Assembly (NCBI RefSeq): GCF_964656455.1
Contig: NC_135722.1
Coordinates: 111,358,234-111,422,233, forward strand
DNA: 64,000 bases
Direction of reading: 5' to 3'
DNA from: Halichoerus grypus
Lineage: Eukaryota > Chordata > Mammalia > Carnivora > Phocidae
The position numbers and the translations under genes were made by a program. The stretch's first letter is position 1. The number at the start of each line of letters is the position of its first letter. The notes beneath the pieces were generated by a model. It was not told where the DNA came from. It searched no databases and was given only the letters and a program-made list of their open reading frames with translations. This document shows positions 1 through 64,000 of this stretch, piece by piece.

Positions 1-208
1 ATTAAACTTAAAATACTTCTCTTTTATTTTCTAAGATGTATCTACATTCATTAGCGGCCAAACCAGGAAACCAAGTGGGGATGTAGTTACAAATCCTTAC
101 CCTGAGTTTCTCCAAGACTTTAGAGATGCTTATATGGTTGAGGCATTGCTTTTGATCTGTTCGTGATAGAACTGGAGAGATAAAGGAGCTTCTGTTTGGA
201 TTTTTCTT
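1..208. other. Unassigned AT-rich sequence at window edge
   Basis: No open frame, repeat family or RNA is recognised here. It is the left flank of the first SINE, ending in an ATTTTTCT motif that recurs after the SINE. Confidence 0.5.
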
Positions 209-399
209 TTTTTTTAAAAGATATTATTTATTTATTTATTTGAGCTGGGGGAGGGGCAGAGGGAGGAGAGAGAGAATCCCAAGCAGATTCCCTGCTGAGT
301 ACCGAGCCAACGTGGGGCTCCATCCCACAACCCTAAGATCAGGACCCGAGCTGAAACCAAGGGTTGGACACTTAACCAACTGAGCCACCCAGGAGCCCC
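209..399 (-). mobile_element. Can-SINE, reverse orientation
   Basis: Read on the minus strand, this has the tRNA-derived head GGGGCTCCTGGGTGGCTCAG, a degenerate B box, a CT-rich middle and an AATAAATAAATAAT tail. In plus orientation it begins with T/A-rich TTTATTTATT and ends with GAGCCACCCAGGAGCCCC. Short direct repeats (ATTTTTCT) flank it, as expected of L1-driven target-primed insertion. Divergence from the younger copies in the window suggests an older subfamily. Confidence 0.9.
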
Positions 400-1160
400 T
401 GAATTTTTCTCTATGTTATTGTGCAGATTCTGCCAGTGGCCGAAGATATCTACTCAATAGGACTTTGAGGAACTGGGGAAATAATCATCTGGTGTCTTTG
501 GGTCCCGGTGGGCTTATGATAGAGTTGTCTTGGGTCAAATGTCCATTTATTTGATCCCTGCAAGTCTCCATAATGATGAGATTACAGGAGCATTTTATTT
601 TTCCAGGAATTAACCACCAAGATTACAAGCCAACAATCTCTGCAAGTTTTGGGTATTTTCCTTTCTCCAGGGCATGGTTAGCCTTGAGCCTTTCAGCAAT
701 TTCCCCTTGGAGAAAGCTAGGATGGACTTCCATACCTACTTGTGATGGTAGGATTCAGCACCAGGTGAGGCTCTCTCTCAGGGTTGACATTGGACAGATT
801 GGAAAACAGCCCCTGGTCCTCAACATACCTTATTGTCTCATGCTGCTAAACCGTCCCAGTAGTGAATGGTGTCCTCTAAAGTTGTGCACTGCCCAATCTG
901 GCTATTTGTGTGTGCTGGTCCTCCTGGCCTCCCGTTATTCAAAGGGCTGGTCTGTGACCCGGCAGGGTTGTAGGAATTAGGTGAACCGCCCATGGCTCTC
1001 TGCACTGCAGGGTCAACTGAGACCCTTGTTTTCAAGACATAGGATTTCTGTTACACAAATAAAGTTGAACATTCCTGGGCTGCCTAAGTGATCTCGAGTT
1101 CAAATAACGAGCAGAACCAAAAAATAGCATCATTTCTGTAACATGCAGCAGAGGTTTTTA
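400..1160. other. Unique sequence, no gene recognised
   Basis: A 135-codon frame at 573-980 (+) and a 65-codon frame at 838-1035 (-) occupy the same DNA. Neither shows a recognisable domain, signal peptide or exon boundary I trust. Base composition is ordinary. The stretch could be a very old, decayed repeat, but I cannot name one. Confidence 0.4.
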
Positions 1161-1640
1161 ACACAAAAGGTTTGAGCGGCAGCGTCTCTGGGCCCTGTGG
1201 TGAGGAGTTGTTTCTCGACTTCGCTGCTCCGGAGGCTTCTTGCTTCTGAAATGAGGGGTGTCCCTGACTCTCAGCGTCTCCCGCCAGCGGGTCTGCCCTA
1301 CGGAGAGCCGCCCTGGGCTCCCCAGATCAGGGCCTGTGCCCCTCCCACGACTCCGCACCCCGTGTGCCTTCCGCATCCCCTAACAGGACGCAGTTGAGGG
1401 TAGGTAGTGATCGGCTAATTCATGTTATAAATCCACTCAGGACTTCCACCCTGTGAGGTCCTCAGCTGACAGAAATTCTTTGTTCACAGCCTAGAAGCCA
1501 GAACCTCGCTGGGGCCGCCTTTGAGTTCAAATTTCCATCCATCAGTTGAGAAGCAAGAAGGCAACTCCTCGCTGCCGCTGCTTTTATACTTGAATCCCTA
1601 ATCCGGCAATTCTACCGCTGAAGACAGCCTGACAGCGTGC
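1160..1640. other. GC-rich, CpG-containing stretch
   Basis: From about 1170 to 1400 the sequence becomes GC-rich with many CpG sites. It then relaxes before the minisatellite starts. Overlapping short frames occur on both strands at 1158-1397, as expected of GC-rich DNA with few stop codons. It could be part of a CpG island together with the minisatellite and the GC-rich DNA to about 2560. No TATA box, transcription start or exon can be shown. Confidence 0.4.
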
Positions 1641-1669
1641 GGCGCTTGCGGGGCTCCGCAGCTCGGACC

Positions 1670-2290
1670 CGCAGCAGGTGCGCGTTCTCGGACCCGCAGC
1701 CGCGCGTTTTCAGTCCCGCAGGTGCACGTTCTCGGTCCCGCAGCCGCACGTTCTCGGACCCGCAGCCGCACGTTCTCGGTCCCGCAGGTGCACGTTCTCG
1801 GACCCGCAGCCGCACGTTCTCGGTCCCGCAGGTGCACGTTCTCGGTCCCGCAGGTGCACGTTCTCGGACCCGCAGCCGCGCGTTCTCGGTCCCGCAGGTG
1901 CACGTTCTCAGTCCCGCAGGTTTACGTTCTCAGACCCGCAGCCACACGTTCTCGGTCCCGCAGGTGCACGTTCTCAGTCCCGCAGGTGCACGTTCTCGGA
2001 CCCGCACCCGCACGTTCTCGGTCCCGCAGGTGCACGTTCTCGGTCCCGCAGGTGCACGTTCTCAGTCCCGCAGGTGCACGTTCTCAGACCCGCAGCCGCA
2101 CGTTCTCGGTCCCGCAGGTGCACGTTCTCAGTCCCGCAGGTGCACGTTCTCGGTCCCGCAGGTGCACGTTCTCAGTCCCGCAGCCGCGCGTTCTCGGTCC
2201 CGCAGGTGCACGTTCTCGGACTCGCAGGTGCACGTTCTCGGACCCGCAGCCGCACGTTCTCAGACTCGCAAGTGCACGTTCTCGGATCCA
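1670..2290. repeat. 22-bp minisatellite, 28 units
   Basis: A tandem array with a 22-base period. Each unit has a CGTTCTCGG (or CGTTCTCAG) core followed by a (T/A)CCCGCAG block and either GTGCA or CCGCA. The core starts first at 1683 and last at 2277, a distance of 594 = 27 x 22, so all 28 units keep register with no net insertion or deletion. Two main unit types, one ending GGTGCA and one ending GCCGCA, are interspersed. The array is very CpG-rich. Because 22 is not a multiple of three and the unit lacks stop codons, all three plus frames stay open across it (239, 290 and 322 codons at 1637-2690). Minus frames at 1598-1903, 1612-1815 and 2084-2413 are also open. These predicted serine/arginine-rich products are artefacts of the repeat, not evidence of genes. 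Confidence 0.97.
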
Positions 2291-2650
2291 GGCCCGCACG
2301 CGTTCCCCGGGTTCTGCCAGCTCCAGGCTGCAGCATCCTGCTGGGGCTTCCCCTAATCTCAGCCCGGTTCCCCTACTGCCACCGCGTGGTAGACGTGGAG
2401 CCGTGCGACCCACATGGCTCCAGGTCAGGATTCACAGGCCCCGCGCAGGGAGGGCAGCGCCCAGCCGGCTGCCAGCGCCCTCAGGGTGGGCCTCCGTGTC
2501 ATCTCGCTCCGCAAGGTCACTCCCTGGTTGGGGAAGCTCACACCCAGTGACTAGGAAGCACGAGGCAATCATTGCGGCGAGGCTGGAGAACTCCGGTGCG
2601 CAATATCCACTCTGGAATTGCTGGGCCTGCACCGCAGTTCGACTTCTTCT
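2291..2650. other. GC-rich flank of the minisatellite
   Basis: GC-rich unique DNA with several CpG sites and no recognised exon. The open frames running through it are continuations of the frames opened by the minisatellite. It may be the U3/R part of an old LTR that ends near 2762, but this cannot be shown from one copy. Confidence 0.35.
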
Positions 2651-3000
2651 GCCCAATTCTGCTTTCTCCTGCCCCCTTCATAAATGTTAATTCCTAAAAA
2701 AAATATCTTGCACCTCAAATTCAGTCTCAGACTTAGCTTCCTGAAAACCCGGTGTGCAACAATTAGTACCAGATGTAGTAAGGACTCAAAACCATGGGGA
2801 GATGGGGTTTTGGAGCTGGGACTCTCGCTGCCCCATGGGTGATGAGGACCCCGTCGCTGCTGGCTTGCATGCTTGCTGCCATGATCGGTCATGGGAAAAC
2901 AAGGCTCTAGCAGGGGTAAGCCTCCGGTGTTTGAGACACGGAGGAAGGAGAAGCAATGAGCATGAATGAATTGGGTTCCTATCGCTAAGCATCTTCATGA
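2651..3000 (+). mobile_element. Probable end of an ancient LTR plus retroviral leader
   Basis: The stretch CAGACTTAGCTTCCTGAAAA followed by CCCGGTGTGCAACAATTAG resembles the 3' edge of old ERVL/MaLR-type LTRs. It is followed by a primer-binding-like TAGTACCAGATGTAGTAAGG and leader-like DNA around 2800-2900. A 71-codon frame at 2754-2969 has no recognised domain. No matching second LTR or capsid gene is visible. The assignment rests on my recall of the family pattern and is tentative. Confidence 0.3.
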
Positions 3001-3082
3001 CTCAGAAAGATCATAAACAGGCAAGTGAAATTAGGTATGAAAGCCAGAGGCCTATTAATTGTGTATAAAGAAACGTTTAGCC

Positions 3083-3168
3083 AATGTTCATAGCAGCATT
3101 ATCAACAATAGCCAAATTATGGAAAGAGCCCAAATGTCCAGCGACAGATGAATGGATAAAGAAGAGGT

Positions 3169-3233
<65 letters not shown>

Positions 3234-3655
3234 GATTATTACTCAGCCATCAGAAAGAATTAAATCTTGCCATTTGCAACAACGTAGCTGGAACTACAGA
3301 GTATCATGCTAAGTGAAATAAGTCAGAGAAAAGCAAATACCGTATGATTTCACTCATGTGTGGAATTTAAGAAACAAAACAGATGAACATAGGGGGAAAA
3401 AGAGAGAGAGAGAGGCAAACCAAGAAACAGACTCTGAACTACAGAGAACACACTGATGGTGACCAGAGGGGAGGTGAGTGGGGGGATGGGGGAAACAGGT
3501 GAAGGGGATGAAGGAGCACACCTGTCTCGATGAGCACCAGGTGGTGTATGGAAGTGTTGAATCACTAAATTCTACTCTTGAAAGTAATATTACACTGTAT
3601 GTTAACTAACTGGAATTTAAATAAAAACTTGAAACTAAAAAAAAAAACAACAAAA
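3083..3655 (+). mobile_element. L1 3' end (5'-truncated)
   Basis: This starts inside the end of ORF2 (ATGTTCATAGCAGCATTATC and the sequence after it) and runs through the carnivore L1 3' UTR to an A-rich tail near 3636-3655. Landmarks are AATGGATAAAGAAG, ACTCAGCCATCAGAAAGAAT, GAACTACAGAGTATCATGCT and GTATGATTTCACTCATGTGT. A long TA microsatellite sits inside it. No intact reading frame is left. Confidence 0.92.
3170..3229. repeat. (TA)n microsatellite, about 30 units
   Basis: An uninterrupted run of TA dinucleotides inside the L1 3' end, directly after GAGGTGG and before CAATGGATTATT. It has grown from the short TATATATA present at this site in related L1 copies. Such tracts are highly length-variable and prone to cruciform extrusion. 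Confidence 0.98.
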
Positions 3656-5050
3656 AACCAAACTGTTTATTTCCTGCTATCAGGAAGGCAGAGAAAGAAT
3701 GACTAAGCCCACCATCCAATTGTTGGAGTTGACAGAATGTCAAAAATGGTTAAAATGTCCAGTCAAGGCAGACCCGTCATGTCAAGTTTAGGGCCCTCGT
3801 TGGGAGAATCTGGGCCCCTAAGACCTGAGATGGGGACGTCTGGGTAGATGACCATAAATTTTGGCTGCTTAGAATTCCCTAAATCTGCAGAAATGGCCCA
3901 TGCATTCTTTTTAAGAGCTAGTGGTTTCTAGTGTGGAAAGAGTGAATGCATGGACATTTCTCCTGCAAAGTAACACAGGGCCCCCTCAGAACGTGCTCCC
4001 CATTTCTTGTCCTGGCCAGTAGGTCTGTCATGGTTAACTTACAGAATAATCCAGTTGGGGAGGCACTGGATTTGATAAGGGAGGAACGGGAACACAGCCC
4101 AAAGGAGTTGCAGAAGTATCCAGCAGGCGTCCGAGCAGCAGAACGGACACTGGGTTGTGAGAGCCCTTGACCCTGGGCCTGAGACACACGACTGAACAAG
4201 AAAGAGTTTCTTGACTCGGTAGTGCTCTCCTGAGAGAAAAGATTAAAGACTGGCAAGGACACCAAGAAATGAGGCCAACTTACTATTAGGATGGGTCTAG
4301 AAGCATAAAAAACATCCTGACTCGAGCTGCGTGAAGTTGAAATGCTACGACCCTTACGCAGGCACGAGGGTGGTTTGGGAGGCTCTGGGAGGTAGGCATA
4401 CATGATAGACCCCACAGCGTCTGAGCACTCAGGTGATGAGTATGTCCGGGGAGCCGCTGTGGGCACTTCACGAAAGCCTGGCCACTTGGTTAGGTGCCTG
4501 GAAGGACAAGGGTTGGGAAATTAGACAAGGACCTCCAGGGTAGTCCTCTGGATGGATATGTTGAAGTAGGCACAAAATATGAAGTTTCTTTTTTAAATCA
4601 CAGATAATGTTCACCAGAAACGTTATTCATGGAGGAAATACGAACCGACCAGAATTACCGAGGGACTTGGCCCGTTGGCATCAGCCTGCCTCTGCACTGA
4701 CCGGGTGCCCGAGGTATCCTCCTGGGGGGCTTTGTTACTGCCCCCGTGTGAACCCCTCACCTTCAGTGTGCTCAGACTTCTAACTGACACAACAGAGCAG
4801 AAGTGAGAGGGAACAGAAAAAAATCTCGTCGAGATACACGTAACCCCACAGAATCCTTAATATCACTGTACTGCTGCCGTGAATATCCATGTCCTTTACC
4901 CAGGACCTTAAGTCTCGAGAGCGTCTGACCCAACTAATCTAATGCCACAACCCTGAATTCAGTGCTGGGGAGCACAGATGTGACCTCAAAAATGTGAGGC
5001 TGGCACCACCTCATAGCACGAGTAAAACACTGAAAACTACCTCTGTACTC
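3656..5050. other. Unique sequence, no gene recognised
   Basis: Mixed-composition DNA. The longest frame is 182 codons at 3918-4466 (-), with a start codon but no recognisable domain, no signal peptide and a composition typical of chance translation. Shorter frames overlap it on both strands, which argues against real coding. I see no tRNA-like or small RNA structure. Confidence 0.4.
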
Positions 5051-5510
5051 GTTTCTTATTGTTGCTGAGCAAATCATCAAAGTTGAGTAAATTACAGCAA
5101 AACACGTTTATTTCCTTGTGGTTTCTGTGGGGCAGGAGTCTGGGCATGGCTGAGCTGGGTTTTCTGCTCAGGGTCTCCCAGGCTTCCATCAAGCCGTCTG
5201 CCAGACTGATTCCCAGCCGGGGGCTTGCCAGGGAAGAGCCTTCCTTCAGGCTCGTCCAGGCTGCGGGCAGAATTCCCGTCCTTGAGGCTCAGGGCCGCGT
5301 GTGGCCTTCTCCTCAAACGGCCCTTTGCTTCTTCTTGGTGGCAGCAGAGCCCCTTCTCCAGTCCGCCAAGACTGGGCCCCTGAAGGTAGCCCCTTTGTCC
5401 TATTCCGTCGGCATGGAAGTCAGTCACGGGCCCCACCCACACTCGGAGGAAGGACCTTACCAGGCTGCATGCAGGACCCACTTTAAAGAGATTCCTAAGG
5501 TGTGTTGACC
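5050..5510. repeat. Ancient dispersed repeat, family uncertain
   Basis: The text TCGTTTCTTATTGTTGCTGA, then AAACACGTTTATTTCC and TTTCTGTGGGGCAGGAGTCT, matches the pattern of a common old mammalian repeat (TTATTGCTGTGTAACAAATT followed by AACAAATTTATTTCT and TCTGGAGGTCAGAAGTC). I cannot decide between an old LTR and an L1M 3' UTR. The 149-codon (+) and 129-codon (-) frames at 5059-5508 overlap on opposite strands and are most likely chance frames within it. Confidence 0.45.
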
Positions 5511-5893
5511 GAAACCTTCTAGGTGCTGATTAGCTTAAAAAAAAAAGGCAAATGTGTATACAGCAGAATAACCTTATCATGATATCAAGTGCTTGGAATA
5601 TTTTGTTATTCGAAGACATCAATCTCCCTGTCTGCTGACTAATTTGGCTTTATCAGTTACCTTGATGGGGGGATACATGCTAGGGAACAATATACCTCAT
5701 TTAACCTATAAATGAACTTCTTTATAACTTAGCGATCATTAATCTATTACTGTGCATATTACTCAGGAGTCCCCAGAAAAAACAGAGCTAATAGATCTCT
5801 TGTTCTATTTTTCGATTAAAGCTTTCAACTGATTGGATGAGGCCCACCACATTAGAGAGGATAATCTGCTTTAGTCGAAATGTTTAAATGATT
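5511..5893. other. AT-rich unique sequence
   Basis: No open frame, RNA or recognised repeat. It is the left flank of the composite L1 insertion and ends in the first copy of its 14-bp target-site duplication (5894-5907). Confidence 0.5.
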
Positions 5894-5907
5894 TAAATGC
5901 TAATCTT

Positions 5908-6591
5908 TTTTTAAAGTTTTATTTTATTATGTTATGTTAATCACCATACATTACATCATTAGTTTTTGATGTGGTGATCCACAATCCATTGTTTTCGTAT
6001 AACACCCAGTGCTCCATGCAGTACGTGCCCTCCTTAATACCCATCACCAGGCTAACCAATCCCCCCTCCCCCCTCCCCTCTAGAACCCTGTTTGTCTCTC
6101 AGAGTCCATAGTCTCTCATGGTTCAGCTCTCCCTCCAATTTCTCCCCCTTCATTTTTCCCTCCCTTCTCCTAATGTCCTCCATGCTATTCCTTATGTTCC
6201 ACAAATAAGTGAAACCATATGATAATTGACTTTCTCCGCTTGACTTATTTCACTTAGCATAATCTCCTCCAGTCCCATCCATGTTGATGTAAAAGTTAGG
6301 TATTCATCCTTTACTTCTTCAATGAAGACTTGGCCAAACATCCATTATTTCCTTTTCTTATAAGTATAAAATGATAAGAAAGTAACAGGTTTTTAATACT
6401 TGTTTTGTAAAGAGATTGAGACCTAATTGACTTAAAATAAACTGTACATATTTCAATGTACAATTTGATGTTTTGATACATGCTTACACCATTGAAACCA
6501 AAAGTTTCCTCCTGCCCTCTTTTTCCTGTTTTTTTTTTATTGTGATAAAATATATATAACATAAAACTTACTATCATAACCTCAAAAAAAA
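5908..6591 (-). mobile_element. Composite L1 insertion with 14-bp TSD
   Basis: TAAATGCTAATCTT occurs at 5894-5907 and again at 6592-6605, marking a single insertion. From 5908 to about 6300 is the caniform L1 3' UTR read backwards: poly-T, then ATCACCATACATTACATCAT, then the ACACCCAGTGCTCCATGCAG and CTTATTTCACTTAGCATAAT landmarks. From about 6405 to 6590 the sequence instead resembles 3' ends of older L1M elements, also reversed (ACAATTTGATGTTTTGATAC, TTATTGTGATAAAATATA). An 88-codon frame at 6311-6577 (-) is chance. The older material inside the duplication suggests transduction or a chimeric transcript. Confidence 0.75.
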
Positions 6592-6605
6592 TAAATGCTA
6601 ATCTT

Positions 6606-7152
6606 GTCTAAAAAGTATGTTCATACAAATACTTAGAATAGTATTTTAACAAATATCTGACTACCCTGGCCTGGCCACACTGACACATAAAGTTAACCCT
6701 CCCACCATGAAACCTAGCTGCCTTCCTTAGTCCGGCCAACTCCTTAATTTTACAGACGAGAAAACAAGAGCTGGAGTGACGCGCACCTGACTACCCCGCA
6801 AGGTATTGGTAAGCCTGGCGCCCCTAACTCTTCCCTGACTCCGTGGCCCATGGGTTCCAACGAGGAAGCCCCTGGTGCGTGAGCACGTTCACTTTCTGCA
6901 GGGGAGTTACTTTCTTACTTAATAGCGTTACTCAGATCACACGTAGGTTCCCTCCACGGGATAACAATCCTACTGGGACTGTAAACACCAAAGAAAATCC
7001 ATAATTTATGAAAAAAATAGAAATCTGAGCTCACAGTGTATTTGGGCTTTGTTTTCAATTAACTTCTATCAATACCTGTGAATGTTAGCTGCTTGTGTCA
7101 GTCAACATTTGCGAAATTTATCATTGAACAGATGCCTGAAAACTTAAACACA
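6606..7152. other. Unique sequence, no gene recognised
   Basis: No frame above 60 codons and no recognised repeat. It flanks the SINE at 7153 and includes that SINE's upstream target-site copy, close to AAAACTTAAACACA. Confidence 0.5.
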
Positions 7153-7344
7153 GGGGCGCCTGGGGGCTCAGTTGGTTAAGCGTCTGCCTTCGGCTCAGGT
7201 CATGATCCCAGGGTCCTGGGATCGAGCCCCACGTCGGGCTCCCTGCTCAGCAGGAAGTCTGCTTCTCCATCTCCCTCTGCTGCCCCCCCTTGCTTGTGCT
7301 CTCTCACTCTCTCACAAATAAATAAATAAAATCTTTAAAAAAAA
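7153..7344 (+). mobile_element. Can-SINE, young-looking
   Basis: The head GGGGCGCCTGGGGGCTCAGT includes an A-box-like stretch. A B-box-like GGGATCGAGCCCC follows, then a CT-rich region and an AATAAATAAATAAAATC tail with poly-A. Imperfect flanking duplications (AAACTTAAACACA and AAATCCTAAACAC) bracket it. The tRNA-derived promoter is close to the family pattern. Confidence 0.95.
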
Positions 7345-8128
7345 TCCTAAACACTGACCATAACGCTAGCACATGCCCATGCTTCGTCTCTAAGAATAAC
7401 CAATAGTTCACAGAGTCCCCCCTGCTGACATTCAGGATGGAAGGTCGGCTGCACCCATAGCAAAGCTGTAAGGGCCTTGTCAGGGGTCTGAGGGACTCCG
7501 TGAGTTTCCCGGTTTTGTATATATTTTCTGTTTCTTTCTGCTTTTCTTTCTGTCTCGCCCCCAGTTGCTTTTATGTGAGCATTGCACTTGCACGATTCCC
7601 GAGAATCCTGGATTTGTCTGCTTTCTCAGCGTCCGTGCCTTTGCCAGAGAATATTCTCCACCCCAGGCCGCTGATAACCTCGGCTTCCGTCCAGGGTTGA
7701 GTGTCCTGTAGACTAGAGCTGAGGGTGACAACGAGCCAGACCCTGCGTGTCAATCAATCCACTCACAAATCCGCCGTGTGTGTGTTTTCCCAGAACAGTT
7801 TGTAATATGCCTTAACTGTGTTCCAGATTTATATGACAGTTCAACGGTGTTCTCCTATGAGTTTTCCAATTTTAATATGAAGTTTACATTCATTGAAAAC
7901 AATAGCAAAAATGTTAAGCTTAATTTAAAACAAAGTAAGCATTACATCATTATGTGATAATCTTAAAATATCCACCAGCAGATGGCAATATAAGCTTTAA
8001 TATTACTGGTAATAGGAGCTTAATTTATTAAAATAATTAAGTTTAATTAACTAATTAATGAAAATAAAGATGTATGATTTGCCTGCACCAAGATTTTTGT
8101 CTTTTTAAAATGTCTTTTTAAAAGCCAC
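7345..8128. other. Unique sequence with chance frames
   Basis: Short frames at 7480-7753 lie on both strands over the same DNA (83, 66 and 60 codons) and show no domain. From about 7900 the DNA becomes very AT-rich with runs such as AATTAAGTTTAATTAACTAA. No gene or RNA is recognised. Confidence 0.45.
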
Positions 8129-8145
8129 AAAAAGTCACTGATTTT

Positions 8146-8453
8146 TTAAAATAAGTTTAAAAATTCCAGTTAACATACAGTGTTATATTAGTTTCAGGTG
8201 TACAATATACTGATTAAACAATTCTATTATTGAACAGTTGTTCAGTGCTCATCATGGTAAGTGTACTGTTCATCCCCATCACCTGTTTCCCCCATAGCCT
8301 CCCCCCTCCTCCCCTCTGCTGACCATCAGTTTGTTCTCTAGAGTTAAGAGTCTGTTTCTTGGTTTGCCTCTCTCTTTTTTCCGTCGCTCATTTCTTTTAT
8401 TTCTTAAATTCCAATATGAGTGAAATCATATGGTATTTGTCTTTCTCTGACTG
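8146..8453 (-). mobile_element. L1 3' UTR fragment, older subfamily
   Basis: Reversed L1 3' UTR with ACATACAGTGTTATATTAGT, GTTCATCCCCATCACCTG, CTGTTTCTTGGTTTGCCTCT and TTAAATTCCAATATGAGTGA. Near-perfect 17-bp duplications, AAAAAGTCACTGATTTT at 8129-8145 and AAAAAGTCATTAATTTT at 8454-8470, flank it. Two mismatches fit an older event. Confidence 0.9.
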
Positions 8454-8470
8454 AAAAAGTCATTAATTTT

Positions 8471-8602
8471 ATGAGTTTAAAATATGTAGTATCATTAGAA
8501 TGCACCTATAATTGTAAAATAAAATAAAATTATATACACTAGTTCTGAGTTTATGATAATTCAGACATAGTCTATATGCAAGTATTATTGATTTCTAAGG
8601 TT
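8471..8602. other. AT-rich unique spacer
   Basis: Short AT-rich DNA between the L1 stub and the next SINE. Nothing is recognised. Confidence 0.5.
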
Positions 8603-8619
8603 CAAAATACCCTCTTTTA

Positions 8620-8827
8620 TTTATTTATAAAGATTTATTTATCTTAGAGAGCACATGTGCAGGTGGTGGGGAGGGGTAGAGAGAGACACAGACAGAGAGA
8701 GAATCTTAAGCAGACTTCAGGCTAAGTGCAGAGCCCAATGTGGGGCTCAGTTCTACAACCCTGAGATCATGACTTGAGCCAAAATCAAGAGTTGGATGCT
8801 TAACCGACTGAGCCACCCAGGTGCCCC
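8620..8827 (-). mobile_element. Can-SINE, reverse, perfect 17-bp TSD
   Basis: CAAAATACCCTCTTTTA is present at 8603-8619 and 8828-8844 without mismatch. Between them is a reverse SINE running from the T-rich tail complement to GAGCCACCCAGGTGCCCC. The frame at 8706-8912 (-) is a read-through of the SINE into its flank and is not a gene. Confidence 0.95.
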
Positions 8828-8844
8828 CAAAATACCCTCTTTTA

Positions 8845-9147
8845 AATGTCAGGTCCTTACTTGTTAAGAGAAGCCTTCTAAAATGAGCTGCTTTCTCCAA
8901 CCAACTAAACAAATACTAAACACTTTTGCAACCAGCTGTTGCTAATTGTTGGATCTAGACTCTTCTGTAACTTGCAGTGCTTACACATGTGATACACTGT
9001 TAAATTCTATTGCTTTTTTCCATAACATACCATAAACTAAACATGTACATGAATACAAAATGAAGTAAGTTAGCAAAAAGTTAACTTATTCTAATATTCT
9101 ATAATTTATCTTGAATTTCTTCAGTTAGATTTCTTTTTAATTTATAG
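8845..9147. other. AT-rich unique sequence
   Basis: No frame, RNA or named repeat. It leads into the truncated L1 starting near 9148. Confidence 0.5.
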
Positions 9148-9785
9148 GACAATTGGAAGTCCTAGCCAGAACAATTAAGCAAGCAAGAAAAAGCATTCAA
9201 ATTGGAAAAAAAGAAGTAAAACTGTCACTGCTTGCAGATGACAAGCTGTTATATATAGAAAACCCTGAAGACTCCATTAAAAAACTATTAAAAGTAATAA
9301 ATTCAGTAAAGTTGGAGATACAAACTCAATATGCAATAATGTGTTGCATTTCTTTACACTAATAATGAACTATTAGAAAGAGAAATTAGGAAACTAGTCC
9401 CATTTAAAATTGCATAAAAAAAGAATAAAATACCTAGGGAATAAATTTAGCCAGGGAGGTGAAAGATCTGTATATTGAAAATTCCAAGACATTAATGAGA
9501 GAAATTGAAGATGACACAAATAAATGGAAAGATATACCAGGCTCATGAACTGGAAGAATTAATATTGTTAAAATGTCCACACTACTGAATGCTATATACA
9601 GATTCAATGCAATCCTCATCAAAATTCCAAAGTTATTTTTCACAGAAATAGAACACATAATCCTATAATTTGTATGAAACCACAGAAGACCCCGAATAGT
9701 CAGTGCAATCTTGAGAAAGAAGAACAAAACTGGAGGCATCGTGTTCCCTGATTTCAAACTATATTACAAAATAATAATTAAAACA

Positions 9786-9991
9786 GGGGTGCCTGGGTGG
9801 CTCAGTCATTAAGTGTCTGCCTTCAGCTCAGGTCATGGTTCCAGGGTCCTGGGATCAAGTCCCACATCGGGCTCCCTGCTCTGCGAGAAGCCTGCTTCTC
9901 CCTCTCCCACTCCCTCTGCTTGTGTTCCCTCTATCGCTGTGTCTCTCTCTGTCAAATAAAGAAATAAAATCTTTTAAAAAAAAGAATTAAA
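9786..9991 (+). mobile_element. Can-SINE inside the L1
   Basis: An 18-bp perfect duplication, AAAATAATAATTAAAACA, lies at 9768-9785 and 9992-10009. The SINE has head GGGTGCCTGGGTGGCTCAG, a B-box-like GGGATCAAGTCCC and the long arctoid-type tail region (TGTGTCTCTCTCTGTCAAAT). It landed after the L1 and so dates the L1 as older. Confidence 0.96.
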
Positions 9992-10170
9992 AAAATAATA
10001 ATTAAAACAATATGGTACTGGCATAAAAACAGACACAGATCAGTGGAACTGAATAGAGAGCCCAGAAATAAACCCACAGATATAGGGTTAATTAATTCAT
10101 GACAAAGGAGTTATGAAAATACAATAGGGAAAGGACAGTCTCTTAAATACACAGACAGCCACGTATTTAA

Positions 10171-10208
10171 GAACTGGACAGCCCCGTGTGAACTGGACAG
10201 CCCCATGT
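10171..10208 (+). repeat. 19-bp tandem duplication in L1
   Basis: GAACTGGACAGCCCC(G/A)TGT occurs twice in direct succession with one difference. Elsewhere in the window the matching L1 segment is present only once, so this is a local duplication. Confidence 0.9.
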
Positions 10209-11330
10209 GAAAGAGTGAAACTGGACCACTATCCTACACCACACACAAAAACTAACTCAAAATATGAGACAAATACCTGTAAGATTTGAATTAAAACCTG
10301 AAACCATAAAACTCCTAGAAGAAAACATAGGAAGTAAGCTCCCCAATATAAGTCTTGGTGATGGTTTTTTGAATCTGCCACTAAAAGCAAAAGCAATTAA
10401 AGTAAAAATAAGCACTTGGTTCATATCAAATTAAAAACGTTTTGCACAACAACAATAAAAATCAAAGTGAAAAGGCAACCCACTGCATGGGAGAAAATTA
10501 TTGCAAATCATGTATCTGACAAGGGGCTAAGATCCAAAATATATAAAGAAGTCACCCAACTCAACATAAACAAAACAAAACCCCCAATCTGATAAAAAAA
10601 AAATGGGCAGAAGTTCTGAATAGACATTTTTCCCAGGAATATATATAGATGGACAACATGTACCTGAAAAGATGCTCAACATCACTAATAATCAAGGAAA
10701 TGCAAATAAAAACCATGAGATAACAATAGTACCTCACACCTGCTGGAGTTGTTATTACCGAAAAGACAAGCGATAACAAGTGTAGGTGAGGATGTTGAGA
10801 AAGGGGAACCCCTCTTACACTGTTGGGAGGAAAGCAAACTGGTGCAGCCACTGTGGAGAACAGTGCAGAGGGTCCTCAAAAAGTTAAAAATAGAACTACC
10901 CTATGATCTAGCAATTCTACCTCTGGGCATTTTCCCTAAGAAAACAAAAACTTAAAAGATCTATGCACCCCTGAGTTCACTGCAGCATTATTTTACAATA
11001 GCCAAGATGTGGAGACAATGTAAGCATGTACTGGTGATGAGTGGATAAAACAGATGTGGTGAGCAGACACAAAGGAATAGCACTCAGCCATAGAAAATGA
11101 AATCTTGCCATTTGTGACAATACAGATGGAACTTGAGGGCATTATGCTAAATGAAATAAGTTAGAGAAAGACAAAAACAGTATTATCTCTCTTACATGTG
11201 GACTCTAAATCAACCGACAAGCAAACAAAGAAAAAGAACCAAGCTCATAGATACAGAGAACAAATTGGTGCTCGTAGGAGGCATGGAGAAATGGGGGTAT
11301 GGGTAAAAAATGAGAAATGAGAAATGGGCA

Positions 11331-11888
11331 AAGTTTTTTTTTTTTTAGTTTTAATAAGTGGAATAAGATTATAAAGTAATTAAAATGATGTGAACTTTGA
11401 AAATCTCTTGTAAGGTAGGAAACAGGAAAAAACCAAATGTCTATCAATAGAGTACTGGTTAAATGAAGTACAGTTTAATCTGTACAAGGAATACTATGCA
11501 GCTAGAAGAAAGAACGAGGAAAGAGGTCCTATGTATGTGATTTTTTCTTTATTTTGAAATAGTTCCAAACTCAAGAGATAAGTGTAAAAATTAGTACAAA
11601 GAATTTCCATATACCTTTCACCAACTTTTCTAAATCTTGTCATTCTACCGTATTTGTTTTATCATTCTTCAAGATAAAACCTTTTTCCAGGGTTATTGAG
11701 ATATGAATGATGTATTACATTGTGTCAATTAACCAAATATAATTCTAAGTGAAAAAAATCCTATTGTAGAAGAGTACAATCCAATTTTTGGATATACATA
11801 TGCACACAAAAAAACAAACTATCAAGGAAAAAATTATCAAGGAGCCCATATTACTTTGGTGTATTTACAAAGAATCATGAACACCTGG
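11331..11888. mobile_element. Old L1M-type relics
   Basis: AAATGTCTATCAATAGAGTA with GAATACTATGCAGCTAGAAG at 11430-11520 and ATTCTAAGTGAAAAAA at 11735-11760 match the 3' region of old L1M or HAL1 elements in plus orientation. Around 11545-11650, TTGAAATAGTTCCAAACTCA and AGAATTTCCATATACCTTTC resemble another old L1M 3' part in reverse. Divergence prevents exact naming. A poly-T run lies at 11333-11346. Confidence 0.55.
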
Positions 11889-12052
11889 AAATTGCTTCCA
11901 GCTATGATTCACAAACTCTGCTGCCCATTGGAATCACCCATGTCCAGGCCACACCCACACAAATCTAATAATAATCCAAGAATATGATCTGGTGTCAGTC
12001 ATCTTCAAGCTCCCAGTAGGATTCTAGTGTGAATCTAGGGTTAAGAGCCACT
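11889..12052 (+). mobile_element. MER5-like hAT relic 1
   Basis: Pattern of the non-autonomous hAT element MER5: a start near ATTCACAAACTCTGCTGCCC, then TGGAATCACC, CCAGGCCACACCC and an end with AGAGCCACTGG. About 160 bp with many substitutions, consistent with a very old DNA-transposon copy. Confidence 0.6.
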
Positions 12053-12054
12053 GG

Positions 12055-12228
12055 TTTAGATCAGTTCTTCTTAAGGTTAAGGGTCCACATGAATCATCTG
12101 GATATCTTACTAATAGACACATGTTCATTTAGTAGGTCTGGGGGTAGGTTCTGATTTACTGCATTTATAAGTAACTCCCAGGTGATGATGCCGCTGGTCA
12201 TGGACCACGTTTTGAAAAGCACTGGTCT
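12055..12228 (+). mobile_element. MER5A-like hAT relic 2
   Basis: Contains ATGAATCATCTGGATATCTT, TAGTAGGTCTGGGGGTAGGT, CCCAGGTGATGATGCCGCTG and a final TTTTGAAAAGCACTGG. This is the order of landmarks in MER5A. It lies only a few bases after the previous copy, in the same orientation. Confidence 0.75.
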
Positions 12229-12239
12229 TGCTCTTTTAA

Positions 12240-12335
12240 GGCAGTGGTTCTCAAAATTGTATGTGTTTCAAAAATCACCTGTGAAAATTGGTAACAATAG
12301 GCTCAGACCTATTTTTTTAAATGTTAGCAATGTAT
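12240..12335 (+). mobile_element. MER5-like hAT relic 3, truncated
   Basis: GGCAGTGGTTCTCAAAATTG and AAAATCACCTGTGAAAATTG match the left part of MER5. The copy is cut short by AT-rich DNA and a reverse SINE. Confidence 0.65.
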
Positions 12336-12349
12336 TTTATATATATATT

Positions 12350-12534
12350 TATATATATAAATTTTATTTATTTATTTGAGAGAGCACGAGTCAGGGGCAG
12401 AGGGAGAGGGAGAAGCAGTCTCCCCTCTGAGCAGGAAGCCCAATGTGGGGCTCGATCCCAGGACCCAGGATCCCAGGATCATGACCTGAGCTGAAAGGAG
12501 ATACTTAACTGACTGAGAGCCCCCCAGGTGCTCT
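12350..12534 (-). mobile_element. Can-SINE, reverse
   Basis: Runs from the T-rich tail complement (ATTTTATTTATTTATTTGAG) through GCTCGATCCCAGGACC to the head complement CCCCCAGGTGCTC. Similar TGTATTTTAT flanks lie on both sides. The head is mutated, so promoter function is doubtful. Confidence 0.88.
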
Positions 12535-12603
12535 TGTATTTTATTTATATTTGTAAAGATTGAGAGGATTGGGAGCAATCTGTTTGTTAAAAAACAAGAG
12601 CTT

Positions 12604-12745
12604 GGGGCGCCTGGGTGGCTCTTTGGGCTCCGTGGTCAGCACAGAGTCTGCTTGAGATTCTCTCTCCCTCTGCCCCTCCCACTTGTGCCCTCTCTCTCTC
12701 TCTCCCTCCCTCTCTAAAATAAAGAAATAAATCTCTAAAAAAACC
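12604..12745 (+). mobile_element. Can-SINE with internal deletion
   Basis: After the head GGGGCGCCTGGGTGGCTC, the copy jumps to TTTGGGCTCCGTGGTCAGCA, losing the second promoter box and much of the tRNA-like part. It then runs through the CT-rich region to AAATAAAGAAATAAATCTC. AAAAAACAAGA flanks both ends. Confidence 0.88.
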
Positions 12746-12835
12746 CAACCCACCCTCCAAAAAACAAGATGTTGATCAGCACAGTAAATATTTAAATTTC
12801 AGCATTGAAAGAGGCCTCAAAAAAGGGTCTGTTTC

Positions 12836-14214
12836 CCTAAATGTGAGACAGGAATCCATTAAAATCCTTGAGGAGAACAGAGGCAGCAACCTCTTCGACC
12901 TCAGCCGCAGCAACTTCTTGCTAGAAACATCGCCAAAGGCAAGGGAAACAAAAGCGAAAATGAACTATTGGGACTTCATCAAGATAAAAAGCTTTGCACA
13001 GCAAAGGAAACAGTCAACAAAACCAAAAAACAACTGACAGAATGGGAGAAGATATTTGCAAATGACATAGCAGATAAAGGGCTAGTATCCAAAATCTATA
13101 AAGAACTTATGAAACTCAACACCCAAAGAACAAATGATCCAATCAAGAAATGGGCAGAAGACATGAACAGACATTTTTCCAAGAAGACATCCAAATGGCC
13201 AACAGACACATGAAAAAGTGCTCAACATCGCTCGGCATCAGGGAAATCCCAATCAAAACCTCAATAAGATACCACCTCACACCAGTCAGAATGGCTAAAA
13301 TTAACAAGTCAGGAAATGACAGATGTTGGCGAGGATGCGGAGAAAGGGGAACCCTCCTACACTGTTGGTGGGAATGCAAGCTGGTGCAACAGTATGGAGG
13401 TGCCTCAAAAAGTTGAAAATAGAGCTACCATACGATCCAGCAATTGCACTACTGAGTATTTACCCGAAAGATACAAATGTAGGGATCCGAAGGGGTATGT
13501 GCACCCCAATGTTTATAGCAACAATGTCCACAATAGCCAAACTATGGAAAGAGCCAAGATATCCATCAGTAGATAAATGGATAAAGAAGATGTGGTATGT
13601 TTATGCAACGGAATATTATACAGCCATAGAAAAAAACAAAACGAAATCTTGCCATTTCCAACGATGTGGATGGAACTAGAGGATATTATGCTAAGCGAAA
13701 GAAGTCAATCAGAGAAAGACATGTATCATATGATCTCACTGGTATGAGGAATTCTTAATCTCAGGAAACAAACTGAGGGTTGCTGGAGTGGGGGGTGGGG
13801 TGGGAGGGATGGGGTGGCTGGTGATAGACATTGGGGAGGGTATGTGCTATGGTGAGCACTGTGAATTGTGCAAGACTGTTGAATCACAGACCTGTACCCC
13901 TGAAACAAATAATACAGTATATGGTAAAAAAAAAAAAAAGAAGAAGATAGTAGGAAGGGAAAAATGAAGGGGGGGGAAATCGGAGGGGGAGACGAACCAT
14001 GAGAGATGACGGACTCTGAGAAACAAACTGAGGGTTCTAGAGGGGAGGGGGGTGGGGGGATGGGTTAGTCCGGTGATGAGTATTAAGGAGGGCACGTTCT
14101 GCATGGAGCACTGGGTGTTATACTCAAACAGTGAATCATGGAACACTACATCAAAAACTAATGATGTAATGGATGGTGATTAACATAACATAATAAAATA
14201 AAATTAAAAAAAAA
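12836..14214 (+). pseudogene. 5'-truncated caniform L1: ORF2 end plus 3' UTR
   Basis: Begins inside ORF2 at CCTAAATGTGAGACAGGAAT and runs to the A-rich tail at about 14205. ORF2 is split over frames at 12843-13037, 12968-13213, 13150-13416 and 13323-13679, so at least three frameshifts have occurred. [24 protein letters not shown] coding is visible near 13330-13400. The 3' UTR has two similar modules, each with AACAAACTGAGGGTT, a G-rich run and a GTTGAATCAC/GTGAATCATG part, separated by an internal A-rich stretch at 13925. Similarity to the copies at 18.1 and 20.4 kb suggests a fairly recent subfamily. Confidence 0.93.
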
Positions 14215-15004
14215 GGTTTGTTTCTTTCAATGAAAGGTATTACTTATCAGTTAAGTAAAGTAACTTATTTCTGTGACTTCAGACCACTGGTTCCACAAAA
14301 ACAAAATAAAACACAGAAAATACTCCCTATTCGTAACGAAGTATCAACATAAGTGACACAATGATCCAGTAGTTTTGTACCCATGCCAGAAACAGTTCCA
14401 GCAGCAACAGTGACAAAACACACCCAAAGAAGACCCTCTAGGAAACTGGTGACTTCTTCAATGTGACTGCTACTCTTGGTAAAGCCTTTATTTGCAGGAA
14501 ATAGGCATTGATATTGGATGGTAATTAATACTTCTAAAAAATTAAAAATAGAAAAATATCAGTGTGCACTGTATGTAAGGTAAATGCTTTGGGACACTTG
14601 ACATGTGTGTATATATACACACATCACACAAATATATATGTATACCTCCATGAACACACAGACACATACAAACACAACAGATTACATATATACTGGATTG
14701 TGATGTTAACCTTATTTTGTACTCTGGATCCCAATCAGAAAATTTTACAATCAGTCTAGAGGAAATGAGAGTCAAGCCATAGAGAATTTTCATGGTGAGA
14801 TAAGGATTTGAGAGTTGTTCTGTAGGGTTGTGATACCACTTTTCAATAGGGAAAAGGTGTGATGATGATGATTTTTAATATAGCTTTGAAAAAAGCAGGG
14901 AGGATGCTGGACTGAAGAGAGAGAAGAGACAGAGTCCCATCAGGAGGATGTCCTGTACTCAAGGTTGTATCCGATATTAAGGTACAAAATACAAGTTAGT
15001 CACC
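14215..15004. other. Unique AT-rich sequence with a TG/TA palindrome
   Basis: No gene is recognised. An 83-codon (-) and a 65-codon (+) frame overlap at 14542-14793 across alternating purine-pyrimidine DNA and are chance. A perfect 22-bp palindrome lies at 14603-14624. Confidence 0.45.
14603..14624. repeat. Perfect 22-bp TG/TA/CA palindrome
   Basis: ATGTGTGTATA is followed directly by its reverse complement TATACACACAT. Alternating purine-pyrimidine composition gives both cruciform and Z-DNA potential. It sits in a wider low-complexity CA/TA stretch to about 14690. Confidence 0.95.
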
Positions 15005-15216
15005 ATTTTATTGAGCACTTACTTTGTAGTACTTATAATGCAAGTACTTACTATACATTATGTTTTATCTTCACAAACATGCCATGTGGTTAGGTATTCT
15101 CACTTAATAATGAAATCTAGGCTCAAAGACATTAAGTCACTTGCCAAAAGTCACACATGGGAGCTACAACTTGAACCCAAGACTGCCTAACTCCAAAATC
15201 TTACACTGCAGTCATA
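15005..15216 (-). mobile_element. MIR SINE, nearly complete
   Basis: Read on the plus strand it has the reverse MIR landmarks in order: ATTGAGCACTTACTTTG, ATTATGTTTTATCTTCACAA, AGACATTAAGTCACTTGCC, AAAGTCACACATGGGAGCT and GAACCCAAGACTGCCTAACT. MIR is an ancient tRNA-derived mammalian SINE. The core is the best preserved part. Confidence 0.9.
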
Positions 15217-16890
15217 GTAACGATGGGGATGGAACAGATAGCAGGTTCTGGAGATATTTTTATTTTTGGGGAGAACTGACTCACTGGAATTACTGATTCG
15301 GGTTTCTGGAAACCAGGATGAGGCAGGAAGAAATAATATTTTGTAGCATTACCGTAATTATTAGCCTTTTGTGTCAGCTTGATTACAAGGTGTCATGAGG
15401 CAGTGAAGACTACTGTGATATGGGCAGGCTGCTCATCTTTGTGGCAAACTGCTAGGAGGAGTGACCCAGGAGAAACACAGAGAAACCGCTGGGGATGCAC
15501 GATTCTGGCCCACATCCCCTCCTTTTTTTCGGGTTCTTTAAGTGCAATTTTCTGGTAGCTTGGACACATTATAAAATAAAGGCTTGTGGCTAGAAAAAAG
15601 ACTTTCTACTGATATTTGGTGTGGGAGGTGGGTGCGGACATCATCTTCTGTGGCTTCTCCATGTTTCCGAGCCTATTAAATGCACCGATTAGTCAATACT
15701 TGTCCCTACCAGTACATTTTCAAATCATGGAATTAGAGCTGTCATTTGAAAGATCAATCAATGAGACGGAATTTGTTCACAATGCAGAAAATTGAAAAAG
15801 CTCTATTTTCTACCTGCATAGTCCAAATCAATTTAATCCTATTAATGTGGGAGAAGGCACGATATAATTCCAAATATGAATGAAAACTGATTGAATTTTC
15901 TGAGAATTATAATCTGGCTCTAATTTTAAAAATATCATCTCAATTGGTAGGCTTTTAATTTTTTAAGCTGCTTTGCAGATTGCACACATGATCTTGTCTG
16001 CAGGGCTTTGTCTTTGACATCTACCGTACGCGTGCCCATCCAGCTGCTTCAGTCTTGATGGTACAGCACAGCCGTGAACCTGACCATAGAAAGAAACGCT
16101 TCCTGCTGCTCAAGGGGGCTCTGTATCCTTTCCAGTGTGCCTCACTTTGTCATCACTTTTATTTTTAAAAACTATTTTCCTTATTCTGAAAAAAGACCTT
16201 AGAAAATATGTAAAAGCGTAAAGGAAAAAAAGTCTCATAATCTCGTCCCTCAGTGACAGCCACCGAGAACCCACTCCAAGTAATGCTGGAGGGCGGATAT
16301 ATGTGCACACTCACCCCGTTTTGTAACCGCATACATAATATCCAGGGTCTGGTTGTCAGTCTGTAACAGATGCTGGACAGGAGGCATGCTGAAATGGGTC
16401 TGTTATGTGAGGCCAGAAGACCCAAGGGCCCCAGGGATGCATTCCCATCAGTCATGCACCAGCAAGACGGAAACATTTAAAAGGGTCGTGGAGACCCCTC
16501 TGTGCAAGCCAGGCCTGGCAGTAGGAAAATGGTCATGGAGCTGTGCTTGGTCATTGCAGTGGGGTGAGGCGGTGCAAGCAATAGAGATCAATGGTGTGTC
16601 CCTCCCGGAAGCCAGGGGCATAATTACTTGCGAGGGTCAGCAAGGTGGGAACAACAGTCATCCAAGTGGCTTGACCTTGAGGGAGCTGTGGAGATGGTTA
16701 AAGAACATGGTGTCTCCAGGGGCAAAACAGTCTCGTCCTACGTGCTAAAAGCAGATGAAGGCATGAATACACGGGCAGGAGACTGAAGTGGAGCCACCCC
16801 CCCACCCTCACCACTACCACCAAGAACAATATCTTACTCAGCATTTAGACCTAATCCACTCTGGGGACTTTGTTTACCCATGAGCTGGCC
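15217..16890. other. Unique sequence; possible decayed ERV 5' part
   Basis: The 15.2-16.1 kb part is AT-rich with no recognised element. Around 16160-16370 the text resembles an old reverse L1M fragment but is too diverged to name. A 131-codon frame at 16353-16748 (+) has no recognised domain. It lies upstream of the retroviral pol relic and could be decayed gag/pro sequence, which I cannot demonstrate. A 103-codon minus frame at 16165-16476 overlaps it. Confidence 0.35.
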
Positions 16891-16896
16891 AGCGTA

Positions 16897-17083
16897 GGAT
16901 TGCCAGCTGAAATACCAGATGCCCAGTTAAATTTGAATTTCAGATAAACACCGAGTAGTGTGTTAGTGTAAGTATACCCAGGGCAATGCTTGAGACGCAT
17001 TTATGCTAAACCCTTTTTTGCTGTTTATCTAAAATTTAAATTTAATTAAGTGTCTCGTATTTTTTTGCTAAATATGGCAACCC
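16897..17083. mobile_element. Palindromic MITE-like relic (MER53-like)
   Basis: The left arm (GGATTGCCAGCTGAAATACC, then GCCCAGTTAAATTTGAATTT, then CAGATAAAC) is mirrored by the right arm (GTTTATCTAAAATTTAAATT through GCTAAATATGGCAACCCT). The element is thus one long imperfect inverted repeat of about 187 bp, as in short non-autonomous DNA transposons. The naming is from recall of the MER53 pattern. Confidence 0.75.
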
Positions 17084-17520
17084 TATTCCTGGAGAAAGGA
17101 TCCTAATACTATAACAAATTTACACTATGATGATTCTTCTGATCTTTTCCCAAAGGGACTTATGGCAATTTACTTGGGAGATGGCACACTCGATGTTCTG
17201 AAGAATATTGGACATAGGATTTGAGTTGGCATTGATACTTGGAGACCAGAAGTTTCACTGTGGCTCCCTATTGGGTAGTGAATGAAGTAGTAGCCAAGTT
17301 TCAGCTTATAGTGGGTCTACTGAGCCCAAGACTGAGGAGACTGATGATCATTTCCTTGGTTCAGGAACATATAAATGGGATTGACATACATAGCAGTTGG
17401 AGTAGCTATCATACTGGGCCTTGGTCTGTAGTGGGGAAGACCAAGTGGGAGCCTCTAAGACTTCATGCATCCCTTGCTACCCTCTACATTCTGCCAAGAT
17501 AATAAATAAAAAACAGTATT

Positions 17521-17702
17521 AGGGGCACCTGGGTGGCTCAGTCAGTTAAGCATCCTACCCTTGATTTCAGTTTAGGTCATGATCTCTGGGTCGTGGGATT
17601 AAGCCCCACATGGGGCTCCACACTTAGCAAGGAGTCTGCTTGAGATTCTCTCCCTCTCCCTTTGCCCCTCTCCCCGATCATGCTCTCTCTCTAAAATAAA
17701 CC
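17521..17702 (+). mobile_element. Can-SINE, older subfamily
   Basis: The head GGGGCACCTGGGTGGCTCAG is followed by CATCCTACCCTTGATTTCAG, as in the SINEC type with a CTCTTGATTTC motif. It continues through GGGGCTCCACACTTAGCAAG to a CT-rich part and ACTAAAATAAACC-like tail. It interrupts the retroviral relic. Confidence 0.92.
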
Positions 17703-17937
17703 ATATTATATCTCCCATCTCAAGAAGTATGAGAGAGATTAGTCCCATCCTTAAGGATCATAGGGAAGCAGGGGTGGTAGTCCCCATCACCCATATGTTT
17801 ATTTTACCCATCTCTGTCCTGCAGAAGCTGGATGGATCCTCGCGAGAGATTATACAAGCTCACCTAAGTATTAGCCTCTATTGTGGTTGCTGTGCTGGGT
17901 ACAGATTCATTGTTAGAGCTTGTTAATAAGACCTCAG

Positions 17938-17997
17938 TAATGATGTATTGTATGGTGACTAACATAACATAATAAAATAAAATTAAATTAAATTAAA
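17938..17997 (+). mobile_element. 60-bp L1 3' stub
   Basis: TAATGATGTATTGTATGGTG through AACATAACATAATAAAATAA is the last part of the caniform L1 3' UTR and tail. AAGACCTCAG at 17928-17937 and 17998-18007 is a perfect 10-bp target duplication. This is an extreme 5' truncation, the shortest L1 insertion in the window. Confidence 0.9.
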
Positions 17998-18882
17998 AAG
18001 ACCTCAGGCACATGGTAGGCACACAGTGATTTGGCAAATACATTCTATACTACCTGAATCAGAAAAAAGTGTCAGAAAGCAGGAAAGAATATCCAATGGA
18101 AAAAAAGACAGTCTCTTCAACAAATGGTGTTGGGAAATTTGGACAGCCACATGCAGAAGAATGAAAATGGACCACTTCCTTACACCATACATATACAAAA
18201 ATAGACTCATAATGGATGAAAGACCTAAATGTGAGACAGGAATCCATCAGAATCCTAGAGGATAACACAGAGAGCAACCTCTTTGACCTCAGCTGCAGCA
18301 ATGCCTTGCTAGACACATCTCCAAAGACATGGGAAACAAAAGCAAAAATGAACTATTGGGACTTCATCAGGATAAAAAGCTTCTGCACAGCAAAGGAAAC
18401 AGTCGACAAAACCAAAAGACAACCTACAGAATGGGAGAAGATATTTGCAAACGACATAGCAGATAAAGGGCTAGTATCCAAAATCTATAAAGAACTTACC
18501 AAACTCAACACCCAGAGAACAAATAATCCCATCAAGAAATGGGCAGAAGACACGAACAGACATTTTTCCAAAGAAGACATCCAAATGGCCAATAGACACA
18601 GAAAAAAGTGCTCAACATCACTCGGCATCAGGGAAATCCAAATCAAAACCTCAATGAGATACCACCTCACACCAGTCAGAATGGCTAAAGTTAACAAGTC
18701 AGGAAACAACAGATGTTGGCGAGGATGCGGAGAAAAAGGAACGCTCCTACACTGTTGGTGGGAATGCAAGCTGGTGCAACCACTCTGGAAAACAGTATGG
18801 AGGTGCCTCAAAAAGTTGAAAATAGAGCTACTTTATGACCCAGCAATTGCACTACTGAGTATTTACCCCAAAGATACAAATA

Positions 18883-18986
18883 TAGTGATCTGAATCTCAA
18901 TGTTTATACCAACAATGTTCACAATAGCCAAATGTAGTGATCTGAATCCCAATGTTTATACCAACAATGTTCACAGTAGCCAAGCT
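18883..18986 (+). repeat. 52-bp tandem duplication inside L1
   Basis: The segment beginning TAGTGATCTGAATC at 18883 recurs at 18935 with the same text through CCAACAATGTTCACA and few differences. Other L1 copies here have it once. It frameshifts and ends the 225-codon frame. Confidence 0.9.
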
Positions 18987-19041
18987 ATGGAAAGAGCCCA
19001 GATGTCCATTGACGGATGAATGGATAAAGAAGATGTGGTGT

Positions 19042-19042
19042 G

Positions 19043-19073
<31 letters not shown>
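19042..19073 (+). repeat. Imperfect CA microsatellite in L1
   Basis: ACACACACACACATATACAC followed by further ACs, at the same L1 position that holds (TA)n at 3170 and (CA)n at 51881. Confidence 0.95.
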
Positions 19074-19475
19074 GCGGAATATTATGCAGCCATCAAAAAA
19101 GATGAAATCCCTGCCATTTACAACAACATGGATGGAACTAGAGGGTATGATGCTAAGCGAAATAAGTCAGTCAGAGAAAGACAAATACCATATGATTTCA
19201 CTCATATGTGGAATGAAGAAAAACAGATGAACAAAGGGGAAGGGAGGAAAAAGAAGACAAAATCAGAGGGAGACAAAGCATAAGAGACTCATAACTCTAG
19301 GAAACAAACTGAGGGTGGCTGTAAGGGAGGTGGGTGGGGGATGGGTACCTGGGGGATGGGCATTAAGGAGGGTACGTGATGTGATGAGCACTGTGTATTA
19401 TATGCAACTAATGAATCATTTAATTCTATCTCTGAAACTAATAATACATTATATGTTCATTAAATTGCATTGAAA

Positions 19476-19535
19476 TAAAGAAAGAAAGGAAAAAGAAAGA
19501 AAGAAAGAAAAGAAAAGAAAGAAAAAAGAAAAAAG
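19476..19535 (+). repeat. GAAA-rich tail of the L1
   Basis: An AAAGAAAGGAAAAAGAAAGA-type purine tract extends the L1 A-tail. Such tails often mutate into GAAA microsatellites. Confidence 0.9.
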
Positions 19536-20370
19536 TGTCAGAAACTATTTGTATTCACGTGGAATAGGCAAAAATGTATATGACAGTTTTGCCCTAGGGC
19601 TCTCTGTCATAATGTAGTCAGAAGAGACGTGGGCCATCTGAACATCCCACAGAACATCACATTGATCCATTACATTGATGACATCATCTTGATTAAGTCA
19701 GATGAACAAGATGTGGCTAGCATGCAGGAAACCATGGTAAGAAACTTGCTTCCAGAGCACAGGTTATAAACCTTCCAAAGATTCAGTAACCTGCCTCAGG
19801 GAAATCTTCCAGAAGTGTAGTGGTCACAGTCATGCCGGGACATTTACCCCAAAGTGAAAGAAAATCTGCTGCGTCTTGCTTCCTCTGCTACAAAGAAAGA
19901 AGCCCAGCATCTGTTAGGTCTCTTTGGGTTTTGAAGGCAGCACATTCCATACCTAAGACTTGTATTCTAGACCATATGCTGGATGATCCAGAAGGCTTCC
20001 CGATTTAAGGAGGGCCCATGCAGGCAGAGTTTCTGCATAAGGACCAGGCTGTGGTGCACTTGGCTCTTGTTAGGCCACATCATTTGGTATGATATCACTT
20101 GTGGGAAGAGACGCAGCATGGAGTTTCTGGCACTACAGTGAGAGCATTACAATGCAAGCCCCTGGTTTCTGAAGCAGAACCATGCCTTCTGCAGCAGAGA
20201 TGTTTATGCCTTTCAAGAAACAGCTCCTGGCACGTTACTAGACACTGGCAAAGTAGAAACACTTGCCTGTTTTCACCAAATGACCATACTTGCAGAACTA
20301 GCCATAATAATCTGATTCTCTTAGAGCCAGAAAGTTGTAATATTGAGTGGGTCCAGCAGCAGTCCATCTT

Positions 20371-21030
20371 TTTTTTTTTTAATTTTTTATTGTTATGTTA
20401 ATCACCATACAGTACATCATTAGTTTTAGATGTAGTGTTCCATGATTCATTGTTTGCATATAACACCCAGTGCTCCATGCAGAACGTGCCCTCCTCAATA
20501 CCCATCACCAGGCTAACCCATCCTCCCACCCCCCTCCCCTCTAGAACCCTCAGTTTGTTTTTCAGAGTCCATCGTCTCTCATGATTCGTCTCCCCCTCCG
20601 ATTTCCCCCCCTTCATTCTTCCCCTCCTGCTATCTTCTTCTTCTTTTTTTTTTTCTTAACATATATTGCATTATTTGTTTCCGAGGTACAGATCTGAGAT
20701 TCAACAGTCTTGCACAATTCACAGTGCTCACCATAACACATACCCTCCTCAGTGTCTATCACCCAGTCACCCCATCCCTCCCACCCCCCCACTCCAGCAA
20801 CCCTCAGTTTGTTTCCTGAGATTAAGAATTCCTCGTATCAGTGAGGTCGTATGATACATGTCTTTCTCTGTTTGACTTATTTCGCTCAGCATAATACCCT
20901 CCAGTTCCATCCACATCGTTGCAAATGGCAAGATCTCATTCCTTTTGATGGCTGCATAATATTCCATTGTATATATATACCACATCTTCTTTATCCATTC
21001 ATCTGTCGATGGACATCTTGGCTCTTTCCA
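20371..21030 (-). mobile_element. L1 3' end, reverse, 660 bp
   Basis: CAGCAGCAGTCCATCTT at 20354-20370 and CAGCAGCAGTTCATCTT at 21031-21047 are target duplications with one difference. Between them is a reversed caniform L1 3' UTR with both G-rich modules (here C-rich: CCCACCCCCCTCCCCTCTAG and CCCACCCCCCCACTCCAGCA). It runs to CATCTTGGCTCTTTCCA, inside the ORF2 end. Minus-strand frames such as 72 codons at 20767-20985 are remnants. It splits the RNase H part of the retroviral relic. Confidence 0.95.
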
Positions 21031-21279
21031 CAGCAGCAGTTCATCTTAAGATGGAAATGGCATGTCTGGGATTGAGCCTCCGCTGAACCAGAGCACGTGA
21101 GTCAGTTACAAGAGCAAGTAGCTGTTGGAGGAGGTCACTGAAAGGACATGACCACTGGTTGACCTGGAAGCTGGACCTGGGTAATAATCAGGGGCTCCTC
21201 ACCCCTGCTCCTGTCCTTGGAATGTACATTTTGCCACCGTTTCCACAGTGGGAGCCATTTTCAAGGACACAGCCTTGAG

Positions 21280-21560
21280 AGAGCAAATGTGTTGAGATCA
21301 TCGGGACTGAATACATGACTGAATTTAGTTAAGAGCTCTATATAAACCATTGAGATTCTGATGGTTGGGTGTGGAGACTTACTTGTTCTGTGTCTGCCCA
21401 AGACAAGGCTTGTCTGCAAGTTCCTTGCTTCTTAAAACCACCACTTCTCAATCTGGAGTGGCCTGCCTCTTTCTTTGATCTCTCCTTGCCCTCCAAGCAT
21501 GGGGGCCAGTTTGCAAACTAACAGTCACCCAGACCTCCGTGTCACTGTCTGGGTTGGTGC
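21280..21560 (+). other. Possible LTR-like segment
   Basis: GAGCTCTATATAAACCATTG is a TATA-like context. It is followed by a TTCTGTGTCTGCCC / CTTGTCTGCAAGTTCC segment and a CT-rich stretch, an order seen in some retroviral LTRs. No second copy or TG...CA ends can be matched. Low confidence. Confidence 0.2.
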
Positions 21561-21798
21561 TACCATCATTCCTCAGCTTGCATCTATGGCCAGAAGGGGA
21601 GTAATGTACACCAGTTAAAAGAGCTCAAGCTTGTCTTATGGATTGGTTGGATTGGTATATGAGTGAAATCCAAAACTGAATAGCTGGTGGACTTGAAAGC
21701 CCATGGTAGGGAAAATCACCCTAATTGTGGAGTTTTGAGTATTGGACCTGGTTATGACCCTTGTGTAGAATAAGTGGCCTGAGGTGAGAACAGGAAGG

Positions 21799-21871
21799 CG
21801 TGTGTGTGTGTGTGTGTGTGCACGCATGTGTGTGTATGCATGCACACATGCATACAAACACACATACACAC
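21799..21871. repeat. (GT)n then (CA)n, hairpin-capable
   Basis: GTGTGTGTGTGTGTGTGTGT leads into GCACGCATGTGTGTGTATGC and then ATGCACACATGCATAC with CACACATACACAC. The GT-rich half and the CA-rich half are complementary, and purines and pyrimidines alternate. Z-DNA or a hairpin is possible. Confidence 0.92.
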
Positions 21872-22260
21872 TCCTGGGCAATGGTGAATGGTCTGGCTGC
21901 TTAGTCAAAAGCCTGACAGGAAAGAGCTGAAAGACTGTTAACAAGGAAGCTTGTGAGAGGCTTGTGAACGGACATATGGGAGTAGAGCCCAGGTGTGACG
22001 AGTTGTACATCACATATAACGCCCACCTGAAACAAGCACCCACCATGGGAGAGGTAACATGTTTTGATCAGTTGACATTAGCTGGCCTTGCCATTGTCCC
22101 TCTAAACTGGAGTGGCGTGGTCATGGGGACAGGGATGGTGACTGCAGATGGGATCAACAGCATGACTCCCATTGATCAACTGCTCCATGAATGCAGTAGA
22201 TAGATGATGGTGGCCATGAAGTTCCACTGCTTCGATATTCCTTTAAGAAAAAACCTGCTG

Positions 22261-22465
22261 GGGGCGCCTGGGTGGCTCAGTTGGTTAAGCAACTGCCTTC
22301 GGCTCAGGTCATGATCCTGGAGTCCCTGGATCGAGTCCCGCATCGGGCTCCCTGCTCGGCAGGGAGTCTGCTTCTCCCTCTGACCCTCCCCCCTCTCATG
22401 TGCTCTCTCTCTCTCATTCTCTCTCTTTCAAATAAATAAGTAAAATCTTTAAAAAAAAAAAAAAA
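22261..22465 (+). mobile_element. Can-SINE, perfect 16-bp TSD
   Basis: AAGAAAAAACCTGCTG at 22245-22260 and 22466-22481 flanks a full SINE with a clean head (GGGGCGCCTGGGTGGCTCAG), B-box-like GGATCGAGTCCC and an uninterrupted A-tail of about 16. The features suggest a relatively young insertion. Confidence 0.96.
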
Positions 22466-22481
22466 AAGAAAAAACCTGCTG

Positions 22482-23440
22482 ATCAGCTGTGAGGAGTGCA
22501 GTTAGCTGACGGTCTTCTCCTGCAGCATCTTCTGGATGTATCACAGCCCCTCCCTCTTCCCAGGTAGCCCAGGCACTGGCCAAGCGCCGTGGGGGTAACA
22601 GGGCCCTTTCTGCCCAACGCGGGACTCTTCTACCAGCAATCTTTGCTCCAGAGCTCAGAGTGGGCAAAGTGAGAGTTTCACGGAGTTGCACCTCAGTCTG
22701 AGGCATTTCTACTCAATCCTCCTGCCTTCTCCCTTTCTTTATACAAGTCAAAAGTCTTGCATCACAGTCTGAAGATTTGCCTTGCCTTCTCCTGCTCCCT
22801 TTCCCCTTTATTTTTCATAGACACCTCCAGTAAGTCTCTTGCTCCTGCACCTTCCCTGGGCATCTGAGTCCTAGAGGACTCAACAGATGCAGAGGCATTT
22901 CTGTTTTTCATCTTTACAATGATGAACATGACTTTAATTTTCAAAGTACATGTTTGAATAATTCTGTTCCCTGTTGTTTGCCTCTTTGTGTTGATTATTT
23001 TATTATATAGTACCCATTTCACCTTGAATGTATTTGAGCACTCACACAAATCATTCACAAAAATATATTTTAGTGTGTCAAAAGTAATGTTTTAATATAA
23101 CAATTCTACAAAGGAGTTGTTAATGATACAAGTTCGTACTAGTTGAATGTGCCTCCATTCTATGATGTATAATATATAGGTAGTACAGACAGATGTGTTG
23201 AGAAGCAATACACCCATGTAAAGGAATTACAGTCACAAGATTTGTTATTCACAGATCTTGGAAATGGGGGGTGCTCCTGGAATGAGATGGGGGAAAGGCA
23301 GTCTTCCGTTCCAAGCTATGGGTTAGTAGAAGAGAGAAAGCAGGGTAGCAAGTACCTATTACTTATAAGGTGGTTGGGAAGAGGTCACTAACTTTTCATA
23401 GGCTCAACTCTAAGTGGTTATTTTATACAGGTGCTCTGGA
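22482..23440. other. Unique sequence, no gene recognised
   Basis: Minus-strand frames of 85 codons (22449-22706) and 98 codons (22762-23058) show no domain. The first runs through the SINE tail and so is not real. The rest is AT-rich unique DNA. Confidence 0.45.
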
Positions 23441-25547
23441 ATTAGTAAGCAAAACTCTCCCAACGAACAAAACTCTGGGACCAGATGGATTCACAGGTAA
23501 ATTTTACTAAACATTTAAAGAAGTGAATACCTACTCTTCTCAAACTTTTCCAGAAAATAGAAAAGGAATTCATTTTATTCATTCTATGAGGCTGGCAATA
23601 TCCTGACATTAAAATCAGACAGACACTACCAAAAAAAAAAAAAAAAAAAAGAAAGAAAGAAAGAAAGAAAGAAAGAAAACAACAGGCCAATATCCCCACT
23701 GAACATAAATGCAAAACTCCTCAACAAAATATCAGCAAACTGAATTCAATGATACATTAAAAGAATCATTCCCACAATTAAGAGGGATTTATTCTAGGAT
23801 TAAAGGGTGTTTCAGTATTTGCAAATGAATCACTGTAATACATCACATTAACACAATGAAGGATAAAAACTATATGATCATCTCAATAGATGCACGAAAC
23901 GCATTTCACAAAATTCAACATCCATTTATGATAAAAACTCTCAACAAAGTGGGTTTAGAGGGAACATATCTCAACATAATAAAGGCCATATATGACAAAC
24001 CCACAACTCATACCACACTCAGTAGAAAAAGCTGAAAACTTTCCCTCTAATATCAGGACAAGACAAGGATGTCCACTCTCACCACCTCTATTCAACATAG
24101 TACTGGAAGTCCTAGCCACACCAATCAGATAAGAAAAAGAAATAAAAGGCAACAAAATTGGTAAGGAAGAATTTAAACAGTCACTATTGGCAGATGACAT
24201 GATATGATACATAAAAAACCTAAAGACCCCACTGAAAGACTATTAGAACTAATAAATGAATTCAGTAAAATTGTAGGATACAAAATTAATATACAGAAAT
24301 ATGTTGAGTTCCTATACACCAATAACAAAGTAGCAGAAAGAGAAATTAAGAAAACAATCCCATTTACAATTGCACCAAAAAGAATAAAATACCTAGGAAT
24401 AAATTTAACCAAGTAGTTAAAAGACCTGTGCTCTGAAAAGTATAAACTATTGATGAAAGAAATTAAAGATGATAGAAACAAATGGAAAGATATACCATGC
24501 TCATGGATTGGAAGAATTAATATTGTTGAAAAGTCCATATTACCCAAAGCATTATACAGATTCAATGCAATTTCTGTCAAAATACCAACAGCATTTTTCA
24601 CAGTTAGAACAAATAATGCTAAAATTTGTATGGAACCACAAAGACCCCAAATAGTCAAAGTAATCTTGAGAAAATCTTAGGGGGTACCACAATCCAAAAT
24701 TTCAAGTTATAAAAAGCTATAGTGATCAAAACAGTATGGTGCTGGCACAAAAATAGACACACAGATCAATGGAACAGGATAGACAGCCCAGTAATAAATC
24801 CATGCTTATATGGTCAATTAATCTATGAAAAAGGAGGCAAGAATATCCAGTGGGGAAAAGACAGTCTCCTCAACAAACAGTGTTGGGAAACTGGATAGCT
24901 ACATGCAAAAGAATGGAACTGGACCACTTTCTGACACCACACACAAACTCAAAATGGTTTAAAGACCTAAATGTGAGACTTGAAGCCACAAAAATCCTAG
25001 AAGAGAGCACAGGTAATAAATTTCTTTGACATCAGCCAAAGATTTGTCTCCTACTGCAAGGGAAGCAAAAGCAAAAATAAATTATTGGGATGAAATGAAA
25101 ATAAAAAACCTTTGCACCATGGAGGAAATCATCAACAAAACAAAAAAGCAACCTACCGAATGGGAGCAGATGTTTGCAAATGACATATCCAATAAGGGGT
25201 TAATATCAAAAATACATAAAGAACTTCTACAACTCAACATCAAAAAACCCCAAACAATCTGATTAAAAAGTGGGCAGAAGTCATGAATAGACATTTTTCC
25301 AAAGAAGACATACAGATGGTCAACAGACATATGAAAAGATGCCTAACATCACTCATCATCAGGAAAATGCAAATCAAAACTACAATGAGGTATCACCTGA
25401 CACTTGTCAGAATGGCTAAAATCCAAACGACAAGAAATAACAAGTGTTGGCAGGAATGTGGAGAAAAAGGAACCCTCCTGTACTGTGGTGGGAATATTAA
25501 TTGGCACAGCCACTGTGGAAAACAGTATGGAGGTTCTTCAAAAAATT
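23441..25547 (+). pseudogene. Old L1 ORF2 fragment, no 3' UTR
   Basis: Runs from the start of the reverse transcriptase region (NKTLGPDGFTGKFY-like coding around 23460-23510) to the C-terminal part at 25547. The catalytic region reads LLADDM followed directly by a stop at about 24187-24210. Pieces of frame survive at 24204-24416, 24450-24680, 25026-25262 and 25283-25549, each shifted from the last. The copy stops abruptly at a GC-rich junction with no 3' UTR or A-tail, so its 3' part was deleted or never arrived with it. A poly-A/GAAA tract interrupts it. Confidence 0.92.
23631..23678 (+). repeat. A20 plus (GAAA)7 tract within L1 ORF2
   Basis: A run of 20 A is followed by seven GAAA units. 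It sits in the middle of ORF2, where the coding A-rich stretch has expanded. Confidence 0.96.
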
Positions 25548-25790
25548 AAAGGTCAGGGTGTCAGGGTGCCCCAGGTCAAGCCGCGAAGGTGAGGTTTCCT
25601 GCCCGAGGCTCGCTCAGTCACAGGCTGAAGCCTGCTCCAGGAGGGACAGGTCCACCCCAGGGGGACAGGACTGGGGACCATCAGACCCTCAGGCCTTGCC
25701 TCGGTTGCAGAGCACTGAGGGGCACCAAACCCTTTCTCGAGTGTGAACCTGGGGCGCTTATCTCTACAGCTACCATGCGTGGTATTATAG
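25548..25790. other. GC-rich unique segment between L1 relics
   Basis: A short GC-rich block, with GGTCAGGGTGTCAGGGTGCC at its start, sits between two AT-rich L1 relics. Frames at 25501-25849 run through it but show nothing recognisable. Confidence 0.4.
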
Positions 25791-26573
25791 ATGGCTACTT
25801 TTTGCTTTTTTTAGTTAAAATCTGTTGTTTAATTGTATGTAAATTGTAAGTGTGCAGTTCAGTGTGTTTTGATAAATGTGAATATCCATGTAACAAACCG
25901 TTCTAATTAGGACAGAGGACACGCTCATCACCAATATAAAAGCCCCTCTTTTCCTCTTCCTGGTCCATCTTTTCTCTTTTGTGCATTGTTTCTTTAGTCT
26001 GATCCGATGTTTCTGAACTTGTGTGTTCTGGTATTTTGTTCATTATTTTTGCTGGGCAGTTTTCCTTTGAGTGAATGCATCCAAATCTGTCCATTCTACA
26101 GTTGGTATAATATGTGGGTCATTTCCTGTGTTTTTTTTTTTTTTTCTCTTATGATGAAAGTAGTTAGGAATAGACTTGAGATTTGTGTAAGTGCTTTTGT
26201 GCACAGATATTTTCATTTCTCTTGGATAAATGTGGTGTCTATACACACACAATGCAACAGTATTCAGCCATAAAAAAGAGAAATGTTGCTACTTGGCAAA
26301 ACGTGGATGGACCTTGAGGGTATCATGCTAAGTGAAATAAGTCAGACAGAGAAAGACGAATACTGTGTGATTTCAGTTATATGTGGAATCGAAAACAAAC
26401 AAACATCCAAACTCATGGACACAGAGCACAGATCGGCAGTTGCCAGAGATGGGAGCGGGGAAGGTGGCTGAAAGGTGCAGACTTTGTAGCAGAACGTACT
26501 CCCTCTCGAGAAATTACTGATACCACGTTTAGTTGTTAGAACGGGGGGACAGAACGGATGCTCCCTGCATCCC
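25791..26573. mobile_element. L1M-type relics in both orientations
   Basis: At 25800-25960, GTAAGTGTGCAGTTCAGTGT and similar text match a reversed old L1M 3' part. At about 26215-26480, ATTCAGCCATAAAAAAGAGA, ATGGACCTTGAGGGTATCAT and GCTAAGTGAAATAAGTCAGA are the L1 3' end in plus orientation. The middle (25960-26200) is unassigned. A 202-base run of short frames here is chance. Confidence 0.7.
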
Positions 26574-26590
26574 CAATAAAAATGTATTTT

Positions 26591-26785
26591 TTTTAAAAGA
26601 TTATTTATTTATTTATTTGAGAGAGAGAGAATGAGAGAGAGCAAGCACATGAGAGGGGGGAGGGTCAGAGGGAGAAGCAGACTCCCTGCCGAGCAGGGAG
26701 CCCGATGCGGGACTCGATCCCGGGACTCCAGGATCATGACCTGAGCCGAAGGCAGTCGCTTAACCAACTGAGCCACCCAGGCGCC
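26591..26785 (-). mobile_element. Can-SINE, reverse, perfect 17-bp TSD
   Basis: CAATAAAAATGTATTTT at 26574-26590 and 26786-26802. The reverse SINE has a clean head complement (GAGCCACCCAGGCGCC), CTCGATCCCGGGACTCC and a T-rich tail complement. Well preserved. Confidence 0.96.
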
Positions 26786-26802
26786 CAATAAAAATGTATT
26801 TT

Positions 26803-27817
26803 ACAAGAATATAAACAGACTATAGTTTCTGAGCCCTGTTGCAGATAACATATAGATCTGATTAGAAATTTAAATACTCATCTTCAACATCTAAGCTATC
26901 CCATGTTGGTTTTATTTGTCCTCTTTGAACAATTTTAACTGACATAGAAATAGAAAAAAATGTAAACACTAACATACAAAACTTTCCTTAAATATCTCCC
27001 TTGCAACATCCGTGCTTAATCTCGTGATCCCTGGGGAATGGTGCAGCTCACCCTTCCACCGCATATCTGGAATCTGAAAATCTCTCCAAATTCTGATGTG
27101 ATAGAGTCCAAGTGAATAATTTGACTGAATCTATACCTACATCTTGTTGCTGTTTTCTCCCAAACAGCTGTGACTCTTCAAATAATGTGTTCCTGGCATC
27201 TTTAAAACTCCTGTTTTGGATGGGAGAATCTGTGGCTCGATGTGTGGATGGCCACGTCTGAAGGACTGACCCAGGAGGATAGAAGGTCCTTCTATGACTC
27301 CATCCTTTGCTGGGTCTTCTTCTTCTACCCTCTCCTCAACCACCCACAAGTGATTTGATGGTGGCGTGTCTGGGCTAAGGGGTTTTGGCAGATGGGGGAG
27401 AAAGGGAGCAGAGGTGATTTCCCACTTTTTAATTTTTATAACACAGGAAGCTAAGACCTGGATGAGGTTAAGTGGTTTGCTCAAAGAAGATGAAGATACC
27501 GCATGATCTCTCCTGTTTCGTGTCTGGTTCCTATACTGAATGTATTCTATTTGAGTTCTGATTATATTTTTGTTTTTTAAAATGGGAGTGACAAACTGGA
27601 GGAAGGACGTCTCTATAATGTTGATGCATGGCCCGAGATACCTGTGGGGCTTTACTGTGATGTGATGAGGGATCACATGGCCTTCCTGGATGTGAGCGCA
27701 CCTGCAGCTTGCCCTTCCTGCCCTCTGTTGTGATGTAAAATCCATTCAACCCCTCAGTTCCAAATTGCAGTGATCCAAAGGCAAAAAGGACGAAAATATT
27801 TATTTCAGTATTGTCTT
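26803..27817. other. Unique sequence; 202-codon minus frame of unknown meaning
   Basis: The longest frame is 202 codons at 27137-27745 (-). It has no signal peptide, membrane segment or domain I recognise, and a second minus frame (27531-27749) overlaps it. The DNA is otherwise ordinary. Chance or an old retrogene relic are both possible. I do not call it a gene. Confidence 0.35.
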
Positions 27818-27832
27818 AAAAATAGAAGTTAA

Positions 27833-28024
27833 GGGGCGCCTGGGTGGCTCAGTCATTAAGCGTCTGCCTTTGGCTCAGGTCATGATCCCAGGGTCCTGGG
27901 ATCGAGTCCCGCATCTGGCTCCCTGTTCAGAGAGAAGCCTGCTTCTCCCTTTCCCACTCCCCCTGCTTGTGTTCCCTCTCTCGCTGTCTCTCTCTCTGTC
28001 AAATAAATAAATAAAATCTTAAAA
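27833..28024 (+). mobile_element. Can-SINE, perfect 15-bp TSD
   Basis: AAAAATAGAAGTTAA at 27818-27832 and 28025-28039. Clean head GGGGCGCCTGGGTGGCTCAG, B-box-like GGGATCGAGTCCC, long arctoid-type CT region and AATAAATAAATAAAATC tail. It looks recent. Confidence 0.97.
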
Positions 28025-28039
28025 AAAAATAGAAGTTAA

Positions 28040-29890
28040 TTTCATTCTTTTCTTGAAGCTTAAAATAGCATGTAATTACAGTCCAATCCATGCTAATTAT
28101 GAAATATTTGACTGCAAAAATCTAGCTATTTATAATTAGCAGGTTTAATAATAGAATTACAGAATTTTAGAGTAGAAGAGACTCAATAGATTGCTAGCTG
28201 TTTGTGTTTGTCCTGATCCCTTACCCCTCTGGGCCCTGGTTTCATCATATGGGACCACCACCCCAAACCCAAATCTTAATCCACACATGGATTTTTAAGT
28301 GGCATTTGCCAGTGTTCGTCATCTACTCCAGAATTCTGTCAGACACAAAATCTACCATTTAGCTGAGAAAACCAAACTAACACGAAGCGATGTGGAGAGG
28401 GTGCCTTGTCAAGCTGTGCGTGTGACTCAGTCAGGAAGGCAGAGTGGGCCTTGCCTACAAGTCCTCAGGCAGCTGGCTTCAGGCTCGGTGCTCTTCACCA
28501 TCACACAACGCTGACTCGTCAGGTCAACGTCCGCGTGGGCAGAGGTGGTTGGGGGGGCCCTCTGCTGCTGGCCGGGGACAGGTGAGTGTTCAGGAGACTC
28601 AAACAGCATGAAGACTTCACAAGGAGTGTGAGCGGCTCCCACCAGCATAGACAGGTAACGGACGTGCAGTGTCTGGGACTCCCGTTACCTCCGGCCACCA
28701 ACACGGCCGGGATCTCAGCTCTCTCGACAGTCCACAGTGTTGCCGCTCACGTGTCGGACAGAACTCTGTGCTGTGTCTGTTCTACCCGCGGCCCCGATTT
28801 TGTAAGGGCTATAGTGGAGGAGGGCGGTGTCCTCAGGACTCCTTCCAGCTCTGAAACACCACGGACATATAAACACTAGAACAGCAATGGCCACCATATG
28901 TCCCTTTATCGTCCTCGTGGTGTTCCTTATACACATCACCCGAAAAAATAAGATAGTGCCATTTTTGACTCTTTGAGGCAAACATTACATTCTTGTGTCC
29001 TGGTTCTATCACTCGTTGTGAGAAATTGCATCACTCTGGGTTTCCTATTTGGGTAAATTTTGCATATCTTACTTTAAAATATCAATTCTATTTCCCTTTC
29101 TGGCTCCATATTGAACAGTTTTATGACATTATATGAAACCCACTTACGGAAAACACTAAAGACCACTGCTTTGTCTAACTAAAATTCACAATGGGAATAT
29201 TGCTGCTTTTGTCAGGAATTTTAGAGAACATTATTTCAAATGCCAAATTCAAAAATGGCAAAGGACTGGCAAAGGTACGCTAAACATATAAATAAATGTT
29301 TATATTCTCTTCTTTCTGTCGACCCTAAGCAGTTGGTCACATTCTTTAATATCATTTTTTTCAAATTGTGTCACTTTTTTCTGAGTCTCCATTGCAGCTG
29401 AGTCCCAGGAGGCAAGGAGTATCTTAGCCCACGGTATAGACACTGTGGATAACAAGAAGGGAGCGTGGATGAACGGATGGATAGATGGGCAAATGAATAA
29501 AAGATATGAAGAGTGAGAGGGAAGAATTAATCTGTTTAGCAAAATTAACTTTTGGAGAACCTTATTATGTTAATATGTTTACAAATACGTGTTGTTTTGG
29601 ATAGTGCAATTTTTCATGTTGATGGAGTATTTCAATAAATGATTTAGGACTCCTTACTTTGCAAGGTAGAAAGATATACTTGAATTACCTTGAGGATAAG
29701 GATGTTTGTTTTCAGAATATTAAATGGAAAACTGCCAAATGTCAAAAAGAAGTTATAATACCTTTTAAATTGAAATTCAGAAATACCCAAATAAATGAAG
29801 TCATAAGCTGTAGATGTTTTTATATATTTAACCAATTATTACCCCAAACCCATTATTATTGATTCTTCAGTTTTGAACAACTTCTAAGGA
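28040..29890. other. Unique sequence, no gene recognised
   Basis: A more GC-rich part lies at 28380-28860, with overlapping frames on both strands (97 codons + at 28586-28879, 88 codons - at 28715-28981), none with a domain. From 28900 the DNA is AT-rich. A possible L2-like fragment near 29400-29500 is too weak to call. Confidence 0.4.
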
Positions 29891-29892
29891 TT

Positions 29893-29970
29893 CTTGAGTT
29901 TTTGTTTCCTCATCTAGAGAATGCTTATATATTCCAGTCACTGTGAGGTTTAAACGAGAACTTTTATTTA
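29893..29970 (+). mobile_element. MIR fragment
   Basis: TTGTTTCCTCATCTAGAGAA, then CACTGTGAGGTTTAAACGAG, follow the MIR order (TTCCTCATCTGTAAAATGG, then GTTGTGAGGATTAAATGAG). Only the central part is kept. Confidence 0.6.
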
Positions 29971-31514
29971 AAAAAAAAACAAAAACAACTCAGTGATTGT
30001 CTATAAATGCTAAATTACAATATTAATTTCTTTCTCCATTTCTCTACTTAAAAAAACAAAAAAAATTATGTTTTGCCTGTGCAACGTTATCTGAATTGAT
30101 GCTCACAATAAATTATGTGAACAGCTTGTGAAAATGTGAAAGTGCTTCATGAATATTAACTTGGTACTGATATCAAAACCACTCAAGGGAAAAGCTGAGC
30201 AAGACCCAGAAACTTTGAGAAGTGATCCTCTTTTTTAAAAAAATTAAACCAAGGCTATGAATTCATTTCAGTGCTCAAAAATGAGGATTAAACTTAGACA
30301 CAATCAAACATAAAAATTAAATATAGTCTATAATGAAATATTTAAACCAAGTCATTAAGGAGCTTTAATTTAAAAACAGATGGAAAATTGTCATTTATGG
30401 TCGTAGGCATTTCCTTAGTGTTTGATTTCTTAATAGGAAGTTGTCTTTCATTGCTTAGCTCAGAACAAACAGAAAATTCCATTTCCAACAGTGAGTCTTT
30501 ATAAATAGCTTTATAATTGTTTCCAGTTCGTATTTTTAAGAAGTGTCCACTGCAATAATGTGAATTATTTGTGTAATTATTTCATGTCTTTGGTGTTTTT
30601 GTAAAGTGAAGAATATTTATTCAGCAACAAGCCATGCCTGGAATAAAAATGTCAGGGCCACAAAAATCTTATGCTTTAGAGATCATCTTTTTCAAACTTC
30701 TTTTCCAACCATCTTCCTGAAACAATTATAGCTGAGGTGTCTGAGAATCTAGGACCATGTGAAAATTAACAACCACATAGCTGTTAGTGGAAACTTTGTA
30801 ACTAGAACCAGGAGGTAGGACCCAGTGCTGAGGCAGTGTTAAATCACCAAGGATTTACCGTCAGTATTTTAGGCTCTGTCAAAGTCAGCCCATATGTGGG
30901 TCAGTGTAGCAGGTGAGCCCCCGATGCCTCAGCCCAGCCCCGCAGAACTACCTCTGTGTTCCTGAGCAGGTTGTATTTCCAGGCTGTAAACAGTTGGGCT
31001 TGCTTACCTCCATGTAGAACATCAGAGCACTCAGTAATTAAAGGAAACTATGTTTATATTCTTTCTTGAGTAGGCATTGGAATAGTTGCCTTCTTATGAG
31101 CAGAAGTATTATCTACTGGACACCTAATAAAACCAAAATCCCACACTTACTTTGTTCATTTACTTTTAGTAAGAAAGTATTGTATCCAGCAGAATTCTCA
31201 AAGCCAAAGAGTTTCTTTCAATGAAGTGATGTGACTCTCTTTAAAGATTGGTCAGTTCTTATTCACCCGTGGTATTTTCATAGGGAAAAAAATGTTTTTC
31301 TTTGTGAAATGGAGTTAAATTGTCTTGTTGAATATTTCCACTGATCAGCTTAGATCACTTTCTTCCTGTTGTTTGTGAACAGAATGAGATCTTGCCATCC
31401 TGACACTACCTGACCCAAACAAGTTATTTACAGGCGGCAATAAAATTAACTTTTTAAAAGTCTCAGTTGTCTTCATTATCTTTTATGGAATCAAAAATTT
31501 ATATTCATAACTAT
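29971..31514. other. AT-rich unique sequence, no frames
   Basis: About 1.5 kb without a frame of 60 codons and without a repeat I recognise. The absence of SINE and L1 copies is unusual for this window. It is the longest apparently transposon-free stretch together with 33.1-35.5 kb. Confidence 0.45.
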
Positions 31515-31527
31515 TTTAAAATATTTA

Positions 31528-31714
31528 AGGAGCACCTGGGTCGCTCAGTTGGTTAAGCATCCAACTCTTGGTTTCAGCTCAGGTCATGGTCAGGGTGGTG
31601 AGATCGAGCCCTGCATTGGGCTCCATGCTCAGCGTGGAGTCCGCTTGGGATTCTGTCTCTCCCTCTGCCCCTTCCCCCTACACTCTAAAATAAATAAGTA
31701 AATCTTTAAAAAAA
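31528..31714 (+). mobile_element. Can-SINE, older subfamily
   Basis: Head GGAGCACCTGGGTCGCTCAG with CAACTCTTGGTTTCAGCTCA, the older SINEC type. It runs through GGGCTCCATGCTCAGCGTGG to AAATAAATAAGTAAATC. Flanks TAAAATATTTAAGG and TAAAATACTTAAGT are near-identical target duplications. Confidence 0.93.
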
Positions 31715-31726
31715 TAAAATACTTAA

Positions 31727-32200
31727 GTGATTCAAATTTTGTTTTTCTTACTGTAAGACTAATGCAAGTAAGTGTAAAAAATGTTAACAAGTGAAAAAAG
31801 CATTAAAAAGTTATTAATCTCTAAATAGTGAGATTGGATGTGAATATTTTGGTGTTTACTTATGGCCTTTCACATATTCCTATCACATTTTTCCAAAATT
31901 AATAATTTAGAGCATACTGTTTAAATTTGTGTTTGAAAATGTAATACTGTATCTTAAGTATTTTTCTACGCTAATTAAAAATTTATCTACAATATTTAAA
32001 TGGCTTATAGACAAAATTTTAGTGTTTCAAAATAAACACTGCTCTGACAAATATCCATGTTGCTAAATGTTTGAAGACACATTCACGTTGATTTCCCTCA
32101 AAATAAATCCCAAGAAATGGATTTGCTGGGTCAAAAAGCATACACTTCTAGAGAGCTTTTGACTTACACAGTCAAATTGCCCTCCAGGAATGCTTTATAA
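31727..32200 (-). mobile_element. Old L1M-type relic, reverse
   Basis: AAACACTGCTCTGACAAATA, GATTTGCTGGGTCAAAAAGC and CAAATTGCCCTCCAGGAATG follow the reversed text of old L1M/L1ME 3' regions. The upstream part is AT-rich and too diverged to delimit. Confidence 0.6.
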
Positions 32201-32870
32201 CACGAAATCTCTTTAAATCAAACCACTGGAACATGCCGCTGTTAGGTGTCTCTGTGGGCGGTGCTGTGTAAGTAGAAACACCAGTGGGGAGTTTCCCCTG
32301 CTGGGAAGTGGAAAGAAAGCACGGAAACAGACCACGGTCACAGACCCAGGCCTGGACAAATTATCTGCAGTGGTAAGCCAGAAGTCACTCGTGCAGTCTG
32401 CAACAGACTCTCCTGTGCTGATGGGTGGACTGTCCGGGAACCAGACCCCCGGTGAGCCTGTGATTCGCCTTTTCAAGTCTCCCACTCTCACAGTCCCCCT
32501 CTCCGCCATGCCCGGGCTTGCTCCTCTCCAGATCTTTCCTTCGTGAATGGCACGGGTGACATGTGCCTGCTTGCGTGCTCGCGGTCTTTCCGACGTGAAG
32601 CTCATGTTGCTGCAAGTTGACCCGCCACCGTGGGATAGCACCATGCATTCACCGCTGTGCCAGCAGCTGACCACTGATAGGAATCCTGACATCATCTAGT
32701 GTTTCGAAAGAGCTAATCTTTAGATCACCTAACACAAATTTTTCTTACCATTAGCAGGACATAACAGGAGCTATTTCTCTTTTCCATTTAACCATTAACT
32801 TCTCGTCACAAACAAATCATCGGTTTTAGACAGTGATGTCTTGAACACCGTAGCGCATTATTCAAGCCTC
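32201..32870. other. GC-rich block in AT-rich surroundings
   Basis: From about 32230 to 32690 GC content and CpG sites rise sharply against both flanks. Minus-strand frames of 160 codons (32213-32695) and 87 codons (32385-32648) overlap in different frames. Neither has a recognisable domain. It could be a lncRNA exon, an old retrogene or a decayed LTR. Confidence 0.35.
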
Positions 32871-32872
32871 CC

Positions 32873-33060
32873 GTAATTCCCAAAGTGTGCTCCCTGGGTC
32901 ATCATCAGTGGTGTCACCCGTGCACCTGCTAGGACTGCGAATTCTCGGCCCCTCCCACTCTTACTGAGTCAGAAATTCTGGGCGTACAGCTCACGGCTCT
33001 GTTCAAACGAGCTATTTCTGACGCAGGCTGACGTCACTAAGACAAGGCTCCGACTCAGGA
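32873..33060 (+). mobile_element. MER5A-like hAT relic
   Basis: CCCAAAGTGTGCTCCCTGGG, GCACCTGCTAGGACTGCGAA, TTCTCGGCCCCTCCCACTC and TGAGTCAGAAATTCTGGGCG are MER5A landmarks in order. The right end is eroded. Confidence 0.75.
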
Positions 33061-35560
33061 GCCTTCATTAGGTCAGGATGACTTTGGAGGCATGTAATTT
33101 AAGAGCAGGGAAGACGTCTTCCTCATCTCTGCATGGATTGGAATTAGTTGTGGTACCCAAAGCCTGAGAGGTAACTAAAATATGTGTGGGATCAACCTCT
33201 TCTCCTTGGAAAATAATAGGAAATTACTACTTCTAAAATTACTGGCAAGTCATGTTTCTTGGGAACACTTTGATGTGTTCCCCATTTAGCTGAGCACAGC
33301 TGAAGGATGTTTTCTGTGACCTCTTCTTTTTCCCCAGGGGCTGGACGTACCCTCCCCACAGATTTCTGGCTGAGTAAAAAGCTCTGATGTCATCATTCAC
33401 TTGGGACAACATACACTACCCCCATTAGTGTTTTCTTGTGTTATCCAGTTAAGTCAGTGGAATGAGTTTTTGATTTGTGAGGGTATCTTTGCTTGGGTTA
33501 AAAAATAAGGTTAAATATCTCTCAGAAAAGTGAAGTTGCTGCTAGCATTTATAAGGTGTTATGTAGCTTCTGGATTGTAAGGATTAAAAAGTCAATGTAT
33601 GTGAGACATAAAATGTATGCGGATGTTGCTCTTTACTCTTGAACCAGGTGAAAGGGTCCCAGGAAAAGTCAACTCCCCAGTGAGAACAGAACATTTTTAT
33701 TATCAGCTAACTTCCCCAACTAGGACTTTTCTAAGGATGACCACAGAGAAAAATATGGGAAGGCATAGGCTTCCAGCACCAGATGCAAGAAGGCAGGTGA
33801 AGTGAGGCAGGTCCAAGACACAGCTTGTTCCTTGAACCTCACTGGGTCTCAGGCTGTTCAGATAGCTGCCCTCCTACTTTTCAGCTGGGTCTGGTCAGAG
33901 CTATGCTTCCTACACTTGGGAACGGAGGACAGGGACGGGGGTGAGGCTGTGGTTTCCAGAGGGACAGAGAATGGGAAAAAGGAAAGAAACGTGAGAGATG
34001 AGGAAAGGATGTTTCAGTGCTCATGCCTTCCCATGATGCTTTGATTCCCTGTTGTTCATAAATGAGATGAACAACTCGAGGTGAATGAAATAAAACAGAG
34101 TACGCAATGATTCTGTTCTGTTGATCACATTGTCATTTTACTTTTCTCATTAGTGAGCATATTGTCTCCTCATAAGTGTGTGTAATATCATCAAGCTAAA
34201 TTTGCCCATGATCTATGCGCAAACATCTGAGCCTGAAATTGGTCTAACCCAGTCAAGAGTGAATTCAACTGTACGAAAGACATTAAATCTCTCAGTTACT
34301 GAGAGTCTGTTAGATTTACATGAGATGGGTGTACAGAAAGGAACACAGAATGCGTGGAGAGGTACGCAAGACCCCTGCGTGTTTGCCTGTAGTTGAAAAT
34401 AAATAACTAGATAAGGAATCAGTGTCTACTCTTTAAAAAAAGCACTCCTATAAAATAAGCTTTTGGAAAAGAACTTAAAATATTAAAAAAAGTTTGGGCT
34501 ATGTCTTGTACTTAATTTATCATAGTCAAGCATGGATTACATTATTAGGGCTGAGTTTTGTCATTAGATTACAGTGCGAAGTCATGCATTCAACAAAAAT
34601 TGAGCAACTATGGACATACAGAGAGAAAGAGTGAATTTAAAACGAAGAGTCCATTACAATACTTAATTGTTTTACAGAAAAAAGAGAAAGATTTATTGTT
34701 TCCTTAAATTACGATTCTCAAACGTGGAGTCAATTTCACCATCCAGGGAAGGACTGACCCAATGATACAAGTTAGTGCACTGTGGAGAGTGTTTGGAGAG
34801 AGCAGCAGGTCTCCAGAAGAGCACTTTGCTCATGGGCAACACTGAATTCCATTTTTACGCACAATCTACATTGTGGAAAATGGTTGATATGATCTCATAG
34901 AGATCATATGATGACAAGGATATATTAATCGTTATACTTAAGAAGATAGAAAACCACATTTGAAAATAACGTTAAGAGAAAATCGTATTTCTAAGAGCAC
35001 ATTAATGACGATATTCGAAATAGATCTTGATACACTGATACTGGGACCTAATGGGTGGGATCAAATTAGAAATTTCTCATTGGTTTATTAAAGAGTCTCT
35101 ATTTGCTGAAGAACTACTCACTTGATTTTTTAGTGTGAAAATATGTGGATAGAGTTTGATCCTTTTACATTATTCTTTCTGAGCAACTATCCATAACAGT
35201 TATAAAAAACTCTAGGATTGATTTGGGCAATCATCTATTGGGGTTTTGCTGACCTGGAGTAAAGGGAAAGAAAACCAGTATTTATTGACCAAAAAAGCTT
35301 CCCAGTAAGGTTTTCATCACACTTAGCTCTTAGAACAGCATTATGTCAATGTGTATTGGTGGTGTGGGAAGTTGCCTCACAGGATGCACTAAAACTGTGA
35401 GACTGTCTACAGTAAGATGGGTATTGTTATTTCTCCTGAAAGATTAGTGCTAAGATGATCATTTTTGTTCTCAGTGATTTCAATATGTAACCCTTTCTAT
35501 TAAGTAATTAATAATTTGTGAATATATAGACTCAAAAATATCCTTGGAGGATAACACAGC
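33061..35560. other. Unique AT-rich sequence, no gene recognised
   Basis: Frames at 33617-33805, 33802-34044 and 34178-34396 (60-80 codons) show no domain. A small hairpin (ATATGATCT, loop CATAG, AGATCATAT) lies at 34887-34909. MIR-like traces at 35275-35440 are too weak to call. No SINE or L1 copy is present in this 2.5-kb stretch. Confidence 0.4.
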
Positions 35561-35564
35561 AGTT

Positions 35565-35655
35565 ACCTTTTGGAGTTGTCATGAGGGAAAAAGTGAGAAT
35601 GCATGTATTATGTCTAGAATAGTGTCTGGCATACACTAGGGCTCAAAACCTGCTT
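35565..35655 (+). mobile_element. MIR 3' fragment
   Basis: GTTGTCATGAGGGAAAAAGT, then AATAGTGTCTGGCATACACT and AGGGCTCAA, match the MIR 3' end (GTGAGGATTAAATGAG, then AGTGCCTGGCACATAGTAGG). Confidence 0.65.
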
Positions 35656-35793
35656 CTCACACCTCTCTTTCCCTTGCCCTGGGGACAGAGACCCCCCTCC
35701 CTTTTCCCTGGTGGCAGGTACCATTCCTTCTCTGACTGCTTTTAGACAACTTGGACATTCTATGAACACTTGTTTATTTATTGATTAGTGAAA

Positions 35794-35976
35794 ATAAAGG
35801 ATTTATCTCTTTATTTGAGATAGAGAGAGAGAGAGTGGAGGGGCAGAGGGAGGGAATCTCCAGCAGACTCCTGCTGAGCGTGGAGCCCAAATCAGGGTTT
35901 GATCTCACGACCCTGAGATCATGACCTGAGTCGAAACCAAGTTGGACCCTCTACCGACTGTGCCACCAAGGCGCCC
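35794..35976 (-). mobile_element. Can-SINE, reverse, diverged
   Basis: From TTATCTCTTTATTTGAGATA through GATCTCACGACCCTGAGATC to the head complement GTGCCACCAAGGCGCCCC. Several substitutions in the head mark an older copy. Confidence 0.9.
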
Positions 35977-38214
35977 CTTGAAAATATTTTTTTTTAAAGT
36001 TTTTCATTAAAAATGGTTCAATAGGAACTGGAAGAGCCTAAAATCATGCAGAGCCTAAAGTCAAATGATTGCAAATGTAGTTTTGACAACTTGGGTGGTT
36101 TAGATATTTGCATAACTATTTAGCATCTGAAGCTTTGGCCATAAGCTCATGGGATTTATGCTGTTGTATTAGTCATTTTGGGGCTTGTGGGAATAAAGTG
36201 CCTTCCCCACCTCCCCCATCTTTACTATATTCTCATGATCTTCTCTTCATACTTTCTACTGAGAAACTCAGCTAATCCACATACCCTAAGGACACACATA
36301 AACACATACATATAACCAAATAGATTTATGAGTTATATATACAAACTAGATACATACAAAGTATATTTATACTAAATATACAGAATTACATGGATAAACT
36401 CTAATATACCTAAATAAGCCAGATATACACCATCACAGTAAACTATCTAAATCAATCTCCGCATCCGTATCCACACCCGTCTCTATATCTCCAGTGTAAC
36501 TATGGGTTGACGAGGTGCTAGAAAGCCTGCTAGGTTCGTAAGGTGAATAAAATACAAGTCTGTCATCCTCAAGATAATATTTTACTTGGTGAAGGAGATA
36601 AAGAAGTAGGTATTATGGTGTTTCTAGCTAACAAAGCAGAACTCTAACACAGAGAAAGAAGAGTAGAGGGGAGAGCAGGTGTGTGAATGGGGTGTGTGGA
36701 CGGGGCCTCCCGTGACAGGTGACAGTGGACTTCTGTAAGGACTTGTGGTCCACTGAGTGGGCTGCACACCAGTGGGGTGTTCCGTGGCTTGCTCTTGGGG
36801 ACAGCGCATGGCTGTGGGCAGAGCCAGGTGGTCTGGGTTGGGAGGGCTGTAACAGCAGAAGATGAACCTGAAGATGAACAGAAGCGCCGTGTCTCCACTG
36901 AGCCGAGGGGCTTTGGAACTTTATTCCAGAGGCAAATGTGCTGTAGGAAATATGCATGAAAGACGGTTGCTTTTCTTTGGGAAATTTAAATTGGAAATTG
37001 GAAGAGACAGAAACAGACCTCATTAAAGTCAAGACAGATGGCGTAGAGAAGTCTGAACCATTGTCTCTCAAATTCTAACGTGTGCACAGCTGGCCTGGGG
37101 AGCCGTCATGGTAGGAGTCTGACGAGCATGTCTGGGGCGGCCTGAGACTTTCTGGGGGGATGTTCAGGCTGCGGGTGTGCGGGCCCTGGGGGGGCGTGGA
37201 CCCAGGCAGGAAGGGTGTGGGTGGGCCGCAGGCTCTGTGGGACGGCCTGGGGTGGACCGGGGCCACATGGGCACAGAACACACAGCACACCGAGGCGGGC
37301 ACAGCATGTTTGAGGAAGAAGTAATTTGGAGACAATTATCAAAATTTCATGGTGGGAGCAGTTTCATACAACCAGTGACTCACAATAGTTTTGCCTGTCC
37401 TAAAATAACACGGAGAAGATTTAATAAACTTAATTCCCGAAACACAGGAGTGTTCTGTGGGATAGTGTCATGTTGACATGTTATGTTTCCCCAATGACAC
37501 ACTGTTACTAATCCTGTCCCACGGGCCCTGTGTTCTCAGCGTCAGGCTTTGATCTGCCTTTGGTTGATAGCGATTTCCACAGCCTTTGAACTCCGAAGTC
37601 TTCCCATGACACTGCAGCCTCCGATGGCCCCCCTCCAGCCACCTCCTCTCCTCTCCACCTGCCCCAATAAACTCAGATTTTAGCAGTCTGCCTCTTACTC
37701 CAATTCTGCAGCCCCTCTTGGCATAGCAGATGTCCTGGGATGCTAGCCGTCCCCCAACCTCAGGCAAACCCCAGGTGCGTGAATTCCATCTTTCTTCCCC
37801 CTTCTCAGGGATCTTCCCGGTCCCCTTCTTTCATCTGCAATGTCTCCCTACATAGGACCATTCACCCCCACTTGCACACGCTCAAATGTCTGTGTGTCCT
37901 AATGGTCTCTTCTACCCTCCCTCCAGGCTGCCGCCCGCCCTCCCGCCGGCTGACGCTGTCCCCACCGTGTCCTCCCTCACCTGTGGCATCTGATTTCTGT
38001 CCCCTGCCCAGAGTGGCTTCGCTGCGAGGGCTCCTGCTGAGTCATCGATGAACTGACAAATGAGACCCTTCTATAGCTTACTTTCCTCTCTGTGTGGTTC
38101 ATGGTCAGGACGGGGCTCCTGCCTTCTCCCCTACGAGTCCCCTTCCCTCCCTGCTGTGAGAACACCTCCTCGAGTTCCTCTTCTGACTTTGGGAAGTCCT
38201 TTCTCAGCCAGTTT
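35977..38214. other. Unique sequence with L2 trace and GC-rich parts
   Basis: 36290-36500 is low-complexity TA/CA DNA. 36490-36600 resembles a reversed L2 3' end (GTGCTAGAAAGCCTGCTAGG, then GTGAATAAAATACAAGTCTG). 36640-37480 and 37480-38170 are moderately GC-rich, with overlapping frames on both strands (147 codons - at 36628-37071; 103 codons + at 37740-38051). None has a recognised domain or convincing splice sites. Confidence 0.4.
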
Positions 38215-38235
38215 TATTTTCTACCTAGTCTCTAA

Positions 38236-38436
38236 GGATTTTCTTTTTCAAAATTTAATTTATTTTTATTTATTTATTTATTTATTTGGAAATTGATTTA
38301 TTTATTTATTTATTTATTTATTTATTATTTGGAAATTGCTGAGCAGGGAGCCCAACGCGGGGCTCGATCCCAGGACCCCGGGATCATGACCTGAGCCGAA
38401 GGCAGATGCTGAACGACTGAGCCACCCAGGGGCCCC
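38236..38436 (-). mobile_element. Can-SINE, reverse, 21-bp TSD, TTTA-expanded tail
   Basis: TATTTTCTACCTAGTCTCTA (plus A) at 38215-38235 recurs exactly at 38437-38457. The body ends with GAGCCACCCAGGGGCCCC. The tail complement has grown into two blocks of TTTA repeats, each ending in ATTTGGAAATTG. The CT-rich middle of the SINE is missing. Confidence 0.95.
38261..38330. repeat. (TTTA)n in SINE tail
   Basis: ATTTATTTATTTATTTATTT-type arrays at about 38265-38287 and 38295-38327, separated by a GGAAATTG segment that also follows the second block. Local tandem duplication is the likely origin. Confidence 0.93.
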
Positions 38437-38569
38437 TATTTTCTACCTAGTCTCTAAAATTTGCTTTTCCTATGCATAGAATGTATAATACGAGGGTCCC
38501 ATCTGTTCCGGGGTTCTTCAGAGTAATTAGGATGGCATAGCATCTTGACACAGTGTGGATTCAATAACA

Positions 38570-38822
38570 GTACAGGTAGGATCGTGGTCAGGATTCGGAG
38601 TCTGGACTCAGACATCCTGCATTCACATCCTGGCTGTGTCACTTTTCAGCTGCATGACTTTGGGAAAATTCTGCAGCCTCTCTGTTTCTTTATCTTGTCC
38701 TCTGTAAGATGGAGACCCCAGCAGCACTCCTTCCTAAAATCATTAGGAGTCAATGATGTCGTGTGCTTAAGGAACTCAGTACAGTGCCTGGTGAGTAGTA
38801 AGTTCCCAATTGTCATTGTCTA
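38570..38822 (+). mobile_element. MIR, nearly complete
   Basis: GTCTGGACTCAGACATCCTG, CACTTTTCAGCTGCATGACT, CAGCCTCTCTGTTTCTTTAT, GTAAGATGGAGACC and AGTACAGTGCCTGGTGAGTA follow the MIR order from tRNA-like head to 3' end. The 93-codon frame at 38545-38826 is its read-through. Confidence 0.9.
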
Positions 38823-39119
38823 TTAATAAAAAATCTTATTTTATTATCCAATTTTGTCATAAAATGACCTGAAACCAGCTTTAACTTTCTATTTGTCATT
38901 CAATGATCCCAAGCCTTCCCAACATTTTTTTTTTAATTTAAATTTTTTTCTTTGAGTAGCTGTAATTAATCTTTTAAAAAGGATTTTAAATAACGTGAAC
39001 CCATTTTCTACGAGTGGTCTCTAATTCACTTGCTCCTTCTACTACTTACTTTCATGAAGAAGCCTGGTCCACTCTCATTTTTGGAAGTTTCGAAACCACT
39101 CAGTGTAAGTGTAGGTGGT

Positions 39120-39310
39120 GAGAGGCACTGAGGCTGTGGTCACCAGAGGCCCGAGACTCGCGTCCTGACTCCTCCACCAACTCATCACATGACTTTGCTC
39201 AAAACCTACGCCTCTGAACTTTAGTTTCTACGGTTGGAAAATGAAAATATCTGCTTTATGGTGTGCATGTAAAAACATCCAAAATTATGAATGGCAAAAA
39301 GCTGTGCAAA
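39120..39310 (+). mobile_element. MIR, diverged
   Basis: ACCAACTCATCACATGACTT, CTCTGAACTTTAGTTTCTAC and TGGAAAATGAAAATATCTGC resemble the MIR core and downstream text. The head is weak. Confidence 0.6.
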
Positions 39311-39780
39311 TTTAAGAAGCACTCTACAGATGTGAAATGTGGCCAAACTGCTTTATTTACACTCTTCTTTAGCATCTCAGTGATCTAAATTTTGGTCATT
39401 GTCACAAAATGGGTTTCTATACTTTCTGGCTCATTTACCTGTGCTGCTGGAGCTCCCTGTCCTCACTCCATCTGGGCTCCTGTTTTCAAGTCTATGATTG
39501 CCCCAACTTTATTCCAGTGGTTTTGGGGTCTTTAATCTCAGGGTTTCAAAACTTTTCAAACAAAACTTCTATCTTAATGGCACATTGAAAGAAAAATCAA
39601 AAACAAATAGTACCTGTCTTTAAAGACACGTGTAACCACAACAAAACAAAATAAAACAAAAAATATAGCTAATAGCTCCAAGGGTCGCCTCTTTAAGCAA
39701 AAACAACACTGTGTCTCTTCTTGTTTCTAGTATACTACTTTAAAATTGGAAGAAAAACTGACATGAGAAACAAGACAGGC
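39311..39780. other. AT-rich unique sequence
   Basis: No frame or repeat is recognised, apart from A-rich text around 39645-39665. Confidence 0.45.
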
Positions 39781-39854
39781 TAGCTGTTGATGCAAGTCCA
39801 TTTTTGATGAGCACGGGAGCCGTGAGAGCACAATGTTGGCTGATAAGTCCCCAC

Positions 39855-39959
39855 CTGGGTCTGAGCCGGCTGTGATTGCACTGGCGCTGAGGATATGCTT
39901 ATGGCTGGCTTAGATCTGGGTGGTACGTGACTGCCACTTTTTGTGTTCTGCATAATCAG
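39855..39959 (-). other. Weak exon candidate, 35 codons
   Basis: On the minus strand, a pyrimidine-rich run ending CCTGTTCGTTCAG could be a splice acceptor. It is followed by 105 bases that stay open in phase 0 and end CAG at a GTGGGG donor. The product would begin LIMQNTKSGSHVPP and is rich in S, P and Q. The size and phase suit an internal exon, but I do not recognise the protein. A branch point cannot be shown and chance matches of this quality are common. Confidence 0.15.
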
Positions 39960-40009
39960 CTGAACGAACAGGAAGAGTATGAAATCCACTTAACACAGGC
40001 AGTTTAGTC

Positions 40010-40590
40010 AGGAGGAAGATGATTCTGCCAGCAGTAATTACGACATATCTCCGATGGGTTTTCAATCAGAGACAGTGGGAAGCTAATGACTTCGAATCAA
40101 TTTAGACTCTCTTCTTCAATGAGAAGGGAGCTGGGTGTGGGTGGGTGGAGATCCTCTACCAGCTTAGCATCCCTAAGTTGCCCGCACGGAAATTTATGCA
40201 GATGTATCTCATATTCAATTTTTTTTTTTGATGCAAGAAGAATGTCATGAACTTTAAATGGGTCATAGTTTTCTTTTTTTCCTCCCCCTTAGCTTGTAAC
40301 TTACTAAAATAGTAGGATGTTTTGCAAAGATCATTAAATAGATTTTTTTTTTTTGGTTTTAGTCACGTATTTCTAATGTTCTGTTTGCAGAAAATCTTAC
40401 TTGCTCTTTCCCCAGCTGGAAGTGATATCTCTCATAGGCTTTTATTTTTGGATTTGTTTTATGACATGTTTCACTTCCTGTTTTAGCTCATAGATACCTA
40501 AATGCGTTTTATTTTTCTTATTAGAATGTAAAACAGCCTTTAGAAAAGTTGTTTATATATTGTATTTCCAGTATTCTGAATAAGTATTTA
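40010..40590. other. AT-rich unique sequence
   Basis: T-runs at about 40220 and 40348, no frame of interest and no named repeat. Confidence 0.45.
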
Positions 40591-40606
40591 AAAAATACAA
40601 TATATA

Positions 40607-40812
40607 GGGCGCCTGGGTGGCTCAGTTGTTAAGCGTCTGCCTTCGGCTCAGGTCATGATCCCAGGGTCCTGGGATCGAGTCCCACATCGGGCTCCCTGCT
40701 CGGCAGGAAGCCTGCTTCTCCCTCTCCCACTCCCCCTGCTTCTGTTCCTGCTCTCACTATCTCTCGCTCTGTCAAATAAATAAATAAAATCTTTAAAAAA
40801 AAATAAAAAAAA
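40607..40812 (+). mobile_element. Can-SINE, young-looking
   Basis: Head GGGCGCCTGGGTGGCTCAGT, B-box-like GGGATCGAGTCCC and the arctoid-type tail. AAAAAATACAATATA (40590-40604) and AAAAAATAGAATATA just after the tail are target duplications with one difference. The A-tail has become AAATAAAAAAAAATA. Confidence 0.95.
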
Positions 40813-40904
40813 ATAAAAAATAGAATATATAAATAAATCAATAAATTCCTACTTTGAATAAAAACAGCAAAAAAACCAAATCTATAGTCCCTAAAAGTGG
40901 ACAG

Positions 40905-41135
40905 AGATCCAGTGGAAAGTGTTCCTGACTTTAGTAAAAATCCCAGCTCTGCTGTTTTCTGGCTTCTAAGGAGCCTACAAGTTGGTGTGACTTTAGGTGA
41001 CAGGCTCCTTCTAAGTTTTTTCATCTGTAAAATGAAAATATGTCTGCCTCGCAGAACTGACAAGAAGCTCTAAGTTAGGAAACACATGTGAAGGTGTTTT
41101 GTGAACTCCAAGGTGCTAGAGAAATCCACGTGTGA
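40905..41135 (+). mobile_element. MIR, diverged
   Basis: CTGACTTTAGTAAAAATCCC, GCTCTGCTGTTTTCTGGCTT, GTGTGACTTTAGGTGACAGG and TTTTTTCATCTGTAAAATGA are MIR landmarks. An insertion of about 15 bases lies in the middle. Confidence 0.75.
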
Positions 41136-41700
41136 AGGGGAATGAGGAGCTTTTGTGAATTCTCACATTTAACTTAGATCACAGTCCTCAAGGGAAATGT
41201 ATGAGCCATACATTAAGTATATGGAAGGACACGTGCCTCACTGTAGGTGCCCAGTACACGTTTGCTGAACTGAATTACTGTTAATGTCAATTATCCAAAC
41301 AGGTTCCCTTGGAGAGTCAAGGGTGGAGGGCACTGAGCTGTGCACAGGGGCAGGAAACTGACGGCTAGCTCTGTGACTCTGTGACGGCCGTAGGATTTGT
41401 GCTCAGATCCCGACTCCACAGAGCTTCAGATCCATCCCATAAGAGAGCTGTTGTTGGAAAGACCTGTGTAGGATTTCACCTAGAGGGATCGGGAGGGACT
41501 CTTTCTTGAATTGCTCAATAGAAATAGCTCTCAGAAATTACCTTTGAGCTCTCTAGCTGCTAGAAATCTAAGAGCTAGAAATCTAAGAGCTGGCAAGAAA
41601 TACCTAAAACTTAGAGTGGTTAAGGTAAGCAGATGCTGAAGGCAATTTTCATTTAGTGGCTGCTGTCAAATGGAGTGATAGCAGTTGCTAAGATCTATTC
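41136..41700. other. Unique sequence with possible MIR 3' trace
   Basis: ACTGTAGGTGCCCAGTACAC at about 41240 resembles a MIR or L2 3' end. A 15-bp direct repeat with CTAGAAATCTAAGAG lies at about 41560-41595. No gene. Confidence 0.4.
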
Positions 41701-41835
41701 CTTTATTTAACTTATCCAAAACAATTTATTGAATGCCTACTTGGTGGCAGCCACGATTAAGACCCAGGGATTCAGGTGAAGGCAAGAAGGACGGAAATCC
41801 CTGCCGTCATAGATACAAGTCCTTAGGAGAGGCTA
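41700..41835 (-). mobile_element. L2 3' end, reverse
   Basis: ATTTATTGAATGCCTACTTG, GATTAAGACCCAGGGATTCA, AAATCCCTGCCGTCATAGAT and ACAAGTCCTTAG follow the reversed 3' region of LINE2. Confidence 0.75.
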
Positions 41836-42555
41836 TCGGAAGCTACTGGCAGCAGCACTGGTGTCAACGGACCACTTGCTGGAGGGACAGCTCCGCCCGG
41901 GGACCTGTGAGCGGCTTGCACTCACACAGCCCCTATGCGGGGAAGCCAGAGGTCTCCCCCCTTCCAGTAGGAAATATCCTAACATTCAGGAGAAGAAGGA
42001 TGATCACTAAGCTTTAAAAATAAACTTTCATTTTCAAAAAGGAAAGTTATGGCTTGATTCCCGTGTCAATGACACTGAGTAATTTCCCACATCCGTGTGC
42101 ACCTCTCACCCTGCGCAGCACTTCCTAGCTCCCACTGCAGCTAACTTCTCTTCAAGGGAAGACAGGCTAGAATTAAGTATTCCTGGAAAACCTGTGTATA
42201 AAGATACTCATGCTTTAAGAAGTCTAAAATAGCCTCTAAAAAGTTGGATGACGCATTAGCAACATTCTCTTCCCACAGCCTCCTGACATATCAGTTTGAC
42301 CCCCAGTGGCCTCCCCCGTACTCTCAGACATCAGCATTTAGTATTTATTATGGTACCTTGAAATGGTGCCAAAAGATCAAAGAGAGCGTGAAAATATTTA
42401 CAGGATGGAAATGCATTCTAGAGACTCTCGAGTATCACTCCAAGAAGTTGAATGTGTTTGGGCAAAAAAAGAGAATTGAAGTTAATTACATAAAAAATAA
42501 AAGTTTTCTTTTAAAATTTTGTCATTCACAATGGCTTGCTTATAGTTTATGGATT
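41836..42555. other. Unique sequence, no gene recognised
   Basis: A 107-codon frame at 42244-42567 (+) and a 94-codon frame at 41733-42017 (+), the latter running out of the L2 fragment. No domain is seen in either. Confidence 0.4.
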
Positions 42556-42559
42556 TATT

Positions 42560-42735
42560 GGTTATAGCTTCAGATGAAGTGCATGGACTTTGAGGTCAGC
42601 CTGCTTGGGTTTCAACATCATTTTTGGTACCGACCTTATAGGTTGGTCCATTAGGAAAATCAAGTAGAATAATGCATGTAAAGCATTTAGTAGGGTGTCG
42701 TGTGCCTACATCCTAATAATCATATATAAATGCAC
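42560..42735 (+). mobile_element. MIR, diverged
   Basis: GCATGGACTTTGAGGTCAGC, TTGGGTTTCAACATC and TAATGCATGTAAAGCATTTA then GTAGGGTGTCGTGTGCCTAC match MIR head and tail. The centre is shortened. Confidence 0.7.
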
Positions 42736-42985
42736 ATTTATGGTGATATTCTTATTCCCAGTCATTTACATCTAAGTACACATTTGTTAATTCCCTACCA
42801 GATACCTCAGATATCATTCAAGGCTATACCACCTTGCCCAGGAAGCAATATTCTGCGAGTGATTGGCTGGTAAGGGGGGATTTAGAGGCTTTTGGCCTCA
42901 TTTTAGGACAGTTCTGAAAAGCCCTTCCAGCTTCAGAATGACCTGTTGGATTAGTCTCATTTGTGACTTCATTGTCAATGGGCCA
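42736..42985. other. Unassigned spacer before ERV relic
   Basis: No recognised element. Retroviral homology may start here, but I cannot place the edge. Confidence 0.35.
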
Positions 42986-44110
42986 CCATGAACCTGACCG
43001 AGAAGGATGCCTACAGCAGTTTCTGTGCTGGATGTAGCGTCTTCACTAGAGAAGATCAACACTGCTCTGCCTGCATGGATGTGAGTTACCGATATGGTGA
43101 ATGCATCCTTTTGCTTACTCATCAAGAAGGAAGATTGGAAACAGATAAGGGAGGATTAACAGTATACAAAATCTTACCCAAGGCTACATTAATTCTACTA
43201 TTTGTCATAATTTAGTCCAAAGGGACCTGGATTGTCTGGAAATTCTGCAGAAGACCATTGCTCCCCTATATTGATGATGTCATGTTGGTGGGATCTGATG
43301 AGCAAGAACTGGAAGTATTCTGAATGCTTTGGTAAAACATTTGCGCTCCAGAAGGCAGGAAAAAAAAAAAACAGACATGTTTTCCTAGAAGAATTCAGGG
43401 ACATGACACGTTAGTAAAGTGTTTAGGGATCTAGTGGTCTGGGGTGTACCTTTACACGCCTTCCAGAATGTGGGATGGCTATTGCGCTTTGTGCTTCCTG
43501 CCCCTACGGAAGAAGCACAAAGCCTGGTAGGGCTTTTTGGGTCTCCACTTGGGGTTACTTTCATGCTCAATTTATTGAGTGAAATGAAAGCCTTCTCATC
43601 TTGAGAGGGACTCAGATCAAGATCAAGAAAGGACACTGAGCTGGTCTAGTTTGCACAATGAGCAGTCCTGCCGCTTGGGCCATACAACCCATCACATCCC
43701 ATAATTCCAGAGGCAGCTGCGGCAAAGCAAGATGCTGTGTGGAGTTTCTGAAAGACCAAATAGAGAAACATAGTAGAGCCCCGTACAGTTATGGAGTAAG
43801 GAGAGCCTTGTACCCACTACAGACCATTCAAACATCTCTAAGAGAAACCCAGCATCACTGTGGGGCCTCAGTGACCATGACCCCAGAGCTGCCCGTCGTG
43901 GTTGGGATGCTGCCAGATACACCAAGTCATCAGAGCAGGTGAATGAGAAGCTATCCTGTGATGGGGCTGAACATCTCAGGACTAGAGCAGAAGGCACCAG
44001 GAGGCTTCCGTGAGTAAGTGGTCCAGACACTCATCACCTACCACTATTGTTGATGCTTCCTATCAGCCTAAATTTATTTATGAAGGGTGGGGGGAGGGTG
44101 CCCTGGGACC
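42986..44110 (+). pseudogene. Second decayed ERV pol relic, same family
   Basis: Codons for YIDD lie at 43267-43278, within PLYIDDVMLVGSDEQE. The SDEQ text just after the motif matches the relic at 19.7 kb, so both belong to one family. Downstream text around 43500-43570 (EEAQSLVGLFGSPLG-like) and 43730-43940 resembles the connection and RNase H region. Stops and shifts break it: the frame ends soon after the motif at 43321. No SINE or L1 has landed inside, unlike the first copy. Confidence 0.7.
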
Positions 44111-44880
44111 AGATGATGAAGGAAGAAAAGAGTCAACTTGATCACAGAGGCGTTGGCTGAAAATGGACGCCTGACTCCCTCTAGCCACCTTGAGGGCGGC
44201 TCTGAACACCAGGGGTGAGGTGAAATCCTGCCAGCCGGCAGAGCGGTGGTGGAGGCAAGGGTATGTGTGGATTTGGAGGCCGTGGTGAACAGCTTGCTGG
44301 GGCCTGAAAGGAAGAAAACTGGAAAATGAAGGACAAGGAATACTTGAGAAGAGACACGGTCATGAACCTGTGGGGACTGGATGCACAGTGTGAGGATAAG
44401 TGCATTGTGAGTGAATGGCCACCAGAAAGTGTCCACCTCAAGAAGGGGCACTGACCTACCAGGCATGTGGGGTGATCAGGGGCTAACGGCGAGTCTCTGT
44501 CCTCAGCCACTGCGACACCTGTGCTGTGAGCTCAGCCGTGGGAATGGTGCTAGTTACAGGGACGCCCCACCCCTGCCCCTGCCTGCATGGCCCAAGGCCG
44601 ACCAAAACCAGTGACTGGCCGTCAGAACGGCAGAAAGCGGCAGAGCCTCCTTCCATGGGGTGGTGCAGCCTGCCTTCCAGAGCTTCCTCAGGGATCGAAC
44701 TAAGGCTAGCCTCTAGACGGAACCACATTCTTGCCTGGTTATCTTCTCCACCTTATCTTGCTTTCCTTACCCTCCTTCTCTTGAGAACACCCCTTCAATA
44801 AAGAATTTTAACAAGGCCCCAGGTCTCGGGCTGTGTGCAGGCAATCTGACCTACGCCAGCAGTCATCAGCACACTGTGGT
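44111..44880 (+). other. ERV downstream part and possible LTR
   Basis: 44240-44470 has plausible continued retroviral homology, with frames on both strands (130 and 109 codons minus). At 44745-44830 a CT-rich stretch, then CCCCTTCAATAAAGAATTTT (an AATAAA signal) and GGCCCCAGGTCTCGGGCTGT, resembles an LTR R/U5 end. LTR boundaries are not demonstrable. Confidence 0.3.
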
Positions 44881-46263
44881 ATTTGGAGCTGGCGTGTGAG
44901 TGAGATCACGGAAGAAGAGTGCAGAGTGTGAGCAACAAGGGGTAGAGAGCAGTAAGCGGAGGCCACACTGAGACCGTAACACAACTTCTAAATGGCAGAT
45001 CCCGAATCGGAGCTGAGTCTTGGGATCCTAGCTCTTGCACTCTGAGACGGAAGTTTTGCTTTCAATTCCCAGCAACTCCCTGCTGACCCCAATGTCCTGT
45101 TTTGGAGCCGTCCCGTTCCCCATCCGTACTCAGAGGGTTTGACGGAAGCTGAGAAGGCGCTCTGCCCTTAAATCGGGAACTGGCCCTTCAGACACAAGGG
45201 AGTCCAGGCCCGGCAGCCTCCAGCTCCTACAACCTTCAGGCTCGGCCTCCGCTTCCAGGTCAGGCTCTTTCCTGGCCCCGCTCCAGAGCTCCCTGTTGGC
45301 TTGGCTAGGGCTTTATCGGATGGGCATCGAGGTCTACAAGCTTTCCCCACTCAGTCTTGCTTCCTCTTCCTTTTATCTAACCGCAGGTGTTCTCCCTTAC
45401 CCCCCGCCCCCCAAAAAGAAACCTGGTAAGAAGGAGGACAGAAACCAGCTGTCACAGAAGCCGAGAGTTTTTTAAGAATGAAAAGGCAGTTAGTTAGTGT
45501 CAAGTGCGAAGAAAGTTCTGGCAGGTGTCGTTGGTGCTCTTGCCAGATTCCCTAGGGTCTCGCTGCTTTGGAGGTTTGCCCGGGGGCAATGAGAGGGGTC
45601 TGGCAGTTGCCCCAGGGTCTGACTCACGGGGGCAAGGGTGCTGATCCTTTGCCGCAGGTGGAAGAGACTCTGCAGTACGTGCTCCAGAGCCTTCCGTGGG
45701 ATCAGGTGGAGGCTCGTCGTCACCTGAAGCCACATCCTTGCCCCTTCTTCCTCTTTCCCATCTGGCAACCTCACTCCCTTGCAGACTCCCTGACAGCGTG
45801 GGCTCTGTAGAAACCGGCTTGGGATTTTGGTTCTGGGGATTCATTAAAGGATCGCGAAGACAAGAATTCAAGGAAAGCAAGTATCAAAATGTGTTTTCAG
45901 GATATGCAAGCGGGGATGTAACTAGTAAAATGGGGGGAGTGTCTGAGTAGAGTGGAGGGAAATGAATGGTAGGGGGGTCACAGAAGCCCATCAGTCCAGA
46001 CAAGTGCGCCAAGCACTTTCCTGGGAGACCAAGCAGAGCCATAAGGGTAGACAGATTCAGAAACAGGGTAAGGAGGGGTTCGTGTTCACGTGCACACGTG
46101 CCTGTCCATGTGTGTGCACACACGTTTGAAGATGAGGGGTCTTGAATGTTCTATGTTTACAGAAAACAGCCAACAAGATGGGAGAGGCTGACAATCCAGG
46201 AAAAGAGATGGAGCCAGTATCACTGGACATCTGTGAGAGTCTCATAAAAATTTATGTGATTAA
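44881..46263. other. GC-moderate unique sequence, no gene recognised
   Basis: A 126-codon minus frame at 45500-45880 is proline- and charge-rich, with an overlapping 94-codon minus frame (45490-45774) and plus frames (80 and 84 codons). Three frames open over the same bases argues for low stop density rather than coding. An alternating CA/TG stretch with CACGTGCACACGTG lies at 46085-46125. Confidence 0.4.
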
Positions 46264-46278
46264 AAACCACAAACTCAG

Positions 46279-46422
46279 GGGGAGCCTGGGGGGCTCATCA
46301 GTTAAGCATCTGCCTTCGGCTCAGGTCATGATCCCAGGGTCCTGGGATCGAGTTCCGCATCAACTCTCTGCTTAGCGGGGAGTCTGCTTCTCCCTCTCCC
46401 TCTGCTCCCTCCCCCGCCCTTC
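46279..46422 (+). mobile_element. Can-SINE without A-tail, perfect 15-bp TSD
   Basis: AAACCACAAACTCAG at 46264-46278 and 46423-46437. The body runs from GGGGAGCCTGGGGGGCTCAT to CTCCCTCCCCCGCCCTTC and stops before the AATAAA-rich tail. Either the tail was lost exactly at the junction or insertion used an internal priming site. Confidence 0.93.
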
Positions 46423-46437
46423 AAACCACAAACTCAG

Positions 46438-48225
46438 AATAAAGGATGAGTGGCCACATATTTCATTTTTATATTTAATAAAAGTATGTGCAATATATAG
46501 CCTCACATACTCAGATGCATCCAAACCTCCTGAATAGATATTAATGATAATTTTCTGTAAAATGGATGGACAGGACCTTAAAAATAATAGGTTGCTGATT
46601 ACCTGACTCACACCATGTAAAATATATTTCCTGTTGCTAGGTGTCAGATGTGATAAATATATGGCAAGTGATGTGTGCTATTTTAGGTGTTTGCCAATTA
46701 TTTAAAAGCAGACTGATAATATAACTGAATTGGGATAGATGAAGGCAACAAAAATCTGGATATGGAAAAAAGAGACTAAGAGAACGTTGATGTTTTAAAT
46801 TCAATTAATATAAACTCACAAGTAGGCTCCATGCGGTAAGGGCTTCAAAAAGATTAGACAATGATTCTTGTGTCCATGATATTATAATTATTATTACTTG
46901 ACATCCTTATCTTAAAGTCTAAAAGTTATTCATAGCAGAGCAGGCTTATTATGTGAATGTTTCCCTCTCATTTTCCATCTACAAATGCCAACTGGTCATC
47001 ACGGTCGTTCACCTTATTTTCCATCCTCTCCTTGTTGTTTTTTAAAGAGTTTGTCCTCTTAGTTCTGGGAACTCTTACTTATTTGCCCACTTTCTTCTGT
47101 TGGCTTAACTCAGGAAATTTGCAAATTGACAATTCTTCAACATACTCAGTTTCTCCTATTTGCTACAATACATGAAGTAGATATTCGAGAACTGGCTCCA
47201 AAGCCAAGGAGGCAGTGCTATCACCAAGTCTGACACGTGGCGAGAATTATGAACTTCCTGAGGACCCGCCTGTAATACTTATACTCCAGGATGTCAATTC
47301 ATTTCTGTTTTCCCCTTGGTACTTCCATTATTTTTTTCATATTTCATGATGTTTTATTTAGAGAAGCAAGCGTGAGGAGTTAAAAGGCATCTGGTTCTCG
47401 AGCTTCTGCAAAGGTTTGAGCTGACGTGTAAGTTCTGCACTGTGCTTGTGCGTCAGCCTACTCAGATGTTGCCAGGCCCTCGGGGGTTAGTCATTGCAAA
47501 GGCCACACGCCATCTTGCAAGACTGTCTGTTCTCTGTCCAGCATGACTTTCTTCCCCGCTTTCTTGCTCTCCTCTCCATACCAAGGTCAGTCAGTGTGGC
47601 CCCGATCAGAGATGACCTTCCTATGATAATCAGGTCTGGCAATTGTTCTCCTTACTCTTTCCAATAAAAATAATAAGTAGTGATTGTGAGCCTTTGCAAA
47701 GATAACACTTCTGTTATAGGTTCAGCCCCAAATCTTTTATTGCTCAGTGTTTTTACTCACTGTGTTATTACCAGGAGCTAATGCTCTGTCAGTGACTGTC
47801 ACTGTGGTCCCTTTCTAAGTCCCTTGGTTTCCAGAAGTCATCATGAGTTATCTTCAGAAAATTGTAGGGATAAACATCTTCCATGTGTTTAAAAAAAAAA
47901 AAACAACACAAAAAAAACCTCATGGGAGGTAACACACAAATGCAAACCACAATGTCAGGAATTCTAGGTTTTCAGCTTGCCAAAAAGCCAGATGCATCTT
48001 CAGAGTTACTCCAAACATTGGTGAGCATGTATTTTAAAACTCCAGGTGAACTAATCTAGGTGGATATGGTCACCAAATAGCCAAGCAAAAGATGTAATAA
48101 TTCTGCAAAACCTGTCTGTCTTTTGTACTCCTACTTTTGCCCTACCCTTTCTCCTTCCTCTTTTCCTCATCAATTGTATCAAGAATGAGAATATCAAAGT
48201 AGAGAAATTAAACTCAGGTTGTGAG
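46438..48225. other. AT-rich unique sequence
   Basis: Only short frames (72 codons + at 46957-47175; 79 codons - at 46372-46611, mostly SINE). An A-rich run lies at 47889-47920. No named repeat. Confidence 0.45.
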
Positions 48226-49583
48226 AAAGCCAGGATAGCAATACTTATATTAGATGAATCAGACTTTAAAACAAAGACTGTAACAAGAGACAAAGAGGGA
48301 CATTATATAATAATAAAGGGGATAATCCAGCAAGAAGATCTAACCATTGTAAATATTTAGGCCCCCAAAATGGGAACACCCAAATACATAAAACAGTTAA
48401 TAACAAACATAAAGGAAATAATTGATAGTAATACAATAATAGTAGGAGACTTTAACACCTGACTTACATCAATGGACAGATCATCCAAACAGAAAATCAA
48501 TAAAGAAAGAATGGCTTTGAATGGCACACTGGACCAGATGGATTTAACAGACATAGTCAAACATTCCATCATAATACAGCAGAATACACATTCTTTTCAA
48601 GTGCACAAGGAACATTCTCCAGAAAAGATCACATATTAGGCCACAAAATAAACCTCAACAAATTAAAAAAGATCAAAGTCATACCATGCATATTTTCTGA
48701 CCACAATGCAGTAAAACTAGAAGTCAACCACAAGAAAAAATCTGGAAAGACCACAAATTCATGGAGGCTAAATAACATGCTACTAAACAATGAATGGGTC
48801 AACCAGGAAATCAAAGAAGAAATAAAAAATTACATGGAAATAAATGAAAATCAAAACAAAATGGTCCAAAATCTTTGGGATGAAACAAAAGTGGTTCTAA
48901 GAGGGAAGTTTGTAGCAATATAGGCCTACCTCAGGAAGCAAGAAAAATCTCAAATACAAAACCTAAATTACACCTAAAGGAGCTAGGAAAAGAACAACAA
49001 ACAAAACCTAAAACCAGCAGAAGGAAGGAAATAATAAAGATTAGAGCAGAAATAAGTGATGTAGAACCAAAAACAAACAAAGAAACAAACAAACAAAAAA
49101 CCAGTAGAACAGATCAATGAAACCAGGAGCTGGTTCTTTAAAAAGATCAACAAATTGACAAACCTCTAGCAAGACTCAGCACAAAAAAGGGAGAGGACCC
49201 CAAATAAACAAAATCATAAATGAAAGAGGAGAAATAACAACCATCACCACAGAAATACAAACAACTTTAAGGGAATATTATAAACAATTAAATGCCAACA
49301 AACTGTAAAACCTAGAAGAAACAGATAAATTCCTAAAAACATATAACCTACTAAAACTGAATCAGGAAGAAATAGAAAATTTGAACAGACCGATGACTAG
49401 CAATGAAATTGAACCAGTAATCAGAAAACTCCCAACAAACAAAAGTCCAGGGTCAGCCAGACCGCTTCACAGCTGACCAAACATTAAAAGAAGAGTTAAT
49501 ACCTATTCTTCTCAAACTATTCCAAAAAATAGAAGAGGAGGGAAAACTTCCAAATTCATTCTATGAAGCCAGCATTACCCTGA

Positions 49584-49682
<99 letters not shown>

Positions 49683-50999
49683 TAAATCCAACAATACATT
49701 AAAAAAATAATTCACTAAGATCGAGTGGGATTTATTCCTGGGATGCAAGAGTGGTTCAATATCTGCAAATTAATAAACATGATATATCACATCAATAAGA
49801 GAAAGGATAAAAACCATATGATGATCTCAGTAGATGCAGAAAAAGCATTTTACAAAGTATGACATCCATCCATGGTAAAAACCCTCAACAAAGTAGATTC
49901 GGAGGGAACACACCTCAACATAATAAAAGCCTTATATGAAAAATCCACAGCTCATATCAGACTCAATGGTGAAAAACTGAGGGCTTTCCCCCTGAGGTCA
50001 GGAACAAAACAAGGATTGTCCACTCTCATCCCTTATTTCAACACAGTCCTTTAAGTCCTAGGCACAGCAATCAGACCACAAAAGAAATAAAAGGCATCCA
50101 AATTCGTAAGAAAGAAGCAAACTTTCACTGTTTGCAGAAGACATGATACTATATATAGAAAACACTAGAGACTCCACCAAAAAAACTTACTAGAGCTGAT
50201 AAATGAATTCAGTAAAGTTGCAGATACAAAATCAATATACAGAAATCTGCTGCATTCCTATACACCAATAATGAAGCAACAGAAAGAGAAATTAAGAAAA
50301 CAATCCCATTTATAATTGCACCAAAATAATAAATTTTCTAGGAATAAACTTAACCAAAGAAATGAAAAACCTATACTCTGAAAACTACAAAACACTGATG
50401 AAAGAAATTGAAGATGGCACAAAGAATCCATGCTCATGGATCAGAAGAACAAACATTGTTAAAACGTCTATACTACCCAAAGCAATCTACACATTTAAGG
50501 CAATCCCTATCAAAATACCAACAGTATTTTCCACAGAAACTTGAACAAATAATCCCAAAATTTGTATGGAACCACATGAGACCCTGAATAGACAAAGCAA
50601 CTTTGAAAAAGAAAAAACAAAGCTGGAAGCATCACAGTTCTGGACTTCAAGTTATATTACAAAGCTGTAGTGATCAAAACAGGAGGGTACTGGCACAAAA
50701 ATAGACAAATAGATCAATAGAACAGAATAGATAACCCGAAATAAACTCACAGCTATATGGTCAATTAATCTTTGACAAAGGAGTAAAGAATATCCAATGG
50801 AAAAAGACAATCTCTTCAACAAATGGTGTTGGGTAAACTAGACAGCCACATGCAAAACAATGAGACTGGACCACATTTCCTTACACCATACACAAAAATA
50901 AACTCAAAATGGATTAAAGACCTAAATGTGAGAACTGAAACCATAAGAAGGGAACACAGGCAATAAACTCTCTGACATTGATCATAGAAACATCTTTCT

Positions 51000-51182
51000 T
51001 TTTTTTTTTTTAAGATTTTAATTATTTATTTAACAGAGAGAGAGAGGGAGAGCACAAGCAGGGGGCGCTGCAAGCAGAAGGAGAGGAAGAAGCAGACTCC
51101 CTGTGGGCTTGATTCCAGGACCCTGGGATCATGACCTAAGCCAAAGGCAGATGCTTAACCAACTGAGCCACCCAGGTGCCCC
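51000..51182 (-). mobile_element. Can-SINE, reverse, inside L1
   Basis: TAGAAACATCTTTCT at 50985-50999 and TAGGAACATCTTTCT at 51183-51197. The reverse SINE begins with a long T-run and ends GAGCCACCCAGGTGCCCC. It lacks a stretch around the GGGCTC motif. Confidence 0.95.
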
Positions 51183-51879
51183 TAGGAACATCTTTCTAGA
51201 TCTGTCTCCTGAGGCAAGGGAAATAAAGGAAAATTAATCTATTGAGACTACATAAAAATAAAAAGCTTCTGCACAGTGAAGGAAACAATCAACAAAACTA
51301 AAAGGCAACCTATGGAATGGGAGAAGATATTTGCAAATGACATATCCTATAAAGGGTTAGTACCAAAATATATAAAGATCTTATATAACTCAATAGCTAA
51401 AACCCAAATAATCCAATTAAAAAATGGGCAGAAGACTTGAATAGACATTTTTCCAAAGAAGAAGACATCCAGATGGCCAACAGACACATGAAAATATGCT
51501 CAACATCACTCATCATCAGGGAAATGCAAATCAAAACCACAATGACATACCACCTCACACCAGTCAGAATGGCTAAAATTAACAAATCAGGAAACAACAG
51601 ATGTTGGCGGGGATGCTGAGAAAGGGGAACCCTCCTACACTGTTGGTGGGAATGCAAGCTGGTACAGCCACTCTGGGAAAACAGTATGGAGGTTCATCAG
51701 AAAGTTAGAATGACCCTATGATCCAGCAATTGCACTAGTAGGTATTTACCCAAAGGATACAAAAGTACTGATTCGAAGGGGCACATGCATCCTGATGTTT
51801 ATAGCAGCATTATCAACAATAGCCAAACTATGGAAAGAGCCCAATGTCCACTGACTGATGAATAGATAAAGAAGACGTG

Positions 51880-51880
<1 letters not shown>

Positions 51881-51926
<46 letters not shown>
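51881..51926 (+). repeat. (CA)23 microsatellite in L1
   Basis: A pure CA run after GAAGACGTGGTA and before AAGGAATATGACTC, at the same L1 position as the tracts at 3170 and 19042. Confidence 0.98.
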
Positions 51927-51928
<2 letters not shown>

Positions 51929-52345
51929 GGAATATGACTCAGCCATCAAAAAGAATGAAATCTCACCATTTGCAATGATGTGGATGGAGCTAGAGTGTAT
52001 TATGCTAAGTGACATAAGTCAGAGAAAGACAAATACCATATGATCTCACTCACATGTGGAATTTAAGAAAGAAAACAGATGAACATATGGGAAGGGGGGA
52101 AAGGAAAAAAGGAGAGAGAAACAAAGCATAAGAGACTCTTAACAATAGGAAACAAACTGAAGGTTGCTGGAGGGGAGGTGGGTGGGGGAGGAGCTAGATG
52201 GGGGATGGGCATTAAGGAGGGCATTGCTGTGATGAGCACTGGTGTTGTATGTAAGTGATGAATCACTGAATTCTACTCCTGAAACCAAATTGCACTGTAT
52301 GTTAACCAACTAGAATTTAAATAAAAATTAAAAAATAAATAAAAA

Positions 52346-52870
52346 ATAAATAAAAATTATGTTTTTGCAATCAAAAAAAAAGAGAAAAAATTGCCTTTAT
52401 ACCTACCACCTCAAACACAACCATTTTAAAGTAGCTTCGTATAGATCCTTCTTGCATTTTGCCCCTACAGTTAAAGATTTTTTTGGATATTTAACTCCAT
52501 TTGGAATGTGGGCAACAACATGGAAGGGGCAGGTGAAGGACGGGGAATCACTGAAGACGACAGGAAGGATGTGGGGGCAGAAGCACGTCAAGAACTGGTA
52601 GAGAATGTCACTGAGAAGTCAAGGGAAAAAATGGAACTGCTCAATACTGCCATGACTGCTACTGAAAACACCTTTGTTGGATAATTAGGAAGTCTTCGGT
52701 GATCTCAGGTAGCTCAGTTTTACATAGAAGAAGACGGTAAGGCTCAGTTTAGAGTCTCTGAAATCAGCAGGCTACCTTTGATGAGGGAACAGAAGGCAAG
52801 CTGAGGACAAAGCAGAAGCTGACACCCCACAACACCCCCCCCATGGGATATGTGTGATATTCCTCACTCC
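52346..52870. other. Unique sequence
   Basis: An 80-codon (+) and a 62-codon (-) frame overlap at 52359-52601 with no domain. Ends at the start of the probable LTR. Confidence 0.4.
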
Positions 52871-53490
52871 TGGGGGCCCTAAAGGAAAAACAAATAGTTA
52901 ACTGATAGAGATCACAGTCCTGCAAGACCTGAGTTTCCCTCAGTTTACAAATGTCCTAGTGATTTACAAGGAATAAGCTTTCTTATCAATAGCCTAACTT
53001 CCAGAGACCCATAACTCAGTTTCCTGAAGCCCTAACATCACCCTCCCCTACATGAAATTAAGGGAGGCTGAGGCAGAAAGAAATGTAAATAAAATTGGAT
53101 TTTTCTTAAACCTGCAGCCCATTGATAAGGACACGTGATGGGAGGAATGTAACATTCCTCCAGGAAGCTCCCAACTATCTCACTGTTACTGCTTTACTAG
53201 AAGGGTAAACAACCTTAACTTGACAAATAGCAAAGCCTCCGGTATCCTGTGAGTCTTCTTTAATATATGAAAGTTCTTTCAAAACCTCCCCTTTTCCTCA
53301 CCTCCCCCAACCCCATAGTGTATAATCAGCCACCCCTCACCACCCTGGGCAGCACCTCTTTCTGCCCACGGGTCCTGTCCCCGGGCTTTAATAAACCACC
53401 ATTTTGCACCAAAGACATCTCAAGAATTCTTTCTTGGTTGTTGGCTCTGGACTCCACCCCACTGAACCTCACCTATATTCCAAAACTACA
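52871..53490 (+). mobile_element. Probable solo LTR of a class I ERV
   Basis: Starts TGGGGGCCCTAAAGGAAAAA and has the layout of a gammaretrovirus-like LTR. The U3 part contains TAACTGATAGAGATCACAGT and CAGGAAGCTCCC. A TATA-like TTAATATATGAAAG lies at about 53260. GGGTCCTGTCCCCGGGCTTT leads into an AATAAA signal (53390-53395), then CAAGAATTCTTTCTTGG, typical of R/U5. No internal genes flank it. The exact 3' edge and target duplication are not resolved. Confidence 0.7.
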
Positions 53491-55149
53491 TCACCTTCAT
53501 TAAACTATGCCTTCAGCACATGCTGTTAATGTTCAGTCATAAAACATGAACATCCAAAAAGACTAAAGGCCCACTGAGGAACCCATAAACAAAGACAATA
53601 GAGAGGTGAATAAATTACAAATCTTTGCCAGAAAAAAAACAGAAACACACTCCAAATAATCCATAATAGCACTTAAGCATTTCATGCCTACCATTGACTC
53701 AGTTTTTCCCCATATTATTTTGAATTTCTGTAAATGTTCTCACAGGGAGAACACCTTTTTGTGGACACAGTGGTTCTGAAGGAGATCTCTGGAGATCCTC
53801 TGTTCACCATGTAAATCAGACAAAAACAGGAATAATGGTTTTCATGGCAATTTAAACTGTCAGATTAAAAAAAAACCCAATGTGCAATTTTTAAAGTACA
53901 TAACACACAGGAGTTCTGTTACACAGGCTGGGAACACGGACACTCTGACTCACCACTCCTCTCTCACTCACGGCCACCAACAGTGGGCAGGTGGTAGATG
54001 TCCTGTCAGATTGAAGCGGGCAGAGTGTTCTTCCACCATTATCCTAAGCCTTGACTGTGGGGTTTTGTTCCAAGAAAATGGTGGGATTTTGGTGTGGAAC
54101 TGATGTAAGACTATATATATAAGAGAACAGTGTAGAGACACGAAAGCCCGTTCTACTAAAGTTTCTCGTGCTCTCCAGGTGTGTGCCATTCTCATAAATG
54201 ACACTGACATCTATTACAAACATTTCTAAATGCATATTTAAATATATTTTATATAAATAAATATGGTCAAGAAATCATCATGAAAGTTATTATCTGGTGG
54301 CTGTTCAAAATACTTCTTACCAGTATTTTCCCCTTTGAAAATTTCTGTAAGTCAAAGATGAAATTTTAAAAAACTATCTGAAAAGTGATGTCAGCAAACA
54401 AGAAGGAATGGTAACTCCCAAAGCCCATCCCTCACAGAAATAACAAAAAATAAAGCAAAAACGGTCAGAAGCAACTTTGTCAGAACTCTGGAAAATAGCC
54501 AAGGGTTTACAGAAAGCAAGCAAATGCTGTATAAGAAAGGGGTGGTGGTGGGGGTGGCAATTTAAACATAATAGGAAAGCCTTGTAGGATTTTGCTTGCT
54601 CTTGCCTCACTCCCCTTCCTGGCCTGGTGGTGGTCTTGAAGATAGCAGCCAGAGCTCCCTGTGTGGACTCTGGTCTCTGGTCCTGGAGGGAGCAGAAAAG
54701 TTCCTACTCTCAAAGGATTATGTTTTGTCTGTTTTGACCTATTTGGAGATGACCTAAAGGACTGACGTAAGGTACTTGCTTTGGTCCCACCTAACCTGGA
54801 ACTCTCTTGGGGTCACAGAGTGGCTATACAGAGGGCATTCCTTGAAAACACTGTAAGGCAGATGAACACTGTGTTCCTCCCTGGGACGAAAGATCGCATT
54901 TGAGGCAAAAAATGACACTCTAACAGTCTAGAAAGAGAAACTGGGGGCAGTTTCTTTGGGAGATCAGGGCATCGAGCAGTGCCTGCATACATCAGGGGAT
55001 CTAGAAAGCCATGTGCACACCCAGCACAGAATGCATGCTCAGAAAGACTCGAGAACACTCAGAGCTTTCACCTCTGGCCATTCTTTAGGCTCAGGGAGAG
55101 CACAAAGTGCAGGCTAATGCAGAATTTAAACAGCCTGGCTAAGGATTGA
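53491..55149. other. Unique or highly diverged sequence
   Basis: Short frames only (73-81 codons; 53882-54103 +, 53968-54210 -, 54374-54610 -, 54813-55058 -). 54370-54530 and 54600-54720 may be decayed L1M 5' material upstream of the L1M relic, but this is unproven. Confidence 0.35.
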
Positions 55150-55984
55150 GAGAACCAATCTTCCCACAGACGGTTGATTTTCTACAAGAGCACCAAGACC
55201 ACCATGTAGGAAATGAACAGTTCCCTCAGCAGGTGATGCTGGGGCAACTGGACATTCACATGTTACAGGATAAAGTTGAACGCTACCTCATACTATATAC
55301 AAAATTAACTCAAAAGGGATAAACAATCTAAATGTAGGAGCTAATGTTATAAAACCCTTAAAAGAAGAGGTGAATCTTCATGATGGTGGACTTGGCAATG
55401 GATTATTAGATAATTTAGAAGTATGAGCAATAAAAGAAAAAGCAAATAAACTAAGCATCATCAAAATTAAAACTTTTGTGCATCAAAGGACATTAATGAG
55501 AAAGTGAAAAGGCAACCTACAGAATGTGAGAAAATATTTGCAAATCATACATCTGATTAGGATCTATTATCCAGAATATATAAAGAGCTTCTACAACTCA
55601 ACAACAAAAAGATACACAACCGATTAAAAAATGGGCAAAGGAGCTGAATAGAAATATATTTAAAGAAAATAAATGAATGGCCAACAAGCATATGACAAGA
55701 TGCTTAACATCATTAGTCATGAGGTAAATGCAAATTTAAACCATAATGAGATATCACTTCACACCCACGGGAATGGCTATAATAATAACAACACAAGAAA
55801 GTGTTGTCGAGGATGTGGAGAAATTGGAACCCTTGCACACTGCTGGTGGGAATGTAAAATGGTGCAGCCACTGTGGAAAATCGTTTAGTGGTTCCTCAAA
55901 AACTTAAACATAGAATTACCATATGACCCAGCATTTCCACTCTTAGGCATACTCACCACCTCCAAATTGAAAAGAGGTACTCAA

Positions 55985-56192
55985 GGGGCACCTGGGTGGC
56001 TCATTCAGTTAACTGTCCGACTCCTGATTTTGGCTCAGGTCATGATCTCAGGGTCGTGAGATCAAGCCCCATGGCGGGCTCCATGCTGGCCATGGAGCCT
56101 GCTTGAGATTCTCTTTTTCCTTCTGGCCCTCCACCCACCCCTGCTCATGCTCATGCGCGCTCTCTCTGTCTCTCTCAAAAAAATAAAAATTT
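55985..56192 (+). mobile_element. Can-SINE (outer of a nested pair)
   Basis: AAAAGAGGTACTCAA at 55970-55984 and 56426-56440 is a perfect 15-bp duplication around both SINEs. This one is the older type, with head GGGGCACCTGGGTGGCTCAT, CGACTCCTGATTTTGGCTCA and GGGTCGTGAGATCAAGCCCC. Its A-rich tail is interrupted by the second SINE. Confidence 0.95.
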
Positions 56193-56394
56193 TGGGGTGC
56201 CTGGATGGTTTAGTGGGTTAAGCGACTGCCTTCGACTCAGGTCATGATCCCAGGGTCCTGGGATCGAGCCCCACATCGGGCTCCCTGCTCCGCGGGAAGC
56301 CTGCTTCATCCTCTCCCACTCCCCCTGCTTGTGTTCCCTCTCTGGCTGTGTCTCTCTCTGTCAAATAAATAAATAAAATCTTTTAAAAAAATTA
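56193..56394 (+). mobile_element. Can-SINE (inner of a nested pair)
   Basis: Head TGGGGTGCCTGGATGGTTTA, B-box-like GGGATCGAGCCCC and the long arctoid tail. It sits in the tail of the outer SINE, with AATAAAAATTT on both sides. Same orientation as its host. Confidence 0.94.
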
Positions 56395-56925
56395 AAAAAA
56401 TAATAAAAATTTAAAAAAAGAAAAGAAAAGAGGTACTCAAATACTTGTACAGGAGTCTTCACTGTAGTACTTTTCACAATAGACAAAATGTAGAAAGAAT
56501 CAAAATGTCCATTAGTGGATGAATGGACAACCAATGTGGTACATACGATGGGATATTATTCAGCAATAAAAAAGAATGAAGTATCTGTGTATGTTATACT
56601 GTGGACGAATCTCAGAAACATTGTGCTAAGTGAAAGAAGCTGGACACAGGAGGTCTTAAAATGTATAGCTCCATTTATATGAAATATCCAGAATAGGTAA
56701 ATCCACAGGGACAAAACCAGATTGGTGGTCGCCAGGGGCTGGGAGGAGGGAGAACAGGGAGCCTGCTTACTGGGCTCGGGGTTTTCTTCTCAGCTCATGA
56801 AATATTTTGGAACTTGATATGGGTAGGTGCACAATGTTATGAATATACTAAATGCCATTCACTTTAAAATGGTTAATTTTATGTTATGAAAATTTCACCT
56901 CAGTAAAAAAACACTGGACCCTGTT

Positions 56926-57159
56926 TTCCAGGCAAAATGAAAAGAGAAAATAGAGAAATTGAGTTCTTTTGATTACCACTGTAATTAAAATTAAGCTCCT
57001 CAGATAAAGGGCACATACGGTCATTCTGTAATTTATTTCTTACAACTTCACTGAATGTCTAATTATCTCGAAATAAAAACTTTAATTAAAAAGACTATCG
57101 GAGTTTGTTGAAAAGCGGAGAGATGGTTTAAACGGGGAGATATAATCTGTAGATATTCA
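56926..57159. other. AT-rich unique spacer
   Basis: No frame or repeat is recognised. Confidence 0.45.
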
Positions 57160-57263
57160 AGACTTAGTCCATTTATCTACTTTCTATTTGTTTAATAGAC
57201 ACATGGTACTTACTACGTAGTGGGCACAGTGCTAAGTGCTTTACAAATATTAACTCCCTAAGT
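57160..57263 (-). mobile_element. MIR fragment, reverse
   Basis: GGTACTTACTACGTAGTGGG, CACAGTGCTAAGTGCTTTAC and AAATATTAACTCCC match the reversed MIR 3' end. The rest is missing. Confidence 0.75.
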
Positions 57264-59200
57264 GGCTCAGTGCTACATCAATAAAGTGTTGAAGGATTAG
57301 ATGATACTGTTTCCAAGTTGCTCTCATTGCCTGTGTTTCAGTATCTAAATTTCTACCATCTAGATGACACCAGATCTTAAGATATTTGATATCTTTGTTT
57401 GGCTCCTTCTGAAAGCAGAGCATGAGATGAGAAGCTGGGAGCAGGTGCTCGGACTGCAGGAGCCCAGGACGCAGTGGTGAAGGTGCGCAGAGCATGAGCG
57501 GGGGAGGGAGAAGGAGCCCACATCACGGTGAGTCCTTGAAGTCGGGGCTGACTCAATTTGGCAAGAGTGTCTGAGGAACACAGAGAACGGTGCCTGGGAC
57601 TATCCATCTGAAGGAAGGAGGCCGGGCACTTCTCTGCAGGTCCCGTGCCTCCCTGCTTGAGCGCTGCCCCACACTCCTGGGCTGTGCCTTGCGGGGCCGA
57701 GCCAGCTCTCCGGCTCTGAACAGGCCCTGACGTGGACCGGGGACGTGGAGTGCTGTGGGTGGGATGCTGTGTACAGACCCCTCGTCCCAGCCGCAGCGGG
57801 ATTCAGAGAGGCACTGTGGGGACGAATGTGGGACAGCAGAAGCGTTTGCTACACCCGACGAATATGATATTGAAATTAGTGAACAACTTTAAATGAAGAC
57901 CAAAGGAAATACCACAAATTAAATGCACACATACAACTATTACAAACTGAGTGTTAGATACCTAACAGCCAGCGTTCATTTTCAGAAAAAGGATCACTGC
58001 TTCAACGGCCATAGAAATATTTATGGTGATAGACACGATATGTACACAATGTCCACCCTCAGGTCATGGAGACCTTCTGCTGTCGGCCATCCCTCCCACC
58101 CACTCCCTCAGACTCAAGCTTTTCGGTTTACGGCTGACTCTTCTCAAGTGTCTGTGTTTACTGAACGGCAGTTCAAACATTCCCATAAAAGGTCTGTGCT
58201 TCTCTAGAAAAATGCTTGTTTTTCAGCAACATCACTGGTGTGTATTGGGATTGCTCAGGGCTTAATGGAAGGGTTATGACTGGTTTATACTCTGGTATCA
58301 TTAGTGGGCTGTGACCCACCTGGAGTTTGTGATACAGCATTTTCTCAGAAATCAGTCATAGGACCCGGGATTATTGGAAAAGAATGAGCATGCATCTTCA
58401 TCAAAGAGCATTTCCGTGCAGATGGGAGAGCTGTGTCTATTTTTGAATATTAGCCTTTTTTCACTTATTTTTAATTGCAGAGTACTTTTCCCGGAATATA
58501 ACAATTAAGAAATTAGTTAATTCTCCTGTAGAAAGATCTCTGAAGTTCTCTCTCGTTCTTTTTTGTCTGTGTCATCTCCCAAGTGACTGGAAATACTGGA
58601 GGAAGAGGTGATGGTGCTCCTCTGGGGGTAAAGACCTACCGGGTCACCGGGGTGGGTGGGGAGTTGTCATAGTCGTGGACAAAAGTCACGGGGGTAACTT
58701 GGGGGTTGAATAAGATCTGGCCATCTTGAGAGAGGAAGTAATTTGGAATATGGCATGCTCACAGGAGTGGGTGTTTCATCCTGCTGGGTGGGAAAGGGCA
58801 TTCAGGCGTTCCAGTGTCCGAGAGTCTTGGGAGCCTCTCCAGATTCTTTACCTTAGACTAAAGCCTGGGAGACTAGCTGGAGTTGAGGAAATGCCTTTTT
58901 TCCAAGAGTAAGAATAATTCCAATTTGCAGTATTTCAAGGGGAGCAGATCCCTCCCGGAAAGTTGTGGAAGCTGCATGTTAATTAATGTTGTCCCAGTGG
59001 TATTTAGAATATTTTCTTGATTAATTACAAGAAAATTTGGCCTGTTAGGGCCACATGGACCCATATAGACACAGAAGCATCCTAGTCTATCCTTAAAGGA
59101 TTAAAAAAAAAAAAAAGCAAGAGAGATAATCAGTTACCGATGCCTCCTTTCTCAAACTGGGGTGGCAGGATCAGGTCCTGTTTCTTTTTTTTAAACAACT
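57264..59200. other. Unique sequence, no gene recognised
   Basis: 57400-57800 is GC-richer with three overlapping minus frames (57250-57607) and no domain. 57923-58265 has two overlapping plus frames of 94 and 80 codons. The remainder is mixed. No SINE or recognised repeat over about 1.9 kb. Confidence 0.4.
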
Positions 59201-59212
59201 TCGTTGAGATGA

Positions 59213-59440
59213 TCTCACTTATGTGTGGAATCTAAAACAGTCAAAGTCAGAGAAGCAAGGAGTGGAAAGGTGGTCACTGGGGGTGCAGGTTGGGGGCTGA
59301 GGAGACCCTCAGAGGTACAAGATTTTGGTTGTGCAAGACAAATGAGGTCTGGAGATCTCATGTGCAGCAGGATGACCATAGTTAACAATATGTGCATTAA
59401 AACCTGCCGAGAGACAGATCGTGCTTCTAAAACTTGACTT
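59213..59440 (+). mobile_element. L1M 3' UTR fragment
   Basis: GATGATCTCACTTATGTGTG, GGAATCTAAAACAGTCAAAG, then GGAGATCTCATGTGCAGCAG and ACCATAGTTAACAATATGTG are old L1MA-type 3' UTR landmarks in plus orientation. Confidence 0.8.
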
Positions 59441-60224
59441 TCTGGTCTCAGCTGGTCCCAGAAGATGTCTGTGGCCAGTGAGACCCTGTCTTCCTCACGT
59501 CCATTTACAGCCGGCCCCTCCTGGTCCCTCTCCCGCCCCCTTGCTTCTTGGCTTCCGTGAGGCTGATGGTTTCACCTGGTACCTGAAGGGGTCTCCATGC
59601 CCCTTGTGGTCTAAGAGACCAGGAGCCCCGATGTACCACGTGTGTGTGTAATAAAACAACAACCCTCGATATCTTCTTCTAGTTGGAAGTTCTTATCCTT
59701 ACACACATTTCACTGCTTTCATTTTACGTAAAGTCTTACATCCAAACACGAACGTGACCCTGGTGTGAGCATGCCACGTTCTAGAAGGGAATAACAATAT
59801 CATTCAGGAGCTTAGGTCGATGTCCCCCCCCATTCAGCCCTACTCTGTTCTGAACGGTGTCTGGGATGGCTTTAGTCTTCCAGAGCCCTGTCCCTGGACA
59901 GCCCTCCTTCCGAAGGTGAAACTGAGCAGCCCGCTAATCTGGAGAATGCCTGCCTGCATCTCTTGGTAGTGAATCTTGGTGGTGAGAGCCAAAGAGCAGG
60001 AATATTCCCATAAAGTATTTTAGTACAGTGAAGAGAGACATTCTTTTTTGAGGAACTGAGTCTGTTCTTCAGTTCACTTATAATTAAGATGCTGGAGAAA
60101 ATGTATAATGTATTGTAAGTTATCGACCCTGCACTAGATCACCAAAACGTACTTCTATATATCTCTCTATCGTGTCACATCTTAACTTTATCATACTTGT
60201 GATACAGCAATGACAACAGCAGGA
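59441..60224. other. Unique sequence
   Basis: 59440-59650 is GC-rich with a 76-codon frame lacking a domain. The rest is ordinary. Confidence 0.4.
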
Positions 60225-60415
60225 ATAGTTAATATTTATTGAGTGCACATGATTTTTCAGGCACAAGTGGAATACTTTATGTGCAGCATCTCATGTAATC
60301 ATCAAACTATTCACGTGTGTTAGATACGCTTTCTTTCCCACTGTCACTCAGCCAGTAAGGTGGTAGAATCTGAAGTCGGTTCTGATCCCAAGGCCACGGT
60401 TATTCACATTCTGAT
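60225..60415 (-). mobile_element. MIR, reverse
   Basis: AATATTTATTGAGTGCACAT, CATCTCATGTAATCATCAAA, TTTCCCACTGTCACTCAGCC and AGTAAGGTGGTAGAATCTGA follow the reversed MIR order. Confidence 0.85.
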
Positions 60416-60454
60416 TGGGAAGGTATATGCTATAGTGTGGTGATTAATTCAAGC

Positions 60455-60535
60455 CACATGAAAAAACGTTTATTAAGTGTCTGTGTGTGTGATTCTCTGT
60501 GCTAAATGCTCTGAGCTAAAAAGACAGAAAGGCAG
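60455..60535 (-). mobile_element. L2-like 3' fragment, reverse
   Basis: CGTTTATTAAGTGTCTGTGT, then TTCTCTGTGCTAAATGCTCT and AAAAAGACAGAAAGGCAGTG, suggest a reversed L2 3' end. Confidence 0.5.
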
Positions 60536-60539
60536 TGTG

Positions 60540-60850
60540 TCAGTCCACGAAGGCTGCCGTGACCAAGGGGCACAGCCCGGGGGGCTCAGCAATAGAAATC
60601 TATTTCCTCCTGGTCCTGGGGGCTGGAAATCTGAGATGAAGGAGTTGGCAGGGCTCCTTCTTGGGCAGGATCTGTCCCAGACCCTTCTCCTTGGCTTGCA
60701 TGTGGCCATTTTCTCTTGTTTTCACACCGTCCTCTCCCTGCACATGTCTGTCTAAATTTCCTGTTCTTATAAAGAGACCAGTCACGTTGACATAGGGGTA
60801 CGGTGGTCCATGTGTGACTGGGATGTAGGGGAGGACAGACCATGTGGGGT
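60540..60850 (-). mobile_element. Probable MLT1/MaLR-type LTR, reverse
   Basis: TCAGTCCACGAAGGCTGCCG, AATAGAAATCTATTTCCTCC, GGGGGCTGGAAATCTGAGAT, TGGCTTGCATGTGGCCATTT and TTCCTGTTCTTATAAAGAGA follow the reversed text of old MaLR LTRs from the 3' end inwards. A related L1 3' UTR origin is not excluded. Overlapping frames at 60477-60888 are chance. Confidence 0.55.
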
Positions 60851-61657
60851 CTTCTTGATGATGCGAATGATTTTGGCAACCCCCACATGGTTTTCAGTGT
60901 GTCACTAAGTGATCAAGCCACACATGCTCTTGCCCTGGGTGTGACAGATGTGAACTTTGGAAAAGTGACCAACTCCAGTGTGAGGAACTCGTTGAAGGGA
61001 AGCCAGACGGCCTGTGACAAGAGCAGCTGGAGGTTACTGCAGGGGAGGCGTGGAGGCCGGGAGGCGTGGAGGCAGGCCAGAGACCTCCGTGCCAACAGCT
61101 CCTAGCAAAGAGCACCTCCACGGCACAGGCCTTGAGATCTGACTGCCGTCCCTACTAACAGGCATCAGGATCCCTGGGGCAATGGCTGTTTCCAGGTTTG
61201 GAGAAAGGAAAGTAAAAAGCACAGCCTCATCATGTCAGAGAGCAAAGAAGTGCTCAAGAAATTACAGCAGCCCATTAAAATGAGTCAGAAGCCAGGGGGT
61301 TTGTACTGCTTAGACATGGGATGGTTTGAGCAACAAAATCCTAATAATGGTCATGGATTATCCTACTGAAGACAGAAATAGAATCTGTGAGTCCAGTGAT
61401 AAAGGGATGTGTGGAGGGAAAGCCCTCGCAACCAATAAATGTAGAAGGAGTGATAGGATGAGAAAATCAGTATTTTGCAAAACTATGCAATAATGAGCTC
61501 AAGCAAGATTTATCAATGGACACTAGGTTCATTGCCATAACAGAATATTCAGTCTCAGACATCACCCCACAGATTGCTTTTTACAAAGCGAGAGCAGGAT
61601 CTTTACAAGAGCGATGTGGTCACAATACCTAACCAAGAGATCTGATTAGCTTCATTA
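60851..61657. other. Unique sequence with small direct repeat
   Basis: GGGAGGCGTGGAGGC occurs twice at about 61043-61074. Three minus frames and one plus frame of 60-87 codons overlap at 60842-61222, with no domain. No gene. Confidence 0.4.
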
Positions 61658-61672
61658 ATATCAGAACATGAT

Positions 61673-61851
61673 GGGGCGCCTGGGGGGCTCAGTCGGTGAA
61701 GCGTCTGCCTTCAGCTCAGGTCATGATCCCAGGGTCCTGGGATCAAGCCCCTCGTCTCCCTGCTCAGCTGGGAGCCTGCTTCTCCCTCTGCCCCTCCCCC
61801 TGCTCGTGCGCACAAGCACTCTCTCTCTCAAATAAATAAAATCTTAAAAAA
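61673..61851 (+). mobile_element. Can-SINE, shortened
   Basis: Head GGGGCGCCTGGGGGGCTCAG. After GGGATCAAGCCCC it jumps to TCGTCTCCCTGCTCAGCTGG, so a few bases are missing. Ends AATAAATAAAATC. Flanks carry ATATCAGAACA on both sides. Confidence 0.93.
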
Positions 61852-61877
61852 TATATCAGAACAAAACTGACATTATA

Positions 61878-62129
61878 GGGGCGCCTGGGTGGCTCAGTTG
61901 TTAAGCGTCTGCCTTAGGATCAGGTCATGATCCCAGGGTCCTGGGATCGAGCCCCACATCGGGCTCCCAGCTCGGCGGGAAGCCTGCTTCTCCCTCTCTA
62001 AGGCAACCTGTCTTCGCTGAGGGTGATGGTGGTTGGCGTTGTTCTAACCCGGAGCTTGTGTTCCCTCTCTGGCTGTGTCTCTCTTTGTCAAATAAATAAA
62101 TAAAAATAAAATCTTTAAAAAAACAAAAA
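61878..62129 (+). mobile_element. Can-SINE carrying a 60-bp inverted foreign segment
   Basis: A normal head (GGGGCGCCTGGGTGGCTCAG), B-box-like GGGATCGAGCCCC and GGGCTCCCAGCTCGGCGGGA precede CTTCTCCCTCTC. Where CCACTCCCCCT is expected, 61997-62056 holds unrelated sequence. The normal text then resumes with GCTTGTGTTCCCTCTCTGGC to an AATAAATAAATAAAAATAA tail. AAAACTGACATTAT upstream and AAAACTGACATCAT downstream are target duplications with one difference. The foreign part is the exact reverse complement of 62948-63007. Confidence 0.96.
61997..62056 (-). repeat. 60-bp inverted copy of 62948-63007
   Basis: Base by base, this block (starting TCTAAGGCAACCTG, ending CTAACCCGGAGCT) is the reverse complement of 62948-63007, with no mismatch over 60 bases. 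The next base on each side differs. It replaces about 11 bases of the SINE. Junctions share one to three bases with the normal SINE text, as in microhomology-mediated template switching. Confidence 0.97.
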
Positions 62130-62144
62130 CAAAAACTGACATCA

Positions 62145-62764
62145 TTTTCTCCCTGTAGTGATGCATATATCCTTCAAGACACTCAAAATCAACTAAGTAG
62201 CATTTTTGCCAAAAATATTTAACTTGCATCTAAAACGAGGAAGCCATCACAGAAATCCAGAGGGAGATACATTTTACAAGACAAATCACTTGAACTCTTC
62301 AGAAATGCCAATGTCATGAAGAATTTAGAAAGTGTGTTTGTGGGCGGAGGGACGGTCCCATCCAGATTAAAGGAGATTAAGGGGGCCAGACAACCAAACG
62401 TAATGCTCAGTCCATTGACTGAATCCGTAGGGAAAATAGCTATAAAGAGCCCTTTATCTAAGTTTCCAAGGTTTCCAATAGTCTGAAATTTAGGAAAGTA
62501 AAGAAACTAAAGCAAAAGCACGGCGAGGACCCTAGGTAAGGCCCACACCTGCATTCGTTACAGAAAAGCACTCATCGCTCGTGACCAATCCACAGGCAGA
62601 AATCAGTGCACTGCAAAAGTTGTCTGATTTGTAGTAAATGTGCTTTGTTATAAGAACCACCTTTCTCAAAATTCTCCTCCTACAGTCCCCTTCTTCTGAT
62701 TTTGCTCCTCTTACTGCGAAGTGCTCTACACTTGTAAATGTTCACGACATCTTGAACACAGGTG
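62145..62764. other. Unassigned sequence, possibly old repeat
   Basis: AAGGAGATTAAGGGGGCCAG and CAACCAAACGTAATGCTCAG at about 62365-62410 recall a common old mammalian repeat I cannot name with confidence. No gene. Confidence 0.35.
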
Positions 62765-62900
62765 TTTGCCCTCATGGACGTCAGGCACTGTGCCACATGC
62801 TGAGACACAAAGACAAAAATATAACGAAAAAGTGTTCTGTGCCCCAGAGGAATTTACAGGCTATGAAGGAAGAGAACAGAAAACAGATTACAATGAGCTT
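62765..62900 (-). mobile_element. L2 3' end, reverse
   Basis: GTCAGGCACTGTGCCACATG, CTGAGACACAAAGACAAAAA, CAGAGGAATTTACAGGCTAT and GAGAACAGAAAACAGATTAC match the reversed L2 3' end. The 122-codon frame at 62638-63006 is its read-through. Confidence 0.75.
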
Positions 62901-62947
62901 AGGAACCTTAATGCAAATGGATTCATTTACACGGATTCGTTCTTGTG

Positions 62948-63007
62948 AGCTCCGGGTTAGAACAACGCCAACCACCATCACCCTCAGCGAAGACAGGTTG
63001 CCTTAGA
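62948..63007 (+). repeat. Source arm of the inverted duplication
   Basis: AGCTCCGGGTTAGAACAACG through GACAGGTTGCCTTAGA. This copy is probably the source: it continues smoothly from its left flank and is not inside another element, while the other copy interrupts a SINE. Its right end touches the target duplication of the next SINE. Confidence 0.95.
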
Positions 63008-63016
63008 TTCCTTCTT

Positions 63017-63144
63017 CTTCTTTTTTTTTTTTTTAAAGATTTTATTTTTACGTAATCTCTACACACCCAGCGTGGGGCTCGAACCTACGACCCCGAGATC
63101 AAAATCTCACGCCCCACCACCTGAGCCAGCCAGGTGCCCCTAGC
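63017..63144 (-). mobile_element. Can-SINE, reverse, short type
   Basis: T-run and AAAGATTTTATTTTTACGTA, then CACCCAGCGTGGGGCTCGAA, CTACGACCCCGAGATCAAAA and GAGCCAGCCAGGTGCCCC. This is the shorter SINEC form with a GGGGCTCGAACC B-box complement. TTAGATTCCTTCTT (63003-63016) and TTGGATTCCTTCTT (63145-63158) flank it. Confidence 0.93.
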
Positions 63145-63158
63145 TTGGATTCCTTCTT

Positions 63159-63699
63159 AGAACCAAGCCACAGTACAGGAGAGACAGTGGCAAGACCACT
63201 TAAAACTCAGGCTTCGGGAAAACCCAAGACAAGAATCTGGCTGCCAGTCTGCCTGCCTCTGAGGGAGATGGCCCTGGACTGAGAAGGGCGCACACAGGCT
63301 GGGGTGTAGGGCAGAGGCTGCTGGAAGAACGCAGGGAGACGCTCTGCGCTCTGGCTTGTGTGTCCTGACTCGGAGACCTCGATTCGTCCCAGAGAAACAC
63401 CTGCCCCGACTTTCTAGGGGACGGGACCCCTCTCTCCCTCTCTCCTCACACCGACTTGTAATTTTATAGTTAATTATGAAGTACTTCAAGCATACAAAAC
63501 AGTAAAGAGAAGGTATAACAGAAATTCATGGGCCGCCACCTAGATTTTATAAAGCATCACCTCTCTTTTTTCATTTAATAAAATGAAATAGAAGTAGAAG
63601 CCTTCTTATTCCCAGTGGTTACTCTCTCCATTCCCAGAGGCAACCCTGAGGTGTGTATGTATTTTTCCCTTCCAAGTTTTTACTTTTGGGTGTTATTTC
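63159..63699. other. Unique plus possible L1M trace
   Basis: 63160-63440 is GC-richer with a 110-codon minus frame (63157-63489) and a second minus frame over it, neither with a domain. 63460-63660 (TACTTCAAGCATACAAAACA, CCCAGAGGCAACCCTGAGG) recalls a reversed old L1M 3' part. Confidence 0.4.
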
Positions 63700-63807
63700 A
63701 TTTTATTTTTTTAAAGATTTTTTTATTTGAGAGAGAGAGAGCACGCGCAGGGGGAGGAGCAGAGGGAGAGAGACCCAGGCAGACTCGGCTCGATCTCATG
63801 ACCCTGG
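63700..63807 (-). mobile_element. Can-SINE fragment, head missing
   Basis: ATTTTATTTTTTTAAAGATT, GAGAGAGAGAGAGCACGCGC and a short GACTCGGCTCGATCTCATGA part. The head complement (GAGCCACCCAGG) is absent and part of the middle is deleted. Confidence 0.85.
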
Positions 63808-63812
63808 TTCTC

Positions 63813-63897
63813 TTGAAGAATAAACAAGTAAAAATGGCTGATAAAAATTTGAAGCTCATTTGAAGAATAAGCAAATAAGTATAGCTAATAAAATTTT
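63813..63897 (+). repeat. Diverged 47-bp tandem duplication
   Basis: TTGAAGAATAAACAAGTAAA at 63813 and TTGAAGAATAAGCAAATAAG at 63860 start two parallel copies, both containing a TGGCTGATAAAA / TAGCTAATAAAA part. About one base in six differs. Confidence 0.85.
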
Positions 63898-64000
63898 GTA
63901 AACGTATTTAAATGTGGGAGTATTTGATACATTAGATAGTTAACATAAGGATTTAGAAATGAATGGGACACTGAAGTAACCTACATAAGTATTCCCGTGT
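63898..64000. other. AT-rich window edge
   Basis: Nothing is recognised. Confidence 0.5.

What the first reader, a model, noticed from the sequence alone, without database searches (positions are those of the whole stretch)
61997..62056. Exact 60-bp inverted templated insertion inside a SINE
The SINE at 61878-62129 has lost about 11 bases of its CT-rich part and gained 60 bases that are the exact reverse complement of 62948-63007, some 0.9 kb away. Short shared bases at both junctions fit template switching or polymerase-theta-type repair. Zero mismatches between the copies imply a recent event, a recent conversion, or an assembly error.
Basis: seen in the sequence. Interest (0 to 1): 0.8.

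Follow-up and report, generated by a model that had tools for sequence, protein, structure and literature searches.

The report
Inverted DNA copy inside a SINE
A carnivore-type genome carries a small copying error in which a 60-base piece of nearby DNA was pasted backwards into a mobile element; the kind of error is known, but the copying machinery jumped unusually far, and a neighbouring mobile element in mirror orientation may have guided it.

Summary
Window 61997-62056 is the exact reverse complement of 62948-63007. A search of the 2.40-Gb genome with that 60-mer returned only these two places. It sits in the TC-rich part of a Can-type SINE (61878-62129). Of the 39 other SINE copies scored, none holds any 15-mer of the insert, and 36 have exactly 11 bp at that point. 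So 11 bp were replaced by 60 bp, with 2-bp (TC) and 3-bp (GCT) junction overlaps. The SINE copy is the derived one. Zero differences in 60, against 3.8% for the host SINE, make the event younger than the SINE (P about 0.01).

Best reading: a germline template switch during replication or break repair, copied accurately, with return to the original template. The donor ends 10 bases from an oppositely oriented SINE. Pre-event DNA is predicted to fold into a SINE-SINE hairpin that leaves both breakpoints in an unpaired bulge and the donor at the loop edge. Guidance by that hairpin is inferred, not shown.

A known kind of mutation, with a jump longer than the great-ape survey read here searched. 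No orthologue or read data were available.

The parts
61878..62129 (+). Host Can-type SINE (tRNA-like head, TC motif, AATAAA repeats, TCTTT, A-tail), interrupted
   Evidence: Alignment with eight other window copies and 39 genomic copies; anatomy as described for Can SINEs in PMC9599045 (passages)
61863..61876 (+). Left target-site duplication of the host SINE
   Evidence: 13 of 14 identical to 62132-62145
62132..62145 (+). Right target-site duplication of the host SINE
   Evidence: 13 of 14 identical to 61863-61876
61997..62056 (+). The templated insert: exact reverse complement of 62948-63007, replacing 11 bp of the TC motif
61997..61998 (+). 5' junction overlap, TC, 2 bp
62054..62056 (+). 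3' junction overlap, GCT, 3 bp
62948..63007 (-). Donor segment, read on the minus strand; no other genomic match apart from the insert
   Evidence: its last six bases lie inside the left target-site duplication of SINE2
63017..63140 (-). SINE2, an oppositely oriented tRNA-derived SINE without the TC motif (left edge set by the end of its target-site duplication; A-tail included)
   Evidence: Rfam tRNA match 63064-63135 minus strand, 33.1 bits against gathering 29; ARAGORN 63063-63136 minus strand, isotype not called; predicted pairing with the host SINE
63002..63016 (+). Left target-site duplication of SINE2
   Evidence: 14 of 15 identical to 63144-63158
63144..63158 (+). Right target-site duplication of SINE2
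   Evidence: 14 of 15 identical to 63002-63016

Best explanation
A germline template-switch mutation of the replication or break-induced-replication type. A DNA 3' end stalled in the TC motif of the host SINE, moved with two to three bases of microhomology onto the opposite strand about 0.95 kb away, copied 60 bases accurately in reverse, then returned to its own template 11 bases further on. Shown: insert, donor, that the insert is the derived copy, breakpoints, the 11-bp loss (from paralogous copies), no further genomic match. Inferred: the stall, the polymerase and the replication context. Also inferred, at about 0.45: the inverted SINE2 guided the jump, because host SINE and SINE2 can pair into a hairpin in which both breakpoints lie in an unpaired bulge and the donor lies just inside the loop. 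In the four-point notation the order is 1-4-3-2 if copying ran left to right (inter-strand); run right to left, an intra-strand fold-back is also possible.
For: Exact inverted identity over 60 nt; two genomic matches only; spacer 62150-62947 has one full-length match. Pre-event state from all 39 other copies scored: 0 of 39 hold any 15-mer of the insert, 36 of 39 have exactly 11 bp there. Junction overlaps 2 and 3 bp; in 200,000 random placements both reached this level in 0.9% and their sum reached 5 in 3.1%. Zero errors in 60 favour an accurate polymerase (inference). The SINE2 duplication includes donor bases 63002-63007, so that donor edge was in place when SINE2 landed. Predicted pre-event fold: 83 pairs between host and SINE2 (85 with their flanks), against 0-13 in 30 controls with SINE2 replaced; five sampled positions have pair probabilities 0.88-1.0; the 67 pre-event bases between paired positions 61957 and 62069, which hold both breakpoints, have no partner in SINE2. 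Host-SINE2 duplex -60.0 against a best of -40.7 in 200 random window pairs. Osia et al. report that 80% of the tumour junctions they analysed on chromosome 1 had 2-12 bp of microhomology (PMC8421209, passages).
Against: Overlaps of 2 and 3 bp are only modestly beyond chance. The donor is about 0.95 kb away, beyond the tens to hundreds of bases in which such events are usually sought (PMC7954356). The hairpin argument is post hoc: 52 of 6,628 donor positions examined (0.8%) lie within 12 nt of an inverted SINE, but the rule was set after seeing the case. The fold controls replaced SINE2 with random segments; other SINE pairs were not tried. In yeast, inverted repeats 1 kb apart mostly act by inter-molecular annealing and not by fold-back (PMC6103520, abstract). 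No orthologue or second individual was available.
Confidence: 0.65

Rival explanations
1. Polymerase-theta-mediated end joining: a double-strand break in the TC motif, with the end copied from a distant strand before joining.
For: Small deletion plus a templated insert plus 2-3 bp junction overlaps. Reverse-complement (snap-back) inserts exist as a minor class of such scars, and about 3% of inserts map to distant sites (PMC5068794, passages).
Against: Published inserts average about 10 bp, about 85% prime within 10 bp of the break, and the error rate is about 1 in 30 bases (same passages, C. elegans). At that rate an error-free 60-mer would occur about 13% of the time (my arithmetic), so this alone does not exclude it.
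Confidence: 0.13
2. Break repair with end capture: a copied or displaced fragment of the neighbouring strand was joined into a break in the SINE (class 2 templated sequence insertion, or the yeast fold-back plus end-joining route).
For: In yeast, fold-back inverted insertions join the other end with 0-5 bp overlap, median 2, and range up to about 150 bp (PMC11724301, passages). Class 2 insertions are DNA patches at breaks (PMC5110952, part 1 of 4 of the text).
Against: Recovered human insertions were 73-414 bp and not derived from nearby sequence. The yeast local events are mostly under 14 bp and primed beside the break. Hard to separate from the best explanation by sequence alone.
Confidence: 0.13
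3. Assembly or library artefact (chimeric read or mis-filled gap).
For: No reads could be examined, and the copies are perfectly identical.
Against: The sequence returns to the same SINE 11 bp on, with both flanks and the target-site duplication present. The locus is placed once, in a 111.7-Mb contig of an assembly with 170 contigs. A simple fold-back chimera gives one junction, not two (reasoning).
Confidence: 0.06
4. Template jump of reverse transcriptase while the host SINE was being inserted, so that the chimera is as old as the SINE.
For: The insert has the sense of a read-through transcript from SINE2 on the minus strand.
Against: The host SINE differs at 7 of 184 sites from its consensus and its duplication at 1 of 14, but the insert at 0 of 60 (probability about 0.0095). 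The donor lies 0.9 kb from the landing site, which an RNA acting in trans does not explain.
Confidence: 0.02
5. An old inverted duplication kept identical by gene conversion.
For: Inverted arms 0.9 kb apart could convert.
Against: Identity covers the whole inserted stretch and stops at the junctions; the arms are only 60 bp; no other copy was found.
Confidence: 0.01

Closest known systems
Short-range template-switch mutations, four-point model (Walker et al. 2021, PMC7954356; passages)
   Same: Reverse-complement fragment, return to the original template, net change in length, order 1-4-3-2, one of the two majority patterns. Fragments up to 128 nt reported (median 12).
   Different: Donor about 0.95 kb away; that survey added only 100 nt either side as search space for the fragment. 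Here the recipient is a SINE and an inverted SINE stands at the donor.
MMBIR-linked templated insertions (Osia et al. 2021, PMC8421209; passages)
   Same: Insert copied from elsewhere with a few bases of microhomology at the junctions.
   Different: The yeast events behind that model were copied from within 100 bp. Here a single simple insert from about 0.95 kb.
Microinversions between human and chimpanzee (PMC8755829; passages)
   Same: Exactly copied inverted stretch, flanking inverted repeats, template switching or MMBIR proposed.
   Different: Those are 17-33 nt inversions in place; here the donor stays and a second, inverted copy appears elsewhere.
Polymerase-theta templated insertions (PMC5068794; passages)
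   Same: Deletion plus templated insert.
   Different: Here longer, error-free and from farther away.
Fold-back inverted insertions in yeast (PMC11724301; passages)
   Same: Inverted copy made after fold-back, small overlap at the capture junction, lengths up to about 150 bp.
   Different: Most are under 14 bp and copied from beside the break.
Inverted-repeat-directed break repair in yeast (PMC6103520; abstract and outline only)
   Same: Inverted repeats about 1 kb apart re-route repair.
   Different: Repeats placed near an induced break, leading to inverted dimers and break-induced replication, not a 60-bp insert.

Membership tests
Template-switch mutation (four-point model) | Inserted fragment is the reverse complement of another segment on the same chromosome | tested here: met
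   60 of 60
Template-switch mutation (four-point model) | Both flanks continue on the original template | tested here: met
   SINE flanks resume after 11 bp
Template-switch mutation (four-point model) | Ancestral state known and lacking the fragment | tested here: inconclusive
   39 of 39 paralogous SINE copies lack it; no orthologue was available
Template-switch mutation (four-point model) | Donor within tens to hundreds of bases (the search range of the survey, not a limit of the mechanism) | tested here: not met
   Switch points 951 and 1009 bases from the insert's start; survey range
MMBIR templated insertion | Microhomology at the junctions | tested here: met
   2 and 3 bp; joint null 0.9%, so weak
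Polymerase-theta end joining | Short, error-prone insert copied beside the break | tested here: not met
   60 bp, no error, about 0.95 kb away; typical, not strictly defining
Polymerase-theta end joining | Dependence on POLQ | not testable with these tools
   Needs genetics
L1-mediated (class 1) templated insertion | TSD and poly(A) around the insert | tested here: not met
   None seen at 61997 or 62056 in the sequence; 11 bp lost instead
Can SINE (host element) | tRNA-like head, TC motif, AATAAA repeats, TCTTT, A-tail, TSD | tested here: met
   compared with PMC9599045 passages. The tRNA head of the host was judged by alignment; Rfam and ARAGORN found a tRNA only in SINE2. The carnivoran assignment rests on that paper and recall

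The most novel reading that the evidence does not exclude
Inverted SINE pairs act as guides for long-reach template switching: the paired heads anchor the nascent strand on the wrong strand, the unpaired TC motif supplies the free 3' end, and sequence just inside the loop is copied backwards into the TC motif. If general, Can SINE TC motifs facing an inverted partner would hold a class of roughly kilobase-range inverted templated inserts that a survey limited to about 100 nt cannot see.
Probability: 0.3. Interest if true: 0.55.

Novelty: new member of a known kind. Interest (0 to 1): 0.32.

Why it matters
Clean template-switch scars with donor, recipient, pre-event state and junctions all resolved are useful test cases. 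This one reaches about 1 kb, outside the search range of the great-ape survey read here, and stands at an inverted SINE pair, so it suggests a testable genome-wide question: do inverted SINE pairs direct such jumps? On its own it is a neutral-looking mutation, in a stretch where I saw no gene but did not look for exons. It splits the TC motif that Can SINEs need for polyadenylation of their transcripts (PMC9599045, passages), so the copy is probably dead by that route (inference).

Tried and rejected
Looking for the insert core or the uninterrupted SINE in other collections gave nothing: viral contigs, genome contigs, plasmids, phages. These are not places where a mammalian locus is expected, so the misses say little.

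A genome-wide count of other interrupted SINEs (51-80 or 20-50 bases in place of the usual 11, and the denominator with 11) was sent but did not complete, so no rate of recurrence can be given.

Repeat-family origin of the insert was rejected: two genomic matches only. Reverse-transcriptase jumping, gene conversion and artefact are treated as rivals. Direct fold-back extension from the paired SINE tails was considered and set aside, because extension from that stem would copy SINE2 outward and not the loop-side donor; anchoring by the SINE heads points the right way (reasoning only).

One genomic copy, L012, reads CTCTCTACTCC at the breakpoint. If the host had that variant before the event, the left overlap would be longer than 2 bp (TCTA); the majority of copies do not support it.

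Age: with an assumed 2.2e-9 substitutions per site per year, zero differences in 2 x 60 gives an upper bound of about 11 Myr, or about 6 Myr if CpG sites are weighted tenfold. The rates are assumptions.

The 39 SINE copies are the closest hits of a similarity search (40 of 3,152 candidates scored, the window's own locus among them), so they are not a random sample, and copies with other inserts would be under-represented. A paper on Can-SINE dynamics (PMC6230240, passages) gave copy numbers and divergence but no sequence with which to name the host subfamily.

Full report
Check of the observation. The expected number of such exact inverted pairs by chance in the window is about 5e-27 with an order-0 model. 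In the window's own genome (2,400,014,138 bases, 170 contigs; the window is C11:111358234-111422233), the 60-mer matches two places, these two, at 100%. The spacer 62150-62947 has one full-length match, itself; the other 15 matches cover short parts at 71-87% identity.

Host element. The recipient is a tRNA-derived SINE at 61878-62129, with a 14-bp target-site duplication (one mismatch), a TC-rich motif, AATAAA repeats, TCTTT and an A-tail. This is the anatomy given for Can SINEs of Carnivora (PMC9599045, passages).

Pre-event state. Four uninterrupted relatives in the window share the subfamily's TC motif. A genome search with 301 bases around the insert gave 72 matching stretches (40 of 3,152 candidates scored, one of them the locus itself). 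Many stop at window position 61998 and resume at 62054. I fetched all 39 other scored places. Of 39, 36 have exactly 11 bp between the two breakpoints, one has 12, one has 17, and one (L012) was not mapped by the script and shows 10 by eye. None of the 39 holds any 15-mer of the insert (one search gave the same for the first 34, 31 of them with 11 bp). So the event removed 11 bp and added 60 bp, of which 2 bp (TC) on the left and 3 bp (GCT) on the right are shared by both templates. In 200,000 random placements, both overlaps reached those lengths in 0.9%, and their sum reached 5 in 3.1%. That is supportive but weak.

Direction. The SINE copy is derived, since its SINE relatives lack it. The donor edge is original, because its last six bases (63002-63007) lie inside the target-site duplication of SINE2, a second SINE on the minus strand at 63017-63140 (duplications 63002-63016 and 63144-63158, 14 of 15 alike; tRNA head found by Rfam, and ARAGORN).

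Age. The host SINE differs from the consensus of the 39 copies at 7 of 184 sites (3.8%). If the insert were as old, the chance of no difference in 2 x 60 sites would be about 0.0095. With an assumed rate of 2.2e-9 per site per year, the upper bound is about 11 Myr, or about 6 Myr with CpG weighting. A young event is the simplest reading. The duplications of the host SINE and of SINE2 each carry one mismatch, which fits both SINEs being older.

Mechanism. An inverted fragment with return to the original template is the outcome described by the four-point template-switch model. Here the order is 1-4-3-2, one of the two majority patterns (PMC7954356, passages). In that survey's gold-standard set the median fragment was 12 nt and the longest 128 nt, and the search added 100 nt either side, so an event with a donor 0.95 kb away would not have been found. 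Polymerase-theta repair is less likely: about 10-bp inserts, about 85% primed within 10 bp of the break, about one error per 30 bases (PMC5068794, passages). Junction overlaps of 2-12 bp made up 80% of those analysed on one chromosome of a tumour for MMBIR-linked insertions (PMC8421209, passages). Yeast fold-back insertions can reach about 150 bp although most are under 14 bp (PMC11724301, passages), so a break-repair route stays open.

The setting. The donor ends 10 bases from SINE2, which lies opposite to the host SINE. Folding the pre-event plus strand with DNA parameters pairs the host with SINE2 (83 pairs; 85 with their flanks; 0 to 13 in 30 controls with SINE2 replaced by other window segments; five sampled positions with pair probabilities 0.88-1.0). 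SINE2 has no TC motif, so 67 pre-event bases of the host, including both breakpoints, have no partner there, and the donor lies just inside the 892-nt loop (innermost pair 62129-63022). The host-SINE2 duplex scores -60.0 kcal/mol, against a best of -40.7 among 200 random window pairs. A nascent strand whose SINE head annealed to SINE2 would have its 3' end pointing towards the donor (reasoning). This is a coherent but post hoc reading: 52 of 6,628 donor positions examined (0.8%) would lie as close to an inverted SINE, and many inverted SINE pairs fold alike. Yeast work shows that inverted repeats can re-route break repair, those 1 kb apart mostly by inter-molecular annealing (PMC6103520, abstract).

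Limits. No orthologues, reads or second individual could be examined. A genome-wide count of similarly interrupted SINEs was sent repeatedly and not answered (listed under Tried and rejected), so recurrence is unknown. None of the six paper searches was aimed at this locus, so I make no claim that it is or is not in print.

Verdict. A real, well-resolved and probably young template-switch scar, a new member of a known kind. Its reach and its place at an inverted SINE pair are the parts worth following.

Noticed in passing
1680-2260: A G+C-rich minisatellite with a unit of about 22 bases by eye (repeat lists); three plus-strand frames stay open through it.
   Followed up: no
3170-3229: A (TA)n run that is its own reverse complement over 60 bases.
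   Followed up: no
22261-22463 and 26589-26787: Two similar SINEs in opposite orientation sharing an exact 77-bp inverted stretch, a further inverted SINE pair about 4 kb apart.
   Followed up: no
63813-63851 and 63860-63898: A direct duplication of 39 nt at 82% identity, start to start 47 bases, beside a third, partial inverted SINE at about 63676-63807.
   Followed up: no
61673-61878: Two same-direction SINEs close together; the right flank of the first runs into the target-site duplication of the second.
   Followed up: partly
13746-14122 and 20459-20834: Four exact inverted matches of 36-50 bases between two stretches about 6.5-7 kb apart, apparently one dispersed repeat in opposite orientations.
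   Followed up: no
window as a whole: The window ends 315 kb before the end of contig C11, which is 111,737,233 bases long.
   Followed up: no
L012: One genomic SINE copy reads CTCTCTACTCC at the point where the host was interrupted, a variant that would share four bases with the donor.
   Followed up: partly
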